In this document: in pieces, positions 1 to 64,000 of the stretch
Layout: the number at the start of each line of letters is the position of its first letter
How positions within the stretch are numbered: the first letter of the stretch is position 1
Origin: Natroniella sulfidigena
GTDB lineage: Bacteria; Bacillota; Halanaerobiia; Halobacteroidales; Halobacteroidaceae
DNA: 64,000 nt
Assembly: GCF_023223645.1 (NCBI RefSeq)
Contig: NZ_JALKBY010000010.1
Location: 1 to 64,000, forward strand
Direction of reading: 5' to 3'
Translations under genes and position numbers: made by a program
Notes under the pieces: model-generated
Told to the model about the DNA's origin: nothing
Database searches by the model: none
What the model saw: the letters and a program-made list of their open reading frames with translations, nothing else

Positions 1-40
1 CATCTAGAAGTTTAGTCAAAAGTATGGTACAATTATTCAT
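1..40 (-). CDS. 5' end of an unidentified gene leaving the window (partial)
   Basis: On the minus strand an ATG at 40 is preceded, eight bases upstream, by a good ribosome site (AAAGGAG, complement of about 49-55). Thirteen codons are readable before the window edge: MNNCTILLTKLLD. This is too short to assign a family. The start signal is convincing, and it conflicts with a plus-strand gene starting at 24, which helps to place the Usp-like gene's true beginning further right. Confidence 0.4.
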   Translation of the reverse strand, partial: MNNCTILLTKLLD

Positions 41-1271
41 GATTTCATCTCCTTTGATTTCATGGATTTTGTACTGGGGAGTACGTATCCATTTAATCAA
101 AGGAGTTTTATTTTTTCAAGAACTTTTTATAAAAAACGATGCAACGCTAGTGATCGAAAGGGTTAAATTTGAATTTTTTGAATCAGTTAATTCGGTCAAT
201 CCTAACTATAAAGAACGAGAAAAAGAATTGCTGAGGAAAGAAAAAGAGAAGATTGAGAAGTTAGGTCTTGATGTAAAAACTTCTGTCTTAGTTGGTTCAC
301 CTGCTGATAAGATAGTTGAGACTGCAGAGTCGGAAGGTGTTGATTTGATTTTAATGGCTTCACAGGGAAAAGGATATATCAAAGAGTTATTATTAGGAAG
401 TATTACCTTCAATGTGATAAGAACTAGTAATGTTCCTGTACTAATAGAGAAACATACAGGGGTTAAAGAAAAAATTGAGGTTTTTTCTAATAATAAGTTT
501 AAGAAGGTTTTAGTTCCAATTAATACCTCTAAACTTTCTGAAAAGTTATTTGATAAAGTTAAAAGTGCTAAAGGTACTATTAAAAATCTTGTGCTTTTAT
601 CTGTGATAGAACAAATTACTAATCAAGATAAATTGAACAAGATAAAAAAATCTACTAAAGAGCGGTTAGAAGAATTAAAAGTTCAGTTAGAAGAAGAGGA
701 GATTAATGTTGAGACTAAAGTTAAAGTAGGTATAGCTTCTCAAAACATCTTAAAGGTTGCTCAAAAAGAAGATGTAAGTTTAATTATGATGCCTACAACA
801 GGGGCAGGAAAACTTCGCGAGATTATGATTGGGAGTACAGCAAATGCAGTAATTAGAAACTCTAAAAGAGATCTGATGGTCTTTCCATCTGCCAGTTTAT
901 TAACTCCAACCCTTAAACAAGGTAGTCAAATGAAGTTGCTTAAAAAGAGTAATAAATTGGTCAGTGAATTGATGAGCTTTTATTTTGAATTGGGGATTAA
1001 GGAGGTTCAAGTTGATGTAGAACATAAGCCTGATGAAGTGATAACCTGTATTCAAGGTCAGAAAGAAGATCTATCTTCTGATAAGGTAGATGAGTTAGAT
1101 GATTTCTTAAATACTGCGCGGGTGACTCAAGTTGAAGAGTATTATTGGGAGTTAGTAGGTGAGAGTAATCGCTCTACAGAATTATCTTTGATTGGAATGA
1201 TAACTGATAAAGCAGAAATTGAATATGAAGATGATATATTGAAGGTTAAAATTTATATGAGTCATAAATAA
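24..1271 (+). CDS. Tandem universal stress protein (Usp), N-terminus probably degraded
   Basis: Cytoplasmic stress protein with two Usp alpha/beta domains. Nucleotide-loop glycines are visible in both: the stretch ending LLLGS near residues 113-127, and TGAGK to MIGS near 259-271. The first domain lacks the usual beta1-alpha1 opening; homology seems to begin at FIKNDATLVIE, about residue 36. Another frame just upstream (about 62-110) reads GSTYPFN, resembling the missing Usp DGS-type start, so a frameshift near 110-125 is possible. Residues 300-415 form an acidic extension I do not recognise. The start at 24 has no ribosome site and overlaps a divergent start at 40, so the true start is uncertain. 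Either a decayed gene or one with an odd N-terminus. Confidence 0.7.
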   Translation: MVQLFMISSPLISWILYWGVRIHLIKGVLFFQELFIKNDATLVIERVKFEFFESVNSVNPNYKEREKELLRKEKEKIEKLGLDVKTSVLVGSPADKIVETAESEGVDLILMASQGKGYIKELLLGSITFNVIRTSNVPVLIEKHTGVKEKIEVFSNNKFKKVLVPINTSKLSEKLFDKVKSAKGTIKNLVLLSVIEQITNQDKLNKIKKSTKERLEELKVQLEEEEINVETKVKVGIASQNILKVAQKEDVSLIMMPTTGAGKLREIMIGSTANAVIRNSKRDLMVFPSASLLTPTLKQGSQMKLLKKSNKLVSELMSFYFELGIKEVQVDVEHKPDEVITCIQGQKEDLSSDKVDELDDFLNTARVTQVEEYYWELVGESNRSTELSLIGMITDKAEIEYEDDILKVKIYMSHK

Positions 1272-1314
1272 TAAACTTTATTGTGGTACGAAAGTGCCAC
1301 AATAAAGTTTATTA
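1269..1314 (+). terminator. Hairpin overlapping the stop of the Usp-like gene
   Basis: A perfect 18-bp stem (1269-1286 with 1297-1314) around a 10-base loop overlaps the stop codon. The stem ends in GTGG/CCAC, like the cap hairpins that flank the 7-bp repeat elements elsewhere in the window. The T run is weak, so it may be a repeat cap used as a terminator. Confidence 0.6.
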
Positions 1315-1318
1315 CTGT

Positions 1319-1397
1319 TAAGTTTAAGTTTGAGTCTAAGTAAAGAGTAAATCTCTATTTTTTAATGGTTTACTTAACCTTAAACTGAGAGTTTAAC
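1319..1397. repeat. 6-bp array element (copy A1)
   Basis: The left arm is a degenerate tandem of TAAGTT-like hexamers (TAAGTT, TAAGTT, TGAGTC, TAAGTA). The right arm carries the inverse (ACTTAACCTTAAACT). About 30 bases separate them. This is one of about ten intergenic copies in the window. Confidence 0.65.
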
Positions 1398-1433
1398 TAT
1401 AAAAAATAATTTTCTTAATTAAAATAAATAAAA

Positions 1434-1455
1434 GCGAGGCTATTAACAGCCTCGC
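1434..1455 (-). terminator. Terminator of htpG
   Basis: An 8-bp GC-rich stem GCGAGGCT/AGCCTCGC with a 6-base loop lies just downstream of htpG and is followed on the minus strand by TTTTATTTATTT. A classic intrinsic terminator. Confidence 0.85.
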
Positions 1456-1462
1456 CTTTAAC

Positions 1463-3331
1463 TTATTTTGCTTTGCTCATTAGATCGGTAATCTTAGTAG
1501 TAAATTCAACTGGATCTTCTGGGGTAAATCCTTCAACTAAAGAAGAAAGATTATAGAGTAATTCGCTATATTCCTGTAAAGTTTCAGCTTCTGGATCTTG
1601 ATTATAGATCTCTTGTAATGTTGTAAATAGCTGATGATTAGGATTAAGCTCAAGGATTCGTTGGGCTTGACCTAAATTTTGTTCCATCTGATTGAATACT
1701 TTTTCCATAGACATACTCAATCCTTGTTGACCACTGACTAGACAGACAGCACTTGATTTTAACCTTTTACTTAAGCGAACATCATCTACTTTATCAGCTA
1801 AGTGTTCTTTAATCTTCTCTAATAATCCTTCAACCTCTTCTTCTTCCTCCGTTTCTGATTCATCTTCTAGATCTAGATCTTCTCGGAGGACAGATTTGAA
1901 CTCAAAGTCTTGGTAATCACCTAAGATATTGATTACAAATTCAGCAACTTCATCAAGTAAATAAAGTACTTCTAAATCTTTATCTTGTACTAACTCCATT
2001 TGTGGTAAGTTTTCAATACTAGTTCGATCTTGACCAACTACATAATAGATGGACTCTTGTTCTTCTGGCATTCGTTCGACATATTCTGCTAGAGTTGTCT
2101 TTTCTTCTTCTAGGTGTGAAGAGGAGAAAAGTAACAGATCGACTAATTTGTCTTGTTTATCAGGATTAGAATAGATCCCACCTTTAATTGCTTTACCAAA
2201 CTCCTGCCAAAACTTTTCATACTTTTCACGTTGGTTATTGAGCATCTTCTTTAGATTTCTTAGGATTACCTTTTCTGCATTCTTAGCAATTACTTTAAGT
2301 TGTTTATTGTTTTGTAACATTTCTCGTGAAATATTTAAAGAGAAATCTGGTGAATCGATCAATCCTTTAACAAATTGTAAATAATTTGGTAGTAGTTCTT
2401 GGCACTCTTCCATAATCAGATTATCTTTAGAATAGAGCTTGATACCAGTTTTAAAGTCTGGTGAAAAGAGATCATTAGGTGCTGTTTGAGGAATGAATAA
2501 CAGACCTGTAAATTTGACTAGACCCTCTACTGACCAATGAATAGTCTCTAATGGTTCCTGCCAATCTGTAAAGTTTCTTTTATAAAATTCAGTATATTCT
2601 TCTTCACTAACCTCATCTTCATTCTTCTTCCAAAGCGGAGTCATACTATTTAGAGTTTGAACCTCTGTTCCTTCTTCTGTAGGAACTTCCATTGTAATAG
2701 GATATCTGACATAATTAGAATACTGCTTAACTAAGTTTTTGATTGTCTGCGGATCAGTAAAGTCTTCTTCATCTCCTTGAGCAGTAAATTCTTCTCTTAA
2801 TTTGAGTTTGATTGTAGTTCCTCGTTCTTTTTTAACAGCATCTTCAATTGAATAAGTACCATCACCTGTTGATTCCCACTTGACTGCTTCTTCACCTACT
2901 GCTTTAGTAATTAATGTTACTTTTTCAGCAACCATAAATGAAGAATAAAATCCAACTCCAAATTGGCCGATTAGATCGATATTTTCTTTATCCTGTTTTA
3001 ACTTTCTGAGAAACTCTTTAGTACCGGATTGAGCAATAGTACCGATATTTTCGATAACATCTTCGTAAGTCATACCGATTCCATTATCCGAGATAATAAA
3101 TAGGTTATTTTCTTGATCTACTTCGAGATTGATTTCAAATTCTGAATCATCTGCGATCAACTCTGGTTCAGTCAATGCTTTGAACTTAATCTTATCAATA
3201 GCATCAGAAGCGTTAGAGATCAACTCGCGTAAAAAGATTTCTTGATTGGTATAAATAGAGTTGATCATTAGATCTAGTAGTTGTTCTGTTTGAGCTTGAA
3301 ACTCTTTGGTTTCTGTTTGTTGAGTAGTCAT
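1463..3331 (-). CDS. htpG: HtpG, Hsp90-family chaperone
   Basis: ATP-dependent cytosolic chaperone. The 622 aa match the normal bacterial HtpG length. The GHKL ATPase motifs are intact: ELISNASDAIDK (36-47, with the Mg-binding Asn), DNGIGM (82-87) and GQFGVGFYSS (122-131). The middle domain follows, and an acidic charged linker rich in Glu (about 490-510) precedes the C-terminal dimerisation part. The start is the ATG at 3331, with AAGGAGGAG a few bases upstream. The gene stands alone with its own terminator. No CIRCE-type operator was seen upstream; instead a 7-bp tandem repeat lies 66 bp before the start. Assignment is secure. Confidence 0.98.
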   Translation of the reverse strand: MTTQQTETKEFQAQTEQLLDLMINSIYTNQEIFLRELISNASDAIDKIKFKALTEPELIADDSEFEINLEVDQENNLFIISDNGIGMTYEDVIENIGTIAQSGTKEFLRKLKQDKENIDLIGQFGVGFYSSFMVAEKVTLITKAVGEEAVKWESTGDGTYSIEDAVKKERGTTIKLKLREEFTAQGDEEDFTDPQTIKNLVKQYSNYVRYPITMEVPTEEGTEVQTLNSMTPLWKKNEDEVSEEEYTEFYKRNFTDWQEPLETIHWSVEGLVKFTGLLFIPQTAPNDLFSPDFKTGIKLYSKDNLIMEECQELLPNYLQFVKGLIDSPDFSLNISREMLQNNKQLKVIAKNAEKVILRNLKKMLNNQREKYEKFWQEFGKAIKGGIYSNPDKQDKLVDLLLFSSSHLEEEKTTLAEYVERMPEEQESIYYVVGQDRTSIENLPQMELVQDKDLEVLYLLDEVAEFVINILGDYQDFEFKSVLREDLDLEDESETEEEEEVEGLLEKIKEHLADKVDDVRLSKRLKSSAVCLVSGQQGLSMSMEKVFNQMEQNLGQAQRILELNPNHQLFTTLQEIYNQDPEAETLQEYSELLYNLSSLVEGFTPEDPVEFTTKITDLMSKAK

Positions 3332-3396
3332 TGTGAACTCCTCCTTTATATAACTAGTTTTTAATTTAGAATTAGATTTTAATGTTTTTGATTTTT

Positions 3397-3494
3397 ACTA
3401 ATCACTAATTACTAGTAACCAATCACTAGTAACCAATCACTAGTCACTAATCACTAGTCACTAATCACTAGTCACTAATCACTAATAACTATTT
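3397..3494. repeat. 7-bp tandem array upstream of htpG
   Basis: Fourteen consecutive 7-bp units run without a break, mostly ACTAATC, ACTAGTC, ACTAGTA and ACCAATC (consensus ACYARTM), ending in ACTATTT. There are no spacers, so it is not CRISPR. The rest of 3332-3712 is AT-rich and holds the ribosome site and presumed promoters of htpG and the following receptor gene. Confidence 0.9.
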
Positions 3495-3712
3495 TAGCAT
3501 TTAATATTTTTATTGTCAAAAAAGAGATTTTTTATAATAATTGGTTTTGTTAGTTAGAATCAAATTATTTTCTGAATATTTTGATTTAAATAAAGGGAAA
3601 TAACTTCTGTCGTAGAATTAATAACAATATGAAGTTGTGTAATTATTTACATAAATATGTTGAATAAACTAAAAAAGTATTAATCAAGAATAGTTATTCT
3701 TTAGGAGGGGGA

Positions 3713-5575
3713 ATGATGAAGTTGAATTTAAGTTTAAAACAGAAATTAATCTTTTCTATTTCATTACTGGTAGCAGTACCGTTATTGATTTACGGATGGA
3801 TTACTTATAATCGTGAAGTAAATAATATTCGTACTGGGGTAATGGAGCAGGAGGAAGCTATAGTTAATCAATTAGTAGAAAGAGTTGAAGAGACGATGGT
3901 CTCTCAAATGGAATTGTTGGAGGTAACTGCAGGAATTGGTGAGGTAGTAAGTATGGAGCCAGAGCAACAGGAAGGAACTTTAGAGGATATTCAGAGAGGC
4001 AATCCAATTTTTGAGCTACTCTTTGTTCTTGATCAAGATGGTACACTGATTGCTCATGGTTCAGAATCGGAAGAAAATGAGGCTTTAATAGGAGGAGATT
4101 TTAGTGATCGAGATTATTTTCAAGCAGCGATTAAGGGAGATCACTTCTTTTCTGATTCTATGATTTCACGCCAAACAGATTTACCAACCTCTAGTCTAGC
4201 TGTTCCGATTGAAGAGGATGGTGAGCAAGTTGGAGTATTAGCAGCTACTGTCAGCTTTGCAGAGTTACAGCAGATTATTGATGATTTTAGTGAAGAGGAT
4301 GAATTTGCTTATATTACTGATAGTGAAGGGACATTGGTTGCCCATCCCGATTATGAAAGGGTGTTGGCCCAAGATAATATTGGTGAAGCAAATGAGGTAG
4401 TAGCTGAAGCGTTGGAAGGAAGAAGTGGAGTTGGGGAGTATTACAATACCCAAGGGGTTGAGATGTTGGGAGCTTATGCTCCAGTTGATCAGTTAGATTG
4501 GGTTGTAGTTGCTCAGGCTACTACTGAGTCTGCTTTCAGTCAAGTTGATAATATTTTGTGGCAGACAATTTTGATTTTAGTTATTGCAATTATAATTGCA
4601 ATAATTGTGGCTTTGTTTATAGCTAATAATTTTTCAAAGCCGATTCAGGAACTAGTAACTAAGATGCGGGAAGTAGGTCAAGGAAATCTAAAAGCTAGAG
4701 TTGATATTGATCGTAGTGATGAAATAGGGGAGTTAGCTGATAACTTTAATCGAATGGTAACTGAAGAGGCTGAGATTGTTGCTGATATAATTGATGTTAC
4801 AGAAACACTTGCTTCTTCTGGAGAAGAGTTATCTGCTCTTGCTGAAGAAGCTAGCGGGAATGTTGAGACTACAGCAGGAAATATGCAGCAGATGTCAGCA
4901 GGAATAGAGGAAGTATCTGCTACGACAGAGAAGATAAATGATTTTGCTGAAGAGACTGCGGTTAGTGCTGAAGAAGGGCAAGTTAAGATTGAAGAGGCAG
5001 TTTCTGAGATGGAATCCATTAAAGAAACTGTAACTAAAGCAGTTGAAAGTATTAATGATTTAGGTGATAGCTCTGATCAGATCGGTCAGATTATCGAGTT
5101 GATTACTAATATAGCAGAACAGACCAACCTTTTGGCTTTAAATGCAGCAATTGAGGCAGCACGAGCAGGTGAGCATGGACAAGGTTTTGCGGTAGTGGCG
5201 GAAGAGATTCGTCAGTTAGCAGAAGAGACTACTGCTGCTACGGATAAAATTTCTGGTTTGGTTAAGCAGACCCAGTCAGAAGCTGATAATGCTATTTCAG
5301 CAGTTAAAACAGGTGCTGATGAGGTAGAGCAAGGAGAAGAGGTTATTAATCAAGCAGGAGTAGCATTTAATCAGATAGTAGAGGAGATTAATAATACGAC
5401 TGCTCAACTTCAAGATACAACCGCTGTAATTCAACAGTTGGCTACAGGTAGTGATGAAGTAGTCAAGGCAACCGATGAGATAACTAAAGTAACTGATGAG
5501 GTTACTAGTTCTTCATTAGATTTGACTGAACTAGCGGAGGAGTTAAATCAATTGGTCAATAAATTTGAGATTTAA
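3713..5575 (+). CDS. Methyl-accepting chemotaxis protein (dCache receptor)
   Basis: Inner-membrane chemoreceptor signalling to CheA/CheW. Layout of the 620 aa: membrane segment about 12-30, periplasmic double-Cache-like sensor about 35-275 (GDFSDRDYF and the paired strands typical of dCache), second membrane segment about 283-305, HAMP about 306-358, then a long helical signalling domain. Its hairpin tip ([18 protein letters not shown]) is highly conserved, near residues 470-490. Two ATGs are adjacent (3713 and 3716) behind AGGAGGGGG; the second has the better spacing. The ligand cannot be read from sequence. Monocistronic, followed by a strong terminator. Confidence 0.96.
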
Positions 5576-5601
5576 ACTGTTAAAAATAAATAGAGAAACT
5601 G

Positions 5602-5634
5602 AAGGATATCAGTCTAGGCTGGTATCCTTTTTTA
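5602..5634 (+). terminator. Terminator of the chemoreceptor gene
   Basis: Stem AAGGATATCAG (5602-5612) pairs with CTGGTATCCTT (5619-5629), with a 6-base loop and a run of Ts after it. Confidence 0.9.
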
Positions 5635-5661
5635 AATGAAGTCAAAAGATAGAGATTAGAC

Positions 5662-5690
5662 TTGACAAGGGAATATTAATATATTATTAT
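5662..5690 (+). promoter_or_regulatory. Sigma-70 type promoter of ddh
   Basis: TTGACA (5662-5667) and TATTAT (5685-5690) are separated by exactly 17 bases, a near-consensus promoter about 107 bp before the ddh start. Confidence 0.7.
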
Positions 5691-5692
5691 AT

Positions 5693-5715
5693 ATAATGAA
5701 AATGATTTTCATTAT
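5693..5715. promoter_or_regulatory. Fur-family operator, perfect 11-1-11 palindrome
   Basis: The left half ATAATGAAAAT and right half ATTTTCATTAT are exact inverted repeats around a single G (5704). The inner TGAAAAT-N-ATTTTCA fits the 7-1-7 consensus of Fur-family sites (TGATAATNATTATCA) with one change per half. It starts three bases after the -10 box, so a bound repressor would block transcription start. Which regulator binds is inference; no fur gene is in the window. Confidence 0.6.
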
Positions 5716-5796
5716 GCTAAAAACAGTCTGTGCTATAGGAAAATACATAACAAATTAAGATCTAAGCAATATTATTGATAATAGGAGGGAAAGCAG

Positions 5797-6786
5797 ATGG
5801 AAAAAATCAAAGTTGGAATTGTAGGATATGGTAACTTAGGTAAAGGAGTTCAGTCTGCAGTCAAACAAAATTCAGATATAGAATTGGTAGGTGTATTTAC
5901 TAGAAGGCCTGTAGATACTGTAGATGTTAATGAAGAAGGAGTCGAAGTTATAAATGTAGCTGATGCAGAAGATTATGTTGATCAGATAGATGTAATGTTA
6001 TTGTGTGGTGGTTCAGCTACTGATCTTCCTGTGCAAGGGCCAAAGTTCGCTGCAATGTTCAATACGGTGGATAGCTTTGATACCCATGCTAAGATTCCAG
6101 AGTATTATGAAGAGATGAATCAGATTGCTGAAGAGAATGGGAACACTAGTGCGATCAGTATTGGTTGGGATCCAGGGCTATTCTCAATGAATAGAATGTT
6201 GGCAGGAGCTGTTCTTCCTGAAGGTAAAGGATATACTTTTTGGGGACGAGGAGTCAGCCAAGGTCACTCTGATGCGATCAGAAGAATAGATGGTGTTAAG
6301 GATGCAGTTCAATATACTATTCCGATTGATGAAGCGATTGAGAAGGTAAGAGAAGGCCAAAATCCTGAATTGACTACTAAGGAAAAACATCTAAGAGATT
6401 GTTATGTAGTAGTTGAAGAAGGAGCAGATAAAGATAAAATTGCTGAAGAGATCAAGACGATGCCTAATTATTTTGCAGATTATAAGACGACAGTCAGTTT
6501 TGTTAGTGCAGAAGAGTTAGCAGAAGATCATTCTGCAATGCCTCATGGTGGATTTGTAATTCGTAGTGGGCAGACGGGAGAAGATAAAGAGAATAATCAG
6601 ATTATAGAGTTCTCTTTGAAGCTTGATAGTAACCCTGAATTTACAGCCAGTGTCTTAGTGGCATATGCACGAGCGATACATCGTTTGAATCAAGAAGGAC
6701 AGACAGGGGCTAAGACAGTCTTTGATGTTCCCTTGTCCTATTTATCTGATAAATCAGCAGCAGAGTTAAGAAAAGAATTACTTTAG
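5797..6786 (+). CDS. ddh: meso-Diaminopimelate D-dehydrogenase
   Basis: Cytoplasmic NADPH enzyme that makes meso-diaminopimelate from tetrahydrodipicolinate and ammonia in one step, feeding lysine and peptidoglycan synthesis. The 329 aa match the family length. Visible are the N-terminal Rossmann motif GIVGYGNLGKGV (8-19), the LLCGGSATDLP loop, and the family signatures SIGWDPGLFS and FWGRGVSQGHSDA. The ribosome site is AGGAGGGA, 8 bases before the ATG. The gene is alone between its promoter/operator and a terminator. The Fur-type palindrome at its promoter would tie a lysine and cell-wall enzyme to metal supply, which is unexpected. Confidence 0.95.
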   Translation: MEKIKVGIVGYGNLGKGVQSAVKQNSDIELVGVFTRRPVDTVDVNEEGVEVINVADAEDYVDQIDVMLLCGGSATDLPVQGPKFAAMFNTVDSFDTHAKIPEYYEEMNQIAEENGNTSAISIGWDPGLFSMNRMLAGAVLPEGKGYTFWGRGVSQGHSDAIRRIDGVKDAVQYTIPIDEAIEKVREGQNPELTTKEKHLRDCYVVVEEGADKDKIAEEIKTMPNYFADYKTTVSFVSAEELAEDHSAMPHGGFVIRSGQTGEDKENNQIIEFSLKLDSNPEFTASVLVAYARAIHRLNQEGQTGAKTVFDVPLSYLSDKSAAELRKELL

Positions 6787-6793
6787 CAGAAAT

Positions 6794-6826
6794 AAGACAG
6801 TATCCTTAGGGATGCTGTCTTACTTT
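6794..6826 (+). terminator. Terminator of ddh
   Basis: A 12-base stem (6794-6805 with 6810-6821, one G-T pair), a 4-base loop, and a T-rich tail directly after ddh. Confidence 0.85.
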
Positions 6827-6888
6827 ATTAGGAAGTTATGTTTTTGAAGATTATGGATAACTTTTCTCAGTTTATGTTTATTGATTTT

Positions 6889-6932
6889 ACTTAAACTTAG
6901 ACTTAGTCTTAGACTATGGCCGAAGGCTATTT
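6889..6932. repeat. 6-bp array (copy A2) with small hairpin
   Basis: Hexamers ACTTAA, ACTTAG, ACTTAG, TCTTAG, ACTATG, then a short GGCC-GAA-GGC hairpin, sit just downstream of comFB on the minus strand. The hairpin and its T/A-rich flanks could serve as a terminator. Confidence 0.55.
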
Positions 6933-6936
6933 TTAT

Positions 6937-7242
6937 TTAAGCATGGCTAGGGTTTTTAGAGATTGTTTGAATTGCTTGAATTACCTTTAAATCGAAATCA
7001 ATCTGTGACTGTTCTTCGAATTCATCTAATCTAGTCATTACATCGCCTTTGGCAGTAGTAATATATTTTGCAGGAAGAGTATTGAGAGCATAAGAAGCCA
7101 TATCAAATAGACATTGTTCACAGGTACAGATATTTTCAAATTCTTTTTCTGTCAATAGTTTTTCTAATTTATCTAAGACTACATCTTCAGTATGATTATG
7201 TAATTTCTCCTGCTGAATCTTATTAAATATTTCATTATTCAT
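6937..7242 (-). CDS. comFB: ComFB-family protein (late competence, PF10719)
   Basis: A 101-aa soluble protein of the ComFB family. In Bacillus comFB lies in the comF operon, and in some bacteria family members bind cyclic dinucleotides. The diagnostic core is present: ICTCEQCLFDMASYALNTLP (38-57) with the paired Cys, then the PAKYITTAKGD turn. The start ATG at 7242 follows GGAGGGATAG. No comFA or comFC neighbour is present, so it stands apart from a competence operon. Family assignment is firm, cellular role uncertain. Confidence 0.88.
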   Translation of the reverse strand: MNNEIFNKIQQEKLHNHTEDVVLDKLEKLLTEKEFENICTCEQCLFDMASYALNTLPAKYITTAKGDVMTRLDEFEEQSQIDFDLKVIQAIQTISKNPSHA

Positions 7243-7325
7243 AGCTATCCCTCCAGTAGTTTTATTTTATTATATCATTCAAGTATTACAAAATAAACCT
7301 ACCTTTGGTTTTAATTTAAAATTAT

Positions 7326-7736
7326 TTAATTAACTTCAATCTTTAATCTGATCAATAGTTTATAAAGTCTTTCAAATAATAATCCTACTATAAACCACAA
7401 TGGAGCGTAATCTAATCTAATCAACCCATCGATTGAAAGAGGTGCATGAGTATAATCCCAAGGGCGAACATTTAATGTAGTCAATAATAACCAGCCAGTA
7501 ATATATTCAGCGACAAAGATAAGTACCGTATAACTCCCTCCTCGTAAGATAATTGGCCAGTCTTTAATCTTTCTATAAATCGGTTCTAAGAAGATTGCTA
7601 ATCCATAGATTGGAAACATCCACAGAGAAGTCCAACTTCTTAAAACGAGATTGCCTTCTATTAAAGAATTTAATCCAGTCCAGAAGACTTCTAGACACCA
7701 CCCCAGCAAACCGTAAATAACAAATCTAATAATCAT
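7326..7736 (-). CDS. CmpB-like integral membrane protein (PF06541 type)
   Basis: A 136-aa membrane protein with four predicted hydrophobic segments. It opens with GLLGWCLEVFWTG and has SLWMFPIYGLA and APLWFIVGLLFE, the pattern of the putative ABC-type permease family CmpB (PF06541), for which no transport substrate is established. The start at 7736 has only a weak ribosome site. It shares its upstream region with the divergent MATE gene. No ATPase partner is adjacent, so transport function should not be assumed. Confidence 0.75.
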   Translation of the reverse strand: MIIRFVIYGLLGWCLEVFWTGLNSLIEGNLVLRSWTSLWMFPIYGLAIFLEPIYRKIKDWPIILRGGSYTVLIFVAEYITGWLLLTTLNVRPWDYTHAPLSIDGLIRLDYAPLWFIVGLLFERLYKLLIRLKIEVN

Positions 7737-7874
7737 ATCTTTAGTATTGATAAAAGAAGAGAAGAATATGCAAACTTTTTGCAGTGGATTTTTAGTGATT
7801 ATGAAGAGATGTAGAATTATAGGTTCTTTTATGATAAACTACTTATAAATACTAAACAAAAGGAGCAGATTTAG

Positions 7875-9281
7875 ATGATCGAATTGACGGAACAATCAAA
7901 TTTAAAAGAGATGAGAAAGAGTATCATTCAGTTAGCTTGGCCCGCTGTATTGCGTATGTTATTAGAAAGTATAGTAGGGACGATAGATATTATTATGGTA
8001 GGCAGTTTAGGGGCAGCTTCTTTGGCAGCAGTTGATGTCAGTAACCGGATAGTTCTTTTAGTTGTTGGTTCTTTAACAGCTTTAACGATCGGTTCTACTG
8101 CATTGGTAGCTCGTTATGTAGGGGCCAACGATCAACAAAAAGTTGATGATGTTATTTGGCAATCACTACTGATTGGGTTTTTATTACCCTTAACTTTAGT
8201 AGTGATTGGTTTTTTATTTGCAGATGATATGTTGAGATTAATGATGATCTTAATGGAAGAGGTAGATCCTGTTATTTTAGAAGAGGGAAGTACTTATATC
8301 AAGATTGTTTTTAGTTCTATGATCTTTGGTTTGCCTGTAATGGTAGTTACTGCAGTCTTACAGGGGCTTGGTGATATGAAGACTCCACTTTATATTATGT
8401 TAGCTACCAATTTGGCTAATGTAATAGGAAATTATATCTTGATCTTTGGGGTTGGAGTTTTTCCTCAGTTGGGAGTGATGGGGGCTGCACTGGGAACAGG
8501 ATTTGGTAGATTGGTAGGAGCGATAGTAAGTTTTGTAGTCTTAATTAAGGGTGATACTTCGATTAGATTAAATTGGGCCAACATTAAGTGGAAACTTGAC
8601 TGGAAGGTGATTAAGGAGATATTCAGTATCGGTATTCCTTCGGCAGTTGAGCAATCTATTAGACAGAGTAGTCAAATTATATATACTGCTTTGATTGCTG
8701 GATTAGGTACGTTAACAATTGCAGCTAATGCTATAATTATCAATATGTTGATGATTCCTGTGATGTTTGGGTTTGGCTTTGCTGTAGCTGCTACGACTTT
8801 AGTAGGTCAAAGCTTAGGGGCCAAAAAACATCAGCTAGCTAAGGCATATGGCAAGCAGTCGACCTATATAACGATGGTATTGATGAGTATAATATCTGTT
8901 CCAATGTTTATTTGGGCTAGACCGATCATTAAGTTATATACTGATAACCCTGAAGTAGTTATGATTGCTGAGCCAGTCTTAAGGGGTGTGATCTTCATGC
9001 AGCCGTTGTTTGCGGTGGTGATGGTTTTGAAAGGAGCCTTACGAGGAGCAGGAGATACAAAATGGACGATGTATATTACTGCTATTGGTAATTGGGGAGT
9101 TAGGTTGATTTTGAGTCTAATATTTGGCTATTATTTAGGTTATGGATTTATAGGCTTTTGGATTGGAATGGCAGGTGAGATGGTAGTAAGGGGGATCTTG
9201 TTAGTTTGGAGATATGAGTCTGATAGATGGCAGCAGGTGTATGAGTTGAAAGAAGAAAGGGAGTTAGTAGCTGATTGTTAA
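7875..9281 (+). CDS. MATE-family multidrug/Na+ efflux protein
   Basis: Inner-membrane antiporter of 468 aa with about twelve hydrophobic segments in two six-helix halves. The opening IIQLAWPAVLRMLLESIVGTIDIIMVG is typical of MatE domains, and the second half begins near residue 245 (IFSIGIPSAVEQ). It carries the recurring G-D-T/M-K-T motifs LQGLGDMKTP and LRGAGDTKWT. The ribosome site AAAAGGAG precedes the ATG. The substrate cannot be read from sequence; family members export cationic drugs in exchange for Na+ or H+. The stop codon abuts a repeat-element hairpin. Confidence 0.95.
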   Translation: MIELTEQSNLKEMRKSIIQLAWPAVLRMLLESIVGTIDIIMVGSLGAASLAAVDVSNRIVLLVVGSLTALTIGSTALVARYVGANDQQKVDDVIWQSLLIGFLLPLTLVVIGFLFADDMLRLMMILMEEVDPVILEEGSTYIKIVFSSMIFGLPVMVVTAVLQGLGDMKTPLYIMLATNLANVIGNYILIFGVGVFPQLGVMGAALGTGFGRLVGAIVSFVVLIKGDTSIRLNWANIKWKLDWKVIKEIFSIGIPSAVEQSIRQSSQIIYTALIAGLGTLTIAANAIIINMLMIPVMFGFGFAVAATTLVGQSLGAKKHQLAKAYGKQSTYITMVLMSIISVPMFIWARPIIKLYTDNPEVVMIAEPVLRGVIFMQPLFAVVMVLKGALRGAGDTKWTMYITAIGNWGVRLILSLIFGYYLGYGFIGFWIGMAGEMVVRGILLVWRYESDRWQQVYELKEERELVADC

Positions 9282-9604
9282 ATAATGTGGCACTTTCGTG
9301 CCACATTATTGAGTTGACAGTGTACGGTGGATACGGTTTTTGTGATTTTCACGAAGGGTCTTGATAAAGACCCGTAGGTACAGTTTACAGTGGATAGAAA
9401 AAATCTAAGAGCTGATTTTTTCATCACGAAAGGTTCAAAGAACCTGAAGGAATAGATCAAAATCATAAAAGGCAAAAATCTCTGAAAAACCTTATATCTA
9501 AGGATTTAAAGTGGTTTTGATCTTAAGGTTTTAAGTCCTTTAACTGTACACTATACACTGTAAACTGTACACTGATATTTAGTGGCAAAGTGCCACTAAA
9601 TATC
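9281..9604. repeat. 7-bp array element with hairpin caps (copy B1)
   Basis: Most complete copy. Left cap hairpin 9281-9310 (AATAATGTGGCA/TGCCACATTATT). Then GTTGACAGTGTACGGTGG-type heptamers, an internal part with two palindromes (GGGTCTTGATAAAGACCC and the AGGTTCAAAGAACC block at 9392-9450), inverted heptamers (ACTGTACACTATACACTGTA), and a right cap hairpin 9574-9604 with a perfect 14-bp stem and 3-base loop. It fills the gap after the MATE gene; no gene is likely here. Confidence 0.8.
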
Positions 9605-9652
9605 AATTCAGTTCAAATTTAAGATACTCACTTACTGTTACTAATTACTACC

Positions 9653-11521
9653 TCAAATCTTAAATTCCTCCACGAGGGTTTGTAAATTTTGAGCCATTTT
9701 GGCCAATTCTTGAGATGAGTTAGTTACTTCATCAGACATATTCTTTATTTCTGCTGTAGCATTGTTTATTTCATTACTATTTTGTGCTATTTCGTTGGTA
9801 GCATTGGCAGTCTGTTCAATTTGATTTGAGGTTTCTGTGATTGTTTCTTGGATTTCTCTAAACTTAGCACCTGTTCTTTCCACAATCTCTTTTCCTTCTT
9901 TGGTTTTTTCTTCTACCTCAGTGACTGCTGTTAATCCTTTGCTAGATTGTTGTTGGACTTTATTGATTAGATCAGAAATGTTTTTAGTTGCCTGTGAAGT
10001 CTCTTCTGCTAATTCTCTAATTTCATCTGCGACCACTGCAAAGCCTTGTCCATGTTCATTTGCCCTAGCTGCTTCTATCGCTGCATTTAATGCTAATAAA
10101 TTAGTCTGTTCGGCGATATTTGTAATTAATTCAATGATTTCTTCAATCTTTTTGGCATTGGTATCTAAATCATTGATGATAGTTACAGTTTTTTGAACTG
10201 AGGTATTAATCTCAGTGATGCTATCGACGGTAGCTTCGATATCGTTGGCCCCTGAGTCTGCTTGAAAAGTGGCTGATTCAGAGTAACTGGCTACCTCTTG
10301 AGCACTGCTTGAAATCTGTTGGATTGCTGCAGACATATTTTCAATTAAGCCATTAGTATTATCTATCGTTGCATTGCCTTCTTCTGCTGAAGCTGATAAT
10401 TGCTGGCTATAAGCTGATAGATTTTGTACGCTAGTTGATAATTCCTTGATTACCTCTTTGAGATTATTGTTCATTGTATTAAAAGATCGGGCCAAAGTCC
10501 CAAATTCATCCTTGCGGTCTGTCCATTTACTATCTAATTGAGCTGAGAAATCTTTATTAGCTATCTGTTGGCTATAGTTACTGATAATAGTTAAAGGATT
10601 GGTAATGTAATTACCAATCTTAAAGCTGACAGCTAATAAAATTATTAAGGCAATCACCAATAAAATAATCAAAATATTTCTAACATTACTGATTGGTTCT
10701 TCAATAAATTCACGTGGTACTCTGGTTAATAATCTCCATTCATTGCTCTCAGGTATTTCTTGAAAGTATGTACGAGTTTGGATACCTTCATAGGTATATT
10801 CTATTGCTCCAGATTGCTGATTGAGTATTCTGTCTGCTACATCCTTAAGACCGCCTATTTCTGTTAGATTTTCTTCTAAGACCAATTCTGAATCAGGATG
10901 GGTAATAAAGAGGCCTTCACTATTAACTAAATATGAATAAGAGTCATCATGATCGACATTGATATCAGAAATAAAGTCGGTCAAGACATTTAGATTGACT
11001 GTTGCACCCATTAATCCAATTACTTCATTGTCTTCCTTGATTGGAGTAGCAATTACTGCAATTGGATTACCAGTTGAAATTGAGACTAAAGGTTCTGAAA
11101 GTACAGTTTCGCCTGCCATTACTTGTGGAAAGTAATCCCTGTCACCTACATTACCATCTTCACCAGCAGTTGCATTATATTCTCCAGTCGTATCTGCCAT
11201 AAATAATACTTCATAGATATCAGAGTATTGTTGATGGCGTTCTTTTAGAAAATCTTCAGCTTGATCCCAGTCCATACTCTGAACAACAGGGGTTGCTGCA
11301 TAGTCTTGTAGTTGATTTTTTTTATCTGTAAACCACTCACTGATATAGTCAGCATTTTGTTCTGTATTTTCTGTTACTGTATTGTCAATTATATTATGTA
11401 TCCCATTACTGACTAGATGATTTGAGATGAGTATAATTGCTAGAAAAAGTACAACACTTACAATTGCTATGGTCAACATAAGTTTAGTGCCAATACTGTT
11501 GTTTAATTTTTCTTTAATCAT
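9653..11521 (-). CDS. Methyl-accepting chemotaxis protein (dCache receptor)
   Basis: Second chemoreceptor, 622 aa, with the same plan as the one at 3713 but a different sensor. Membrane segment about 14-35, extracytoplasmic double-Cache sensor about 40-278 ([12 protein letters not shown], then [16 protein letters not shown]), membrane segment about 281-303, HAMP about 304-360, and a signalling domain with the conserved tip ([18 protein letters not shown]) near 470-490. AGGAGGGC precedes the ATG. The low similarity of the sensor halves suggests different ligands. It stands alone. Confidence 0.96.
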
Positions 11522-11821
11522 TTAAAAGCCCTCCTAATTTTAGTACAACTATTATTTGAATTAAGTATGTAATAAAAAAACTTTCTACAAAACATGACAA
11601 AATCCTGCGAAAATATATACTTATAGAAGATTAATAATTTTCTAAAAAGTGATTAACAAGATATTAACTACTTAGATCTCAAAATATTTACCTGGATATT
11701 TAGACTAGTCTAAGAAAAACAAAGGTTTTAAAAGAAATGTCGGGAAGAGTTAATATAGCTTACAATGTACAGTTGATAGTTGCTGATTGAGAGTTGTTTA
11801 TCTATAGAGGAGGAGCAAGAA

Positions 11822-12235
11822 ATGAAGTTTAGAGCACATCATTTGATCTGTAGACTAGGTTTTCGAGGGTTGGGATATGATAAGCGTTTTGCTCGAGTAA
11901 TGAAAGAAGTATTGGCTAGCTTTAAGCTGAATCCAGAGCTTAAATTGAAGATAGTCAAGGAAGCAGATATTCTCTGTGCTGCTTGCCCTAATAGAAAAGG
12001 GGCAGGTTGTTTTAAGGATCAAGATTCAGAGCAGGAAGCAGAGATAAAAAAGCTAGATCAGTTTGTAATCGATAAGCTTGGTTTAACAGAAGGTCAGATT
12101 TATTCATTAGCACAGCTTGAGCAGAGAATAGCCAAGCTGTTTACAGAAAGAGATTTAGAGGAGTTTTGTGGTTCCTGCCAGTGGAGGGAGTATGGTTATT
12201 GTCGGCAGGGATTGCAGGAATTAAAGGGAAAATAG
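11822..12235 (+). CDS. DUF1284 protein with cysteine clusters
   Basis: A 137-aa cytoplasmic protein of the DUF1284 family. It opens with FRAHHLICRLGFRGLGYD. Two cysteine groups (ILCAACPNRKGAGC about 52-65, and FCGSCQWREYGYC about 118-130) could bind an Fe-S cluster or zinc, as has been suggested for the family. The start at 11822 is chosen because GAGGAGGAG lies 7 bases upstream; an upstream extension to 11780 has no such support. Function unknown. In 11522-11821 I see only AT-rich sequence and a decayed heptamer array at about 11763-11800. Confidence 0.85.
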   Translation: MKFRAHHLICRLGFRGLGYDKRFARVMKEVLASFKLNPELKLKIVKEADILCAACPNRKGAGCFKDQDSEQEAEIKKLDQFVIDKLGLTEGQIYSLAQLEQRIAKLFTERDLEEFCGSCQWREYGYCRQGLQELKGK

Positions 12236-12329
12236 CTTAAGTTTAAGGTTGAGGTTAAGGCTAAGTCAACCATTAAAAACATAATTGTTTAGGTCTTACT
12301 TAAACTTAGACTTAACCTTAAACTTAATA
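12236..12329. repeat. 6-bp array element (copy A3)
   Basis: Left hexamers TTAAGT, TTAAGG, TTGAGG, TTAAGG, CTAAGT; a 40-base middle; then right hexamers ACTTAA, ACTTAG, ACTTAA, CCTTAA, ACTTAA in inverted orientation. It sits exactly between two converging genes and is the clearest example of the inverted-array plan. Confidence 0.8.
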
Positions 12330-12330
12330 T

Positions 12331-13191
12331 TTAATTCCGCCATTTACTAATTACTTTGTATCCTAAGAAAATAGTTATCACTAGCATAAGTAACCAAGGA
12401 AGTATCCTTCCGATGAAAATGATGATTAGGTGAATACTAGTAATAAATCCTTGGACTGCTTGTTGGAATGTTTCTGGCAGTCGATAATTATTAAATAATG
12501 GTGCTGGCTCGGTCAATCTCAGCCGAATTGTACTTAGGTTGATTTGATCATCATAACGTTCTAGTTGGTTTTCGATTCGTTCAATTTCAGTCCGTACCCG
12601 ATTTAATTCCTTTTCAATCTCTAAGATCTCTTTAACTACTTCAGCTTCATTTAACAGTTTACGATACCTATCTTCTTGGGCGGATAGGTTTTTTTGTCGT
12701 ACTTCTAGATCGATATAGTTATCAGTAACATCTTGACTGCTGATTTGCTTATCTTTCAGCTCTCCTAGCTTTTGTAAGTCGGAGATAAGTGCTGAGAAGT
12801 TATCAGCAGGAACTCGGATGGTATAAGAGTGTGATTGGCGTTGATCTCTTAGTTGTTGTTGGCGTGAATCGGATAGATACCCAGAATACTCTTCGATTAA
12901 TTCTTCAACTATATCCTCACTGTCTGCTAAATCTGTAATTTCTAATTCTAGATTACCAGTGGTGATCAGTTTTCGCTCGGATTTAGTAACTGTTGCATCA
13001 TTCTCAGCGATAGCATCAGTTGCTGGTTCTACGCTTTCTCTCCGGGCCAACTCCATCGACTCCCCTGGAGTCTCTACAGCAGGAGCAGAATCATTTCTAC
13101 CGAAGGACGGAAGACAGCCTGTAGTAAGTAAGAGTGTAGTTAATAAGAATATGCCAAATAATAAACGGAGATGATTAGTTTTTTTTAGCAT
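12331..13191 (-). CDS. DUF4349 lipoprotein
   Basis: A 286-aa surface lipoprotein. The signal peptide ends in the lipobox LLTTGC (Cys at about 26), followed by a low-complexity linker. The DUF4349 domain (about 73-280) contains the typical start KLITTGNLELEI, a long coiled coil rich in Glu, Arg and Lys (about 165-215), and a hydrophobic C-terminal anchor (about 252-280) before KWRN. Members are found widely but have no defined activity. The start ATG is preceded by AAGGAGGC. Tethered at both ends, it could sense or stabilise the envelope; that is inference. Confidence 0.9.
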   Translation of the reverse strand: MLKKTNHLRLLFGIFLLTTLLLTTGCLPSFGRNDSAPAVETPGESMELARRESVEPATDAIAENDATVTKSERKLITTGNLELEITDLADSEDIVEELIEEYSGYLSDSRQQQLRDQRQSHSYTIRVPADNFSALISDLQKLGELKDKQISSQDVTDNYIDLEVRQKNLSAQEDRYRKLLNEAEVVKEILEIEKELNRVRTEIERIENQLERYDDQINLSTIRLRLTEPAPLFNNYRLPETFQQAVQGFITSIHLIIIFIGRILPWLLMLVITIFLGYKVISKWRN

Positions 13192-13399
13192 TTTGTTGCC
13201 TCCTTAGAGAATTATGGTGCTTTCAGTGTCGCAGCTATCAACCGTCAACAAAACAATAAAAGCTTTTAAGATTTTAGAGTGATAGCTGGTAACTATATTT
13301 TATCTTATTTTGGTCTGTTAAGCCAATTGAAAATTTTAGAATTCATTAGTAAAAGCAAGAATAGATAATAGTGAAGATTGAAAAACTTAATTACAATTC

Positions 13400-13540
13400 A
13401 GTTTAAGTTTGAGTTTGAGTCTAAGTCTAAGTAAGAGCTAAGCCCTTATGTTTCTAGTGGTTGACTTAAACTTACCTTCGGGTTTATAAAAACCCTTCGT
13501 AATAAAAACCATTTCCTCAGCCTTAAACTTAAGCTTTATA
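13400..13540. repeat. 6-bp array element with shared hairpin core (copy A4)
   Basis: Left array of AGTTTG/AGTCTA-type hexamers, middle, ACTTAAACTTA, then the core CCTTCGGGT...ACCCTTCGT (13475-13508), then AGCCTTAAACTTAAGC. The core matches the hairpin inside the 7-bp elements (43060, 51775). The rest of the 13192-13625 gap is AT-rich with no gene visible. Confidence 0.75.
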
Positions 13541-13625
13541 TCAATAAAGTTTAATTTCAAGTATAAGTCTGCAAAAATTGTTTAATCATAAATAATAGCG
13601 TTATAATTTTTAGAAAGCAGGAGAT

Positions 13626-14924
13626 ATGATGGAACAAGAAGAAAAAGAGAAAATACGAGAAAAGATTGAGGAAAATTATAAATTTAACTTTTGGATTAAT
13701 ATTGGGGATGGGGCATTTTATACACTAGGTTTAGGACTGGTAGCGATTAATACAATTTTACCTTTGTTTGTTCGCCAGTTGACTGAATCGAAGTTTTTAG
13801 TAAGTCTAATTGTAGCAATTCATATGTTTGGAATTCATTTTCCACAGCTTTTTTCTGCTAAATGGATAAAAAGAGCTGAAATAAAGAAAAAGTATGTCTT
13901 GTTAATAGGTATCTTTCAGAGGTTACCTTGGTTGTTTTTAGCAGTTTTAACTTATTTATTATTTCCTGATAATCAGAGCTTATTATTGATTGCTTTTTTT
14001 ATATTATGGGGATTTGAGAATATTTCTTCTGGATTGGTTGGCCCGCCATGGTTTGATATGGTCTTTAAAGTTATTCCACAAGAAAGAAGAGGGCGGTTTT
14101 TTGGATATCGAACCTTTATGAGTAGTATTTTAGAGGTTTTAGGAGCATTTGGAGCAGGATATATAATTAAATTTTTCGAATTTAGAATGGGATTTATTTT
14201 GTTATTTGCTCTAGCATTTATTAGTAAGATGATCTCTTACTTATTTTTAGTCTTTATCAAGGAGCCAGCTTATAATATTGAGCAGAAAGAAGAGGGTACT
14301 ATAGAGTATCTACAACATTTGAAGGAGATTTTACAAAGTCAGAATAATTATCGCAACTATATATTAGCTGCTATTTTAGTGCAATTTATCGGTATGTCCA
14401 ATGGACTATTTACAGTGGCAGGAATAGAGCGGTTGGATTTATCAGTAGAGGTAGCTAATGATTTAGTGGGGACTTTTACAATTATTTCAATTGCAAGTAA
14501 GAGTTTAACCAATATCTTATGGGGGTATGTAGGGGATAACTATGGACACAAGTTAGTTATTTTACTAGCAGCTGTCTTTAATGCTACTGGAGTATTGGTT
14601 GCTTTTTTTGCACAGCAGCGTTTTGCTTTTTATTTGGTATTTGTCTTAACTGGAATAGCATTAGGCGGAAATAGTGTTTCATTTATGACTATAATTCCTG
14701 ACTTTTGTCCTGAGCTTGAAGAACGACCGCTTTATATTGGATTGACCAATACTATTGTTGGATTAACTGTAACTATTATTTCTTTATTAGGAGGATTGTT
14801 AGTTGATTTATATAATTATCGCCTTGTCTTTGCCATTACATTTGTGATGATTAGCTTAGGGGCGATCTTTTTAATGTTTAAAGTGGATGACCCTAAATAT
14901 GAAAATAATTGTACAGAAAGTTAA
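13626..14924 (+). CDS. MFS transporter
   Basis: A 432-aa inner-membrane major facilitator protein with about twelve hydrophobic segments. The loop between helices 2 and 3 is AKWIKRAEIKKKYV, and the mid-loop (about 205-240) is charged. The PPWFDMVFKVIPQERRGRFFGYR stretch between helices 4 and 5 is typical of a clade of Firmicutes MFS proteins of unknown substrate. Two in-frame ATGs lie at 13626 and 13629; GCAGGAG sits so close that the second is the better start. Monocistronic. Confidence 0.92.
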   Translation: MMEQEEKEKIREKIEENYKFNFWINIGDGAFYTLGLGLVAINTILPLFVRQLTESKFLVSLIVAIHMFGIHFPQLFSAKWIKRAEIKKKYVLLIGIFQRLPWLFLAVLTYLLFPDNQSLLLIAFFILWGFENISSGLVGPPWFDMVFKVIPQERRGRFFGYRTFMSSILEVLGAFGAGYIIKFFEFRMGFILLFALAFISKMISYLFLVFIKEPAYNIEQKEEGTIEYLQHLKEILQSQNNYRNYILAAILVQFIGMSNGLFTVAGIERLDLSVEVANDLVGTFTIISIASKSLTNILWGYVGDNYGHKLVILLAAVFNATGVLVAFFAQQRFAFYLVFVLTGIALGGNSVSFMTIIPDFCPELEERPLYIGLTNTIVGLTVTIISLLGGLLVDLYNYRLVFAITFVMISLGAIFLMFKVDDPKYENNCTES

Positions 14925-15121
14925 ATACTACTGATTAAAAATATTGAAACTTATAAAAAATTAATAAAAATTACTTGTATACTTTGATAATACAAAGTAA
15001 TGAAGAAAAATAGTTAAAAAAGAGCAATTAAAACTTGAATAAATATTATTTTTTGATTACAATAAGAAGCAAGCTAACAAGATTATCTAAATAAATTCAT
15101 TACTAGGGGGTATTGATAATA

Positions 15122-15754
15122 ATGAGTAAAATGGAAGAGATTGTTGAAGAAGTTATTACAGGAAATGTTGATGGAGTAGCTGAGTTGGCCCAAGAATTAG
15201 TAGATGAAGGAACAAATCCAAGTGAAATCATTAAAAACGGATTAGTTGCAGGAATGGATATAGTAGGAGCTAGATTTAAGAAGAATGAAATGTTTGTACC
15301 AGAGGTCTTAATTGCTGCTAAAGCGATGCATGCAGGAATGGATATAGTTAAGCCATTATTGACCGAGGGAGAGAGTAGTTCTGCTGCAACTGTAATTATG
15401 GCTACAGTAGAAGGGGATTTACATGATATTGGTAAGAATTTAGTAGCAATGATGTTAGAAGGAGCAGGGTTTGAAGTGATTGATTTAGGAGTAGATATAT
15501 CAGCAGATGAATTTGTAGAAGCAGTTAAAGAACATCAACCTGATATTATTGGTCTATCTGCATTATTAACTACGACAATGCCAGCTATGGAAGAGACTAT
15601 TAAGTCCTTAGAAGAGGCAGGGGTTAGAGATCAAGTTAAGGTTATGGTTGGAGGAGCACCAGTTAGTCAAGAGTTTGCAGATGAGATCGATGCTGATGGT
15701 TATGCTGCAGATGGAAGCACTGCTACTGAAATAGCTAGAGAGTTTGTTAATTAA
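15122..15754 (+). CDS. Corrinoid (B12) protein of a methyltransferase system
   Basis: A 210-aa methyl carrier of the MtbC/MttC/MtgC type. It shuttles a methyl group on cobalamin between a substrate-specific methyltransferase and a pterin-dependent one. N-terminal helical cap about 1-85 (ends IAAKAMHAGMDIVKPLL), then a B12-binding Rossmann domain with the axial-ligand motif EGDLHDIGKN (His near 102) and GLSALLTTTMPAM. The ATG at 15122 is chosen because AGGGGG lies 11 bases upstream; the TTG at 15113 is too close. The next gene encodes the matching pterin-binding methyltransferase, but no MttB/MtgB-type substrate enzyme is nearby. Confidence 0.93.
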   Translation: MSKMEEIVEEVITGNVDGVAELAQELVDEGTNPSEIIKNGLVAGMDIVGARFKKNEMFVPEVLIAAKAMHAGMDIVKPLLTEGESSSAATVIMATVEGDLHDIGKNLVAMMLEGAGFEVIDLGVDISADEFVEAVKEHQPDIIGLSALLTTTMPAMEETIKSLEEAGVRDQVKVMVGGAPVSQEFADEIDADGYAADGSTATEIAREFVN

Positions 15755-15757
15755 ATA

Positions 15758-15942
15758 GATATAAAGTGGCGTTTTGCCACTTTATATCAGTTGACAGTGA
15801 ACAGTTGACGGTTGACAGTTAAGAACATTAAGGTCATAAAATATTAAAAACATATAAAAGACTAAATATCTAAGAAGTTTAAAGTTCTAAAATTTTGAAA
15901 TTAAATTGTAAACTGTAAACCGTAAACTGTCAACTACGTTGT
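15758..15942. repeat. 7-bp array element with cap hairpin (copy B2)
   Basis: Cap hairpin 15758-15788: perfect 13-bp stem GATATAAAGTGGC, loop GTTTT. Then heptamers GTTGACA, GTGAACA, GTTGACG, GTTGACA, a unique middle, and inverted heptamers CTGTAAA, CCGTAAA, CTGTCAA. It separates the corrinoid gene from its partner. The cap probably ends or attenuates the upstream transcript. Confidence 0.8.
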
Positions 15943-16026
15943 AGTAAAAACTACAGCATAATTCTAATTGGATTTCGCTTTGAGTCTAAATGTCTATAAT
16001 ATAAAAAAATAAGGGGAGATAACAAA

Positions 16027-16824
16027 ATGATAATTATTGGAGAATTAATCAATACAAGTAGAGAAGGACTAGAAGAGGCAGTAAAGAATAGAGATGTGGA
16101 ATTCATTCAAGATTTAGCTAAGCAGCAAGAGGAAGCAGGGGCAGATTATATTGATGTTAACTGTGGTACTTTGCTTAAAGAGGAAGTTGAAGCTATGGAG
16201 TGGCTAGTCAAGACAGTTCAAGAGGTAGTTGATGTACCACTTTGTATTGACAGTCCAAATCCTAAAGCACTTAAGAGAGGTTTAGAGGTGCATGAAGGTA
16301 AAGCATTAGTCAATTCTATTTCTGCTGAAGAGGATAGGTTTACTGAAACTTTAGAGATACTTAAAGAGCATGATGCAAGAGTAGTGGCCTTAACAATGGA
16401 TGATGAGGGAATGCCTAAAAGTGCAGAAGATAGAATTAGAGTAGGTAAAAAGTTGATTGAGGATTTAACAGCGGCAGGAATTGCTGAAGCTGATATTTTT
16501 GTTGATCCAATTATCAATCCGATTGGTACTGACCAACAGGTAGGCCAGTATATTCTAGATGCAATTGCAGAGATTGCAAATGAGTATTCAGATGTTCATA
16601 TTACTTGTGGGTTGAGCAATATTTCTCATGGATTACCGCAGAGGCATTTATTAAATAGAACATTTGTAACATTAGCTATGGGTAGAGGATTAGATAGTGC
16701 TATTATAGATCCATTAGATCCAAAGATTATGGCTTTAGTAACTGCTGCTGAGACTTTATTAGGACATGATCAGTACTGTGCTAATTATATTCAAGCTTCT
16801 AAAAGTGGAAAATTAGATGTTTAA
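16027..16824 (+). CDS. Methyl-H4folate:corrinoid methyltransferase (MtgA/AcsE-like)
   Basis: A 265-aa pterin-binding TIM-barrel enzyme that moves methyl groups between a corrinoid protein and tetrahydrofolate. Signatures: GELINTSREG at the N-terminus, DYIDVNCG (pterin site), PLCIDSPNPKAL, VDPIINPIGTDQ, and GLSNISHGLPQRHLLNR. Length and motifs fit MtgA, MtvA and AcsE alike; next to a corrinoid protein, a methylotrophic role (methyl transfer from betaine or methylamine to H4folate) is most likely, but a Wood-Ljungdahl role cannot be excluded. AAGGGGAG precedes the ATG. A clear terminator follows. Confidence 0.9.
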   Translation: MIIIGELINTSREGLEEAVKNRDVEFIQDLAKQQEEAGADYIDVNCGTLLKEEVEAMEWLVKTVQEVVDVPLCIDSPNPKALKRGLEVHEGKALVNSISAEEDRFTETLEILKEHDARVVALTMDDEGMPKSAEDRIRVGKKLIEDLTAAGIAEADIFVDPIINPIGTDQQVGQYILDAIAEIANEYSDVHITCGLSNISHGLPQRHLLNRTFVTLAMGRGLDSAIIDPLDPKIMALVTAAETLLGHDQYCANYIQASKSGKLDV

Positions 16825-16858
16825 ATTATATAACTTAAACTAATAAGTGAAAGATTGA

Positions 16859-16891
16859 AATAAAGGTAGTAGATTATCTGCTACCTTTATT
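16859..16891 (+). terminator. Terminator after the pterin methyltransferase
   Basis: A 14-base stem (16859-16872 with 16878-16891, one G-T pair) encloses a 5-base loop and is followed by a T-rich tail. Confidence 0.88.
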
Positions 16892-16976
16892 GTTATTTAT
16901 AATTGCAAAAAAGCTATAATTGTTTTATTCTTTAGATAGAACTTTAATTTCTTATCAGAAAAGGAGCTATTATAAT

Positions 16977-17282
16977 ATGAGTAGATTAGCCCGAGAAAAA
17001 GATACTTTAAAAAAGATGGTTAAACTATTTTGTCAAAATAATCATAGTTCACAAGAGGGGTTATGCCAGGAGTGTAATCAATTACTTAGGTATGCTATTA
17101 AGCGAGTTGACAACTGTCACTACGGTGAAGAAAAACCTGTTTGTGGAAAATGTGAGATTCATTGTTATAAATCTGAAATGAGAGAAAAAGTTATTGAAAT
17201 TATGAGATATGCAGGACCTAGAATGTTATTTAAGCACCCTATATTAGCAGTCAAGCACTTGATTGATGGATTTAGGTATTAA
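16977..17282 (+). CDS. YgbA-like 'nitrous oxide-stimulated promoter' family protein
   Basis: A 101-aa cytoplasmic protein matching the PF11756 family (YgbA_NO in E. coli, induced by nitrosative stress). The cysteine pattern is typical: FC, GLCQECNQLL (Cys about 29 and 32), then NCHYG, PVCGKCEIHCY (about 55-64), so a metal or Fe-S site is likely. The C-terminal YAGPRMLFKHP is a family hallmark. The ATG at 16977 is chosen for the AAAAGGAG 8-9 bases upstream. The biochemical role is unsettled. Confidence 0.85.
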   Translation: MSRLAREKDTLKKMVKLFCQNNHSSQEGLCQECNQLLRYAIKRVDNCHYGEEKPVCGKCEIHCYKSEMREKVIEIMRYAGPRMLFKHPILAVKHLIDGFRY

Positions 17283-17360
17283 TAAATTAATAAAAGACTA
17301 TTATAATTTAGCAGAATTAAATATAATAAGATTAATAGCTAATAATTAGGGGGGCAGAAG

Positions 17361-18386
17361 ATGAATAAATCTATAGGGATTGAAAAACTTTGTCAGAAGA
17401 ATGTACCATTAGCACTACACTCTTCTTATCAAATTGGAGGTAAAGCAGCTTATTTTGCTGAACCAGAAACTACAAAAGAGTTGCTTGATTTACTTAATAG
17501 TTGTAAGAAAGTTGGATTGGATTATTATCTCTTTGGCTGTGGTACTAATATTCTCTTTCCTGATCAACCTAGGGATGACAGGATATTTATTTCACTAAAG
17601 AGATATATTGAGAGTAGATTGATTAATGGCAAATTATTTCTTTCGGCTGGGATTCCTTTATCATTGATTTCATTGTTGGGGATTATAGTTGATAAATCTG
17701 ATTTTCAATTTACCTATCTATTGCCTGGCTCTGTAGGAGCAGGGATTTATATTAATGCTAAATATTATGATGATCAACTTTCTGATCTAGTGGATACTAT
17801 TTATTATTTTGATTTAGCTAAAGATAGATTATCCTTAGAAAAGATAGCAGTTGAAGAATGTGAATTTGATTATAAAAGTTCTATTTTTCAGGATAAGCAA
17901 TGGCTGATCGTTGGTGCTGACTTTAATTTGACTGATTGTAGTCAACAAGAGCTGCAAAGAATAGATAGTTTATTAGCGAAAGTAAGAGATAAGAAATTAA
18001 ACTTGTCATCATTAACAGAATTTAAATCCTTTTTTACAACAGAAATGAATAACTTGAAAGGTGAATTAGATATTGACTGTAGTTATCTACAAGAGATTGA
18101 ACAATTTAGGGAAGAGAGAAATCATTTTGAATATCCTTGCTGTGGTTCAGTCTTTAAGAATAATTATTCATATGGTACTCCTACAGGAGCTTTAGTTGAT
18201 CAATTAGGTTTAAAAGGAAAAAAATATGGTGGAGCAATGATTGCACCATATCATGGTAACTTTATAATCAATTATAATCAAGCCCAAACATCAGATGTTT
18301 TATATTTAATTGATTTAATTACAGATGAAATTGTTAAAAATTATGGGTTTACTCCTGAACCAGAGGTTATTATCGTTGGAAATTAA
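17361..18386 (+). CDS. MurB-like UDP-N-acetylenolpyruvoylglucosamine reductase, divergent
   Basis: FAD enzyme family completing UDP-MurNAc for peptidoglycan. Visible: HSSYQIGGKAAYFAEP (20-35), FGCGTNILF (58-66), LPGSVGAGIYINA (121-133), CGSVFKN (261-267) with the catalytic Ser 263, and PEPEVIIVG at the C-terminus with the expected Glu 335. Two oddities: the usual YRxS motif reads YKSS (Lys 172 where MurB has its catalytic Arg), and the stretch between it and the Ser is about 20 residues longer than in E. coli. It may be a weakly active MurB or a paralogue; a second murB elsewhere would settle this. GGGGGGCAG precedes the ATG. Confidence 0.8.
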   Translation: MNKSIGIEKLCQKNVPLALHSSYQIGGKAAYFAEPETTKELLDLLNSCKKVGLDYYLFGCGTNILFPDQPRDDRIFISLKRYIESRLINGKLFLSAGIPLSLISLLGIIVDKSDFQFTYLLPGSVGAGIYINAKYYDDQLSDLVDTIYYFDLAKDRLSLEKIAVEECEFDYKSSIFQDKQWLIVGADFNLTDCSQQELQRIDSLLAKVRDKKLNLSSLTEFKSFFTTEMNNLKGELDIDCSYLQEIEQFREERNHFEYPCCGSVFKNNYSYGTPTGALVDQLGLKGKKYGGAMIAPYHGNFIINYNQAQTSDVLYLIDLITDEIVKNYGFTPEPEVIIVGN

Positions 18387-18444
18387 AGGTTAAGTGATGT
18401 ATTAGAGTTGATTTTTGAAAATTTTAATCTTAGAAGTCAGTTGT

Positions 18445-18464
18445 TAAATGGTCACTTATGACCA
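18445..18464. repeat. Partial copy of the 96-bp palindromic element (C3)
   Basis: TAAATGGTCACTTATGACCA matches the left end of the elements at 20311 and 24281 (TATATGGTCACTTATGAACA and TATGTAGTCACTTATGAATA) but lacks their long terminal palindrome. Confidence 0.55.
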
Positions 18465-18531
18465 AAATTAATAAATAAAAGATCAATAACATACTTATTA
18501 AAAACAGATCTAAACAAAAGAAAGGAGAAAG

Positions 18532-19248
18532 GTGATACTTTTAATTAGAAAACAGAAGCTATTTATTTTATTTGCCTGTTCTTTTATCTTAAGTGGAATT
18601 ATACTCTTGACAAGAGATAAAGTAATTACTACTATACCAGCAGTTAGCTCTGATAAGCCACTATACGGAAAGAAAATTGTTATTGATCCAGGACATGGCG
18701 GGATAGATAAAGGTTCTAGCTATGAGGATATATTAGAAAAGGATTTAAATCTTAAGGTTGGTTTAGAACTGAAAAAAATATTAATTGAGCAAGGAGCAAA
18801 AGTAATTATGACTAGACAATCTGATATAGCTTTAGATGATCAAAATAGAACTTATACTAATCGACATAAACGTGATCTACAAGCACGAGTTGATATTATT
18901 AACCATAATCAACCTGATCTATTTATTAGTTTACATGTCAATTATTTTGGAAGAAAGTTTAGAATTAGAGGGCCAATTGTCTTTTATCAAGATCATAAAA
19001 CTGAGAATAAAGTTTTAGCAGATAAATTACAGACAAGATTGAACTCAATTGAGTATGAAGGCGTTGAGATGCTTAATAACCCGAGTCGTAAGGGAGATTA
19101 TTATATTTTAAATAATACTAAATATCCTGGTGTATTGGTTGAAATGGGCTTTATTAATAAGGAAATTGACCGTTGGCTATTGACTCATCATCAATTTCAA
19201 AAGTTATTGGCCCAACAGATTTATCGTGGAATCTTAGATTACTTATAA
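18532..19248 (+). CDS. N-acetylmuramoyl-L-alanine amidase (CwlD-like, Amidase_3)
   Basis: Zn-dependent cell-wall amidase, 238 aa, with an N-terminal membrane anchor (about 8-27) and a short catalytic domain placed outside the membrane. Zn ligands are in place: IDPGHGG (His about 55), the Glu in LEKDLNLK (about 69) and SLHVN (His about 136); the catalytic Glu is in VLVEMGF. Length and topology match CwlD, which makes muramic lactam in spore cortex. The start is GTG at 18532 behind AAAGGAG. It resembles the amidase at 24538 closely (same motifs and anchor), suggesting duplication. Confidence 0.92.
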   Translation: MILLIRKQKLFILFACSFILSGIILLTRDKVITTIPAVSSDKPLYGKKIVIDPGHGGIDKGSSYEDILEKDLNLKVGLELKKILIEQGAKVIMTRQSDIALDDQNRTYTNRHKRDLQARVDIINHNQPDLFISLHVNYFGRKFRIRGPIVFYQDHKTENKVLADKLQTRLNSIEYEGVEMLNNPSRKGDYYILNNTKYPGVLVEMGFINKEIDRWLLTHHQFQKLLAQQIYRGILDYL

Positions 19249-19304
19249 TTTTAGGATTAGAGGATAAACTAAAAAATATTATTGGTAATCTAGGAGGAAA
19301 AATA

Positions 19305-19778
19305 ATGGATATTATTTATCATGATGTAGGAGGTACTCATTCAGTAATAGTAGCCTCTGCAATTCATTTAAATAAATTACCCACAGATAAAAGGCCTACG
19401 AAAGAAGAAATTTTAAATTTACCTAGGTTTGATAAGGTAAACCAACAAGAACATGGACACTTACTATATCAAGGTGATGATGAGTTTGGAAATTCAGTCT
19501 ATACAGTAGGGTATAAGTATTCTAGTAAAATTGCTTTACCATTGATTAAAGACACTTATAATCTGATAGGAAATGCAAATGATGATCTGTTATTAGTAGA
19601 TACTAAACCAACAATTAATTATACAATGAAGATAGGTGGGTTTTTATCACGAAGTTTAGGAATAGTAGGAGTAGGAAGACCGATTGTAACTAATGGTGTT
19701 TTAAATGCCTATTCTAAAATTGTTAAGTTAGTTGTAGATGTCAAAAGAAAGTTAGAGGTAGAAACAAATCAAGGTTGA
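19305..19778 (+). CDS. DUF3189 family protein
   Basis: A 157-aa protein of the DUF3189 family, common in anaerobic spore formers and of unknown function. The family signature is clear: IIYHDVGGTHSVIVASAIHL (3-22), LPRFDKVNQQEHG, LLYQGDDEFGNSVYTVG. The opening resembles a nucleotide-binding loop, but no catalysis is shown. The ATG at 19305 is supported by TAGGAGGAA just upstream. It follows the amidase by 57 bp and probably shares its transcript. It ends one base before the converging FxsA gene. Confidence 0.9.
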   Translation: MDIIYHDVGGTHSVIVASAIHLNKLPTDKRPTKEEILNLPRFDKVNQQEHGHLLYQGDDEFGNSVYTVGYKYSSKIALPLIKDTYNLIGNANDDLLLVDTKPTINYTMKIGGFLSRSLGIVGVGRPIVTNGVLNAYSKIVKLVVDVKRKLEVETNQG

Positions 19779-19779
19779 T

Positions 19780-20208
19780 TTATTCATCTTCTATTTTGAT
19801 ATCTACTTCTTCTTGACTATTATTAGAAGAGAATTGAACTCTGCCAGTAGTAATTAATTTGCTTAATCTATGTTTAGTCAATATCTTTATTTTACTTCTA
19901 GTTAGTGGAATGATACAAGAAAACCCACCTAAGTCAGTCAATAAACCTGGTGTAATTAACATTGCCCCTCCAATTAGGATTAATAAGCCATCGACTAGAT
20001 TATCGGTGGGCATCTTTCCTTGTTCTAAAGAAGCATTTATCTTACTAATCGTTGATGTTCCCTCTAACTTGGTTAATTTGGCCCCGATAATTCCTGTAAT
20101 AGCAACTAATAAGATAGTAGAAGTTGTCCCCCACAAATGGCTTAATCTAATTAAAAGGGTTAACTCAAGTAATGGAATGACTGTAAATAATAAGATTAAT
20201 TTAAGCAA
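19780..20208 (-). CDS. fxsA: FxsA family membrane protein
   Basis: A 142-aa cytoplasmic-membrane protein of the FxsA family (named for suppression of F-plasmid exclusion of phage T7). Three to four hydrophobic segments, with the hallmark TGIIGAKLTKLEG (38-50) and GGAMLITPGLLTDLGGF (80-96), then a charged tail. The start has AAGGAGGGATC upstream. Convergent with the DUF3189 gene, with one base between the stops. Confidence 0.92.
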   Translation of the reverse strand: MLKLILLFTVIPLLELTLLIRLSHLWGTTSTILLVAITGIIGAKLTKLEGTSTISKINASLEQGKMPTDNLVDGLLILIGGAMLITPGLLTDLGGFSCIIPLTRSKIKILTKHRLSKLITTGRVQFSSNNSQEEVDIKIEDE

Positions 20209-20310
20209 GATGATCCCTCCTTAAAGAAGTATTAGTTTATTTTATTCAAGTTCATTTAAAAAGGTTTATAGTAATTTTAACCAAAATTTTTTGATGCCAT
20301 GTTTACTTGT

Positions 20311-20406
20311 TATATGGTCACTTATGAACAGATATAAATAAAAAATAACCTAGGCTCAAATTTTTTACTGTATAAATAGATTTAAATCTATTTATACAGT
20401 AAAAAA
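20311..20406. repeat. 96-bp palindromic element (copy C1)
   Basis: Begins TATATGGTCACTTATGAACA and ends in a perfect, loopless 46-bp palindrome (20361-20406) with centre ATTTAAAT and T6/A6 ends. The palindrome can act as a two-way terminator for the flanking minus-strand lipoprotein gene. A second copy of exactly the same length lies at 24281. Confidence 0.85.
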
Positions 20407-20467
20407 GAGAGGATTTAACCCCTCTTCTTGATTGGTCTATATTTGAACTTAAATCAATTGTTTAGAG

Positions 20468-21364
20468 TTACTCGGTTTCTTCCAAAGTTAATTTTTCTTC
20501 TAATTTAGTTACTTCTTCAGCAGTAACTTCTACTTCTAGAGTTTGAGATTGATAAGTTGTACCTTCATCTTCAATATAAGCTATAATATCATAAGTACCT
20601 TCTTCTAGCCCTCGTAATCTAAAGGAGCCAACTGGTTTAATCTCACCATTTTTAGTTTCTGTTTCTTCTGTAGTGGCTACTGTAGAAATATCAGTTCCTA
20701 TAGCTTCTACGATCACATCTTGATCAGTAATTGCATTTCCGTCTTCATCTGTTACTCTACCTTCTATATCACCTGAAACAACTTGATTAATAACATTAAT
20801 AGCAGTAGGCTTTAATGAGAAACCTTGATTACTATTTCCTCTAGAATTTAATATTTCTCTTACATCAGCATCAAGAAGTAAACGCGTAATTGTTCCATCT
20901 TCAATAGTAAAGTTGTGATTAATTTTCAATCCAGTTTGTTCTCCACTTGGAACAAATAAACCTTCTGATTCTTGATCAAGATCTTCATTATAGACTACAT
21001 TGGATTTCAGTTCTCCATCGTCAGTTAATTCATTTCCATCGGCTAAGATTAATCTGATTTGATTATAATTACCGGACTCTAACATTTTTTGTCCTAGTAA
21101 TTCTTCATCAAATCTTAAATCTAATAGATTAATCCGAAATTCACCACCTTGATCATTAAAGTCATTAATAGTTTCCCAACTATGCCCATCTCTTTTAACT
21201 TGCACCTCATCTAAAGTTACATTAACCTCAGCTATTTCATTGACGGGTGCATCTGCTAAAGATAAAGCTAACTCACCGCCATTACTGCTAGAAGTACTAC
21301 AACCAGCTAAAATCAAACCTAAAGCTAGAGTAATTATTAAAATTGTTATTCTTTTATCAAACAT
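20468..21364 (-). CDS. DUF4382 lipoprotein with Ig-like tail
   Basis: A 298-aa secreted lipoprotein with a signal peptide and lipobox LILAGC (Cys about 22). The DUF4382 domain (about 30-190) shows the typical LSLADAPVNEIAEVNVTLDEV and YNQIRLILADG. A carboxypeptidase-regulatory-like beta-sandwich (about 193-285) follows, with GDIEGRVTDEDGNAI and GSFRLRGLEEGTYDIIAY. Likely on the outer face of a membrane; ligand unknown. AAGGAGCTG precedes the ATG. The elements C1 and B3 flank it. Confidence 0.9.
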   Translation of the reverse strand: MFDKRITILIITLALGLILAGCSTSSSNGGELALSLADAPVNEIAEVNVTLDEVQVKRDGHSWETINDFNDQGGEFRINLLDLRFDEELLGQKMLESGNYNQIRLILADGNELTDDGELKSNVVYNEDLDQESEGLFVPSGEQTGLKINHNFTIEDGTITRLLLDADVREILNSRGNSNQGFSLKPTAINVINQVVSGDIEGRVTDEDGNAITDQDVIVEAIGTDISTVATTEETETKNGEIKPVGSFRLRGLEEGTYDIIAYIEDEGTTYQSQTLEVEVTAEEVTKLEEKLTLEETE

Positions 21365-21521
21365 TTTATCAGCTCCTTGTAAATAATAGGGTTCATTTAT
21401 TATTTTTACGTGGATTATCTTAAATTACAATAGAAAAATAATCCAATAAATTTGATTGAAATTGGAAATAATTCTTTAATTTTAGTTGAGAGTAGGATAT
21501 TATATATATGTTCGAGCTTAA

Positions 21522-21706
21522 TTGATATAAAGCTTCACTTTATATCAATAGTTTATAGTTGATAATTGATAGTGGATAGTTAAAACCATAAAACATAAAA
21601 AACACATTCTCCCTTAGTTATAAAGGCTTTAAAAGGGTTAGCTTTTAAATTTTAACTATCAATTTTAAACTATCAATTATCAATTGAAGTTACACAATAT
21701 TGTAAT
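21522..21706. repeat. 7-bp array element (copy B3)
   Basis: Starts with hairpin TTGATATAAAG/CTTTATATCAA (21522-21548), then heptamer-like TAGTTGATAATTGATAGTGGATAG, a middle, and inverted TAACTATCAATT...TATCAATTATCAATTG. It occupies most of the 21365-21761 gap; the remainder is AT-rich with no gene visible. Confidence 0.7.
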
Positions 21707-21761
21707 ATAATTTCAACTTTAATTGTTAATAATAAAAAAACAGAGAGGAGTTACAATCAAA

Positions 21762-24245
21762 ATGTATAACTATACAGAAAATAAACCAGAGTTATTATCA
21801 CCAGTAGGTAATCAAGAAAGTCTATTAGCAGCTATTAGTAATGGTTGTGATGCAGTGTATTTAGGAGGTAAAGCTTTTAATGCTCGCCGAAGAGCCGATA
21901 ATTTTGATTTAGAGGAACTGGGAGAAGCGATTGAATATGCCCATTTAAGAGAGGTTGAGGTCTATCTGACCGTTAATACGTTATATAAGGATGATGAATT
22001 AGCAGATGTAGTTAAATTTATTAAAGAGGTTTATAAATTGGGAATAGATGCAATTATAGTTCAGGATTTGGGGTTGGCCCGGTTAGTTAATCAAGTTCTT
22101 CCTAACCTAGAGTTACATGCTAGTACTCAGTTGACAGTTCATAATTTGGAAGGAGTGAAGTACTTAGAAAGTTTAGGTTTTTCTCGAGTTGTCTTAGCTA
22201 GGGAGTTGACTTTAACTGAGATTGAGGAGATCGTTCAAAATACTGAATTAGAGATTGAGACATTTGTTCATGGAGCATTATGTGTTTCATATTCAGGTCA
22301 ATGCCTGTTAAGTAGTATGATTGGAGGGCGAAGTGGTAATCGTGGTTTATGTGCTCAGCCATGTCGTTTACCTTATACTCTAGTTGACTTAGAAACTGAA
22401 GAAGTTATTAATGATGAGTTTGCTAAACAGCATCTACTCAGCCCTAAAGATATTAATACTTTAGAATTGATACCTGATTTAATTGAAGCAGGTATTTCTT
22501 CCTTTAAGATAGAAGGACGGATGAAACGTCCAGAGTATGTAGCAGTAGTAACAGAAAACTATCGTAATTACATAGATCAATATTTTAATCAGCAGGGAAA
22601 TTTTGTAGTGGATAATCAAGATCAAAAAGAGGTTAAACAACTCTTTAATCGCAATGGATTTATTCCCGGTTATTACTTAGGAAAAGAGAACTTAGAGTTG
22701 ATCAGTTATCAACGACCAAAAAATTGGGGAGTTAAGATTGGAGAGGTAATTGCTTATGATCAGCAGAGTATGGAATGTAGAATTAAATTGGAACGAGCTG
22801 TTAAAGAAGGGGATGGGATTGAGATTTGGACTGAAGAGGGTAGAAACCCTGGTTTAACTTTATCTGAGCCAGAAAAATTAACTGATGAATTATTGGTTGT
22901 AAAGACCAAAGGGCAGATAAAACCAGGGGATTTAGTATATCGAACTTCGCAAAAGGAATTATTAGATAGGTTACAGGAGAGTTATCAAGATTTAAATCAG
23001 CGGAAGAAGATAGAGGTCTTTGGGCATTTATCAGCTCAGTTAGATCAACCACTACAGCTTAACCTCTGGGACCAAGCAGGTCATCATGTTACTGTTAAGA
23101 GTGACTTTTATCCAGAAAGGGCTAAAAAAGAACCAGTTACAATAGAGAAGATTAAAGAACAGTTGACTAGGTTAGGTTCAACTCCTTATCAATTACTTGA
23201 TTTGGGAATTGAACTCGATAAAAATATTTTTATTCCAGTATCTAAGTTAAACCAATTGCGACAACTAGCAGTGGAAAGGTTAAATGAAAAGCGATTAAAG
23301 GAATTTTTACCGACTGAGGATGACTTGGAAATTGAACTTCCTAAACTGGAGAACAAATTACCGACTAGTGATAAACCAAAATTAAGTGTTTGTTGTAATA
23401 AACGAGATCATCTAACTGAAATTGCTAGTTTATCTGAAGTAGATAGAATTTATTATGAAATTGGTAATTTAACTGATCAGGAAATTTTAACCTTAGTTGA
23501 TCAAATTAAAACTGAAGTAGAAGAGTTATTTATTAAATTTCCCCGAGTTGCTCGTCAACAAGAGATGATAGAATTCAAACAAAAAGTTGAGTTATTAGAA
23601 GAAACAGCAATAGATGGTTATTTAGTTTCTCAACTAGGAATGGCAGAATTATTAACAAAGACTAACAAGAAATTAATAGCTGATTACCCACTCAATAATT
23701 TTAATAGTTATACAGTTAATCATTGGCAACAGAAAGATTATCAAACAGTAACTCTGTCACCTGAACTTAATTTGAAGGAGATAAAAGAAATAACTGCTAA
23801 TAGTCAGATTGAAACTGAAGTAGTTGTCTATGGTTATTTGCCGGTCATGGTCAGTGAATATTGTCCAATTGGTGCTGTTAATAAAGGTTTTGATTCTAGG
23901 CGAGATTGTAATCAAGACTGTGTAACAAAGAGAAAATATGGTTTAATGGATCGCAAAGATTATATTTTCCCGATTACTACAGATTGTACTTGCTGTCGAT
24001 CTACTATTTATAATTGTTATCCTGTTTATGTTTTAGATTACTTACCTAAAATTGTTAATACAGGATGTGAATTTTATCGTTTAGATATTAACTGGGAGGA
24101 AAAAGAAGAAGTGATCAAGATAATTAAAAACTATTATCAAAAGATTAATAATCCTGAAATGATTACTGAAGAAATGAACCTACTTAATTATAAGTTTAAG
24201 AAAGAAGGATATACTACAGGTCATTTTAACCGAGGAGTAGAATAG
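21762..24245 (+). CDS. U32 family protein with DUF3656 (RNA hydroxylation type)
   Basis: An 827-aa cytoplasmic protein of the U32 'peptidase/collagenase' family. The N-terminal U32 domain carries ELLSPVGNQESLLAAI, DAVYLGGKAFNARRRADNF and the Cys-rich signature around CVSYSGQCLLSSMIGGRSGN with CAQPCR, whose cysteines bind an Fe-S cluster in relatives. Late cysteines (PIGAVNKG, CTCCRSTIYNCYP) follow. In E. coli relatives RlhA and TrhP act in 23S rRNA and tRNA hydroxylation, so RNA modification is more likely than proteolysis. The ATG at 21762 follows GAGAGGAG. A hairpin overlaps the stop. Confidence 0.9.
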   Translation: MYNYTENKPELLSPVGNQESLLAAISNGCDAVYLGGKAFNARRRADNFDLEELGEAIEYAHLREVEVYLTVNTLYKDDELADVVKFIKEVYKLGIDAIIVQDLGLARLVNQVLPNLELHASTQLTVHNLEGVKYLESLGFSRVVLARELTLTEIEEIVQNTELEIETFVHGALCVSYSGQCLLSSMIGGRSGNRGLCAQPCRLPYTLVDLETEEVINDEFAKQHLLSPKDINTLELIPDLIEAGISSFKIEGRMKRPEYVAVVTENYRNYIDQYFNQQGNFVVDNQDQKEVKQLFNRNGFIPGYYLGKENLELISYQRPKNWGVKIGEVIAYDQQSMECRIKLERAVKEGDGIEIWTEEGRNPGLTLSEPEKLTDELLVVKTKGQIKPGDLVYRTSQKELLDRLQESYQDLNQRKKIEVFGHLSAQLDQPLQLNLWDQAGHHVTVKSDFYPERAKKEPVTIEKIKEQLTRLGSTPYQLLDLGIELDKNIFIPVSKLNQLRQLAVERLNEKRLKEFLPTEDDLEIELPKLENKLPTSDKPKLSVCCNKRDHLTEIASLSEVDRIYYEIGNLTDQEILTLVDQIKTEVEELFIKFPRVARQQEMIEFKQKVELLEETAIDGYLVSQLGMAELLTKTNKKLIADYPLNNFNSYTVNHWQQKDYQTVTLSPELNLKEIKEITANSQIETEVVVYGYLPVMVSEYCPIGAVNKGFDSRRDCNQDCVTKRKYGLMDRKDYIFPITTDCTCCRSTIYNCYPVYVLDYLPKIVNTGCEFYRLDINWEEKEEVIKIIKNYYQKINNPEMITEEMNLLNYKFKKEGYTTGHFNRGVE

Positions 24246-24263
24246 TTAATAGCTATTCTACTC
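24235..24263 (+). terminator. Hairpin over the stop of the U32 gene
   Basis: An 11-bp perfect stem, GAGTAGAATAG (24235-24245) with CTATTCTACTC (24253-24263), includes the TAG stop. The T run is weak. Confidence 0.6.
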
Positions 24264-24280
24264 GTATAATATTCACTTCT

Positions 24281-24376
24281 TATGTAGTCACTTATGAATA
24301 TAAAAAATTAAAAATACCTCTCCAGTCAAGTTTTTTATTATAAAAATAGATTTAAATCTATTTTTATAATAAAAAA
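24281..24376. repeat. 96-bp palindromic element (copy C2)
   Basis: Same plan and length as 20311-20406: GTCACTTATGA near the left end, then a perfect 46-bp palindrome (24331-24376). Relative to C1 the left arm differs at three bases and all three are mirrored in the right arm. Confidence 0.85.
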
Positions 24377-24377
24377 C

Positions 24378-24455
24378 AAACCTTTTAGTTTGAGTTTGAA
24401 ACTAAGCCAACCGTTAAAAGCATAAGGGTTTAGATTTTACTTAAACTTAAGCTTA
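24378..24455. repeat. 6-bp array element (copy A5)
   Basis: TTTTAG, TTTGAG, TTTGAA, ACTAAG on the left; ACTTAA, ACTTAA, GCTTAA on the right in inverted orientation, about 35 bases apart. Directly follows element C2. Confidence 0.65.
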
Positions 24456-24537
24456 ATATCAATTATAATTTCAAACTTGCTTGAATAGCTTAGAATTAAG
24501 AATAAGAAATAGTTAAAATAAATAAGGGCGTGTAATT

Positions 24538-25272
24538 ATGATTATGATTTTTAAAAGATGGAAGTTATATTTGACTATATTATTTATTCTTATCTTCTTC
24601 TTTTCATTACAACAATTTAAATTAGTTGAAAAAATTTTTGAAAGTGATCCACTCGCTGATAAGACTATTGTAATTGATCCAGGGCATGGGGGAATAGATG
24701 GAGGAACTAGCTACAATAACTTATTAGAAAAGGATCTTAACTTAGAAGTTGGTTTGAAATTAAGAGAGTTATTAGAAGCAAGAGATAATCTAACTGTAAT
24801 TATGACTAGGAATGAAGATACTGCATTAGATCACCTTAATCAATATTCAAGAAGCAGACACCAACGTGATCTAATGGCTAGAATAGATATAGTCAATCAA
24901 GAAAAGGTTGATTTATTTATCAGCTTACATGTTGATGCTCGAACTGGTCAACCTGAAATGCAAGGGCCAACGGTTTTGTACTACCCTCGCCATAGAGAAA
25001 ATCAAAAGCTAGCCGAGATATTACAGAAGTATCTTAATCAGATTGATTATCCTAATTTTAATCCTCCTTCACATCAAGCTCGCCAAAGAGATTTTTATAT
25101 CCTAAAAGCTAAAAATACACCAGGAGTAATTGTTGAATTAGGATTCATTACTAATCACCTAAATAGAAAGTTATTACAACAAGATAGTTATCAACAAGCA
25201 CTGGCTAAGGCAATCTATGAAGGGGTTGAAGAGTATTTTTCTAGTTTCAGCTTTTTAACGGGGAGTTTTTAA
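24538..25272 (+). CDS. N-acetylmuramoyl-L-alanine amidase (CwlD-like)
   Basis: A 244-aa paralogue of the amidase at 18532. N-terminal membrane anchor (about 9-25), Amidase_3 domain with IDPGHGGIDGG, Glu in LEKDLNLE, SLHVDAR and VIVELGF, so all Zn and catalytic residues are present. The ribosome site is weak (AAGGGCG). The next gene, a divergent polysaccharide deacetylase, starts 37 bp on and probably shares the transcript, making a cell-wall remodelling pair. Confidence 0.92.
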   Translation: MIMIFKRWKLYLTILFILIFFFSLQQFKLVEKIFESDPLADKTIVIDPGHGGIDGGTSYNNLLEKDLNLEVGLKLRELLEARDNLTVIMTRNEDTALDHLNQYSRSRHQRDLMARIDIVNQEKVDLFISLHVDARTGQPEMQGPTVLYYPRHRENQKLAEILQKYLNQIDYPNFNPPSHQARQRDFYILKAKNTPGVIVELGFITNHLNRKLLQQDSYQQALAKAIYEGVEEYFSSFSFLTGSF

Positions 25273-25308
25273 CTTTAAATTAAATGGAGTTTGGAGTGTT
25301 GAGATGAA

Positions 25309-26364
25309 ATGATCTTTATTATTAAGGGGAAATATCTAAAGTGTTTGTTAATTGTTTTAATTTTGGGGATGTTTTTTTCATTTTATAGTTATTTAACTAT
25401 AACTAATGGAGAAGAAGAGGAATTATTAGTTGAGACGGTAAAAAATAATGTACCAGAAGATAAATTAATAGAAAATATAGGCTATCAAGAAGGGGTACTT
25501 TATCTTGATTTAGCAACTAAAGTTGAAGAGTTTAAAATAATAGAGCAATTTTTTCTGGTTGAATCTTTATTGACAACGTTAGCAGATCTACCACAGATAG
25601 AATATATTCAATTTTTAATTGCAGGAGAAAAGAAAAGAATTTCTCCTTATTTAAATTTAAAAAAACCGATTAAGCCACGTCACCAGCCAGCTCAGATAGC
25701 AATCGTGATTGATGATTTTGGAAATAGAGCAGAAGGAACAGAGGGAATGCTTAATCTAGAACAGAAGATAACAACTGCTATTATGCCTTTTGAAAAAAGA
25801 ACCCAACAAGAGGCAAAAGAAGCGATTGCAGCTGGATTTGATGTAATTATTCATCTGCCGATGGAACCAAACAATGGAAAAAGAAGCTGGTTAGGGCCAA
25901 AGCCAATTATGACAACCTTATCCAATGAAGAGATAAAGGAAAGAATGAAGGATGCAATTGCAGATATCCCCCAAGCAATTGGTTTTAATAATCATACTGG
26001 CTCGAAGGCTACTGCTGATAAAAGGGTTGTTAAAGCAGTGCTAGAGGTTGCTAAAGAGAATGATTTAATAGCTATAGATAGTCGAACCAGTCCCGATTCA
26101 GTGATTGGGGAGCTAGGAGAGCAATTGGATGTTCCAGTATTAACAAGGGATCTCTTTCTAGATTTAGAGTCAGAGAGTAAACAGGTAGAAGAAGCAGTTT
26201 TAACTTTAGTAGGAATGGCTATTAAAGAGGGGGAAGCAATAGGAATTGGACACGTTGGCCCGCAAGGCGGAGCAAAAACTCTAGCTATATTGGAAAGATT
26301 ATTACCTGAATTAGATAATAAAGGAATAGAATTTATAGGAGTTAGCGATTTAGTTGATAAATAA
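25309..26364 (+). CDS. Divergent polysaccharide deacetylase family protein (YibQ-like)
   Basis: A 351-aa exported or membrane-anchored protein with an N-terminal hydrophobic segment (about 9-29). The PF04748 NodB-like domain (about 130-345) contains AIVIDDFGNRAEGTEGML (catalytic Asp pair), IHLPMEP, GFNNHTGSKATAD (His-Thr-Gly-Ser) and GIGHVGPQGG. The family is related to carbohydrate deacetylases, but the substrate is unproved. The start ATG at 25309 is preceded by a poor TGGAGT site. Paired with the upstream amidase, so envelope polysaccharide processing is the likely role. Confidence 0.88.
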   Translation: MIFIIKGKYLKCLLIVLILGMFFSFYSYLTITNGEEEELLVETVKNNVPEDKLIENIGYQEGVLYLDLATKVEEFKIIEQFFLVESLLTTLADLPQIEYIQFLIAGEKKRISPYLNLKKPIKPRHQPAQIAIVIDDFGNRAEGTEGMLNLEQKITTAIMPFEKRTQQEAKEAIAAGFDVIIHLPMEPNNGKRSWLGPKPIMTTLSNEEIKERMKDAIADIPQAIGFNNHTGSKATADKRVVKAVLEVAKENDLIAIDSRTSPDSVIGELGEQLDVPVLTRDLFLDLESESKQVEEAVLTLVGMAIKEGEAIGIGHVGPQGGAKTLAILERLLPELDNKGIEFIGVSDLVDK

Positions 26365-26434
26365 AATTTTTACTAACACAATTAATAACAATTACATATA
26401 TTATAATGAATTTATGAAAAAGGAGGGGAATAGC

Positions 26435-26533
26435 ATGGCCGAAAGCCAAAGAAGAAGAAGACCTGTAGTTGGTGATGAATTTGCGTTTATGCTCTTTTTG
26501 ATCTTGATTTTATTAGTAGTAGGAATTTGGTAA
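26435..26533 (+). CDS. 32-aa single-pass membrane mini-protein
   Basis: The ATG at 26435 follows a very strong AAGGAGGGG site with good spacing. The product has a basic head (AESQRRRRPVV), then GDEFAFMLFLILILLVVGIW as one transmembrane helix to the end. The pattern (polar head, FAF/FAL, Leu/Ile/Val helix, terminal aromatic) recalls the small YjcZ-type proteins of spore formers, but identity is too low to name it. It is followed by a noncoding stretch with a 6-bp array (26631-26680) and a strong terminator. Confidence 0.7.
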   Translation: MAESQRRRRPVVGDEFAFMLFLILILLVVGIW

Positions 26534-26630
26534 TTTATCAAAGAGGTAGTTCTCAATTAAATCTTATCACATAGGATAAAAAGGAGGAAAATAAATAGGA
26601 ATTTAGTGAGAATACTCTCTCTGGCCATAT

Positions 26631-26680
26631 TTAAGGTTAGACTTAAGTTAACTAACCCATTTTAAAAGCATAACTTCCTT
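26631..26680. repeat. 6-bp array remnant (copy A6)
   Basis: TTAAGG, TTAGAC, TTAAGT, TAACTAAC. A one-sided, decayed copy lying between the 32-aa ORF and its terminator. Confidence 0.45.
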
Positions 26681-26681
26681 G

Positions 26682-26719
26682 AAATAAGGGGTTGACAGTG
26701 CTCAACCCCTTATTTTTGA
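26682..26719 (+). terminator. Strong intrinsic terminator
   Basis: A perfect 14-bp stem (26682-26695 with 26702-26715) with AAGGGGTTGA in the arm, a 6-base loop and a T run. It probably ends the transcript of the 32-aa ORF or the upstream deacetylase gene. Confidence 0.9.
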
Positions 26720-26738
26720 TTTAATTTTAAAATAATAA

Positions 26739-26754
26739 TGTGATTTTAATCATA
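26739..26754. promoter_or_regulatory. Crp/Fnr-type operator before the Fe-S protein gene
   Basis: TGTGATTTTAATCATA is a near-palindrome of the form TGTGA-N6-TCAnA, 81 bp before the 26835 gene. An almost identical site is at 34779. A Crp/Fnr regulator gene lies 1 kb downstream (27777). Confidence 0.5.
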
Positions 26755-26834
26755 TAAGAAGGAACACTTATTCTTTATAATTAAAGAGATGATAAATACT
26801 AATAAAAGATCAAGATAATAAACGGAGGGGTAAA

Positions 26835-27473
26835 ATGGAAGAGATGTATCAGATTAATTGTTGTCGAGGTTTAGAAGGGAATTGCTCTAATGGATTAGCT
26901 AATCTCGAAGGATTGGAAGAAAAAATTGAAGAAATGTTAGATCAACTTAATTTTACAAATAAATTAGCAGCTACAATTGTTGGCCCGCAAAGGCATCATC
27001 ACCTACTTAAAATTGGAATTGCAGCCTGTCCTAATGGTTGTGCTAGACCTCAGATCAAAGATGTAGGAATTATAGCTAACAAGAAGATAAAATTTAGAGA
27101 AGGCAACTGCATTGACTGTGAAAAGTGTGTCAAGACGTGTAAAGAAGGAGCTGTTGATCTAGCTAATCAACAAATTATTTCAGAGAGGTGTCTTCAGTGT
27201 GGACAATGTGAAGCGGTCTGTCCTGTAGAAGCTTTAGAAAAAGAAAAGCAAGGTTACCAGTTATTAATTGGGGGGAAATTAGGTCGCCATCCTAGATTTG
27301 CTCAAAAGATACATTCTGATCTTATAAATGAACAAAATTTAGTATTGCTACTAGAAGATAGCTTGAAATGGTACTTAAATCAATTGGACAAGCATATGAA
27401 GTTTGGAAGTCTGTTAAGTGAAAAAGGGATGGAGCAGTTCAAAAGAGAGTTAACAAGAATAAATAATTACTAA
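26835..27473 (+). CDS. Sirohaem-type/4Fe-4S reductase-like protein (NIR_SIR plus ferredoxin)
   Basis: A 212-aa Fe-S protein. N-terminal Cys group CCRGLEGNC (9-17), then the nitrite/sulfite reductase motif ACPNGCARPQIKDVG (about 64-78), then two 4Fe-4S ferredoxin motifs: CIDCEKCVKTC (about 97-107) and CLQCGQCEAVC (about 120-130). It is only the C-terminal half of a standard NirA/Dsr subunit, so it resembles short 'coupled' sulfite-reductase-like proteins whose substrate is unclear. AACGGAGGGG precedes the ATG. The DUF1858 and Crp/Fnr genes follow, suggesting a redox-controlled set. Confidence 0.82.
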   Translation: MEEMYQINCCRGLEGNCSNGLANLEGLEEKIEEMLDQLNFTNKLAATIVGPQRHHHLLKIGIAACPNGCARPQIKDVGIIANKKIKFREGNCIDCEKCVKTCKEGAVDLANQQIISERCLQCGQCEAVCPVEALEKEKQGYQLLIGGKLGRHPRFAQKIHSDLINEQNLVLLLEDSLKWYLNQLDKHMKFGSLLSEKGMEQFKRELTRINNY

Positions 27474-27512
27474 ATAAGAAATATTATAATTAATAAGGGA
27501 GGTTTATTATAG

Positions 27513-27704
27513 ATGAAGATTAAAAAAGATGAAATCATATCTAAAGTATTGCAGAAGCATCCAGAAACAGCTGAGGTTTTTCAAGAATTTGGAATGCACT
27601 GCTTAGGATGTCCAACTGCTACAGGAGAATCTATTGAGCAAGCTGCTCAAGTTCATGGGCTTGATTTAGAAGAATTAATGTCAGCTTTAAACAAAAAGAT
27701 TTAG
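27513..27704 (+). CDS. DUF1858 redox-disulfide protein (hybrid-cluster-associated type)
   Basis: A 63-aa protein of the DUF1858 / TIGR03980 family. EIISKVLQKHPETAEVFQEF leads to GMHCLGCPTATGESIE, with the CxxC pair (30 and 33) that defines the family. Members often stand beside hybrid cluster proteins or hemerythrin-like (RIC/ScdA) proteins in nitric-oxide and redox stress. Here it follows the Fe-S reductase-like gene by 39 bp in the same direction, with its own GGGAGG ribosome site, and is ended by a terminator. Confidence 0.9.
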   Translation: MKIKKDEIISKVLQKHPETAEVFQEFGMHCLGCPTATGESIEQAAQVHGLDLEELMSALNKKI

Positions 27705-27717
27705 TGATTATTAATTT

Positions 27718-27740
27718 AAACCCCTGAAAAGGGGTTTATT
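27718..27740 (+). terminator. Terminator after DUF1858
   Basis: AAACCCCT-GAAA-AGGGGTTT (27718-27737), a GAAA tetraloop hairpin with a short T-rich tail. Confidence 0.85.
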
Positions 27741-27776
27741 TATGTTATAATAATAAATAAAAGGGGGGATAGTTAA

Positions 27777-28451
27777 ATGGCTGAAATCTCATTGCGAGAT
27801 TATAATTACTTTTCTGAATTAACAGCTGATGAATTAGAAGAGATCCAAAACATTCTTCATATTAAAGAATATAAAGAAGGGGAAATCATCTTCTTTGAAG
27901 AAGAGCCAGGGGAGGCATTATTTTTAGTTCAAGAAGGCAGAGTAAAATTGATTAAGATGATAGAGAGTGGTGAAGAACAAATCCTTAATATTTTGAAACA
28001 AGGTAGTATGTTTGCTGAAGTTGTTTTGTTTGATGGAGGAACATATCCTGCTACTGCTATTGTCTTAGAAGATTCGATGATTGGAGTTATTAATAAAAAG
28101 GATATGATAGAGCTAATAGAAAGAATCCCCGATATTGCTTTAAAGATATTGAAGGTGATGAGTAAAAGATTAAGAAGAGCTCAAAAAATGGTTCAAAATC
28201 TAGGCTTAAGAGATACTACCAGTCGAACAGCTAGTATTTTAGTTTACTTAGTAAAAGAACATGGAATTACTGATCAGGATCAATTAGAAATAAATTTATC
28301 TTTAACTCAACAAGAATTGGCTAGTATGATTGGAACCTCACGTGAGACAGTATCTAGAGTTTTGAATAAATTTAAGACAGAAGAGTTAATTGATACTTCA
28401 AGACAGAAGATAATTATTACAGATTTAGAAGGCTTAAAAGAGTTTATTTAA
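27777..28451 (+). CDS. Crp/Fnr family transcription regulator
   Basis: A 224-aa regulator: N-terminal cyclic-nucleotide-binding-like beta-roll (about 10-120; EPGEALFLVQEGRVKL), dimer helix (about 122-150) and C-terminal winged helix with LTQQELASMIGTSRETVSRV (about 172-191), the usual Crp recognition helix. It has no N-terminal cysteine cluster, so it is not a classic oxygen-sensing FNR; the ligand is open (cAMP, haem, nitric oxide or halogenated phenol types share this fold). AAGGGGGG precedes the ATG. The TGTGATTTWAATCA sites at 26739 and 34779 are plausible targets. Confidence 0.93.
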   Translation: MAEISLRDYNYFSELTADELEEIQNILHIKEYKEGEIIFFEEEPGEALFLVQEGRVKLIKMIESGEEQILNILKQGSMFAEVVLFDGGTYPATAIVLEDSMIGVINKKDMIELIERIPDIALKILKVMSKRLRRAQKMVQNLGLRDTTSRTASILVYLVKEHGITDQDQLEINLSLTQQELASMIGTSRETVSRVLNKFKTEELIDTSRQKIIITDLEGLKEFI

Positions 28452-28462
28452 GAATAATATAG

Positions 28463-28486
28463 TCTAAGGTTAAGTCTAAGGTTAAG
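28463..28486. repeat. 6-bp array remnant (copy A7)
   Basis: TCTAAG, GTTAAG, TCTAAG, GTTAAG in direct tandem after the regulator gene; no inverted partner is clear. Confidence 0.5.
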
Positions 28487-28538
28487 TAAACAATTTAAAG
28501 ACCAAAGACCTTAAAAACAAATAATTATCCATAATATG

Positions 28539-28574
28539 AAAGACTTAAAAGGTTAACCTTTTAAGTCTTTTTTT
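28539..28574. terminator. Two-way terminator overlapping the hemerythrin stop
   Basis: A perfect loopless 32-bp palindrome (28539-28570; half AAAGACTTAAAAGGTT) with T/A runs. It serves the converging regulator gene and overlaps the last codons of the hemerythrin gene. Confidence 0.85.
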
Positions 28575-29112
28575 CTAATTTATCAATCAAGTCAAGATAT
28601 TTTTGTTGTAAATTTTTGTCTTGAGCACTCTGTTCAACTACTTCACATTCTCTCTCAACTTTTTCAAGAATTTCTTGAGGAAGATTGTTCTCTGCAAATT
28701 TATAAATGGCGTTATCTTCCTTATCTATGTGGCGATAAAGCAGATCAGTATAAGCAATTGCATTGGCAATAATGTCAACTTTAGCATCATTGTTGCCTTC
28801 TTTTACAGCAGTTAGGGCTTGTTCTAAGTTGCTAATAAAGAGTCTGCCTAAGTCATGTTCAGAAAACATTCCCCTAATTGGTTCAGTAATTAGATCTTGA
28901 TCTAATTTTTGTTTCATTCTTTCAAATAGGATTTCTTCTTCTTTATTATGATGATGTTGATCGGCATAATTTCTAACAAAATCTATAGCATCATAAAAAC
29001 TTTGATAGTCTACTAGATCTTGATTTAAAATTTTCAAGCATAATTTTCTAATAACTTTTAAAACACGTTTGATATTGTTGTGTTCTTCAATTAATAAATC
29101 TATTGAACTCAT
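28561..29112 (-). CDS. Hemerythrin domain protein
   Basis: A 183-aa four-helix protein with a di-iron site, binding O2, NO or handling iron. Ligands seen: EEHN (His about 10), DQHHHNKEEEIL (His and Glu about 52-60), SEHD (His about 85) and YRHIDKEDNAIY (His and Glu/Asp about 126-134). Members of this length resemble the C-terminal half of RIC/ScdA. It lies upstream of the DUF1450 gene in the same direction only after an 18-bp gap, so those genes plus adhE form a tight minus-strand run. Confidence 0.9.
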   Translation of the reverse strand: MSSIDLLIEEHNNIKRVLKVIRKLCLKILNQDLVDYQSFYDAIDFVRNYADQHHHNKEEEILFERMKQKLDQDLITEPIRGMFSEHDLGRLFISNLEQALTAVKEGNNDAKVDIIANAIAYTDLLYRHIDKEDNAIYKFAENNLPQEILEKVERECEVVEQSAQDKNLQQKYLDLIDKLEKKT

Positions 29113-29130
29113 AATTTCATTTCCTCCTGT

Positions 29131-29364
29131 TTAGACAGTAGTAGGCTCTAATTCCTTAAGCAGTTTTTGATGGAGTTCATCAGTGCTTGTAGCTTGGATT
29201 AGATCACCATCGACTAAAGCAAAAGGGCCAACGGCACAATCAGCACAAAGGCCTAAACAAGCCTTGACCTCTAGTTGAATATCTTCTACTTCACGCTGAA
29301 TCTTCTCAGCTATTTGACCACTACCAGTTGACAAATTATTTTCACAAAATTGAACTTTCTTCAT
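29131..29364 (-). CDS. DUF1450 small Fe-S-like protein
   Basis: A 77-aa protein. It opens KKVQFCENNLSTG, and ACLGLCADCAVGPFALVDGDLI (about 35-56) shows the Cys spacing of the DUF1450/YuzB group, which resembles thioredoxin-like 2Fe-2S ferredoxins. A Cys near the start plus the CxxxCxxC group could hold a cluster. AAAGGAGTGAG precedes the ATG. Adjacent to adhE with 19 bp between, probably one transcript with adhE and hemerythrin. Confidence 0.85.
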   Translation of the reverse strand: MKKVQFCENNLSTGSGQIAEKIQREVEDIQLEVKACLGLCADCAVGPFALVDGDLIQATSTDELHQKLLKELEPTTV

Positions 29365-29383
29365 TATCTCACTCCTTTTTAAT

Positions 29384-31957
29384 TTAGTCTAACCCTTGAT
29401 AGGCTTGTTTATAAATCTTTATCAACTCCGAAATCAAAGGTCGTCTTGGATTAGCAACTGTTGATTGATCGCTATAGGCAAAGGTTGCCATATCCTCTAA
29501 TTCCGCTTTAAACTCTTCTTCTTTAATACCTGCTTCTGCTAAGTTTAAAGGTACATTTAGCTCCTTCATTAAACCTTTAATAGCAGAAATTAAACTTTCA
29601 ATTTCATCTCCTGTAGTATCTAGTCCTAACCAGTTAGCAATTTCCTTATATTTTTTATTAGCTTGAGGATAAGAATAATTAGGATAATGAGCTATTTTAG
29701 TTGGCATCTTTGAATTATATCTAATAACATGGGGTAATAAGATAGCATTTGCTAAACCATGAGGGATTCCAAATCTACCTCCTAAGATATGGGCCAAACT
29801 ATGATTGATCCCCAAAAATGCATTAGTAAAGACAATTCCTGCTATACATGATGCATTATGCATCTTCTCTCTAGCTAAGCGATTATGTTGGCCCTTTTGA
29901 TAAGCTTGAGGTAGATAATCAAAGACTAATTTAATTGCCTTTAGTGCTAATGGATCTGTATAATCAGAAGCTAAAATAGAGACATAACCTTCAATGGCAT
30001 GGGTTAAGACATCTAATCCAGTATGAGCAGTTACTTGAGGGGGTAAAGTCATAGTCAATTCAGAATCAATAATTGCGATGTCTGGTGTCAACTCATAAGA
30101 AACCAAGGGGTATTTAATATTATTCTCTTTATCAGTAATTACAGTAAATGAGGTTACTTCAGATCCTGAACCACTTGTAGTTGGGATTGCGACTAACTTA
30201 GCTTGCTGTCCTAATTTAGGGAATTGATAGGTTCGTTTTTTAATATCAGCAAAGCGTAATTTTAAATCTTCAAAATCGAGCTCAGGATTTTCATAAAAGA
30301 GCCAAATGCCTTTAGCTGCATCCATAGGAGATCCTCCGCCAAGGGCAATGATTAAATCAGCCTCAAAATTCTTAACAAATTCTGTCCCTGTTAAGACGGT
30401 TTTTACAGAAGGATCAGGCTCAACGCCACTAAAGATTTTATAATCTATGCCAGCTTCTTTTAGGTGCTTAGTTACCTTCTTAACATATCCTAAATCCTTC
30501 ATCACTTGGTCAGTAATAATTACAGCTTTATTTCCTTCTAAATTACGCAGTTGAAATAAAGAATTTGGTTCGAAGTAGATTTCTGAAGGGATCTTAATCC
30601 ATTTACGTTCCCTTTTTCTATCTGTAATCCGTTTAATATTATATAAATGCTCTACACTGACATTATCTGTAGTTGAATTTCCACCATAAGTACCACAGCC
30701 TAAGGTTAGAGATGGTGTTAAATGATTATAAAGATCTCCAATTGCTCCAAAAGTGGTAGGGGTGTTGATCAATAATCTACCGACTTGTAATTGCTTACTA
30801 AACTGATCGATTATTTGTTGATCAGTAGAATGAATAGCTGCAGTATGACCTAAGCCTTCAAATTCAGTAACTGCAATTGCCTGCTTGATTCCTTCTTGAT
30901 AATCTTTGACCTGCATTAAGCCAAGAATAGGGCTTAACTTTTCACGGGAGAGAGGATAATTAGGGCCAATACCTTCTAGTGGTGCTACTAGCAAACTTGT
31001 ATTAGAAGGGACTTCAATTTCTGCCATTTGAGCAATATCCGTAGCACTTTTTCCAACCGTAGCTGGATTCATAGCATGGGTTTTAGGATCAATAGCTACT
31101 TGTTCTAATTTCTTACTTTCTTTAGGACTTAAAATATAAGCATGGTATTTTGTCAATAACTGTTTAGTCTCTTCCATTATTTTTTGATCCACAAGTAAGG
31201 TCTGCTCAGAAGCACAAACAGTCCCATGGTCAAAGGTCTTGCTCATTACAATATCATTAATCGCTTGTTTTAAATCACAACTTTCTTCTAGATAAGCAGG
31301 AACATTACCCGGGCCAACACCAATGGCAGGAGTACCAGAACTATAAGCTGCTTTGACCATCTTAGTTCCACCTGTAGCTAAGACTAGACTTACGTCACTG
31401 TGGTTCATTAAGCTATTAGCTGCTTCAATTGAAGGAGGATCGATCCATTGAATACAACCTTTTGGAGCCCCAGCGTTGAGTGCAGCTTGTTCTAAAATCT
31501 TTGCAGCTTTTACACAGCAGGTTTGAGCTTTAGGATGAAAACTGAAGATAATAGGATTTCCTGCTTTAAGGGAAATTAATATTTTATACATTGTTGTTGA
31601 AGTAGGGTTGGTCATTGGAACAAGTGCAGCAATAATTCCTACTGGTTCAGCCACTTCAATTAAATTTTCTTCTGGAATTTCTTTAATTACTCCTACAGTT
31701 TTTTTATCTTTGATATCATTATAAATATTTTCGATTGCATATATATTCTTCACAATTTTATCTTCATAAAGTCCCATAGCCGTATCTTTAACAGATAATT
31801 TAGCTAGATTCATATGATTTTCAAGGCCTGCTAGAGCCATTTGACGAACTATTTGATCAATTTCAGTTTGATTTAACTGTGCTAATTGAGCTTCTGCTTC
31901 TTTAGCTGTATCAATTAGATTGATAATCTTTTCTTCAACTTGTGATTTATCTGTGAT
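29384..31957 (-). CDS. adhE: AdhE, bifunctional acetaldehyde/alcohol dehydrogenase
   Basis: Cytosolic enzyme forming filaments (spirosomes) in relatives; reduces acetyl-CoA to acetaldehyde and ethanol. N-terminal aldehyde domain with VGPGNVPAY and catalytic Cys in HGTVCASEQ; C-terminal iron alcohol dehydrogenase with GGGSPMDAAKG, HSLAHILGG and IPHGLANA (metal ligands). Reading from the first in-frame ATG (31840) gives only 818 aa and misses about 40 expected residues. Homology continues upstream without a stop to 31957, where ATC follows GGGGGAG by 6 bases, giving 857 aa (TDKSQVEEKI...). No ATG, GTG or TTG is available there, so an AUC start is proposed. Confidence 0.93.
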   Translation of the reverse strand: MTDKSQVEEKIINLIDTAKEAEAQLAQLNQTEIDQIVRQMALAGLENHMNLAKLSVKDTAMGLYEDKIVKNIYAIENIYNDIKDKKTVGVIKEIPEENLIEVAEPVGIIAALVPMTNPTSTTMYKILISLKAGNPIIFSFHPKAQTCCVKAAKILEQAALNAGAPKGCIQWIDPPSIEAANSLMNHSDVSLVLATGGTKMVKAAYSSGTPAIGVGPGNVPAYLEESCDLKQAINDIVMSKTFDHGTVCASEQTLLVDQKIMEETKQLLTKYHAYILSPKESKKLEQVAIDPKTHAMNPATVGKSATDIAQMAEIEVPSNTSLLVAPLEGIGPNYPLSREKLSPILGLMQVKDYQEGIKQAIAVTEFEGLGHTAAIHSTDQQIIDQFSKQLQVGRLLINTPTTFGAIGDLYNHLTPSLTLGCGTYGGNSTTDNVSVEHLYNIKRITDRKRERKWIKIPSEIYFEPNSLFQLRNLEGNKAVIITDQVMKDLGYVKKVTKHLKEAGIDYKIFSGVEPDPSVKTVLTGTEFVKNFEADLIIALGGGSPMDAAKGIWLFYENPELDFEDLKLRFADIKKRTYQFPKLGQQAKLVAIPTTSGSGSEVTSFTVITDKENNIKYPLVSYELTPDIAIIDSELTMTLPPQVTAHTGLDVLTHAIEGYVSILASDYTDPLALKAIKLVFDYLPQAYQKGQHNRLAREKMHNASCIAGIVFTNAFLGINHSLAHILGGRFGIPHGLANAILLPHVIRYNSKMPTKIAHYPNYSYPQANKKYKEIANWLGLDTTGDEIESLISAIKGLMKELNVPLNLAEAGIKEEEFKAELEDMATFAYSDQSTVANPRRPLISELIKIYKQAYQGLD

Positions 31958-32472
31958 TTTGATCTCCCCCTGACATTAACCTTTAGATTTAGTATCGAAA
32001 AGTAAGGGTTAGATTATTCTTGGTAAGTTTTGATATATAGCTTAACTTTTAAAATTACAATCTTAAAACATAAAACCTAAAATCAATTTCGAGGTGGCTA
32101 AAAACCAGCCTTTCCTCGACTAACTTTTTTTACTGTAAAAAAAGTCAGGAAAAAAAGCTAAAAAACCAAAGGAAAATTAAACTCGCTACCCGAGCTAACT
32201 CTTTACTTCAAGCTAATCTTACTACCTAATATTTGAAATTAATTACTATTAAGTAAATTAATTGCATAATCTATGCTCAGCTCAAACAAAATTTTCCTGA
32301 AACCTAATTAGAACCCTAAAGATCAAAATCAATCTAACCTGTAGATATATAGGTTTTTCAGAGATCTTATTTTTTCAAGGTTTTGACCTTTAATTGTACA
32401 TTGTACATTGTCAACTGTACATTATTTTGTGGCACTTTTGTGCCACAAAATTGTAATAAAGCACAACTTAAA
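31958..32472. other. Long noncoding gap between adhE and cooS with half of a 7-bp element (B4)
   Basis: No gene is visible. An internal block with CTGTAGATATATAGG and TTTTTCAGAGATC (about 32340-32370) matches, inverted, the CTCTGAAAAACC block at about 9480 in element B1. Then heptamers TTGTACATTGTACATTGTCAACTGTACA lead to a cap hairpin (32424-32451) with a perfect 12-bp stem and TTTT loop. The left part (32000-32300) is AT-rich; it would hold the adhE promoter. Confidence 0.65.
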
Positions 32473-32509
32473 AAAACAAAAAGCCCCCTCTAAGGGAACT
32501 TTTTGTTTT
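32473..32509 (-). terminator. Terminator of cooS
   Basis: An 11-bp outer stem AAAACAAAAAG/CTTTTTGTTTT with an inner CCC/GGG pairing lies directly downstream of the minus-strand cooS gene. Confidence 0.75.
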
Positions 32510-32514
32510 ACTAG

Positions 32515-34434
32515 TTAAATACCAAGTTCTTCTCTTTTCTTCATAATATGAGCTTCGATTCCATCGGCAGCTTCTTGAGGATTATTCCCTAAGGCAACCT
32601 TTCCTCCTGTCAAATCTTCTAAATCATCAGTCAGTAATTTAACCAACTTTGGCCCGCCGGCGACTGGGGGAGTAGGAGATAGGTGAGTGTATAATCCATA
32701 TGCTAAGGCAAACATAGCATCGATAGTTGCTTTTTGCTCTAGATATTGAGGTGCTGTTACTGCTACCGGTAATTGGGCAGTATCTACCTCTAAGAAGTTA
32801 GCAAGTTCAGTTACTAACATTGAAATTCTTCCAGTATCAGTACAGGTTCCAAAGCTAAGGACTGGTGGAATATTGAGTTGCTCACAGACAGCTCTTAATC
32901 CATCACCAGCTTGTTCCATTGCTTTAAGATCAGCTAAACCGGCTACTTCTAATCCATGATTACCACATCCACCACTGACAATTAATATATCTCGTTTAAT
33001 TAACTCTTTTGCTAAATTGACTGTCATGTAATCATGTGGTCCATTGGCTAAGCTGGTACAATTGACCAATCCTACAACCCCTTTAATGCTACCTGCTTTA
33101 AGAACATCGACTAAAGGATCTAGTTTACCTCCTAAAGCATTAACAACTGCTTCAGTAGAAAAACCTGAAATAGCTTTTTGAATTCTTTGAGGTACATGTG
33201 GAGTTACATTCTCGCTTCGTTGTTTAAAGTTCTCGATTCCCATATCAATCAATTTTTGAGCAGTATCTGCTACTTCTGTAGGTTTATAGTCATAATTATC
33301 TTCTACTCCTGGAATTCTTACTAGATCATTAACCGAAACGAGTTTGACCTGATATTTCTCTTCGTAAGGTTTTAAATTAGGAGGGGAACAGTTTTCATCC
33401 ATAGCAAAGATATCTACTGCACCGGTGGCTAGAACAGGTTCAATTGCTAACCAGTTACCGATTAGTCCCCTAAAGACTTCATCTATTTCAAAGCGTTGTA
33501 GAAGTTCTTGTCCAGTTTCAATCGATCCAATGATCCTAATACCCTTTGCTCCAGCATCCTTAGCTTTCTGTTGGATTTGAGGATCACGAGCAGCATAAAT
33601 AGTAGCAACTGCTGTCCACGGTTCATGTCCATTAAACATGATATTTACATAATCAGGATCCAAAATTCCCATGTCTGTATCGACTTCATGAGGAGTAGGA
33701 GTACCAAAGAGGATATCTTGTACCATCTCTAATCCTAATTGGGCCCCATAAATTGTAGCAATTCCTGCTCTTAGTGCCTTTTTTGCCATTGAGACATGGT
33801 CTCCATCGACATTTGTTAAGCAACTAGCAGTAGCATCTTTGATTTCATGCATTACTCCTGCAGGATAGATGGCTAAGTCTTGCCATACTTGTTTACGGGG
33901 CTCGGGAGCAAAGATTTCGACCATTGCAGGAGGATCATCATAATCACTGCTTAATTGATCGATTAAAAAGTCTGCTAATTGAATAGCAACTTCTTCTTTA
34001 CTTTGGGAAGTATCGACTCCTACAGCTTCTGCCATCCAATTTAATTTCTCTTCATCGGTAATTCCGAAAGGAGTCTTTCCTTCTGCAGTAGATTTAAGAG
34101 TTCTAAAAGCATTATAGGCATGATGAGCATAAGTACTGGTTCCCATAATATTTCTAAGCAACATATTACGCATTGCCATTGCATCGGGATCAATTCCACA
34201 GTCACCAAGGTCTGCTCCTACTTTTTCTGAGATTCGGCACGGACCATTTGTACATAATTGACAACTTACTCCATCACTACAGAATCCACAGCGGATCTTC
34301 TCTTGAGGATCAAAACGATCGAAGACATTGCTTAGTCCATCTTGATGGATCTTTTCATACATTTCATTAACTGTCTCATGAACACTAACCTTACCATCAG
34401 TTAATTCTTCAATACCTGGTATTGATTTGGCCAT
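32515..34434 (-). CDS. CooS-family anaerobic CO dehydrogenase, variant active site
   Basis: A 639-aa protein aligned over its length with Ni-Fe CO dehydrogenases. Electron-transfer part: C49-X2-C52 replaces the usual C-X7-C of the D cluster, as in Desulfovibrio-type CODH with a 2Fe-2S D cluster; C58, C61, C66 and C79 fit the B cluster. C-cluster ligands seen: His270 (NGHEPW), Cys349, Cys459, Cys490 and Cys531. The usual CCTGNE segment reads SIETGQE (304-310), so the cysteine that would ligate the unique iron is missing and Glu306 sits there. No cooC or cooF is adjacent. CO oxidation should not be assumed. AAGGAGG precedes the ATG. Confidence 0.85.
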   Translation of the reverse strand: MAKSIPGIEELTDGKVSVHETVNEMYEKIHQDGLSNVFDRFDPQEKIRCGFCSDGVSCQLCTNGPCRISEKVGADLGDCGIDPDAMAMRNMLLRNIMGTSTYAHHAYNAFRTLKSTAEGKTPFGITDEEKLNWMAEAVGVDTSQSKEEVAIQLADFLIDQLSSDYDDPPAMVEIFAPEPRKQVWQDLAIYPAGVMHEIKDATASCLTNVDGDHVSMAKKALRAGIATIYGAQLGLEMVQDILFGTPTPHEVDTDMGILDPDYVNIMFNGHEPWTAVATIYAARDPQIQQKAKDAGAKGIRIIGSIETGQELLQRFEIDEVFRGLIGNWLAIEPVLATGAVDIFAMDENCSPPNLKPYEEKYQVKLVSVNDLVRIPGVEDNYDYKPTEVADTAQKLIDMGIENFKQRSENVTPHVPQRIQKAISGFSTEAVVNALGGKLDPLVDVLKAGSIKGVVGLVNCTSLANGPHDYMTVNLAKELIKRDILIVSGGCGNHGLEVAGLADLKAMEQAGDGLRAVCEQLNIPPVLSFGTCTDTGRISMLVTELANFLEVDTAQLPVAVTAPQYLEQKATIDAMFALAYGLYTHLSPTPPVAGGPKLVKLLTDDLEDLTGGKVALGNNPQEAADGIEAHIMKKREELGI

Positions 34435-34520
34435 TAATCTACCTCCTTGATTGTGTTAAAAGCTAACTTTAGTATTTAAAATAAATTGAAAAATTATGCA
34501 CTTTTTACTATAATAAATAA

Positions 34521-34543
34521 AACCCAGGGTTTTCCCCTGGGTT
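34521..34543 (-). terminator. Terminator of the 47-aa ORF
   Basis: AACCCAGGG/CCCTGGGTT 9-bp stem, followed on the minus strand by TTTTATTTATT. Confidence 0.85.
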
Positions 34544-34563
34544 ATTTGTTCTTTGAAAGAAGG

Positions 34564-34707
34564 TTACTTTTTAATCATTCGCCTGAGCAGATAAATTCCT
34601 GTAACTGCTAGGGCTTTAGTGTAGAGTGGTTTTGAAGTTTGGGGCTTTCTATTAAAGATTTTATCTAGAAAGCCCTGTCTGCGATTGAATAAACTCCTAA
34701 AACGCAT
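34564..34707 (-). CDS. 47-aa basic small protein
   Basis: The ATG at 34707 follows GAGAGGAGG with ideal spacing, and a clean terminator follows the stop at 34564, so this short gene is probably real. The product is strongly basic (FRSLFNRRQGFLDKIFNRKP) with one weakly hydrophobic stretch (YTKALAVTGIYLLRRMIKK). I do not recognise a family. It lies between cooS and a divergent operon. Confidence 0.65.
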   Translation of the reverse strand: MRFRSLFNRRQGFLDKIFNRKPQTSKPLYTKALAVTGIYLLRRMIKK

Positions 34708-34778
34708 TTTTATTCCTCCTCTCAAAGTCATAATTATTATTAGCTTAATTTAGATAAAGTATTCTAATAATTAATTGA

Positions 34779-34794
34779 TGTGATTTAAATCAAT
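34779..34794. promoter_or_regulatory. Crp/Fnr-type operator in the cooS/34889 intergenic region
   Basis: TGTGATTTAAATCAAT nearly repeats the site at 26739 (TGTGATTTTAATCATA) and sits 95 bp before the 34889 start. The larger sequence TTGATGTGATTTAAATCAA is itself nearly symmetric. Confidence 0.5.
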
Positions 34795-34888
34795 TTCAAA
34801 TTGTCTGATTTAGATTATAATATTAAGTAATAAGACTTATACTAAACCTTAATAATATGGATTAATAATCGAAATAAGGAGTGGAAGA

Positions 34889-35545
34889 ATGAGTTTAAGA
34901 TTAGGTGAAATTCATTATTGGCTTTATAGACAGATTAAGATTATTGAAGAGCGTGAAGTAAAATTAATAACTGCTTTTAAAGAACGTTATGGTGAACAAG
35001 AGGTTGGTAAGCTAGCAAAGGAGTTGCGGGCAGAGTATGGAGAGTTGAAATCTGAAGAGCCATTAGAAGATTTGATCGGAGATGAACATATTCATCCTTG
35101 GCTAGAAGGTGCAATTACCACTGCTCAGATTAGAGAAGCAGTCTGTGTTAAGAGGTTGCTTGAAGAGTTTTCTAATGAAACCCTCTTACGAAAAGTATAT
35201 TATAATCAAGGGCGAGAGTTGGCCCGGAAAGTTTGGCAGAAAAATGAAGAAAATAATTTAGAATTAACTTTTAGGGCATTAAAAAATAATTTTTTGGAAA
35301 GAATGCCTTGTGATCAATTGTCAACCATTCTTGTAAAAGAAGAAGATAAAATTGTCTGGCGTCATGATTCAAGGTTACATACTGAATTTTGGAGTCAAAC
35401 TGATGTTTCAATCAAATTAATGCATCAATTATATCAAATTTGGATAGAAGGTTTTATAGAAGCAATTAATCCATCAATTAACTATCAACGCCAGATTGAA
35501 AAGGAGTATTATGATGATATTTTTGTTCTGGAGGAGGAAGAATAA
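34889..35545 (+). CDS. Uncharacterised 218-aa protein in an operon with a methyltransferase
   Basis: I do not recognise a family with confidence. The product is soluble and mostly helical, with charged ends, an RLGEIHYWLYRQIKIIEERE start, single cysteines in EAVCVKRL (about 93) and ERMPCDQL (about 145), and an acidic tail (VLEEEE). The ribosome site AAGGAG is well placed. Its stop overlaps the start of the methyltransferase gene by one base (TAATG), so the two are translationally coupled. A Crp/Fnr-type site upstream suggests anaerobic or redox control. Confidence 0.8.
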   Translation: MSLRLGEIHYWLYRQIKIIEEREVKLITAFKERYGEQEVGKLAKELRAEYGELKSEEPLEDLIGDEHIHPWLEGAITTAQIREAVCVKRLLEEFSNETLLRKVYYNQGRELARKVWQKNEENNLELTFRALKNNFLERMPCDQLSTILVKEEDKIVWRHDSRLHTEFWSQTDVSIKLMHQLYQIWIEGFIEAINPSINYQRQIEKEYYDDIFVLEEEE

Positions 35546-36264
35546 TGAAGTTCTATCAAGAATTTAGTCGCTATTATGATTTCATCTTTCCTTTCAAAGA
35601 GGTTAAATTAAACTTTTTGCAAGAAAAATTACCTGCGAAAGGAAGGTTGTTAGATCTTGCTACAGGTACGGGGACTTATCCAATAGCTTTAGCTGGGCAA
35701 GGGTATCAAATATCAGCAATTGATTTAAGTGAGCAGATGATTAATATTGCTAATAAAAAGGCGGAACAAGAAGGGGTCAATATTGATTTTCAGAATGCAG
35801 ATATGAAAGAAATTGATCAGTTATATTCTAACGAAGATTTTGATTTGATTAGTTGTATTGGAAATTCTTTAGTTCACTTGGATGGAATAAAGGAGCTTAC
35901 AGAGGTTATCACTAAGATTTATTCATTACTGAAAGAGGAAGGAACTTTTGCTTTACAGATTGTTAATTATGATCGTATTTTAGCTAAAAACATTACAGAG
36001 TTGCCTACTATTGAAGCAGAAAATGGTGTAAAATTGACTAGGAAATATGAACTCCAAGAAGGAAGGGTTGAATTTAAGACTACTTTAAAGACAGATGAAG
36101 GTGAATTTAATAATTCAGTCTTGTTGTATCCTTTAACTAGTGATAAGTTAAAAGAGATATTATTTGAAGTTGGTTTTGAAGAAGTAAGGTTATATGGTAG
36201 TTTTCAACTTGATGATTATAAACCGTTAGAATCTTTTCCATTAGTTGTTAGAGCAGAAAAATAG
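35545..36264 (+). CDS. Class I SAM-dependent methyltransferase
   Basis: A 239-aa Rossmann-fold methyltransferase. SAM motif I is LLDLATGTGTYPIALA (about 35-50), motif II acidic residue in SAIDLSEQMI, then DLISCIGNSLVHL (motif IV). The closing beta-hairpin part (VGFEEVRLYGSF) is as in the UbiE/Methyltransf_25 group. The substrate cannot be told. It is translated as the second gene of the pair with 34889, with GGAGGAGGAAG at the end of that gene serving as its ribosome site, and is followed by a good terminator. Confidence 0.9.
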   Translation: MKFYQEFSRYYDFIFPFKEVKLNFLQEKLPAKGRLLDLATGTGTYPIALAGQGYQISAIDLSEQMINIANKKAEQEGVNIDFQNADMKEIDQLYSNEDFDLISCIGNSLVHLDGIKELTEVITKIYSLLKEEGTFALQIVNYDRILAKNITELPTIEAENGVKLTRKYELQEGRVEFKTTLKTDEGEFNNSVLLYPLTSDKLKEILFEVGFEEVRLYGSFQLDDYKPLESFPLVVRAEK

Positions 36265-36268
36265 ATTG

Positions 36269-36305
36269 ATTCACCCCGTCTTTACATAGATGGGGTGAAT
36301 TTTTT
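36269..36305 (+). terminator. Terminator of the methyltransferase operon
   Basis: ATTCACCCC (36269-36277) pairs with GGGGTGAAT (36292-36300) and is followed by TTTTT. Confidence 0.9.
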
Positions 36306-36311
36306 GAAAGT

Positions 36312-37403
36312 TTATAGGCTTAAATTACTTCTGGCATCTATTTTCATTGTAATATCATCTTTATCTATCTTTAGAGATGAATTCATTTGGAAGATGGGCC
36401 AAAGTGATTTTAATTCTGTAGTTCCAGCAATTATGAGTTGCTGATTATTAATTTTAGGTTTACTTAGATTACATTTGGTTTTGGAATTGAATAATTTCCA
36501 ACATAATGGAGTCAACTTAATATGTTTATCTTCAATGATGAAGATGTTAATTAATTCTAATAATTTAAGTTGTTCAAGGTTGGAGTGATGATAATCAACT
36601 TGTTTAATGAAGAAGTTGAAAGGGATTTGTTGCTGTAATGGATAATAACTCAAGACAGCGATAGTATTTCTTAACTTTTGAGCATATCGAGGAAAGAATG
36701 TTTCAATTCCAGTTAATATTTTTTGTTTATATGAAGTATCAAGCCACTTATCAATATTATCTTTTACGGTATAGTTTGATTTTTCCAAAAGTTGATTCTG
36801 TGCTGAATATTGTTTAAGATAGTTAAATAATTTTGAATTGGAGATGGAACTTTGATTAAGTTTATTGATGAAAGCTTGTAATTTATCTTTATTTGAATCA
36901 TCTGAAATATGAATATGACCTAGAAAAAGCAATAAGTAATGAAAAAATGAAGGTGTACATTTAATTCTTACCTCAGGAGCTTCTGAGTAAGATTCTTGTT
37001 TAGTAGTTTTAGTTTCAGTAGGATTAGATTCTGAAACTGTCTTTTGCGGTTGGTCATCTGAAAAAAGGTCTATTAAGATTTTTTTGATCTCGTAGGGAAA
37101 ATAACAAAAATTATTCTGTTCATAAATTAAACCTAATTCTATTAATCTTTGATAAGTAGAAAGTTGTAAACTCTCTTTATTAATTGGCTCAGTTGAAAGC
37201 AACCTTTTTATAGTAGATAGAGTTTTGGGTTTCAATTCTTTTTTGATGAACTCTTTAAGATAAACAGGGTCAGATAATTTTTGCTTTATCTCTTTACTAA
37301 CCCATGCTTTTGAAAAATTAGGGTTATAATAAATATGGTGTTGGGTTGCAACTTGGCTTAAATCCTCTTTATCCTTCTTTTTTAAACACTCTATTAAGTG
37401 CAT
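36312..37403 (-). CDS. Uncharacterised 363-aa protein, possibly winged-helix
   Basis: No family recognised with confidence. The N-terminal third contains YQRLIELGLIYEQNNFCYFPYEIKKIL (about 85-111), which resembles the winged-helix part of XPB-N-like proteins. A low-complexity Ser/Thr/Lys linker (about 116-145) follows, then a mostly helical C-terminal half ending in a basic strand region. No membrane segment or signal peptide. A CCCTCC complement before the ATG gives a fair ribosome site. It stands alone between two plus-strand units. Confidence 0.75.
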   Translation of the reverse strand: MHLIECLKKKDKEDLSQVATQHHIYYNPNFSKAWVSKEIKQKLSDPVYLKEFIKKELKPKTLSTIKRLLSTEPINKESLQLSTYQRLIELGLIYEQNNFCYFPYEIKKILIDLFSDDQPQKTVSESNPTETKTTKQESYSEAPEVRIKCTPSFFHYLLLFLGHIHISDDSNKDKLQAFINKLNQSSISNSKLFNYLKQYSAQNQLLEKSNYTVKDNIDKWLDTSYKQKILTGIETFFPRYAQKLRNTIAVLSYYPLQQQIPFNFFIKQVDYHHSNLEQLKLLELINIFIIEDKHIKLTPLCWKLFNSKTKCNLSKPKINNQQLIIAGTTELKSLWPIFQMNSSLKIDKDDITMKIDARSNLSL

Positions 37404-37597
37404 TAAAATCCTCCCTTCTAGTTAAAATTTAAAGTTAAATGGTTAGTTGAAGATAATTGACTTATTACTAGTAATTATACTATAATTATTATATGATACT
37501 TAATACTAAGAAAATTAATAATTATTTCATTTAATTAATTTATTTGGTTTAATTAATAATAAAATGAATCAATGTGAGAGGGAGTAGTGGTCTTATT

Positions 37598-38389
37598 ATG
37601 GATTTATCAATTGAAAATAAAATTGTTCGTTATAATAGGGGTGAGATTGAAGAATTAGATGATTTTTTAATTAGAGAATATGCTTTAACTATATTTTTAA
37701 ATGAGAAAGAGTTTCTTACGTTATTATGTTCACCACAAAGCCTTAATTATTTGACTGTTGGATTTTTAGTTTCAGAAGGTTTATTAAAAAAACCTGAAGA
37801 AATAAAAGAAATAGAGGTTGCTGCAGAAGATGGAGTTGTTAGAGTAGAAACCAATAAAAAGTTAGATATGAGAGAAAAATTACATGGGAAGAGAACTTTG
37901 ACTACTGGTTGTGGTAAAGGAACTGTTTTTTATAATGTATTAGATTCTTTAGGAACTAAAAAGCTTAATAAAGATAATCTAAAAATTGGTGCTGAAGAGG
38001 TTTTAACTTTAATCAAAAAGATGAGTCGGCAATCTGAACTCTTTAAACAAACTGGTGGAGTACATAGCTGTTGTTTGGCAAAGCAAGAAGAAATTCTTAT
38101 TTTTCATGAAGATGTAGGGCGACATAACGCAGTAGATAAAGTTATTGGTGAGGCCTTTATGAAAGGAAATGATCTACAAGATAAGATATTACTAACTAGT
38201 GGAAGGATCTCTTCAGAAATGCTACTTAAGGCTGCTAAGCAAGAAATTCCAATTGTAGCTTCTAGGTCTGCACCTACAAATTTAACAGTCAAGATTGCTG
38301 AAGAGTTGAATTTGACTGTGATCGGTTTTGCAAGAGGAAGGAGATTAAATGTCTATACTCATTCTGATAGGATAGATTTTAATGAATAG
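37598..38389 (+). CDS. fdhD: FdhD, formate dehydrogenase sulfurtransferase
   Basis: A 263-aa protein that passes sulfur from a cysteine desulfurase to the molybdenum/tungsten cofactor of formate dehydrogenase. Family motifs: LVSEGLLKKPEEI, TTGCGKG (active-site region, a single Cys here), GGVHSCCLAK, EDVGRHNAVDKVIG, TSGRISSEMLLKAA, SRSAPTNL and GFARG. The ATG at 37598 is preferred; the upstream GTG at 37574 has no ribosome site. No formate dehydrogenase subunit is in the window, so the client is elsewhere. Confidence 0.93.
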   Translation: MDLSIENKIVRYNRGEIEELDDFLIREYALTIFLNEKEFLTLLCSPQSLNYLTVGFLVSEGLLKKPEEIKEIEVAAEDGVVRVETNKKLDMREKLHGKRTLTTGCGKGTVFYNVLDSLGTKKLNKDNLKIGAEEVLTLIKKMSRQSELFKQTGGVHSCCLAKQEEILIFHEDVGRHNAVDKVIGEAFMKGNDLQDKILLTSGRISSEMLLKAAKQEIPIVASRSAPTNLTVKIAEELNLTVIGFARGRRLNVYTHSDRIDFNE

Positions 38390-38410
38390 TGATTAGTAAA
38401 GAGATTAAAA

Positions 38411-38438
38411 CTTTCAATATAAAAATTGAAGGTTTTTT
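38411..38438 (+). terminator. Terminator of fdhD
   Basis: CTTTCAAT pairs with ATTGAAGG (one G-T pair) and is followed by TTTTTT. Confidence 0.8.
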
Positions 38439-38482
38439 GTCATTAAGGAAATTATGTTTTTTAGAGGTTTGGACTTAAACTG

Positions 38483-38504
38483 AGTTACCGGAGGTAACTT
38501 TTTT
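38483..38504. terminator. Small hairpin AGTTACC/GGTAACT with T run
   Basis: A 7-bp stem with a 3-base loop and six Ts. Related small hairpins (41508, 56955) also lie in gaps after ACTTAAACT-type or other spacer sequence, so it may be part of the 6-bp element family. Confidence 0.55.
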
Positions 38505-38570
38505 AATTGGGTTCAAGTATAGCCCTTGATTTATTATAGTATATATTAAGTAATTAATGTATACTGGGGG

Positions 38571-39065
38571 ATGAAATTGAAAGATAAATTAATGCGATTA
38601 ATTAGAAGTGTTAGTTGGGTTTTATTAGTATTATTTTTGCTGTTGGGAAGAGTGAATTTTTTATTAGGAAATCTAGTTGTGATTTGTATGTTGGCCCCAT
38701 TATTTACTTCTGCTATAACAGGAAGAAGGGTCTGGTGTGGCTTTTTTTGTCCACGGGGTAGCTTATATGACAACTTAATAGAAAAGGTCAGTTTACGGCG
38801 AAAAATACCTTCTATTTTTAAAAAATCATATTTTAAAGTTGGTTTTTTAGGATTATTGATGGGGAATTTATTGCTAGCAATTTATTTAGCTGCGGGAGAT
38901 TGGGTACAGATTGGCTTTATTTTTTATCGCTTGATCTTAGCCACTACATTATTTGGAATTTTGTTGGGATTGGTTTTTAAGGAGAGAATTTGGTGTGCTT
39001 TTTGTCCAATGGGTTTATTATCAAACTTAATGATTAAGATTAAAACTAAAGTTTTAAGGGGTTAA
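38571..39065 (+). CDS. Half-size NapH-like membrane Fe-S protein
   Basis: A 164-aa membrane protein with about four hydrophobic segments and two cysteine motifs at membrane-facing loops, WCGFFCPRGSLYD (about 55-67) and WCAFCPMGLLSN (about 143-154), as in NapH/NosR/YccM membrane electron carriers. Standard relatives continue into a cytoplasmic two-cluster ferredoxin domain, absent here. The ATG at 38571 touches the GGGGG stretch, so the in-frame TTG at 38577 may be the true start. Likely quinone- or ferredoxin-linked electron transfer, partner unknown. Confidence 0.82.
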   Translation: MKLKDKLMRLIRSVSWVLLVLFLLLGRVNFLLGNLVVICMLAPLFTSAITGRRVWCGFFCPRGSLYDNLIEKVSLRRKIPSIFKKSYFKVGFLGLLMGNLLLAIYLAAGDWVQIGFIFYRLILATTLFGILLGLVFKERIWCAFCPMGLLSNLMIKIKTKVLRG

Positions 39066-39085
39066 AAAAGTAGAAATTTTGTTTT

Positions 39086-39120
39086 TATTCAAACTCAACC
39101 TTAGCCTTAAACTTAATTAA
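39086..39120. repeat. 6-bp array remnant (copy A8)
   Basis: CTCAACCTTAGCCTTAAACTTAATT, one-sided ACTTAA-type array between the NapH-like and GH13 genes. Confidence 0.45.
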
Positions 39121-39193
39121 TTATTTATCTCCTTTTGGTTAATAATATAAACGATAAAGAAGGATTAGTAATAATTGACTAAAGGAGGATTTG

Positions 39194-41446
39194 ATGAGGA
39201 CAAAGGTACGGATTCATTATGACAATAAAAATAATTTTAGAAATCCAGTCCTATGGGCGTGGCTGGATGGAACGGGGCGATTTGAAAAAAAGGTCTATCC
39301 TGATGGTAGGGATGATTATGGATTTTATTATGATTTAGTAGTTAATAGGGCCAACTTTAATTTTAAATTCAAGGATGAGTTAGGTGATCATACGATCTGG
39401 GAAGATGAACGAAACAACCGCTTTTATAATGCTGGATTAGGGGGGGAGATTTGGTGTAAAGCAGGCTGGCATAATGTCTATAATGTCAGACCAGCAGAGC
39501 CTGTAGGGCATATTAAAGATGCATATCAAGAGATTAAAGATTTAATTCCTCAAGAAAATTTTTATCTGCCAGGTACAGATGTATCGAAATTTAAGACTCC
39601 TTCTTTATTAGGAGCTCATAAATTAACTGATGGTTCAGTCAGTTTTGCTCTCTTTCACCCGCGAGCAGGTCGAGTTTATTTAGGATCTAATCTTAATAAG
39701 TTTCAAACACCTGGCAATTGTCCTGCTTGTGCTGATGAAGAAGACTCATTTATTGAGCTTGATTTATATAAAGGTTATTATAATCAACCGAATATTTGGT
39801 GGACAAGGGTGCCAGCTGAGCGAATCGATTCTGAAGTTTCGGAGATTGAATATAAATTCTTTGTTCAAGGTGGAATCGGGGGAAATCAAAGATGGGCTTG
39901 GGATCCTTATACTAGAGTTTATAGTGATAACTACCAACGAGAAAATTGTGTAGTTGCAGATCCGACCAACTTTGAATGGACAGATGATGATTGGGAAACG
40001 CCTGATATTAGTGAATTGATTATTTATGAATTGAATGTTTATGGATTTACAGATGAAGATTCTGATCTTTCTATAGAAGAGCAGAGTACATTTAAAGGAG
40101 TTATTCGTAGAATTGAGGAGGGTTATTTTGATGATTTAGGAGTTACTGCTTTAGCTTTAATGCCAACTTCTGAATCTTGGAGCCATTTTGGTTTGGGATA
40201 TGATCCATGTAGCTTTATGTCAATCGAGAAGGACTTTGGTGATTTAGATGATTTTAGAGAGTTAGTTGATACTGCTCACAATCATGGATTGGCAGTAATT
40301 GTCGATCAAGTCTTTAACCATACATCTAATCAATTTAACCCTTTATGGGATCTAATTGATGATGGTTCAGGGCCAGGTGGTCTTTATTTTTCTGGGAGTA
40401 CTAAGTGGGGTAATCGAGTTGCTACAGGTATACCAGAAGTTGACAATATGTTGATTGATTCTTGCAAATTATTTATTGAAGAATATCATGTGGATGGATT
40501 TAGGTTTGATGCTACCCATAGCAATTATTTAGATCATCAATTATTATATGAGATTCAAGATGAAATTAGGGATAGTGGATTTAAACCTGATACAATTTTA
40601 ATTGCTGAAAACTTACCAAATGAACCAGATTTAAATTTTGAAGGGTATAATGGTTATGCACAATGGAGTGATATGTTCCATGATAAGATTAAAGCATTAT
40701 TAAGGGAAGGGGTTTATAGAGATTGGTGCTATAATACACCACAAGGTTTAGGGGATATCTTTTATTTTTCCAAAAATAGATTTGCTGATCATACAAATAA
40801 TGTGATTAATTATAGTGAAAGCCATGATGAACCGAGTGTTAAGTTTGAAATTGAGACTAATGAAATAACTGATTGTGATGTTAAGGATAAAAAAGCTAAA
40901 CTGGCCATGATGGCCACTATGACTGCGTTAGGTCAGCCAATGCTTTATATGGGCCAAGAGTTTGGGGTCAATCGAGATGCCAATAATATTGATCTTAATA
41001 AAGTCAGCCCTGATCCTAATTGTCCAGAATTTGAGTATAATCAATTCTTTGATTGGACGCAGAGATTGATTAATCTGCGCAGAAAGTATGGAGCTTTAAA
41101 GATTTCTGGAGACAATCCAATTGAGACTGGTGAATTTAATTGGATGTTAGGGCCATGGTTACCTCCAGAGCAAGGAAAGAACAGACGATTGATCGGTTGG
41201 AGAACGAAGGATAAAAACAATAACGATGAGATGTTGATTCTGCTTAACTTTGAAGGGGAAGAGATTAAAGTAGAATTAAAGTTTGATTTTGAAGGAAAGT
41301 GGGGTAAGCTTGCTGATCTTGATCAGGTAAATGATTTTTCTGCTGAAGATGAAGTTGGCCCGATGGATACATTAATTATAGGAGAAAATAAAAAGGTTGA
41401 TTTTAATCTGCCACCATATAGTGGTTTTATTTATAAGAAGATTTAG
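39194..41446 (+). CDS. GH13 alpha-glucan enzyme (branching enzyme/amylase-like)
   Basis: A 750-aa cytoplasmic enzyme. N-terminal beta domains (about 1-105 and 140-235; the latter CBM48-like), then a GH13 barrel with all regions: VIVDQVFNHT (I), VDGFRFDATHS (II, nucleophile Asp), ILIAENLP (III, Glu acid) and INYSESHDEP (IV, Asp). A C-terminal beta domain ends in LPPYSGFIYKK. Overall order resembles 1,4-alpha-glucan branching enzymes and related trehalohydrolases, so branching or debranching is possible; it is clearly not the GlgB of this window (49394). The ATG at 39194 follows AAAGGAGG. Monocistronic. Confidence 0.85.
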   Translation: MRTKVRIHYDNKNNFRNPVLWAWLDGTGRFEKKVYPDGRDDYGFYYDLVVNRANFNFKFKDELGDHTIWEDERNNRFYNAGLGGEIWCKAGWHNVYNVRPAEPVGHIKDAYQEIKDLIPQENFYLPGTDVSKFKTPSLLGAHKLTDGSVSFALFHPRAGRVYLGSNLNKFQTPGNCPACADEEDSFIELDLYKGYYNQPNIWWTRVPAERIDSEVSEIEYKFFVQGGIGGNQRWAWDPYTRVYSDNYQRENCVVADPTNFEWTDDDWETPDISELIIYELNVYGFTDEDSDLSIEEQSTFKGVIRRIEEGYFDDLGVTALALMPTSESWSHFGLGYDPCSFMSIEKDFGDLDDFRELVDTAHNHGLAVIVDQVFNHTSNQFNPLWDLIDDGSGPGGLYFSGSTKWGNRVATGIPEVDNMLIDSCKLFIEEYHVDGFRFDATHSNYLDHQLLYEIQDEIRDSGFKPDTILIAENLPNEPDLNFEGYNGYAQWSDMFHDKIKALLREGVYRDWCYNTPQGLGDIFYFSKNRFADHTNNVINYSESHDEPSVKFEIETNEITDCDVKDKKAKLAMMATMTALGQPMLYMGQEFGVNRDANNIDLNKVSPDPNCPEFEYNQFFDWTQRLINLRRKYGALKISGDNPIETGEFNWMLGPWLPPEQGKNRRLIGWRTKDKNNNDEMLILLNFEGEEIKVELKFDFEGKWGKLADLDQVNDFSAEDEVGPMDTLIIGENKKVDFNLPPYSGFIYKKI

Positions 41447-41460
41447 AAATAAAGTGGTAT

Positions 41461-41498
41461 AAGATACCCAGTCTATTATAGACTGGGTATCTTATTTA
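41461..41498 (+). terminator. Terminator of the GH13 gene
   Basis: A perfect 14-bp stem AAGATACCCAGTCT/AGACTGGGTATCTT, a 5-base loop, and a T-rich tail. Confidence 0.9.
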
Positions 41499-41507
41499 TC
41501 ATTACTG

Positions 41508-41530
41508 AGTTGCTGGAGGCAACTTTTTTA
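41508..41530. terminator. Small hairpin AGTTGC/GCAACT with T run
   Basis: A 6-bp stem followed by TTTTTT, pointing plus, just before the convergent FAH gene stop. Close to the hairpins at 38483 and 56955. Confidence 0.5.
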
Positions 41531-42310
41531 TTCTTCTATTATCTTGTTTTTTAAGCTACCGATCTCTTCTATTTTAATTTCAAGTTGATCACCAGGGTTT
41601 ATTTTAGTTACTCCTGGTGTGCCAGTAGTAACTACATCACCGGCTCTAAGAGTCATGATTTTAGAAATGAAGCTGATAATCTCTGGAATCTTAAAGATCA
41701 TTTGGGACGTATTGGAGTCTTGTTTCAATTTGCCATTGATAAATGATTGAATCTTAAGTGAGCTAGGGTCGATATCTGTTACAATTGTTGGCCCTAAAGG
41801 TGCAAAACCATCGAAAGACTTACCCCGAGTAAACATTCCATCTTTGGCTATTAAATCAATAGCAGTTAGATCATTAAAGCATGTATATCCTAGGATATGT
41901 TGATCTACTTCAGATTCTTTGATGTTTCTAACAGTATCTTTAATAACCACTGCTAATTCTGGTTCAAAATGTACTTCATTAGCCATTTGAGGATAGGTTA
42001 TATCTTGGTTAGGGCCAACGACAGCAGTTTCTGGTTTAAGAAAAGTAAGTGGTTCATCGGGTATTTTAACCCCTACTTTTTTATTTTCTTTTTTCTTGCG
42101 ATTTTGTTTAGCATTGTCTTTGTAATTGATTCCTACACAAACAATTTTGCTAGGTTTACAGGGAGCTAATAACTCTACTTCAGATAGTTGATAATGTTGA
42201 TCAATTAAATCATACTCTTCAGTTATTTGGCCCTCGATAGCATGAATTTCTTCATTTTTTAGTAGTCCATATGATACGGAACCTTGATATTTAAAAAGTA
42301 CAAACTTCAT
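41528..42310 (-). CDS. Fumarylacetoacetate hydrolase family protein
   Basis: A 260-aa soluble enzyme of the FAH superfamily (hydrolysis or decarboxylation of beta-diketo or oxo acids). Signatures: KIVCVGINYKDNA (about 55-67), PLTFLKPETAVVGP, the metal site E-x-E in VHFEPELAVVIK (about 111-122), Asp in GYTCFNDLTAID, and SQMIFKIPEIISFIS, GDVVTTGTPG. Length is that of the short bacterial FAHD1/oxaloacetate-decarboxylase-like type. The exact substrate is not readable. AAGGAGGAG precedes the ATG. Confidence 0.92.
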   Translation of the reverse strand: MKFVLFKYQGSVSYGLLKNEEIHAIEGQITEEYDLIDQHYQLSEVELLAPCKPSKIVCVGINYKDNAKQNRKKKENKKVGVKIPDEPLTFLKPETAVVGPNQDITYPQMANEVHFEPELAVVIKDTVRNIKESEVDQHILGYTCFNDLTAIDLIAKDGMFTRGKSFDGFAPLGPTIVTDIDPSSLKIQSFINGKLKQDSNTSQMIFKIPEIISFISKIMTLRAGDVVTTGTPGVTKINPGDQLEIKIEEIGSLKNKIIEE

Positions 42311-42533
42311 TAGTTTCTCCTCCTTAATAATTTATTAAGTATATTGTTAAATTTCTTAAAGTAATTTATGTTGTGGAAGATAAGGAATATTATTATTATA
42401 ACAGCTACTTTTGAATTATTAAACAAATTTATTGGAATTTATCAAATATATATCGCTACAAGCAGGAAATATACTATAAATCGTTAAATAATTGAATAAG
42501 CTAGCAAATAAATTCTAGATAAAGGGGTACATA

Positions 42534-42977
42534 ATGAAGAAATTATTTTTCTTAGTGCTAATTATTCTTTTATTTGTCACTCCAACTTTAGCAAGTGGGA
42601 GTATTACTAGAAATAACTCTGAGCCAGCTAATTTGGTTATTTATCAATCAAATCGCTGGTCGCCAATGGCAAAATGGGATTTAACTAATCTTAGTTTACC
42701 ACAAGAAGCTACTATTAGTAAACTAAAAGTGGAATGGGATATTTTTACTAATTTATCTACTCAAGAATATACGGGATTAACAGTAGTAGTTTCCAATCAA
42801 AAGAAAGAGGTAGAGTTGAATATTGATCAGTTTGTAGCTGAGGGAACTACTACAGCTTTCAACGGAGCATCTATTGAGCAAGAATGGTCGATACGTTATT
42901 ATGTTGAAGAGTTAAAGTATGAAGGCAATTATTTTGCTTTAACACCAACGTTAAAGATTTATTATGAAGTGGATTAA
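42534..42977 (+). CDS. Exported protein of unknown function
   Basis: A 147-aa protein with a clear signal peptide (KKLFFLVLIILLFVTPTLASG, cut probably after Ala 20). The mature part is mostly beta, with SITRNNSEPANLVIYQSNRW and a TYR/TRP-rich middle. No cysteines and no anchor. AAAGGGG precedes the ATG. I do not recognise a family; secreted or periplasmic is the best statement. The 222 bp before it show nothing notable. Confidence 0.75.
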   Translation: MKKLFFLVLIILLFVTPTLASGSITRNNSEPANLVIYQSNRWSPMAKWDLTNLSLPQEATISKLKVEWDIFTNLSTQEYTGLTVVVSNQKKEVELNIDQFVAEGTTTAFNGASIEQEWSIRYYVEELKYEGNYFALTPTLKIYYEVD

Positions 42978-42983
42978 AAAATC

Positions 42984-43250
42984 AATGTACAGTTGATAAT
43001 GTACAATTTACAGTGGATACGGTTTTTGATTGTTTTGAATTTAGGCTTTTAATGGTTTTCCTTCGGGTTCTTTGAACCCTTCGTGATGAAAAAATTCGCT
43101 CTTAGATTTTTTTCTATCCTTACGGGTCTTTATCAAGACCCTCCATGAAACCCCTACAGGGCTTATCAGCCCTTTCGTGAAAATCATAGAAATCATATCC
43201 ACAAAGATCGTATCTACTGTCAACTGTAAACCGTAAACTGTACACTATAA
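42984..43250. repeat. 7-bp array element (copy B5)
   Basis: Left heptamers GTACAGT, TGATAAT, GTACAAT, TTACAGT, GGATACG; the core CCTTCGGGTT...GAACCCTTCGTGATG and following block (43060-43119), identical in plan to B1 and B6; further palindromes GGGTC-TTTATCAA-GACCC and GGGCT-TAT-CAGCCC; right heptamers CTGTCAA, CTGTAAA, CCGTAAA, CTGTACA. Ends 17 bp before the next gene, so it occupies its promoter region. Confidence 0.82.
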
Positions 43251-43267
43251 ATTAGGAGGTTTTCTAA

Positions 43268-45517
43268 ATGCAAGAAAAGGATGACTTAATTTTTGCTTTA
43301 GATATTGGAACTAGAACGGTGGTTGGTGTTCTATTAGAACCTACTGCTGATGATAGATTAATTGTGAAAGCATCTGAAGTAATTGAACATAAAAATAGAT
43401 CAATGATTGATGGTCAAATACATAATGTAGAAGAGGTTGCTACACAAGTAGAAAAGATTAAAACAAGTTTAGAAAGAAAATGTGATACCACTTTAAATAA
43501 GGTTGGAATTGCTGCTGCAGGACGTGCTCTAAAGACGGTGACTGGTCATTGTCAATTAGAATTTGATAATAAACGAGAAGTAACTACTAGTGATGTGCAA
43601 ACTTTAGAATTTTCTGCTGTTCAAAATGCTCAAGAGAAGTTAGTTAGTAAAGGTGATCAAGCTGAAGGTTATCATTTTGTAGGTTATACTTTATTACAGA
43701 ATATGTTAGATGGAATGAAGCTTGGTAATCTAGTAGGGCAGAGTGGTAAAAAGATAGAAGTTGACTTGATAGCTACTTTTCTGCCACGGATAGTAATTGA
43801 TTCTTTATTGACTGTCATTCGTCAAGCAGATTTAGAAGTAGATCATTTAACTTTAGAGCCGATTGCTGCTTCTAATCTAATTGTACCCCGGCGGATGTAT
43901 AACTTCAATTTGGCGTTAGTAGATATTGGGGCAGGAACTTCAGATATTGCTATAACTAAAGAAGGGTCGATTATTGGTTATGCCATGGTTCCAGTAGCAG
44001 GAGATGAGATTACTGAAGCTATCTGTCAAAGCTATATGCTTGATTATCATAAAGCTGAAGAGATTAAAAGGAAGCTACTCGTAGAAGATAAAGTAGAGAT
44101 AAAAGACATCTTAGATCAAGTAACAACAGTCGCCACTAGTAGTGTTATTAAGATGATAGAAGATGAAGTAGAGAGTTTGGCCCAGCAGATTGCTGATGAG
44201 ATATTAAGTTTAAATCAACAACAACCTCAGGCAGTTATTTGTATTGGAGGAGGGAGTTTAACTCCATTATTGAAAGAAAAGCTGGCTAAAAAATTAGAGT
44301 TGCCCGTAAATAGAGTAGGGGTTAAGGATTGTCAAGAAGTTAATGAAATTGAAGGAACAATTGATGGAGTGACAGAGACACAGTCAATAACTCCTTTTGG
44401 GATTGGGATTACTTGTTATAAAAATAATAAACAAGTTAATTTTATAGATATAGAGGTTAATGGAGATCTAATTCACTTATTTACTTTAAGAAAACCTAAG
44501 GTATCTGATGCACTTTTAGCAGCAGAAATTGATATTACAGCTTTAAAACCAAATCCTGGACTAGCTATTTCAGTAGAGGTTAATGGTGATTTAAAGGTGA
44601 TTAGAGGTTCATTAGGAACAGCTGGACGGCTCTTAGTCAATGGAACAGAAGCAGAGCTTGAAGATGAAATCAGTCATGGCGATCAGTTAACAGTTGAATT
44701 AGGTGAACAAGGTGAAAATGCGTATGGCGTGATAGCAGATGTAGTTCCTGAATTACCAAGTCGTAAGATATATATTAATGAAACAGAAGTTGTTTTAGAA
44801 CCGATTTATTATATGAATGAGAAACCAGTCAGTGCAGATACGGAGCTTAAAGATCGGGCCAACATTACTTATACACTACCTCAGACTGTCAAAGAGGTGG
44901 TTGAACAAATCTTAGAGTTTCCTGTTGAGCAGATAAAAAAAAGAAAGATCAGTTATACTTTCAATGGAGCAGAAAGGGAATATCAGTACCAAAATTATCG
45001 TATTTTGCTCAATGGGAAGGAAGTTTCATTAGATCAGGAAGTGGATAGTGGAGATCATTTGAGCTTTGAAGAAGTTAATAAGAGTGATCTAAAGATTAAA
45101 GATCTTTTAGATGAGGTAAAAGTTAATAGTACAATTAATGTTACTTTCAATAATCAGCCAGTTGAAGTACCACTTGTTGATTTTCAGCTATTAAAGAATG
45201 GCAAAACGGCTCAGTTGGAGGATCAAATCTTTACTGGTGATGAGATCGTTTATCAACCAGGCACTGTACAATTAAATCAGTTATTAAGCCATATTAATTA
45301 TGAACTTCCTACTAATATCAATGGAAGGTTGATCATTGAGAAGAATGGTCAAGCTGCCCAATTGATTGAACCTTTAGAAGATGGAGATCAGGTTAAGATT
45401 TATGTTGAAGATAAAAGGTCAGATATAAAAGTAGAAGATAGTATGAAGAAAAAGAAGAAAGAAGGAAATTCTTTAGAAAGGTTACAACAAAGATTGCAAA
45501 TTAAATTATTAGATTAG
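43268..45517 (+). CDS. FtsA-like ATPase with tandem beta-grasp-like tail
   Basis: A 749-aa protein. Residues 6-395 are an FtsA/PilM-type actin-fold ATPase: IFALDIGTRTVVGV (phosphate 1), LALVDIGAGTSDIAI (phosphate 2), VICIGGGSLTPLL (adenosine). From about 400 to 715 comes a tail of about five repeats sharing hhh-NGK-x(2)-L-x(5)-GD-hhh, for example LLVNGTEAELEDEISHGDQL, ILLNGKEVSLDQEVDSGDHL and LKNGKTAQLEDQIFTGDEI, resembling beta-grasp (ubiquitin/ThiS-like) units. A Lys-rich end follows. No ftsZ is adjacent; cell-division, pilus or envelope scaffolding roles are possible. TTAGGAGG precedes the ATG. Confidence 0.88.
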   Translation: MQEKDDLIFALDIGTRTVVGVLLEPTADDRLIVKASEVIEHKNRSMIDGQIHNVEEVATQVEKIKTSLERKCDTTLNKVGIAAAGRALKTVTGHCQLEFDNKREVTTSDVQTLEFSAVQNAQEKLVSKGDQAEGYHFVGYTLLQNMLDGMKLGNLVGQSGKKIEVDLIATFLPRIVIDSLLTVIRQADLEVDHLTLEPIAASNLIVPRRMYNFNLALVDIGAGTSDIAITKEGSIIGYAMVPVAGDEITEAICQSYMLDYHKAEEIKRKLLVEDKVEIKDILDQVTTVATSSVIKMIEDEVESLAQQIADEILSLNQQQPQAVICIGGGSLTPLLKEKLAKKLELPVNRVGVKDCQEVNEIEGTIDGVTETQSITPFGIGITCYKNNKQVNFIDIEVNGDLIHLFTLRKPKVSDALLAAEIDITALKPNPGLAISVEVNGDLKVIRGSLGTAGRLLVNGTEAELEDEISHGDQLTVELGEQGENAYGVIADVVPELPSRKIYINETEVVLEPIYYMNEKPVSADTELKDRANITYTLPQTVKEVVEQILEFPVEQIKKRKISYTFNGAEREYQYQNYRILLNGKEVSLDQEVDSGDHLSFEEVNKSDLKIKDLLDEVKVNSTINVTFNNQPVEVPLVDFQLLKNGKTAQLEDQIFTGDEIVYQPGTVQLNQLLSHINYELPTNINGRLIIEKNGQAAQLIEPLEDGDQVKIYVEDKRSDIKVEDSMKKKKKEGNSLERLQQRLQIKLLD

Positions 45518-45522
45518 TTTTG

Positions 45523-45714
45523 TTATCCATTGAGTCGAGGGAGCTGTCTTAAAAGTGAAGCCAATTTGGCAGGTAGTTGATTAAAAAATTCAGGATTATT
45601 ATTTAAATTATCCATAACTAATTGGATAGAAATAAAAATTGTAATAATAATTAATGTAAATAAAACTGTTTTCAAAACTCTATCTATTAAAATAGCTAAT
45701 GATTCTGTATTCAT
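45523..45714 (-). CDS. 63-aa single-pass membrane protein
   Basis: A small membrane protein with one transmembrane helix (about 15-34, TVLFTLIIITIFISIQLVMD) and a short Pro/Leu-rich tail (AKLASLLRQLPRLNG). A strong AGAGGGAGG ribosome site supports it. Convergent with the FtsA-like gene, 5 bp between stops. No family recognised. Confidence 0.7.
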   Translation of the reverse strand: MNTESLAILIDRVLKTVLFTLIIITIFISIQLVMDNLNNNPEFFNQLPAKLASLLRQLPRLNG

Positions 45715-45864
45715 AAAATTACCTCCCTCTCATATTATTTTGGAGTGGAAGATTAAGAAATATACCTGTAATAAATTACCAAATGATTTAAAAGGCTTCG
45801 TCAACTCAGCTTAAGTCTAAAGTTATCTATAGTCTCTAAAAATTATAAATTCCTAACGATAAAA

Positions 45865-45900
45865 AAGAAGAGTAAGAGGATTAATCCTCTTACTCTTCTT
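45865..45900 (-). terminator. Terminator of the DUF1657 gene
   Basis: A perfect 16-bp stem AAGAAGAGTAAGAGGA, TTAA loop, and TTTTTT on the minus strand. Confidence 0.92.
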
Positions 45901-45912
45901 TAATGTTTAAAT

Positions 45913-46197
45913 TTATTGTTGTTGGTTTTGTTGTTCTTGTTGGCCCTGTTGTTCTTGCTGTTGTCCTTGTCCCTGTTGATTTTGCATTTGTTGCTTTTGT
46001 TTATATTGTGGTTCTTCACTTTCAACATAATTGACTCTCTCTTCTAATTGTTGAGCTACCTGTTGAATCTGTTGAGCACATTGAGTATACATATCTTGAG
46101 CTAAGTCATCATTAGTATCTTGAGAGAATCCTTCTAAAGTGTTTTTAGCAGTTTCTAATCCTGTTAAGGCTTGGTGTAAATCGTCACCTACTGTCAT
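45913..46197 (-). CDS. DUF1657 protein with Gln-rich tail
   Basis: A 94-aa helical protein of the DUF1657 family found with spore genes (spoVA-type and YetF-type clusters in bacilli). The domain (1-65) shows TVGDDLHQALTGLETAKNTL and RVNYVESEEPQYKQ. The last 28 residues are almost all Gln with Gly, Glu and Asn, a low-complexity tail encoded by imperfect CAA/CAG repeats. Start with AAAGGAGGTG. No spoVA neighbours here. Function unknown. Confidence 0.88.
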   Translation of the reverse strand: MTVGDDLHQALTGLETAKNTLEGFSQDTNDDLAQDMYTQCAQQIQQVAQQLEERVNYVESEEPQYKQKQQMQNQQGQGQQQEQQGQQEQQNQQQ

Positions 46198-46375
46198 TTA
46201 AACACCTCCTTTCAGCACATTAGTTATAATAACCTAGAGCCTGATTTAATATAACTAGAATATTTGTTTAATTAATTAAAAATTTGTTAAATTTGCAGGA
46301 GGTTTATAAGTGAAACAGTAATATATGATTAAGGATAAGTCAATGATATATATAATAAGAAAGGAGAAGGTTTAT

Positions 46376-46924
46376 ATGAGCAAAATTGTTATTCCTTTAG
46401 CAGAAGGTTTTGAGGAAATTGAAGCAGTTACCAGTATTGATGTTTTACGAAGAGCAGAGATTGAAGTTGTTACTGTATCATTAGGTGATTTAAAAGTAAC
46501 TGGAGCTAATGAAATTACAATTGAAGCAGATCAAAGTATTGATCAGATAACAAGCACTGATTTAACAGGAATTATTTTGCCAGGTGGGATGCCAGGAGCA
46601 GTTAATTTAAGAGAGGATGAACGGGTAATCAATTTAATTCAAGAACTTGCTGACGATAACAAGTTAATTGCTGCGATCTGTGCTGCACCAATTGTTTTGG
46701 AAGAGGCTGGAGTTTTAAAAGATAAAGAAGCTACAAGTTATCCAGGTTTTAAACCTAGAATGAAATCTTGTAAGTACCAAGAAGATAGAGTAGTAATTGA
46801 TGATAACTTAATTACAGGCCGTGGTCCAGGAGTTGCTTTAGAGTTTGTCCTAACAATAGTTAAATATCTAGCTAACCAAGATGCTGCTTTAGAGTTAAAA
46901 GAAGCAATGCTAACCAATTTTTAA
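46376..46924 (+). CDS. DJ-1/PfpI family protein
   Basis: A 182-aa protein of the DJ-1/YajL subgroup. The nucleophile elbow AAICAAPIVLEEAG (Cys about 98) and the conserved Glu in AEGFEEIEAV (about 15) are present, with LPGGMPGAVNLR. Relatives are proposed to act on glyoxal adducts or protein redox damage; activity here is not provable from sequence. The ATG at 46376 is chosen for AAAGGAGAAGG just upstream rather than 46325. The ECF and AIRS genes follow after a separate promoter. Confidence 0.9.
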   Translation: MSKIVIPLAEGFEEIEAVTSIDVLRRAEIEVVTVSLGDLKVTGANEITIEADQSIDQITSTDLTGIILPGGMPGAVNLREDERVINLIQELADDNKLIAAICAAPIVLEEAGVLKDKEATSYPGFKPRMKSCKYQEDRVVIDDNLITGRGPGVALEFVLTIVKYLANQDAALELKEAMLTNF

Positions 46925-46956
46925 TCCCTGAGTAAACAACTCAAATAAGTTGTATT

Positions 46957-46985
46957 TTGACAATTTTTTAGTTTTATGTTAAGAT
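46957..46985 (+). promoter_or_regulatory. Promoter of the ECF S-component gene
   Basis: TTGACA (46957-46962), a 17-base spacer, and TAAGAT (46980-46985), 40 bp before the ATG. Confidence 0.55.
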
Positions 46986-47025
46986 GAATTGATATAATTA
47001 TTAATTTAAGAGAGGAGTTATATTA

Positions 47026-47556
47026 ATGCATGAAACTAAAAAATTAACATTAGGCGGCTTATTAATCGGATTAGTAGCAATTGCAACTATGGCCATTAAT
47101 ATTCCAATGCCAACTACAGGTGGTTACATACACCTAGGAGATAGTATGATCTATTTAATTGCTATCTTATTTGGAGGTAAATTTGGAGCATTAGCAGGAG
47201 GAGTTGGTTCTGCTATGGCAAATATTTTATCAGGGTATAGTCAGTGGGCATTATTTACTTTAATTATTAAAGGGCTTATGGGATTGATTATAGGAAAGAT
47301 TGCTTTTATGACTAAAGAAGAGCAAACATTAAAGCTAAAGCATATTTTAGGTGTCTTAATAGGTGCTATTTGGATGATAGCTGGTTATTATTTTGCGGAA
47401 GGTATTATGGTAGGTAGTCTGATAGTACCTTTACAAAGCATTACATGGAATGTAATTCAATCAGGTATGGGAGCAATCATTGCCTTTCCAATATTATTTG
47501 CACTTTTAAAGACAGAACTAATAGAGGATTTAGAAAGTATAAGAGATAATATATAA
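47026..47556 (+). CDS. ECF transporter S component
   Basis: A 176-aa membrane protein with about six hydrophobic segments, the substrate-binding part of an energy-coupling-factor vitamin transporter. GGYIHLGDSMIYLIAILFGGKFGALAGGVGSA is typical of the PF07155 group. The vitamin cannot be read. No EcfA/EcfT genes are near, so it would use a shared module elsewhere. The downstream AIRS-like gene starts 22 bp after it, suggesting one transcript and perhaps a cofactor link (thiamine-type kinases share that fold). Confidence 0.9.
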   Translation: MHETKKLTLGGLLIGLVAIATMAINIPMPTTGGYIHLGDSMIYLIAILFGGKFGALAGGVGSAMANILSGYSQWALFTLIIKGLMGLIIGKIAFMTKEEQTLKLKHILGVLIGAIWMIAGYYFAEGIMVGSLIVPLQSITWNVIQSGMGAIIAFPILFALLKTELIEDLESIRDNI

Positions 47557-47578
47557 TTTGATTTGAAGGTGATAATTT

Positions 47579-48568
47579 ATGAAGGCAGGTAAGATTGATA
47601 TTAATAATTTAAAAGAGTTAATTCTAGATCAAATTTCTTCAAACAATCAAGATGTCTTAGTTCGACCAGAAATTGGTGAAGATTCGACTGTAATTGATTT
47701 TGGAGAATTCGTTGCTGTCATGTCTAGCGATCCAATTACTGGTGTACAAGAAGGGATGGGAAGTTTAGCAGTTAATGTTGCTTGTAATGATATAGCAGCT
47801 AATGGTGCCCAACCAATCGGAATTCAACAGGTTTTATTATTTCCGCCTACTACAGCCGAAGAGGAAATAACAGCAATTGTAAAAGATATAAATCAAGCTG
47901 CTCAAGATTTAGGAATTGATATCTTGGGCGGACATACAGAAATAACTGATATCGTTAAACAACCATTGGTTTCTTGTACTGCAATCGGCAAAACCACTAA
48001 AGATAACTTTGTAACTTCGGCTGATGCTCAAATAGGGGATCAAATAATCCTTACTAAATGGGCTGGTTTAGAAGGGACTGCTATTTTGGCTACAGATTTT
48101 TCTGATCAATTGTCAGAATTAGGGATGGAAACTGAAATAATAGAAGAAGCCCAACAATTAACTGAGTACTTAAGTGTAATTCCAGAAGGTTTATTAGGAG
48201 CAGAGTTAAAGGTCAATGCAATGCATGATGTTACTGAAGGAGGCTTATATGGCTCGCTGTTTGAATTGGCTGAAGCAGCTGAGGTTGGATTTGAAATAGA
48301 AGAAGACTCAGTTCCCTTACATCGGACAACTAAAAAGATAACTCAACTGTTAGATATCAACCCTTATCAATTAATCGGTTCCGGAGCAATGCTCTTAACT
48401 GCTGTAGAAGGAGAAAAGGTTGTAGATAAATTAACTACTGCTGGAATTAATGCTACAACCATTGGAGAAATTACAGCACAAAAGAGAGTAGTTGTTACAG
48501 AGCAAGGAGAGATTGAACTCAACCAAGCTCCTCAGGATGAATTGTGGAGATTTTTAGCTGAAAATTAA
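47579..48568 (+). CDS. AIR synthase/HypE-like ATP-binding protein
   Basis: A 329-aa enzyme of the PurM/HypE/ThiL/SelD superfamily. N-terminal half with PEIGEDSTVIDFG and SSDPITGV (ATP and metal Asp), NDIAANGAQPIGI, GGHTEITDIV; C-terminal half begins GDQIILTKWAGLEGTAIL and has HDVTEGGLYGSLFELA. It lacks the HypE C-terminal PRIC-type Cys, so it is not a hydrogenase cyanide-transfer protein. Activity unassigned; AIR synthase-related is the safe call. It follows the ECF gene by 22 bp. Confidence 0.87.
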   Translation: MKAGKIDINNLKELILDQISSNNQDVLVRPEIGEDSTVIDFGEFVAVMSSDPITGVQEGMGSLAVNVACNDIAANGAQPIGIQQVLLFPPTTAEEEITAIVKDINQAAQDLGIDILGGHTEITDIVKQPLVSCTAIGKTTKDNFVTSADAQIGDQIILTKWAGLEGTAILATDFSDQLSELGMETEIIEEAQQLTEYLSVIPEGLLGAELKVNAMHDVTEGGLYGSLFELAEAAEVGFEIEEDSVPLHRTTKKITQLLDINPYQLIGSGAMLLTAVEGEKVVDKLTTAGINATTIGEITAQKRVVVTEQGEIELNQAPQDELWRFLAEN

Positions 48569-48656
48569 TTATTGTTCTTACCCTTTATTACATAAAAAGC
48601 TTAGTTAAGCTAAAAATAATACTGAGCTGAAAATTTTAAAAGAGGGTGGGAAAATA

Positions 48657-49265
48657 TTGAACAAAAATAATTATCCACTAACTGTAGTAGTCTTTTTAGT
48701 ACTAGTTTTATTAGGAGCAATCTTTTATAAAGTTAATTTTGGTGATGGCCAAGTTGGAAATATAGTTGGTTTTGATACTGAAGAGGTAGAAGGTACTCTT
48801 TTTCCTATTTATGGGCCAGATGAAAATCTTGATGAGACTGAAGTTAACTTTTATATTCAGCTTGCTGATGATTTAGAGCAGTTTGAAAAATTACAGGTAA
48901 TTGCTAATAGATTATCAAGGTTTAGATTTGATTTTTTGCCAATTAAGGTCCTAGAGATAGAAGAAGAGAACGGAAGAGAGATAGCAGTTATAAATTTAGA
49001 AGAGCATCAATGGAATCGAAATGGGGATGAAACACCTGAATTTAGAGGAAATGCTGGGGTTACCTGGTATTTAGATCATTTTCAGGGGGCAGCTACTGGA
49101 TATTTTACATCGGAAACCTTAATCAGTTCTTTTTTGCAACCAGAGTATGACGGAGATTGGATTGATGGAGTTAGATTTCTTTATCAAGGGCAGCCAATCC
49201 GGGAGCAAGATTGGGATGCTGTTGATTTAGAAGGGGTATTTTATAGAGATGAAATTAATAATTAA
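48657..49265 (+). CDS. GerMN-like membrane-anchored protein
   Basis: A 202-aa protein with an N-terminal anchor (about 7-25) and an extracytoplasmic domain. FLPIKVLEIEEENGREIAVINL, FRGNAGVTWYLDHF and IDGVRFLYQGQPI follow the order of GerMN domains (propeptide-like turn, GxAG, final V-x-F-x-x-x-G). GerMN proteins act in spore germination and sporulation, so this is a plausible but moderate assignment. The start is TTG behind GGGTGGG. A terminator follows. Confidence 0.65.
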   Translation: MNKNNYPLTVVVFLVLVLLGAIFYKVNFGDGQVGNIVGFDTEEVEGTLFPIYGPDENLDETEVNFYIQLADDLEQFEKLQVIANRLSRFRFDFLPIKVLEIEEENGREIAVINLEEHQWNRNGDETPEFRGNAGVTWYLDHFQGAATGYFTSETLISSFLQPEYDGDWIDGVRFLYQGQPIREQDWDAVDLEGVFYRDEINN

Positions 49266-49283
49266 AGATTTGAATTTAAGTGT

Positions 49284-49316
49284 AATCCTATAGATGTTAA
49301 GTCTATAGGATTATTT
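49284..49316 (+). terminator. Terminator of the GerMN-like gene
   Basis: An 11-bp stem AATCCTATAGA/TCTATAGGATT and ATTTTGATTT after it. Confidence 0.85.
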
Positions 49317-49393
49317 TGATTTGGTTTAATCTTTTTCAAATAAAAGGATAAAAATAGTTATTCGCGAAATTCATAGTGAGAAGGGAGGACATA

Positions 49394-51592
49394 ATGAGTA
49401 CATTAAATCAAACTGAAATAGAGCAGATTGTTAATGCTAGATTAGAGAGTCCATTTAAATTTCTGGGGATTAATCTGATCAATCGAGAGCAAGTGGTGGT
49501 TAGGGTTTTTCGTCCAGATGTAGTTAGTGTCTTTATTGTTTCTGATTGTTTAACTGAGAAAATTAAACTAGATAAGATAACAGAAGCTGGGTTATTTGAG
49601 AAAGTGATTGAAAGAAAAGAGATATTTGATTATCAATTACAGTTTAAAACTGAACAGAAGAGTTGGCTAGAAGAAGATCCTTATAGCTTTGGCCCTGTTT
49701 TATCTCACAATGACTTGCATTTATTTAATGAAGGGAATCATCATCGTATTTATGAAAAGATGGGGGCCAAAATTATGACCCACGAAGGGAGTAAAGGAGT
49801 TCATTTTTCTGTCTGGGCTCCAGAAGCAAAGAGGGTCAGCGTAGTTGGTGAATTTAATAGTTGGGATGGGCGAATTCATCAGATGAGATTATTAGAAGAC
49901 TCTGGAGTTTGGGAGTTATTCATTCCAGATTTAGGGGAAGAAGAATTGTATAAGTTTGAGATTTTGACTAAGTTAGGGCAGAGATTAATCAAATCGGATC
50001 CTTACGCTGTCTATAGTGAATTAAGGCCGGATAATGCTTCACTGACTTATGATCTATCCAATAAATATCAGTGGCAAGATGAAGAGTGGATGAAAAAAAG
50101 AGAAGAAATCAATTGGTTAGAGAGACCGATTTCAATCTATGAGGTGAATTTAGCCTCATGGGCCAAAGTTCCAGAAGAAGATAATAGATTTTTAACTTAT
50201 CGTGAGTTGGCTACTAAATTAGTTAATTATGTTAAAGAGAATAACTTTACTCATGTAGAGTTAATGCCCTTAGGAGAGTATCCGTTGGATGAATCCTGGG
50301 GTTATCAAGTAGTTGGATACTTTTCTCCAACTAGTAGATTTGGCAGGCCAGAAGATTTAATGTATTTAATTGATCAGTTCCATCAACATGGCATTGGGGT
50401 AATTTTAGACTGGGTACCGGGGCATTTTCCTAAAGATGCTCATGGTTTAGCTAGATTTGATGGAACTGCTCTCTATGAACATTTAGATCCTCGCTTAGGA
50501 GAACATAAAAAGTGGGGTACATATGTCTTTAATTATGGTCGGGAAGAAGTTAGAAATTTCTTGATCTCTAATGCTTTATATTGGCTAGATAAATTTCACA
50601 TAGATGGTTTTCGAGTTGATGCTGTCTCCTCTATGCTTTATCTAGATCATAAGCGAGAAGAGTGGATTCCCAATCAATATGGAGGACGAGAGAATTTAGA
50701 AGCAATTGATTTCTTACAGTCTTTTAATTCGATTACCCATCAAAATCATCCTGGTATTTTGACAATTGCTGAAGAATCAACCTCCTGGTCAGGAGTAACT
50801 AAGCCTACTTATCTAGGAGGGCTTGGTTTTTCGATGAAGTGGAATATGGGCTGGATGAATGATGCTTTAGAGTATATTGAAGTCGATCCCTTTTATAAGA
50901 AGTATCATCATAATAAATTGACTTTTCCTTTATTATATTCATTTAATGAAAATCATGTCTTGGTATTGTCCCATGATGAAGTAGTCCATGAAAAGAGCTC
51001 AATGATTGGGAAAATGCCTGGGGATCGTTGGCAGAAATTTGCTAATTTACGACTCTTTTATGCTTATATGTTTGCCCATCCAGGTAAGAAACTTCTCTTT
51101 ATGGGTGGTGAATTTGGGCAGTGGAATGAATGGAATGCCACTAAGAGTCTTGATTGGCATTTGTTAGATTATAAACCACATCAGAAGTTATTAAGATTTA
51201 TTCGTGAATTAAATGCTATCTATCAAGAACATAATGTTTTGTGGGAGAAGGACTTTGATCAATCAGGATTTGAGTGGATTGACTGTCATGACTTTGAGAA
51301 GAGTGTTATTTCTTTTATTCGCAAGGGTCATAATCCAGAGGAAAGAATGGTCTGTGTTTTTAATTTCACACCTGTTGCTAGGGGGAATTATAGGTTGGCT
51401 GTACCACAAGCAGGATTTTATGAAGAAATATTAAATACTAATGCTGAGATTTATGGAGGGACTAACCTAGGGAATCTAGGTGGGGTTCACTCAGAGCCTA
51501 TTGCTTGGCATGGGCGAGAGCATTCGATTGAGATTACACTGCCACCGTTGACGGGGCTGTACTTTAAATATCAGTTGACAGTTGATAGTTGA
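49394..51592 (+). CDS. glgB: GlgB, 1,4-alpha-glucan branching enzyme
   Basis: A 732-aa enzyme that makes alpha-1,6 branches in glycogen. Two N-terminal CBM48-type domains (about 5-105 and 115-215; HFSVWAPEAKRVSVVGEFNSWDG), then the barrel: VILDWVPGHF, DGFRVDAVSSMLYLD (nucleophile), ILTIAEESTSW (acid) and VLSHDEVVHEKSS. GlgB hallmarks YPLDESWGYQVVGYF and MGGEFGQWNEWN are present. The ATG at 49394 follows GGGAGGA. The final residues (QLTVDS) and the stop lie inside a 7-bp repeat (CAGTTGACAGTTGATAGTTGA), so the repeat forms the end of the gene. Confidence 0.97.
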   Translation: MSTLNQTEIEQIVNARLESPFKFLGINLINREQVVVRVFRPDVVSVFIVSDCLTEKIKLDKITEAGLFEKVIERKEIFDYQLQFKTEQKSWLEEDPYSFGPVLSHNDLHLFNEGNHHRIYEKMGAKIMTHEGSKGVHFSVWAPEAKRVSVVGEFNSWDGRIHQMRLLEDSGVWELFIPDLGEEELYKFEILTKLGQRLIKSDPYAVYSELRPDNASLTYDLSNKYQWQDEEWMKKREEINWLERPISIYEVNLASWAKVPEEDNRFLTYRELATKLVNYVKENNFTHVELMPLGEYPLDESWGYQVVGYFSPTSRFGRPEDLMYLIDQFHQHGIGVILDWVPGHFPKDAHGLARFDGTALYEHLDPRLGEHKKWGTYVFNYGREEVRNFLISNALYWLDKFHIDGFRVDAVSSMLYLDHKREEWIPNQYGGRENLEAIDFLQSFNSITHQNHPGILTIAEESTSWSGVTKPTYLGGLGFSMKWNMGWMNDALEYIEVDPFYKKYHHNKLTFPLLYSFNENHVLVLSHDEVVHEKSSMIGKMPGDRWQKFANLRLFYAYMFAHPGKKLLFMGGEFGQWNEWNATKSLDWHLLDYKPHQKLLRFIRELNAIYQEHNVLWEKDFDQSGFEWIDCHDFEKSVISFIRKGHNPEERMVCVFNFTPVARGNYRLAVPQAGFYEEILNTNAEIYGGTNLGNLGGVHSEPIAWHGREHSIEITLPPLTGLYFKYQLTVDS

Positions 51593-51850
51593 CGGTTGAC
51601 AGTTAAAAGAGCTTCTAAAGAAAAAAACTATTGATATAAAGCTTAACTTTAATTTACAATGTACAAAATTGACAATTGACAATTAAAACCATTAAATCTT
51701 ATAATCAAAATCAATCAAAGTTTATTATCACAATGTTTCTCAAAAAACTTAAGCTTTTAAGAACTTGCTCTTATCCTTCGGGTTCTTTGAACCCTTCGTG
51801 ATGAAAAAATCATCTCTTAGATTTTTTCTATCCATTGTAAATTGTTAAGC
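51572..51850. repeat. 7-bp array element overlapping the end of glgB (copy B6)
   Basis: GTTGACAGTTGATAGTTGACG-type heptamers begin inside the last codons of glgB. Then TTGATATAAAGCTTAAC (like B3), a second heptamer patch (TTGACAATTGACAATT), and the shared block CCTTCGGGTTCTTTGAACCC to CTATCC (51775-51833), ending in TTGTAAATTGTTAA. It fills the gap before the malic enzyme terminator. Confidence 0.82.
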
Positions 51851-51881
51851 TATTTTGTAACTAAGCTTTACTTTAAATAAA

Positions 51882-51919
51882 AAAACAGTTATAAAACCGA
51901 TCGGTTTTATAACTGTTTT
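51882..51919 (-). terminator. Terminator of the malic enzyme gene
   Basis: A perfect loopless 38-bp palindrome (half AAAACAGTTATAAAACCGA) with T-rich flanks on both strands, just after the minus-strand gene. Confidence 0.9.
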
Positions 51920-51939
51920 GCTTTTTACTTAACCTCACC

Positions 51940-53163
51940 TTATTTTGCCATCAATTTTTTAGCGTTCTCTAATTCTGTATCATAATCGATCTCTATTCTA
52001 GCTACACCACTTTCAATAGCGGCTTGAGCTACTGCAGCAGCAACATGCGGGCCAACACGTTCATCGAACGGCTTTGGAATTACATAGTCAGGGGCCAACT
52101 TATCCTCAGTTACTAACTCTGCTAAGGCATAGGCTGCAGCTACTTTCATCTCTTGGTTGATATCTTTGGCCCTGACATCTAATGCTCCCCGAAAGACTCC
52201 AGGAAAAGCCATTACATTATTAACTTGGTTTGGATAGTCAGAACGACCGGTACCTACTATCTTGGCCCCAGCTTCAAAAGCATCTTCAGGCCAGATTTCA
52301 GGATCAGGGTTAGCCATTGGGAATAGAATTGGATCATCAGCCATATCTGTTACCATCTCTTTACTCAATACTCCTGCAACAGAAACGCCAATAAAGACAT
52401 CTGCATCTACAATTGCATCAGCAAGGTTGCCTTGTTCCTGTTCTTTATTTGTCAATTCAGCTAACTCTTCTTTAGCTTCATCTAAGTTGTCTCGTCCTTG
52501 ATAAATCAATCCTTTACTATCTAAGACTTTGATCTGTTGAACCCCTTCAGATAGTAATAATTTGATGATGCTTACTCCAGCAGCTCCTGCACCATTGACC
52601 ACTACTTTAAGATCTTCCATTCTTTTATCAACTATCTTTAGAGCGTTTAATAGACCAGCTAAGGTAATGATAGCAGTACCATGTTGGTCATCATGAAAGA
52701 TTGGAATATCCAATTCCTCTTTTAATCTTTCTTCAATATAGAAACATTCTGGCCCTTTGATATCCTCTAAATTGATTCCACCGAAAGTAGGTGCAATCTG
52801 TTTAACTGCTTTAATTAATGCATCTGAATCTGTTTCATCGATACAGATAGGGAAAGCATCAACACCACCGAATTCTTTAAACAAAACTGCTTTTCCTTCC
52901 ATCACAGGCATTGAAGCTTTGGCCCCGATATCACCTAAACCTAAAACGGCAGTTCCATTGCTGACAACAGCTACGAAATTAGATTTATTTGTATACTCAT
53001 AAATTTTTTCTTCATCCTGATCAATCTCTAAACAAGGTTCTGCAACCCCTGGGGAATAAGCAAGTGATAGATCAGTTTCATCATTAACTTCTACTTTAGT
53101 ATTTACTTTTAATTTCCCCTGATTTTCCTGGTGTAATTTAAGTGCGTCTTCTTTTAAACTCAT
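51940..53163 (-). CDS. Malic enzyme (NAD(P)-dependent)
   Basis: A 407-aa cytosolic enzyme that turns malate into pyruvate and CO2. The short bacterial form: SLAYSPGVAEPCLEI, VSNGTAVLGLGDIGAKASMPVMEGKA (catalytic Lys region), IFHDDQHGTAII (metal Asp pair), the Rossmann motif VVNGAGAAGVSI and AMANPDPEIWPEDA. Coenzyme preference cannot be told. GGAGGCAT precedes the ATG. Monocistronic. The upstream gap (53164-53437) shows nothing notable. Confidence 0.95.
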   Translation of the reverse strand: MSLKEDALKLHQENQGKLKVNTKVEVNDETDLSLAYSPGVAEPCLEIDQDEEKIYEYTNKSNFVAVVSNGTAVLGLGDIGAKASMPVMEGKAVLFKEFGGVDAFPICIDETDSDALIKAVKQIAPTFGGINLEDIKGPECFYIEERLKEELDIPIFHDDQHGTAIITLAGLLNALKIVDKRMEDLKVVVNGAGAAGVSIIKLLLSEGVQQIKVLDSKGLIYQGRDNLDEAKEELAELTNKEQEQGNLADAIVDADVFIGVSVAGVLSKEMVTDMADDPILFPMANPDPEIWPEDAFEAGAKIVGTGRSDYPNQVNNVMAFPGVFRGALDVRAKDINQEMKVAAAYALAELVTEDKLAPDYVIPKPFDERVGPHVAAAVAQAAIESGVARIEIDYDTELENAKKLMAK

Positions 53164-53437
53164 TTTTTATGCCTCCTTATTTTATCTTCTAAATTTAGAT
53201 ATTAGTTATTGCTATTTGTTTTCCTGCATTAATTACCAATTTTCTATTATAATTTTAATATAACCTATTGAGAAAGATCAATACTTTTAATTGTTGAATT
53301 TTAAAGAAGGAATTATTAGTGGCTAAGTTGAAATTAAGTCAGTGAGATCGTATAATTTGAACTAAATTTTCGAAGAATATGTAAAGGAATTATTAACTAA
53401 TTAATCTTAAATTAGTTTTAGTTTAAGGAGTGGATTT

Positions 53438-55537
53438 ATGTTAGAAGAGGCTAGAGAGATATTACAGGATTATTTTGGTTATCCGTCATTTCGAGAAGGA
53501 CAAGAAGAAATTATTGAAAATATATTAGCCGGTAATAATACTTTAGGGATTATGCCGACTGGGGGAGGAAAATCACTCTGTTTTCAGATTCCATCACTCT
53601 GTTTATCAGGGGTTACGTTAGTAATTTCTCCTTTGATTTCATTGATGAAAGATCAAATTGATTCTTTGAGCACTTTAGGAATTGCAGCTACTTTTATTAA
53701 TAGTTCATTGACTAGATTAGAGATTAAAGAAAGAATTGCTAAGACATGCGAGGGCCAATATGATTTACTATATATAGCTCCTGAAAGATTGCAATCTAAA
53801 GATTTTATTTCTCAATTACAAGCTACCGATATTTCTTTGCTTGCAGTTGATGAAAGCCATTGTATTTCAAGTTGGGGCCATGATTTTCGACCTAGTTATC
53901 GTTTGATTCCTAAATTAATAGCAAGTCTATCAAAAGAGCCGATAGTAACTGCATTTACTGCTACAGCAACTAAAGAAGTTAGAGCAGATATTAGTGATTT
54001 ATTAGGAATTGAAGAAGAAAACACATATGTAACTGGTTTTGATCGCCCTAATTTAAAGTTTACTTCAATTAAAGGAGAAAATAAGAAGGATTTTATTGCA
54101 GAATATGTAGAAATTAATCAAGATGACTCTGGAATTATCTATGCAGCTACTAGAAAAGAGGTTGAGCAGTTAACTAATTTTTTAAGGAAGAAAGGCTTTT
54201 CAGCCGGTAAATACCATGCTGGCTTGAGCAATCAAGAAAGAAAAGCAGTTCAAGAAGAGTTTATCTTTGATGAGTTGAAGATTATTGTAGCAACCAATGC
54301 TTTTGGAATGGGGATTGATAAATCAAATGTGCGGTATGTAATCCATCATAATCTACCTCAGACTTTAGAAGATTATTATCAAGAAGCAGGGAGAGCAGGG
54401 CGAGACGGTGAACCGAGTGAATGTATCTTATTATTTCACCCTGCTGATACTAGATTACCTAAGTTTTTTATTGAAGAGTCAAATTTAAATCCTGAATTAA
54501 AGAGGCGCAGATATCAAAAATTACAGAAGATGATCGATTATTGCCATACCTCAAAATGCTTAAGGGAGTTTATTTTAGATTATTTCGATGATCAGCAGTC
54601 AGTTGATGGTTGTGATAATTGTAGTAATTGTAATGATCAACGGGAATTAGTCGATATAACAACAGAAGCACAAAAGATCTTATCTTGTGTCTATAAAACT
54701 GAACAGAGATTTGGAGTCACAACGGTTGCTTGTGTACTCAAAGGTTCTAAGCAAAAAAAGATATTAAATTTAGGTTTTGATCAACTATCAACTTATGGTT
54801 TATTACGGGACCATACTATTAAAGAGATTAAGGATTTGATTAATTTTTTAATTGCGGAAGGATATATCCAATTAACCAAGAGCAAATATCCTGTGACTAA
54901 ATTAACTGATAAAGCTAAGTTAGTATTATCCGGAAATGAACAGGTATATTATAAGGTTAGAAAGAAGATTAAAAAGATTACTGCAAAGAATTTGTTATTT
55001 AATATCTTACGAGAATTCAGATCCAAATTGGCTAAAGAAGAAGATTTACCACCTTATGTCATCTTTCATGATAGTACTTTACAGGAGATGGTTCAGCGAA
55101 AACCAGTTACCAAAGAAGGTATGTTAGAGGTTAAAGGGGTTGGCCCGGTTAAATTCAAACGCTATGGTAAGTTATTTTTAGAAAAGATCAAAGAATTTAA
55201 GACTCGAGAGGCTTCTAGTCAAGAGGTAGCAACTACAACTGATACTCCAAGCCATTTGATAAGTTATAATTTATTACAAGAAGGAAAGAGTTTATCGAAA
55301 ATAGCTGATTTAAGGGATCTTGCTCTAACAACGATCCAAAGTCATCTGGTTCGTTCTTTACAGGAAGGGTTTGGATTGGATGTTGATCGATTTATTTCAC
55401 AAGAAGAGAAAGAATTGATTAGAAAAAAGATAAAAGAAGTAGGAGCAGAACGTTTGAAACCATTAAAAGAGATATTACCTGACGAGATAAGTTACTTTCA
55501 GATTAAATTAGTACTTGCTACAGAAGGGGAAGAATAA
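53438..55537 (+). CDS. recQ: RecQ-family DNA helicase
   Basis: A 699-aa 3'-5' helicase. Motifs: FREGQEEII (0), MPTGGGKSLCF (I), AVDESHCISSWGHDFRP (II), TAFTATATKEVR (III), ATNAFGMGIDKSNVR (V), YYQEAGRAGRDG (VI). Zn-binding cysteines: YCHTSKC and CDNCSNC (about 368-400). Then winged helix, an HRDC domain (about 512-590), and a C-terminal helix-turn-helix domain (about 625-695) as in the YpbB type. AAGGAGTG precedes the ATG. Its stop overlaps the next start (TAATG), coupling it to the M20 peptidase gene. Confidence 0.97.
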   Translation: MLEEAREILQDYFGYPSFREGQEEIIENILAGNNTLGIMPTGGGKSLCFQIPSLCLSGVTLVISPLISLMKDQIDSLSTLGIAATFINSSLTRLEIKERIAKTCEGQYDLLYIAPERLQSKDFISQLQATDISLLAVDESHCISSWGHDFRPSYRLIPKLIASLSKEPIVTAFTATATKEVRADISDLLGIEEENTYVTGFDRPNLKFTSIKGENKKDFIAEYVEINQDDSGIIYAATRKEVEQLTNFLRKKGFSAGKYHAGLSNQERKAVQEEFIFDELKIIVATNAFGMGIDKSNVRYVIHHNLPQTLEDYYQEAGRAGRDGEPSECILLFHPADTRLPKFFIEESNLNPELKRRRYQKLQKMIDYCHTSKCLREFILDYFDDQQSVDGCDNCSNCNDQRELVDITTEAQKILSCVYKTEQRFGVTTVACVLKGSKQKKILNLGFDQLSTYGLLRDHTIKEIKDLINFLIAEGYIQLTKSKYPVTKLTDKAKLVLSGNEQVYYKVRKKIKKITAKNLLFNILREFRSKLAKEEDLPPYVIFHDSTLQEMVQRKPVTKEGMLEVKGVGPVKFKRYGKLFLEKIKEFKTREASSQEVATTTDTPSHLISYNLLQEGKSLSKIADLRDLALTTIQSHLVRSLQEGFGLDVDRFISQEEKELIRKKIKEVGAERLKPLKEILPDEISYFQIKLVLATEGEE

Positions 55538-56844
55538 TGAAAAAAACTAAATTAAAAAGAAGGGTCTGTCAAGTAATTGAAGAGCATAAAGAAGAAATAT
55601 TCGAGATCAATCAGCAGATTTATGATTATCCTGAGCTGGGCTATAAAGAATCTTTTGCTACAGAACTGATAGCTGAACAATTGGCTGATTTAGGGCTTGA
55701 GGTTGAGAGAGATTTCGCTTTAACCGGCTGTAAAGCAACAATTGCAAGCCGAGAGGTTGGCCCTAAGGTTGCCGTTTTAGGGGAATTGGATGCAGTAATT
55801 TGTAAGGAACATCCAGATGCTAAACAAAAGACAGGGGCCGTTCATGCTTGTGGACATAATATTCAACTGGCTACTATGTTAGCTGTAGCGATTGGACTAA
55901 CGACTACAGAAGTAATTGAAAATTTAGCTGGCAGTGTAGAGTTTATGGCAACACCTGCAGAGGAATATGTAGAGTTGGAGTATAGAGGGGAGTTGGCCCG
56001 GGAGAAGAAGATTAAATTTTTTGGTGGAAAGCAAGAATTGATCTATCGTGGTGAGTTTGATGATGTAGATCTTGCTATGATGATTCATTCATTGGATCTA
56101 GGGGCCAACAAAGCTTTAATCGGTGGAACGGGTAATGGTTTTATTGGTAAGAAGGTGAAGTTTATTGGGCAGGAGTCCCATGCTGGTTCAGCTCCAGAAG
56201 AAGGGGTCAATGCTTTAAATGCAGCTATGTTAGCTATTTCTAATATTAATGCTCAACGTGAGACCTTTGCTGATCAAGACAGGATTAGGGTTCATCCGAT
56301 CATCACAAAAGGTGGCGATATGGTCAACGTTGTTCCTGCTGATGTAAGGATGGAGACTTATGTTAGAGGAAGGACGATTGATAGTATTTTGGATGCTAAT
56401 CAAAAGGTCGACAGAGCTTTGCAGGCAGGGGCTATGGCTGTGGGAGCCGAGGTGGAAATTTCTGATCTGCCTGGTTACTTACCTCTATTAAACAATGAAG
56501 CATTAGATCAACTTTTTGTCGATAATTTAACAGAATTCATTCCGCAAGATACTATCCAATACGGATCAGATTTTTCCGGTTCCTTTGATTTTGGTGATCT
56601 ATCCCATTTGATTCCGACTTTACATCCTTTCTTTGCAGGAGTTAGTGGTGCTTTACATACTCGTGATTTTAGCTTAGAGGATCGAGAGCTAGCAATCATT
56701 ACTCCAGCTAAGGCGATGGCTACAACTATTATTGATCTCTTATTTGATCAAGCTAGTTTGGCTGAAGAGATTATTACAAATTTTGAACCGACGATGAGTA
56801 AAGAAGAATATCTTGATTTACAACGAAAGATTTCAAATGAGTAA
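55537..56844 (+). CDS. M20 family amidohydrolase/peptidase
   Basis: A 435-aa zinc amidohydrolase of the M20D/AbgB-like group (N-acyl amino acid or aminobenzoyl-type amide cleavage). Metal-site motifs: GELDAVI, GAVHACGHN, ATPAEE, MIHSLD, and a late HPFFAGVSGALHTRDF. Dimerisation insert about 190-310 (GGTGNGFIGKKVKFIGQESHAG). Translationally coupled to recQ by the TAATG overlap. No link between the two activities is known. Strong terminator after it. Confidence 0.9.
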   Translation: MKKTKLKRRVCQVIEEHKEEIFEINQQIYDYPELGYKESFATELIAEQLADLGLEVERDFALTGCKATIASREVGPKVAVLGELDAVICKEHPDAKQKTGAVHACGHNIQLATMLAVAIGLTTTEVIENLAGSVEFMATPAEEYVELEYRGELAREKKIKFFGGKQELIYRGEFDDVDLAMMIHSLDLGANKALIGGTGNGFIGKKVKFIGQESHAGSAPEEGVNALNAAMLAISNINAQRETFADQDRIRVHPIITKGGDMVNVVPADVRMETYVRGRTIDSILDANQKVDRALQAGAMAVGAEVEISDLPGYLPLLNNEALDQLFVDNLTEFIPQDTIQYGSDFSGSFDFGDLSHLIPTLHPFFAGVSGALHTRDFSLEDRELAIITPAKAMATTIIDLLFDQASLAEEIITNFEPTMSKEEYLDLQRKISNE

Positions 56845-56883
56845 AAACTAGGGCAAACAATTTTAGTTGCCCTAGTTTTTTAT
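56843..56883 (+). terminator. Terminator of recQ-M20 operon
   Basis: A perfect 14-bp stem AAAAACTAGGGCAA/TTGCCCTAGTTTTT, a 10-base loop and a T run. Confidence 0.92.
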
Positions 56884-56926
56884 TGTTTATTAAATTATGG
56901 GATTGTGGATAGTGTTTGTTAGTTTT

Positions 56927-56976
56927 ACTTAAACTTAATCATAAACTTAAACTAAGTTGCCTTCGGCAACTTTTTA
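56927..56976. repeat. 6-bp array with hairpin (copy A9)
   Basis: ACTTAA, ACTTAA, TCATAA, ACTTAA, ACTAAG, then hairpin AGTTGCC-TTC-GGCAACT (56955-56971) with TTTTT. It is both an array copy and a likely terminator near the end of the LysM gene. Confidence 0.6.
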
Positions 56977-56984
56977 TCTTTTAG

Positions 56985-57449
56985 TTAAAATGGAGATGGA
57001 ACACACAATACATCACCAGTATAAATAATTTCTGGGTTTGTGATGTGGGGGTTGGCCCGAATTAGACCAGCTAAGCTGACCCCAAAACGGCGAGCGATAT
57101 TCCACATGGTATCACCTGCTCTAACAGTGTAACGTGACTCGTATCCTCTAGGACACTCTGCTGGAACTCTTGGTGTTACATCTGGAGGTGGTGGAGGTGG
57201 TTCTGGTAAACAGAGCACATCGCCAGGAAATAGAACATCTGGGTCAGGAATATGTGGATTAGCAGCGATTAGACCTTCTAAACTGATTTCAATGCCACGC
57301 CTTTGTAGGCGTCGTGTTATATTCCACATGGTATCTTCGGGCCTCACTGTGTATAAAACTCCAAAGCGAGGTGGACAAAAATCAGGAACTCTTTGTTGTA
57401 GATCTGCTTCATTTGGATTGGAGCGGGGGCAATCTCTATAATTTCCCAT
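56985..57449 (-). CDS. Two-LysM peptidoglycan-binding protein
   Basis: A 154-aa protein with two LysM domains: YTVRPEDTMWNITRRLQRRG to LFPGDVLCLP (about 33-82) and YTVRAGDTMWNIARRFGVSL to IYTGDVLCVP (about 106-151), joined by a Pro-rich linker (EPPPPPPDVTPR). There is no signal peptide, so it resembles the SafA/spore-coat type LysM proteins loaded from the mother cell. Cys are conserved in both repeats (CPP, LCLP; CPRG, LCVP). AAAGGAGGA precedes the ATG. Confidence 0.88.
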   Translation of the reverse strand: MGNYRDCPRSNPNEADLQQRVPDFCPPRFGVLYTVRPEDTMWNITRRLQRRGIEISLEGLIAANPHIPDPDVLFPGDVLCLPEPPPPPPDVTPRVPAECPRGYESRYTVRAGDTMWNIARRFGVSLAGLIRANPHITNPEIIYTGDVLCVPSPF

Positions 57450-57657
57450 CTAAAATTCCTCCTTTCATTATTAATTGCTTTTTATCAGTTTATGCAATTA
57501 ACTATAAGATGGTGTTATTTTCTAAAACAATAATTTCTAATGAAATTTGTAAGGAAAGATGATATATTTATAACTAATGATATATACTCTATTCTAATAT
57601 TCAAACTCTAAATCAAGGTACATAGTCGCACTATTAAAAGAGAAAGGAAATCTGCCT

Positions 57658-58323
57658 ATGAGAAAAAAACACTATAAACTAATAGCTAGCTTACTAGTAT
57701 TTGCGATTTTATTTCCATTTTTATCAGGATTTGTTTTGGTTGCACCTGCTTATGCTTCTGAAGGAGGATTAAGTTCTTTAACAGAGAATCAAGGGTTTTT
57801 ATCAGTTGTGCAAAGTTTACTTATGTTATTCTTCTTTTCTTCATTTACTGGTGATAGTAGTAATGAAGATTATATCGAAGACTCATATGAGTCAGCTGCT
57901 AGTGATGAAGAACCGGCTGAATCTAGTTATCAACGTTTGTATGTAACTTCTGAAGAGCGTGATATTTTAGCTAGAGCTGTTTATTCAGAAGCTAGAGGAG
58001 AACCTTTTAAAGGGCAGGTAGCAGTAGCAGGAGTTGTTATTAATCGAGTTGAAAGTCCAGAGTTTCCTAATGATGTTGAAGGGGTTGTATTCCAACAAAC
58101 TAGTGGAGGACATTATGCCTTTTCTGCAGTCTTGGATGGACAAATTGACTTAACTCCAGATGAAGATGCTTATGAAGCGGTAGATTATGCTTTAAATGGT
58201 TGGGATCCATCAAATGGGGCTCTTTATTATTACAATCCAGTTACAGCTACAGCACAATGGATGTTCGATAATATGGTAACTGAATCAGTGATTGGAAGTC
58301 ATCACTTTGGAAATGTAAGATGA
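57658..58323 (+). CDS. Cell-wall hydrolase SleB-like
   Basis: A 221-aa exported protein. Signal peptide about 1-34 ending APAYASE, a low-complexity acidic linker (about 65-95), then a Hydrolase_2 (SleB/CwlJ) domain, about 98-220: DILARAVYSEARGEPFKGQVAVAGVVINRVESPEFPN with the catalytic Glu in SEARGE, then YAFSAVLDG and GALYYYNPVTATAQWMF. A lytic transglycosylase or amidase of spore cortex by family. GAAAGGAAA precedes the ATG. Terminator follows. Confidence 0.92.
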   Translation: MRKKHYKLIASLLVFAILFPFLSGFVLVAPAYASEGGLSSLTENQGFLSVVQSLLMLFFFSSFTGDSSNEDYIEDSYESAASDEEPAESSYQRLYVTSEERDILARAVYSEARGEPFKGQVAVAGVVINRVESPEFPNDVEGVVFQQTSGGHYAFSAVLDGQIDLTPDEDAYEAVDYALNGWDPSNGALYYYNPVTATAQWMFDNMVTESVIGSHHFGNVR

Positions 58324-58326
58324 TAG

Positions 58327-58361
58327 ACTAAGTCCTAAGATTAAGTTTGAGTTTAAGTAAA
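58327..58361. repeat. 6-bp array remnant (copy A10)
   Basis: CTAAGT, CCTAAG, ATTAAG, TTTGAG, TTTAAG in direct tandem after the SleB-like gene. Confidence 0.45.
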
Positions 58362-58389
58362 ATCATTAATAAATTATATAATTTTGAGT

Positions 58390-58424
58390 AGAACGAGTGG
58401 TCAATTGACTGCTCGTTCTTTATA
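58390..58424 (+). terminator. Terminator of the SleB-like gene
   Basis: AGAACGAG/CTCGTTCT stem with a loop holding TCAATTGA, followed by TTTATATT. Confidence 0.82.
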
Positions 58425-58506
58425 TTAAAAATAAAAGAGGAAAATAGCAATCAATCGGGAATTATTAAATAATAGAATTAATTTTCGAAAAGAAAGGATA
58501 TTTATT

Positions 58507-59988
58507 ATGAAATATTTCTTAGCAATTTTGTCAGGTACTTTATTAGGATTACCATTTTATAAAGCTGAATTGTTCTTTTTAGCTTGGATTGGTTTGGTTC
58601 CTTTTTTATTTTCCTTAGCAGAGGAGAACAAAAAAGAATCATTTTTCTTAGGATGGTTAATGGGTTTAACTTTCTTTGGTATTGGTGGAAAGTGGATAAT
58701 TTATCCGCTGCTTGATTTTAGTGGTTTGCCTATCGTAGTTGTTCTTTTGGTTTTTGTTTTGGCACTATTTATTCTTGCTACTTTTTTGGGTTTGTTTGCA
58801 ATTATATTAAAGTTATTAGAGGCTAGATTTAACTTGCATTATTTATTGCTTGTGCCTGTCAGTTGGACAGCGATTGAATATTTACGAACAATTTTTTCTT
58901 TTAGTTATCTATTTGGTTTTCTTGGTTATTCACAAAGTCTTCTTCCTGAGCTAATTCAGCTAGCAGAGTATGGGGGAGTTTATTTAGTTACATTTATAAT
59001 TGTAATAGTTAATACGTTATTATTTTTAGCTATTAAGGAGAAAAAAGCTCATTATATTTTAATTAGTCTATTGATTGTTGGCTTAGTTTTTTATCAAGGG
59101 AGTTCAAAGTTGGCCCAACCTGTTGCTGAAAAAGGGGAGTTGGCTGTAGGAATAATTCAACCTAATATCCCTCAGCAAATAAAGATGGATCCTGCATATC
59201 AAGACTTAATTGCTGAAAGGTTATTGGAATTGTCAAATCATGAGATAGAAGAGAATAGTCCAGATTTGTTAATTTGGCCCGAAACTGCTATATTAAGGAC
59301 TTATAATGAAGAACAAAAGATACCATTTGATTTTATTGAAGAGACTCCTTTGTTTTTTGGAGGATTTATTAGAAGTAGTGAAGGAAATTTAAACAGTAGT
59401 TTTTTAGCAGATGCTGATGGGAATATAATGACTAGTTATAGTAAAATGAACTTAGTTCCTTTTGGTGAATATACTCCATTTGCCGAAGTGATCCCTGATA
59501 GTATGCTAGGCAATTTAAACAACTTAGTACCAGGTATAGAGAAAGAAAAATTTGTATTTAATGATTTTAGTTGGGTCAGTCCAATTTGTTCGGAAATTTT
59601 AAATTCTTCTTTGGTTAGGAGCTTAGATCCTGGTTCCGATTTATTAATTACCATTGCTAATGAAGCTTGGTTTGGAAAGAGCAATCTACCATTCCAAATG
59701 ATTCAAGCAACTATCTTTAGAGCAGTTGAACATAATTTTCCAATCATTAAAGTAGGGAATACAGGAATCAGTGCTGTTGTTAGTAATCAAGGTGAAATCC
59801 TGACTAAAACTGAAACTTTTAAAAGAGATTCTAAAACCTTTGATTTAACAATACCTACTAGGAAAACGACTTTATATCATAAATATGGTGATTTATTTGG
59901 TTTAATAAGTTTAGTAGTTACTTTGATTTTAGTAGGAGTTATTTGTTTTGAAAGATTTAATGCACATTATATAACCAAAGAAAAATAA
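58507..59988 (+). CDS. lnt: Apolipoprotein N-acyltransferase
   Basis: A 493-aa inner-membrane enzyme that adds the third acyl chain to lipoproteins. Six or so N-terminal membrane segments (1-200), a carbon-nitrogen hydrolase domain (about 212-460) with catalytic Glu in LLIWPETAIL (about 259), Lys in YSKMNLVPFGEY (about 316), and Cys in ISPICSEIL-type motif (here SPICSEIL, about 360), then a C-terminal membrane helix. Rare in Gram-positive lineages but expected in diderm Firmicutes, so it supports an outer membrane. GAAAGGAT precedes the ATG. Confidence 0.95.
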   Translation: MKYFLAILSGTLLGLPFYKAELFFLAWIGLVPFLFSLAEENKKESFFLGWLMGLTFFGIGGKWIIYPLLDFSGLPIVVVLLVFVLALFILATFLGLFAIILKLLEARFNLHYLLLVPVSWTAIEYLRTIFSFSYLFGFLGYSQSLLPELIQLAEYGGVYLVTFIIVIVNTLLFLAIKEKKAHYILISLLIVGLVFYQGSSKLAQPVAEKGELAVGIIQPNIPQQIKMDPAYQDLIAERLLELSNHEIEENSPDLLIWPETAILRTYNEEQKIPFDFIEETPLFFGGFIRSSEGNLNSSFLADADGNIMTSYSKMNLVPFGEYTPFAEVIPDSMLGNLNNLVPGIEKEKFVFNDFSWVSPICSEILNSSLVRSLDPGSDLLITIANEAWFGKSNLPFQMIQATIFRAVEHNFPIIKVGNTGISAVVSNQGEILTKTETFKRDSKTFDLTIPTRKTTLYHKYGDLFGLISLVVTLILVGVICFERFNAHYITKEK

Positions 59989-60014
59989 CACTCTTTAAAG
60001 AGTGTTATTTTTTT
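59983..60014 (+). terminator. Terminator of lnt
   Basis: A perfect 28-bp palindrome (half AAATAACACTCTTT) followed by TTTT. Confidence 0.92.
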
Positions 60015-60023
60015 AAATTAGCT

Positions 60024-60419
60024 CTAAATTATTTTCTTAGCTTCTTCTTGATCAACAATATTATGTTCTAATTTGTTATTTTGCTTTTTAGTCTTTAATT
60101 TATTAAGCCCTCCAATTAAGATGCTTACAATTGTAATAACATTAGTGAAGATAATAATTAAAATTGCAGTTTGCCCTAAGGTTATATCATTTAAATCTGT
60201 TAATTGATCAATAGTTAATAAATTCAGATTAGTTAAAGTAGCAATTAAAACAAGTAAACTTGAAACATAAATAAAACTATTAGAAATAAATCTAAATAAT
60301 AAATTCAAAGAATTTTGTGTATTGGTTTTATCTTTATTAAAGAAGTTTTTAAGAAGAATTATAGCTTCTATAAGTACTATAAATATAAAAGAAACACTAA
60401 TAATAAATTTTGTATTCAT
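60024..60419 (-). CDS. Uncharacterised 131-aa membrane protein
   Basis: Three hydrophobic segments (about 4-24, 50-65 and 84-103) and a hydrophilic Lys/Asn-rich end. Start ATG with AAAAGGGG upstream. No family recognised. Base composition is AT-rich like its surroundings. Convergent with lnt. The gap 60420-60727 to thiN holds only AT-rich sequence; no riboswitch was recognised. Confidence 0.7.
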   Translation of the reverse strand: MNTKFIISVSFIFIVLIEAIILLKNFFNKDKTNTQNSLNLLFRFISNSFIYVSSLLVLIATLTNLNLLTIDQLTDLNDITLGQTAILIIIFTNVITIVSILIGGLNKLKTKKQNNKLEHNIVDQEEAKKII

Positions 60420-60727
60420 TAAATCATCCCCTTTTATTGTTTGTTAATTACATTTTAACATATTATTAGTTTTTTTCAATAGTAATTCTATTTTAAACCA
60501 ATAAAAGTAAAATGAATAAGTGTGTTATTATAGAAAATATTAGCTAAAAAGAAGCAATATAAGAATACAAAGTTAATAATTATTTGGTTGATTAGTTTGT
60601 AATTTCAGTAGTTATTTGATATAATTTTTGGTAATAATCAATTAAAATTACTTATATTAGAATTTAAATAATAACCACTGAATCTAATCTATTAAGTAGC
60701 TTTATTATTGAAAAGAGGGCTGGTTTA

Positions 60728-61366
60728 ATGAAAAGAGCAATTGTTTTTATCAATGGGAAAATGAAAGGAAAGAAAGAATTTTATCTAAAATATATCCAAA
60801 AAGAAGATAAGGTTTTTTGTGCTGATGGTGGAGCTAAGCATACTTATAATTTGGGGTTGATGCCAGAGTTAATCTTGGGTGATTTTGATTCGATCTCTAA
60901 AGAAGTGTTGAGTTATTATCAAAACAAAGGGGTTGAATTGAAGAAGTATCCGTCTGAAAAAGATAAAACTGATACTCAGCTTTTATTAGAACTTTTATCT
61001 AAAAGAGGGTTTCAAAAAGTAATTATCTTTGCTGGATTAGGGGGTGGTCTAGATCATATTTTAGGAAACTTATATTTATTAGAAAAGTTTTCTGAGCTTG
61101 ATCTTGATATAAGTTTAGTTACTCCTTCAGAAATAATAGAAGTGATTACTGAACAAAAAGTAATAAAGGATCAACAAAACAAGCGGGTATCTTTTTCACC
61201 ATTGACATCTAAAGCTACAGGGATAGATCTAACAGGTTTCAAATATCAGTTAAAAAATGGAGTAATGGTTAGAGGGAATACACTAGGTTTAGGAAATTTT
61301 ATTGTAGAAAAGGAAGCTACAGTTAAATTAAAGACTGGTAAATTACTTATGATAATTCGCACTTGA
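60728..61366 (+). CDS. thiN: Thiamine pyrophosphokinase
   Basis: A 212-aa cytosolic enzyme that makes thiamine pyrophosphate from thiamine and ATP. Motifs: FCADGGAKHTYNLGLMPELILGDFDSI (about 30-56), YPSEKDKTDTQLLLELL (Asp and Thr of the active site), GGGLDHILGNLYLL. C-terminal beta-sandwich with thiamine-binding SPLTSKATGIDLTGFKY and GNTLGLGN. Full length, ribosome site GAGGG. A ferredoxin gene starts 37 bp after it, perhaps in the same transcript. Confidence 0.94.
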   Translation: MKRAIVFINGKMKGKKEFYLKYIQKEDKVFCADGGAKHTYNLGLMPELILGDFDSISKEVLSYYQNKGVELKKYPSEKDKTDTQLLLELLSKRGFQKVIIFAGLGGGLDHILGNLYLLEKFSELDLDISLVTPSEIIEVITEQKVIKDQQNKRVSFSPLTSKATGIDLTGFKYQLKNGVMVRGNTLGLGNFIVEKEATVKLKTGKLLMIIRT

Positions 61367-61403
61367 TTAATCAGAATATTATATAATAAAAGTGAGGGGA
61401 GTT

Positions 61404-61667
61404 ATGGCTGATTATTATACTGGAAGAACTAAGGATGGAGCAAAATACAGATTAATGTTTGTTTCTGGAGTTAATTGGGATAAGTGTGTAGGATGTGGAA
61501 TCTGTATTAAAGTTTGTGCCAATAAGATTTTGAAATTTGTTAATACTGAGAAAGGAACTAAAACAACAGTTGTTAATCGAGGTGATTGTCTAGGAGAGGG
61601 GCATTGTATTAAATTATGTCCTAATAACGCAATAAACTATGAATTTCTTGAAAAAAACAAAGCCTAA
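61404..61667 (+). CDS. 4Fe-4S ferredoxin (FdxB-like)
   Basis: An 87-aa electron carrier. First cluster motif CVGCGICIKVC (about 28-38), second with a split pattern CLGEGHCIKLC (about 64-74), resembling nif-linked ferredoxin III (FdxB) types in which the second site has extra spacing. The ATG at 61404 follows GAGGGGAG; the GTG at 61392 does not. No nif genes in the window, so the partner is unknown. A cysteine-rich mini-gene follows 66 bp on. Confidence 0.88.
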   Translation: MADYYTGRTKDGAKYRLMFVSGVNWDKCVGCGICIKVCANKILKFVNTEKGTKTTVVNRGDCLGEGHCIKLCPNNAINYEFLEKNKA

Positions 61668-61733
61668 ATTAGTTTTATTTTGGTGTATATAATACTTTGT
61701 TTAGGTAATAACTAATATAGGGGGTAGGTGTAC

Positions 61734-61907
61734 ATGAAAGAATGTGTGTTAGAGCACAAAGCATGTGAGTATTGTGGTGAATGTTTACTTTGTGATATGA
61801 ACTCTAATAAAAAATGTGATAACTGTATGAAATGTATTGAGGGTGAATCTAATTATAGAGGGATTAAAATAGATGAAGTTCAGTATGATGAGCCGCAATC
61901 TAATTAA
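61734..61907 (+). CDS. 57-aa cysteine-rich mini-protein
   Basis: The ATG at 61734 follows a strong GGGGGTAGG site. The product has eight Cys in 31 residues: C4, C11-x2-C14-x2-C17-x2-C20 and C28-x2-C31-x2-C34, then an acidic, cysteine-free tail (EGESNYRGIKIDEVQYDEP). The spacing suits Fe-S or zinc binding in two half sites. It follows the ferredoxin gene and ends in a very strong terminator. I do not recognise a family. Confidence 0.72.
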   Translation: MKECVLEHKACEYCGECLLCDMNSNKKCDNCMKCIEGESNYRGIKIDEVQYDEPQSN

Positions 61908-61918
61908 GCTGATCGTTT

Positions 61919-61962
61919 AACCCAAGAAATAATTTATGGATCCATAAATTATTTCTTGGGTT
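61919..61962. terminator. Loopless 44-bp palindrome terminator
   Basis: Perfect over 44 bp (half AACCCAAGAAATAATTTATGG less its last base pair context; centre GGATCC). It ends the ferredoxin/mini-protein transcript and may also isolate the recombinase region. Confidence 0.85.
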
Positions 61963-62040
61963 GTTAGATTAAAATAAATACAACTTTTAAATTTAGTGTT
62001 TTTAATAAACTAAAATATATTATAGAGGAAGTGTAATTTA

Positions 62041-62925
62041 GTGTATGTTTATAGGTTATATAATAAAGATAAAGAAATTATTTATGTAGGAAAGACAACA
62101 TTAAAAATTTATAAAAGAATTTGGACTCATTTTTCTAATCTCAAAAAATATGATGAAAGAGGATTATGGAGAAAAGAAATACGATTTTTTGATTATGCTA
62201 AAATAAGAAATAAATATGAATTAACAATGTATGAAATTTTTTATATAAATAAGCATAAACCAGTATTTAACACTAAAAATAAATTCAACTGCAAATTAAC
62301 ACTTGAGTTAGAAAAACTTAATTTCTCAAGTTTGAAGAACATTAGTGAATTAGGTATAGATATAAAATATTATTTGGAATTATATAACCAAAGACAAATA
62401 AAATTTAACCTTAACAAGAAAACATTTAATATAGAAAACAAAAGGAAGTTAATTGATAAAATAGATAGTAATTATTCAGAACTTTTTCAATTAATAAGAA
62501 AAAACATAAATGAATTGAATTCTAATTCATTTTACAAAACAAGGGATTTATTAGTTGTTAAACTGGCATTTTATGCTGGATTAAAAACCTCTGAAATAGC
62601 TTCTTTAAATTGGAGTGATATAGATATGAAAAACAGAGTAATAAACATTCGCATTAAAAATAGTAATTATATTATGCCAATGCATTTGGAAATAAAAAAT
62701 GAAATTGAAAGCTATTTGAATAATAGTGACAATAATAATAAAGCAGTTGTAATATCAAATCGTAATAATAGAATCAGTATAAGAACAATACAGAAGATGA
62801 TAAAAAAATATAGTTCAAATGATTTAACACTTAATAAAATCCGAAACATATTCAAAAAAGAAATTTTTAGATTGACTAGTAATAAGAAATTGGGGGAGGA
62901 AATTATCAATCATAAAACTAACTGA
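62041..62925 (+). CDS. GIY-YIG nuclease fused to a degenerate tyrosine recombinase
   Basis: A 294-aa fusion starting at GTG. Residues 1-80 form a GIY-YIG nuclease domain: YVYRLYN, IIYVGKT (12-19), catalytic Arg 26 in KRIWTH, Glu 65 and Asn 77 (EIFYINKHKPVFN). A Lys/Asn-rich linker (85-160) follows. Residues 165-294 match the catalytic half of the next gene's recombinase: GLKTSEIASLNWSDID against GLRISELVSLNVNDIN, and SNRNNRISIRTIQKMIKKY against SNRGNRISTRTVQKMVKKY. Catalytic residues are lost: Arg I is Lys 182, the HxLR box is NKIR, and the gene stops after IINHKTN, before the nucleophile Tyr. A targeted nuclease or a blocker of the neighbour are possible roles. Confidence 0.85.
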   Translation: MYVYRLYNKDKEIIYVGKTTLKIYKRIWTHFSNLKKYDERGLWRKEIRFFDYAKIRNKYELTMYEIFYINKHKPVFNTKNKFNCKLTLELEKLNFSSLKNISELGIDIKYYLELYNQRQIKFNLNKKTFNIENKRKLIDKIDSNYSELFQLIRKNINELNSNSFYKTRDLLVVKLAFYAGLKTSEIASLNWSDIDMKNRVINIRIKNSNYIMPMHLEIKNEIESYLNNSDNNNKAVVISNRNNRISIRTIQKMIKKYSSNDLTLNKIRNIFKKEIFRLTSNKKLGEEIINHKTN

Positions 62926-63022
62926 CATAATACTTCACAAAAGATACATTTTGTGCATTGATATAAAACATTGAAATAAATATGTAAAAATAATATAATT
63001 TATAAAGGGAGGTCTTCAATTA

Positions 63023-63955
63023 ATGAAAAACATAAAATATAAACAAGCCGTTAAAAGTTTTTTAAAGTATTTAATAGCAGAACGTGGTTATTCTGAATTA
63101 ACTATTAAAGAGTATGAACTTGATTTAAACGTATTTGCTAGATATTTAAAAAAAGAGTTTGATTGTTCTGAGAAAAAATTAACAATTGATGACATTAATG
63201 AATTTCAAATTTCTGAATTTTTAGGTGATATTATTTTAATTAAAGACAACTCAGCTGCAACAAGAAATCGTAAGTTATATAGTTTGCGTTCTTTTTTTAA
63301 ATTCTTAAAAAAGAAAAATTTAATAGAGAAAAACCCAGTTGATTCAATTGAACCAACTAAAACAAAATTAAAATCTGAACCAATTTACCTTAGTTATAAA
63401 GAAATAAAGGAATACCTAAAAGCAATTAAAAATTATGATTCTAAAAATAAAAATCGAGATATAGCAATCATTAAAACTTTCCTTTATTGCGGATTACGTA
63501 TTTCTGAATTAGTAAGCTTAAATGTAAATGATATTAATTATCAAGATCAATCAATTAAGTTTTATGGAAAAGGTAATAAAGAACGTTATGTTCCATTACA
63601 TCAAGAAGTTATTGCTGCTATAAAAAATTATTTACCAGATCGCAAGCAAATTACTCCTAGTAATGCTGATGCTAAAGAAGCTCTTTTTCTATCTAATCGT
63701 GGCAATCGAATCAGTACCCGAACTGTTCAAAAGATGGTTAAAAAATATGCTAAAAAAGCAGGGATTAAAAATGCTAACCAAATAACGCCTCATAAATTAC
63801 GACATACCTTTGCTTCGATTTTATATCGAAAAACAAAAGACTTGCGTGTGTTACAAGAATTATTAGGCCATAGTGACATCTCCACAACTCAAATTTACAC
63901 TCATACAGATAAAGAACAGCGTAAGAACGCTGTCCAACAAATGCCCGAGCTTTAA
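63023..63955 (+). CDS. Tyrosine recombinase/integrase (Xer-like)
   Basis: A 310-aa site-specific recombinase with an N-terminal core-binding domain (about 5-105) and a catalytic domain with a complete active site: Arg 159 (CGLRISE), the beta-hairpin Lys (YGKGNKERYV), HKLRHT (His 257, Arg 260), LGHSDI (His 283) and nucleophile Tyr 292 (QIYTHTDKE). Size and motifs match XerC/XerD or simple integrases. GGGAGGT precedes the ATG. Because it sits next to the fusion whose C-terminal half resembles it, the two are probably one mobile or immune unit rather than a chromosomal Xer. Confidence 0.93.
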   Translation: MKNIKYKQAVKSFLKYLIAERGYSELTIKEYELDLNVFARYLKKEFDCSEKKLTIDDINEFQISEFLGDIILIKDNSAATRNRKLYSLRSFFKFLKKKNLIEKNPVDSIEPTKTKLKSEPIYLSYKEIKEYLKAIKNYDSKNKNRDIAIIKTFLYCGLRISELVSLNVNDINYQDQSIKFYGKGNKERYVPLHQEVIAAIKNYLPDRKQITPSNADAKEALFLSNRGNRISTRTVQKMVKKYAKKAGIKNANQITPHKLRHTFASILYRKTKDLRVLQELLGHSDISTTQIYTHTDKEQRKNAVQQMPEL

Positions 63956-64000
63956 TTTGAATTTTCTTTAAAGATATCTCCTAAGGCGGTTTCATATTCA
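63952..64000 (-). CDS. C-terminal end of an unidentified gene entering the window
   Basis: On the minus strand an open frame from the edge reads EYETALGDIFKENSN and then stops (TAA at 63954-63952), overlapping the recombinase stop by a few bases. With only 15 codons, neither family nor reality can be settled. Confidence 0.3.
   Translation of the reverse strand, partial: EYETALGDIFKENSN

Follow-up and report, generated by a model that had tools for sequence, protein, structure and literature searches.

The origin-directed nuclease of vibriophage ICP1, Odn, combines a T5orf172 domain, which belongs to the GIY-YIG superfamily, with a RepA_N domain from a satellite replication initiator (PMC8263062, PMC10448857). 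This architecture, in which a GIY-YIG-superfamily nuclease is linked to a domain taken from a protein that binds the target site, resembles that of the fusion described here, and the escape of target variants from Odn cutting may have a counterpart at dif, the candidate target in our locus. However, Odn acts for a phage against satellites, whereas the fusion contains a dead Xer domain and its gene lies beside the chromosomal dif site and xer gene. RepA_N is absent from the fusion, which may thus work like Odn but is not an Odn homologue. The free-standing GIY-YIG homing endonucleases of the T4 Seg type also have a separate DNA-binding part, are encoded by a stand-alone gene that neighbors a conserved one, and share with the fusion a sparse distribution and probably a replaced flanking tract. 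Known free-standing GIY-YIG homing endonucleases use binding modules of the zinc-finger or helix-turn-helix type, whereas the module of the fusion is derived from a recombinase and its gene is located at the chromosomal dif locus.

The XerS/difSL, XerH/difH and XerL/dif systems rely, as the predicted system of this locus would, on one Xer and a near-symmetric dif (PMC5357621, PMC9765430), and XerS/difSL is a described precedent for the linkage of gene and site seen in N. sulfidigena (PMC5357621), but none of them has been described with a dead-Xer nuclease in the space that separates dif from the flanking gene. IMEX, integrative mobile elements that exploit Xer, also bring foreign DNA beside dif, but are flanked by two dif copies, whereas a single dif adjoins the fusion. 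Neither the module nor the place was found for GIY-YIG homing enzymes in the literature searched, which left subscription journals largely outside and joins no such parts. The first-pass annotation did not recognize the arrangement as a described system. The parts are of known kinds; their combination and their place are new to us.

Xer and dif are housekeeping parts that need to stay matched, and the ways in which their specificity changes are poorly understood. In the genera in which a dead-Xer nuclease gene adjoins dif, the dif type was found to be exchanged together with the half of Xer that binds DNA, with breakpoints in xer. If the nuclease drives these swaps, it would offer a directly testable mechanism for switches in dif/Xer specificity.

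A GIY-YIG Domain Fused to a Dead Recombinase Domain

The window analyzed, a stretch of 64,000 nucleotides, comes from the 2.6 Mb draft genome of the halophilic bacterium N. sulfidigena and contains, in this order, zn59, the fusion gene, dif and xer (Table 1). The first-pass annotation had reported an open reading frame for a fusion of 294 residues and a neighboring recombinase, and both were recovered where it had placed them. Both domains of the fusion exceeded the Pfam cut-offs in profile searches: residues 2–79 matched GIY-YIG (PF01541, E 3.9e-10, 40.3 bits versus a cut-off of 22.6), as this annotation had proposed from key residues, and residues 154–291 matched Phage_integrase (PF00589, E 5.7e-16, 59.2 bits versus a cut-off of 27.1). 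Residues Y2, Y4, Y15, G17, R26, E65 and N77 are invariant between the fusion and the one homologue found. As judged from its YxY...YxG pattern and its catalytic Arg and Glu, the protein is a member of the GIY-YIG nuclease superfamily, and the N. sulfidigena genome encodes three GIY-YIG proteins above the Pfam cut-off, this one included.

Table 1. Features of the zn59–xer region, with positions in the window.
Feature	Position	Strand	Basis and remarks
zn59, small Cys-rich 59-aa gene	61728..61907	+	Left edge of the slot; beside xer in 10/12 relatives compared
Long inverted repeat, probable zn59 terminator	61919..61962	+	DNA similarity to genus-mate G001 stops here
GIY-YIG/dead Xer fusion gene	62041..62925	+	ORF of 294 aa, GTG start; Pfam; G011 homologue; dN/dS
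GIY-YIG nuclease domain	62044..62277	+	Fusion residues 2–79; residues 1–84 show 68% identity between both fusions
Linker region of the fusion	62293..62499	+	Residues 85–153; poor fold in the model, pLDDT under 50
Dead tyrosine-recombinase catalytic domain of the fusion	62500..62919	+	Residues 154–293; Pfam, model/Foldseek, lost catalytic residues
Recognition-helix block VISNRNNRISIRTIQKMIKKY of the fusion	62749..62811	+	R244, R248, Q251, K252 kept; role by homology to XerH helix K and XerC K222 (PMC5241119)
Predicted dif site ACTTCACAAAAGATACATTTTGTGCATT	62932..62959	+	28 bp; inverted repeat upstream of xer; class-wide dif type
Promoter-like site of xer, TTGAAA-17-TATAAT, between dif and xer	62971..62999	+	11/12 consensus matches; consensus only
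Intact chromosomal Xer recombinase gene	63023..63955	+	310 aa; order zn59–xer–MATE conserved among relatives
5′ part of xer, codons 1–140	63023..63442	+	Compared with genus-mate G001, history differs from that of the 3′ part

The C-terminal half of the fusion has a tyrosine-recombinase fold, by the Pfam match and by the structure model, whose recombinase half had XerA (5hxy) as its best Foldseek match (E 3.5e-7); the alignment behind this model was thin and included xer rows. The mean pLDDT of the model was 56; the recombinase half was usable, with residues from about 163 to 260 mostly at pLDDT 70–87, and the GIY and linker parts were poor. The linker occupies the place of the N-terminal core-binding domain of Xer.

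An active tyrosine recombinase carries the set R-K-H-R-H/W-Y. In the catalytic-residue alignment, the nucleophile Tyr is missing and the His of HxLR is replaced by Asn in both fusions, and Arg II is retained in both. The Arg I position is Lys182 in N. sulfidigena and Arg in the homologue, and the H/W position is His and Ile, respectively. The losses of His and Tyr noticed in the first-pass annotation are thus common to both copies, but that of Arg I is not. The sequence predicts that neither fusion is an active recombinase.

In contrast to these losses, both fusions retain residues of the recognition helix, namely R229, R233, Q236, K241 and Y242 in Xer numbering, and the helix that enters the groove is the best-preserved part of the dead domain. 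The block in which fusion and neighbor had been seen to match is correct and lies in this helix. In XerH, the recognition helix enters the outer major groove, where K290, like K222 of XerC, touches outer bases (PMC5241119), and in our reading of the alignment the residues listed above would be the equivalents of these contact residues. However, most base contacts of XerH are made by its N-terminal domain (PMC5241119), which the fusion lacks, and the dead domain alone could therefore be weakly specific.

The Fusion Is Old, Rare and Maintained

A search of 199 relatives, 59 genomes of the class and 398 of the phylum, sets that overlap, gave one homologue of the fusion, 45% identical and located in the same slot. 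It belongs to G011, a genome of a different family, and combines the same two domains. The fusion is present in 2 of the 59 class genomes, and is absent from G001 and G009, the genus-mates of N. sulfidigena and G011, respectively. Between the two fusions, identity is 68% in the GIY part, 35% in the linker and 36% in the recombinase part, with dN/dS values of about 0.18, 0.3 and 0.5, respectively, and a dS over 1. The recombinase halves form one clade (support 99/98). Judged from this clade, the domain identities and the dN/dS values, the pair therefore goes back, at the sequence level, to one old fusion that has been kept as a protein and is most constrained in its nuclease part. A recent duplication of the neighboring xer was ruled out, as both fusion halves cluster together on a long branch; the block-by-block resemblance of the second half to the neighbor holds, but not as that of a recent copy.

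The GIY part resembles GIY-YIG proteins of phages and plasmids, and one viral contig contains a GIY-YIG relative. Matches to the fusion in phages and plasmids were limited to a single domain, none covering >80% of the query. PADLOC gave no defence-family match for the fusion, and a search for fusion remnants between zn59 and xer of relatives returned only noise in AT-rich DNA.

The Slot between zn59 and xer Contains a Predicted dif Site

The neighboring gene encodes the conserved chromosomal Xer of the class, with an intact Phage_integrase domain (Pfam, E 1e-48) and a SAM-like N-domain, and a MATE gene lies nearby downstream in 12/12 relatives compared. The slot between zn59 and dif-xer is occupied by the fusion in two genomes and lacks it in the other relatives compared. 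Sparse presence in one conserved slot that is empty in relatives is the distribution of a homing endonuclease gene.

A predicted dif site, which the first-pass annotation had missed, lies directly upstream of xer and consists of 11-bp arms and a 6-bp center. The fusion stop codon precedes it by 6 bp in N. sulfidigena and by 8 bp in G011. The pattern TTCGYAAAA-n6-TTTTRCGAA (≤2 mismatches) was present in 48 of the 59 class genomes, versus two genomes for a reversed control pattern, and five genomes that consist of a single contig (G011, G019, G028, G029 and G030) have a site of this type at 0.48–0.54 of the record, a place near the terminus; G014, where the value is 0.20, does not follow this pattern. 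In other families, the site is some 10–50 kb away from xer. We take the inverted repeat as the predicted dif; sites that are symmetric, usually single in a genome, located at the terminus and linked to xer would fit a single-recombinase Xer/dif system. The symmetry suggests that a single Xer acts at dif, yet N. sulfidigena has other integrase-family genes. The consensus dif of the class has no match in either genome with the fusion, and the N. sulfidigena site differs by a symmetric G-to-A change in both arms. No second dif copy was found in the N. sulfidigena genome at up to 3 mismatches, and an element integrated at dif in the manner of an IMEX was ruled out, since no second copy flanks the fusion.

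Other dif-like sequences were observed. G014 carries two inverted dif-like sites about 400 bp apart and not mid-record (C1:716072-716095 and 716493-716516), with an arm, TTTTGTGCA, that is the odd right arm of the N. sulfidigena dif. A degenerate dif-like sequence directly precedes the xer start in G031, G036, G055, G034 and G042 (L090, L093, L042, L015 and L023), some of which also have a better dif elsewhere; it is possibly an operator for xer autoregulation. In viral contigs, the dif patterns gave 14 and 17 exact matches, counts that come without a chance level.

dif Types and xer 5′ Parts Are Exchanged in Both Genera

The dif of N. sulfidigena is a variant of type A and that of its genus-mate G001 is of a second type, type B; in the other genus, G011 has type B and G009 type A. 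The type B sequence, TTCGTTAAA-n6-TTTAACGAA, was observed upstream of xer without the nuclease in G001, G003 and G010 (L047, L049 and L056), where it is common to two families along with the xer 5′ half. The four genomes with type B have xer 5′ alleles that fall into one clade (98/99), which spans families.

The xer genes are mosaic in both genera, with breakpoints inside the gene, a pattern that flanking replacement in homing could produce. Between N. sulfidigena and G001, DNA identity is 56–72% over most of codons 1–140 (78% in one window) and 80–88% thereafter; the clade of these two genomes was rejected at codons 1–140 (p 0.003) and recovered at codons 141–310 (96/97). Between G011 and G009, identity is 55–76% up to about codon 220 and then 82–89%, and their clade was rejected at codons 1–220 (p 2e-76) and recovered at codons 226–310 (84/90). 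Among 87 congeneric pairs from 8 genera, these pairs were the only downward outliers in the relation of the xer 5′ and 3′ parts (z −3.2 for G009/G011 and −3.1 for G001/N. sulfidigena; the next value was −0.7). The two outlier genera of the eight are the two that carry the fusion, for which the chance is 1/28, a figure computed after both mosaics had been seen. On the left side of the fusion, the zn59 terminator is, in both carriers, the point where resemblance to the genus-mate stops or restarts.

The recipient is clear for G011 alone; in the other genus, either N. sulfidigena or G001 may be the recombinant, and the xer 5′ half of G001 is the more deviant one. The idea that both carriers received one same cassette was dropped, because the two differ in dif type and in the 5′ part of xer, and because in the N. 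sulfidigena genus the recipient is ambiguous.

A Proposed Homing-Type Nuclease and Its Alternatives

The reading that we favor, tentatively and with close to even confidence, regards the fusion as a free-standing GIY-YIG nuclease of the homing type, one that is targeted by its dead Xer domain and spreads together with dif and the xer 5′ tract. The dead domain would take the nuclease to a resident dif/xer locus without the fusion gene, and the GIY-YIG domain would break the DNA there. Repair off the donor would copy the fusion with the adjoining dif and the xer 5′ part, and the recipient would gain the fusion, an uncut dif variant and the matching DNA-binding half of Xer. We infer the binding of dif, its cutting, the copying by repair and the self-immunity through a variant dif from the domains, the slot, the adjacency to a dif-like site, the dead catalysis with a kept helix, the constraint, and the replacement of dif and xer 5′ parts in both genera.

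A break-and-copy event in the dif/xer 5′ region would account for the slot, the swap and the breakpoints, and a GIY-YIG nuclease with an Xer-derived guide would be a natural agent of such an event. The occurrence of the fusion in the same slot in two families, with its stop codon within a few base pairs of dif, argues for homing, and the mosaic xer genes and switched dif types are independent evidence for an option that the first-pass annotation had raised. Its proposal that the recombinase half guides the nuclease to the neighbor's site is partly supported, by a predicted dif that adjoins the fusion in both genomes and by the groove helix that is best kept. Against homing, the type-B genomes G001, G003 and G010 indicate that swaps are not always accompanied by the fusion today, and only two copies of the fusion are known, in carriers that do not share one common transferred cassette.

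It is possible, though doubtful, that a selfish nuclease guided by the catalytic domain of the dimer recombinase attacks dif at the terminus and rewrites both dif and the DNA-binding half of Xer in its host, thereby driving the evolution of dimer resolution. If the fusion helps to replace dif and xer, it would be a novel type of element at the chromosome terminus, either selfish or guarding, and the few guides that GIY-YIG nucleases have borrowed would be joined by a recombinase-derived module.

As the main null explanation, which we consider rather unlikely, dif and xer may be swapped occasionally by ordinary homologous recombination via the conserved 3′ half of xer, with selection for new dif types, the fusion being a neighbor with another role. 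Such a passenger would explain why three genomes have type-B alleles without a fusion and why the fusions of N. sulfidigena and G011 are linked to unlike dif types, but not that the swap is confined, among the 87 congeneric pairs, to both fusion-bearing genera, nor that the fusion lies right next to dif in both families and contains an Xer domain of its own.

The main functional rival of homing is a guard nuclease comparable to Odn, with which the host would cleave invading elements that bear a mimic of dif and use Xer to integrate, the host dif being an uncut variant. Odn is an established case of a GIY-YIG-type nuclease whose site-binding domain has been borrowed (PMC8263062), and both carriers lack a consensus dif, the N. 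sulfidigena site being changed symmetrically in both arms. We nevertheless regard this role as distinctly improbable: the fusion matched no defence family, an element exploiting dif was not found in these genomes, and guarding alone does not explain the mosaic xer genes.

The fusion might also act as a partner of Xer: its dead domain would enter the Xer-dif complex, and its GIY-YIG domain would nick junctions or resolve them while chromosome dimers are being separated. Such a role would agree with the location of the fusion at dif and with the existence of junction-resolving GIY-YIG enzymes such as SLX1. It is very unlikely, since the fusion is missing from 57 of the 59 class genomes, most of which have the same Xer, and is thus not needed for dimer resolution. 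A decaying chance fusion without function, to which the fast divergence (36% identity) and lost catalysis of the recombinase half might point, is the least credible explanation, given a frame that is open in two families, dN/dS values of about 0.18 and 0.5 and the retained GIY residues.

Two further observations concern the slot and the recombinases of these genomes. In G006, the slot between zn59 and dif is filled by an open reading frame for a small membrane-protein-like product of 134 aa (L051:4988-5392). Elsewhere in the N. sulfidigena genome, three different tyrosine recombinase genes follow each other in a row on one strand (G000:C27:166071-169601; L009, L012 and L107), with frames of about 535, 474 and 369 codons, an arrangement that resembles a recombinase-in-trio element.
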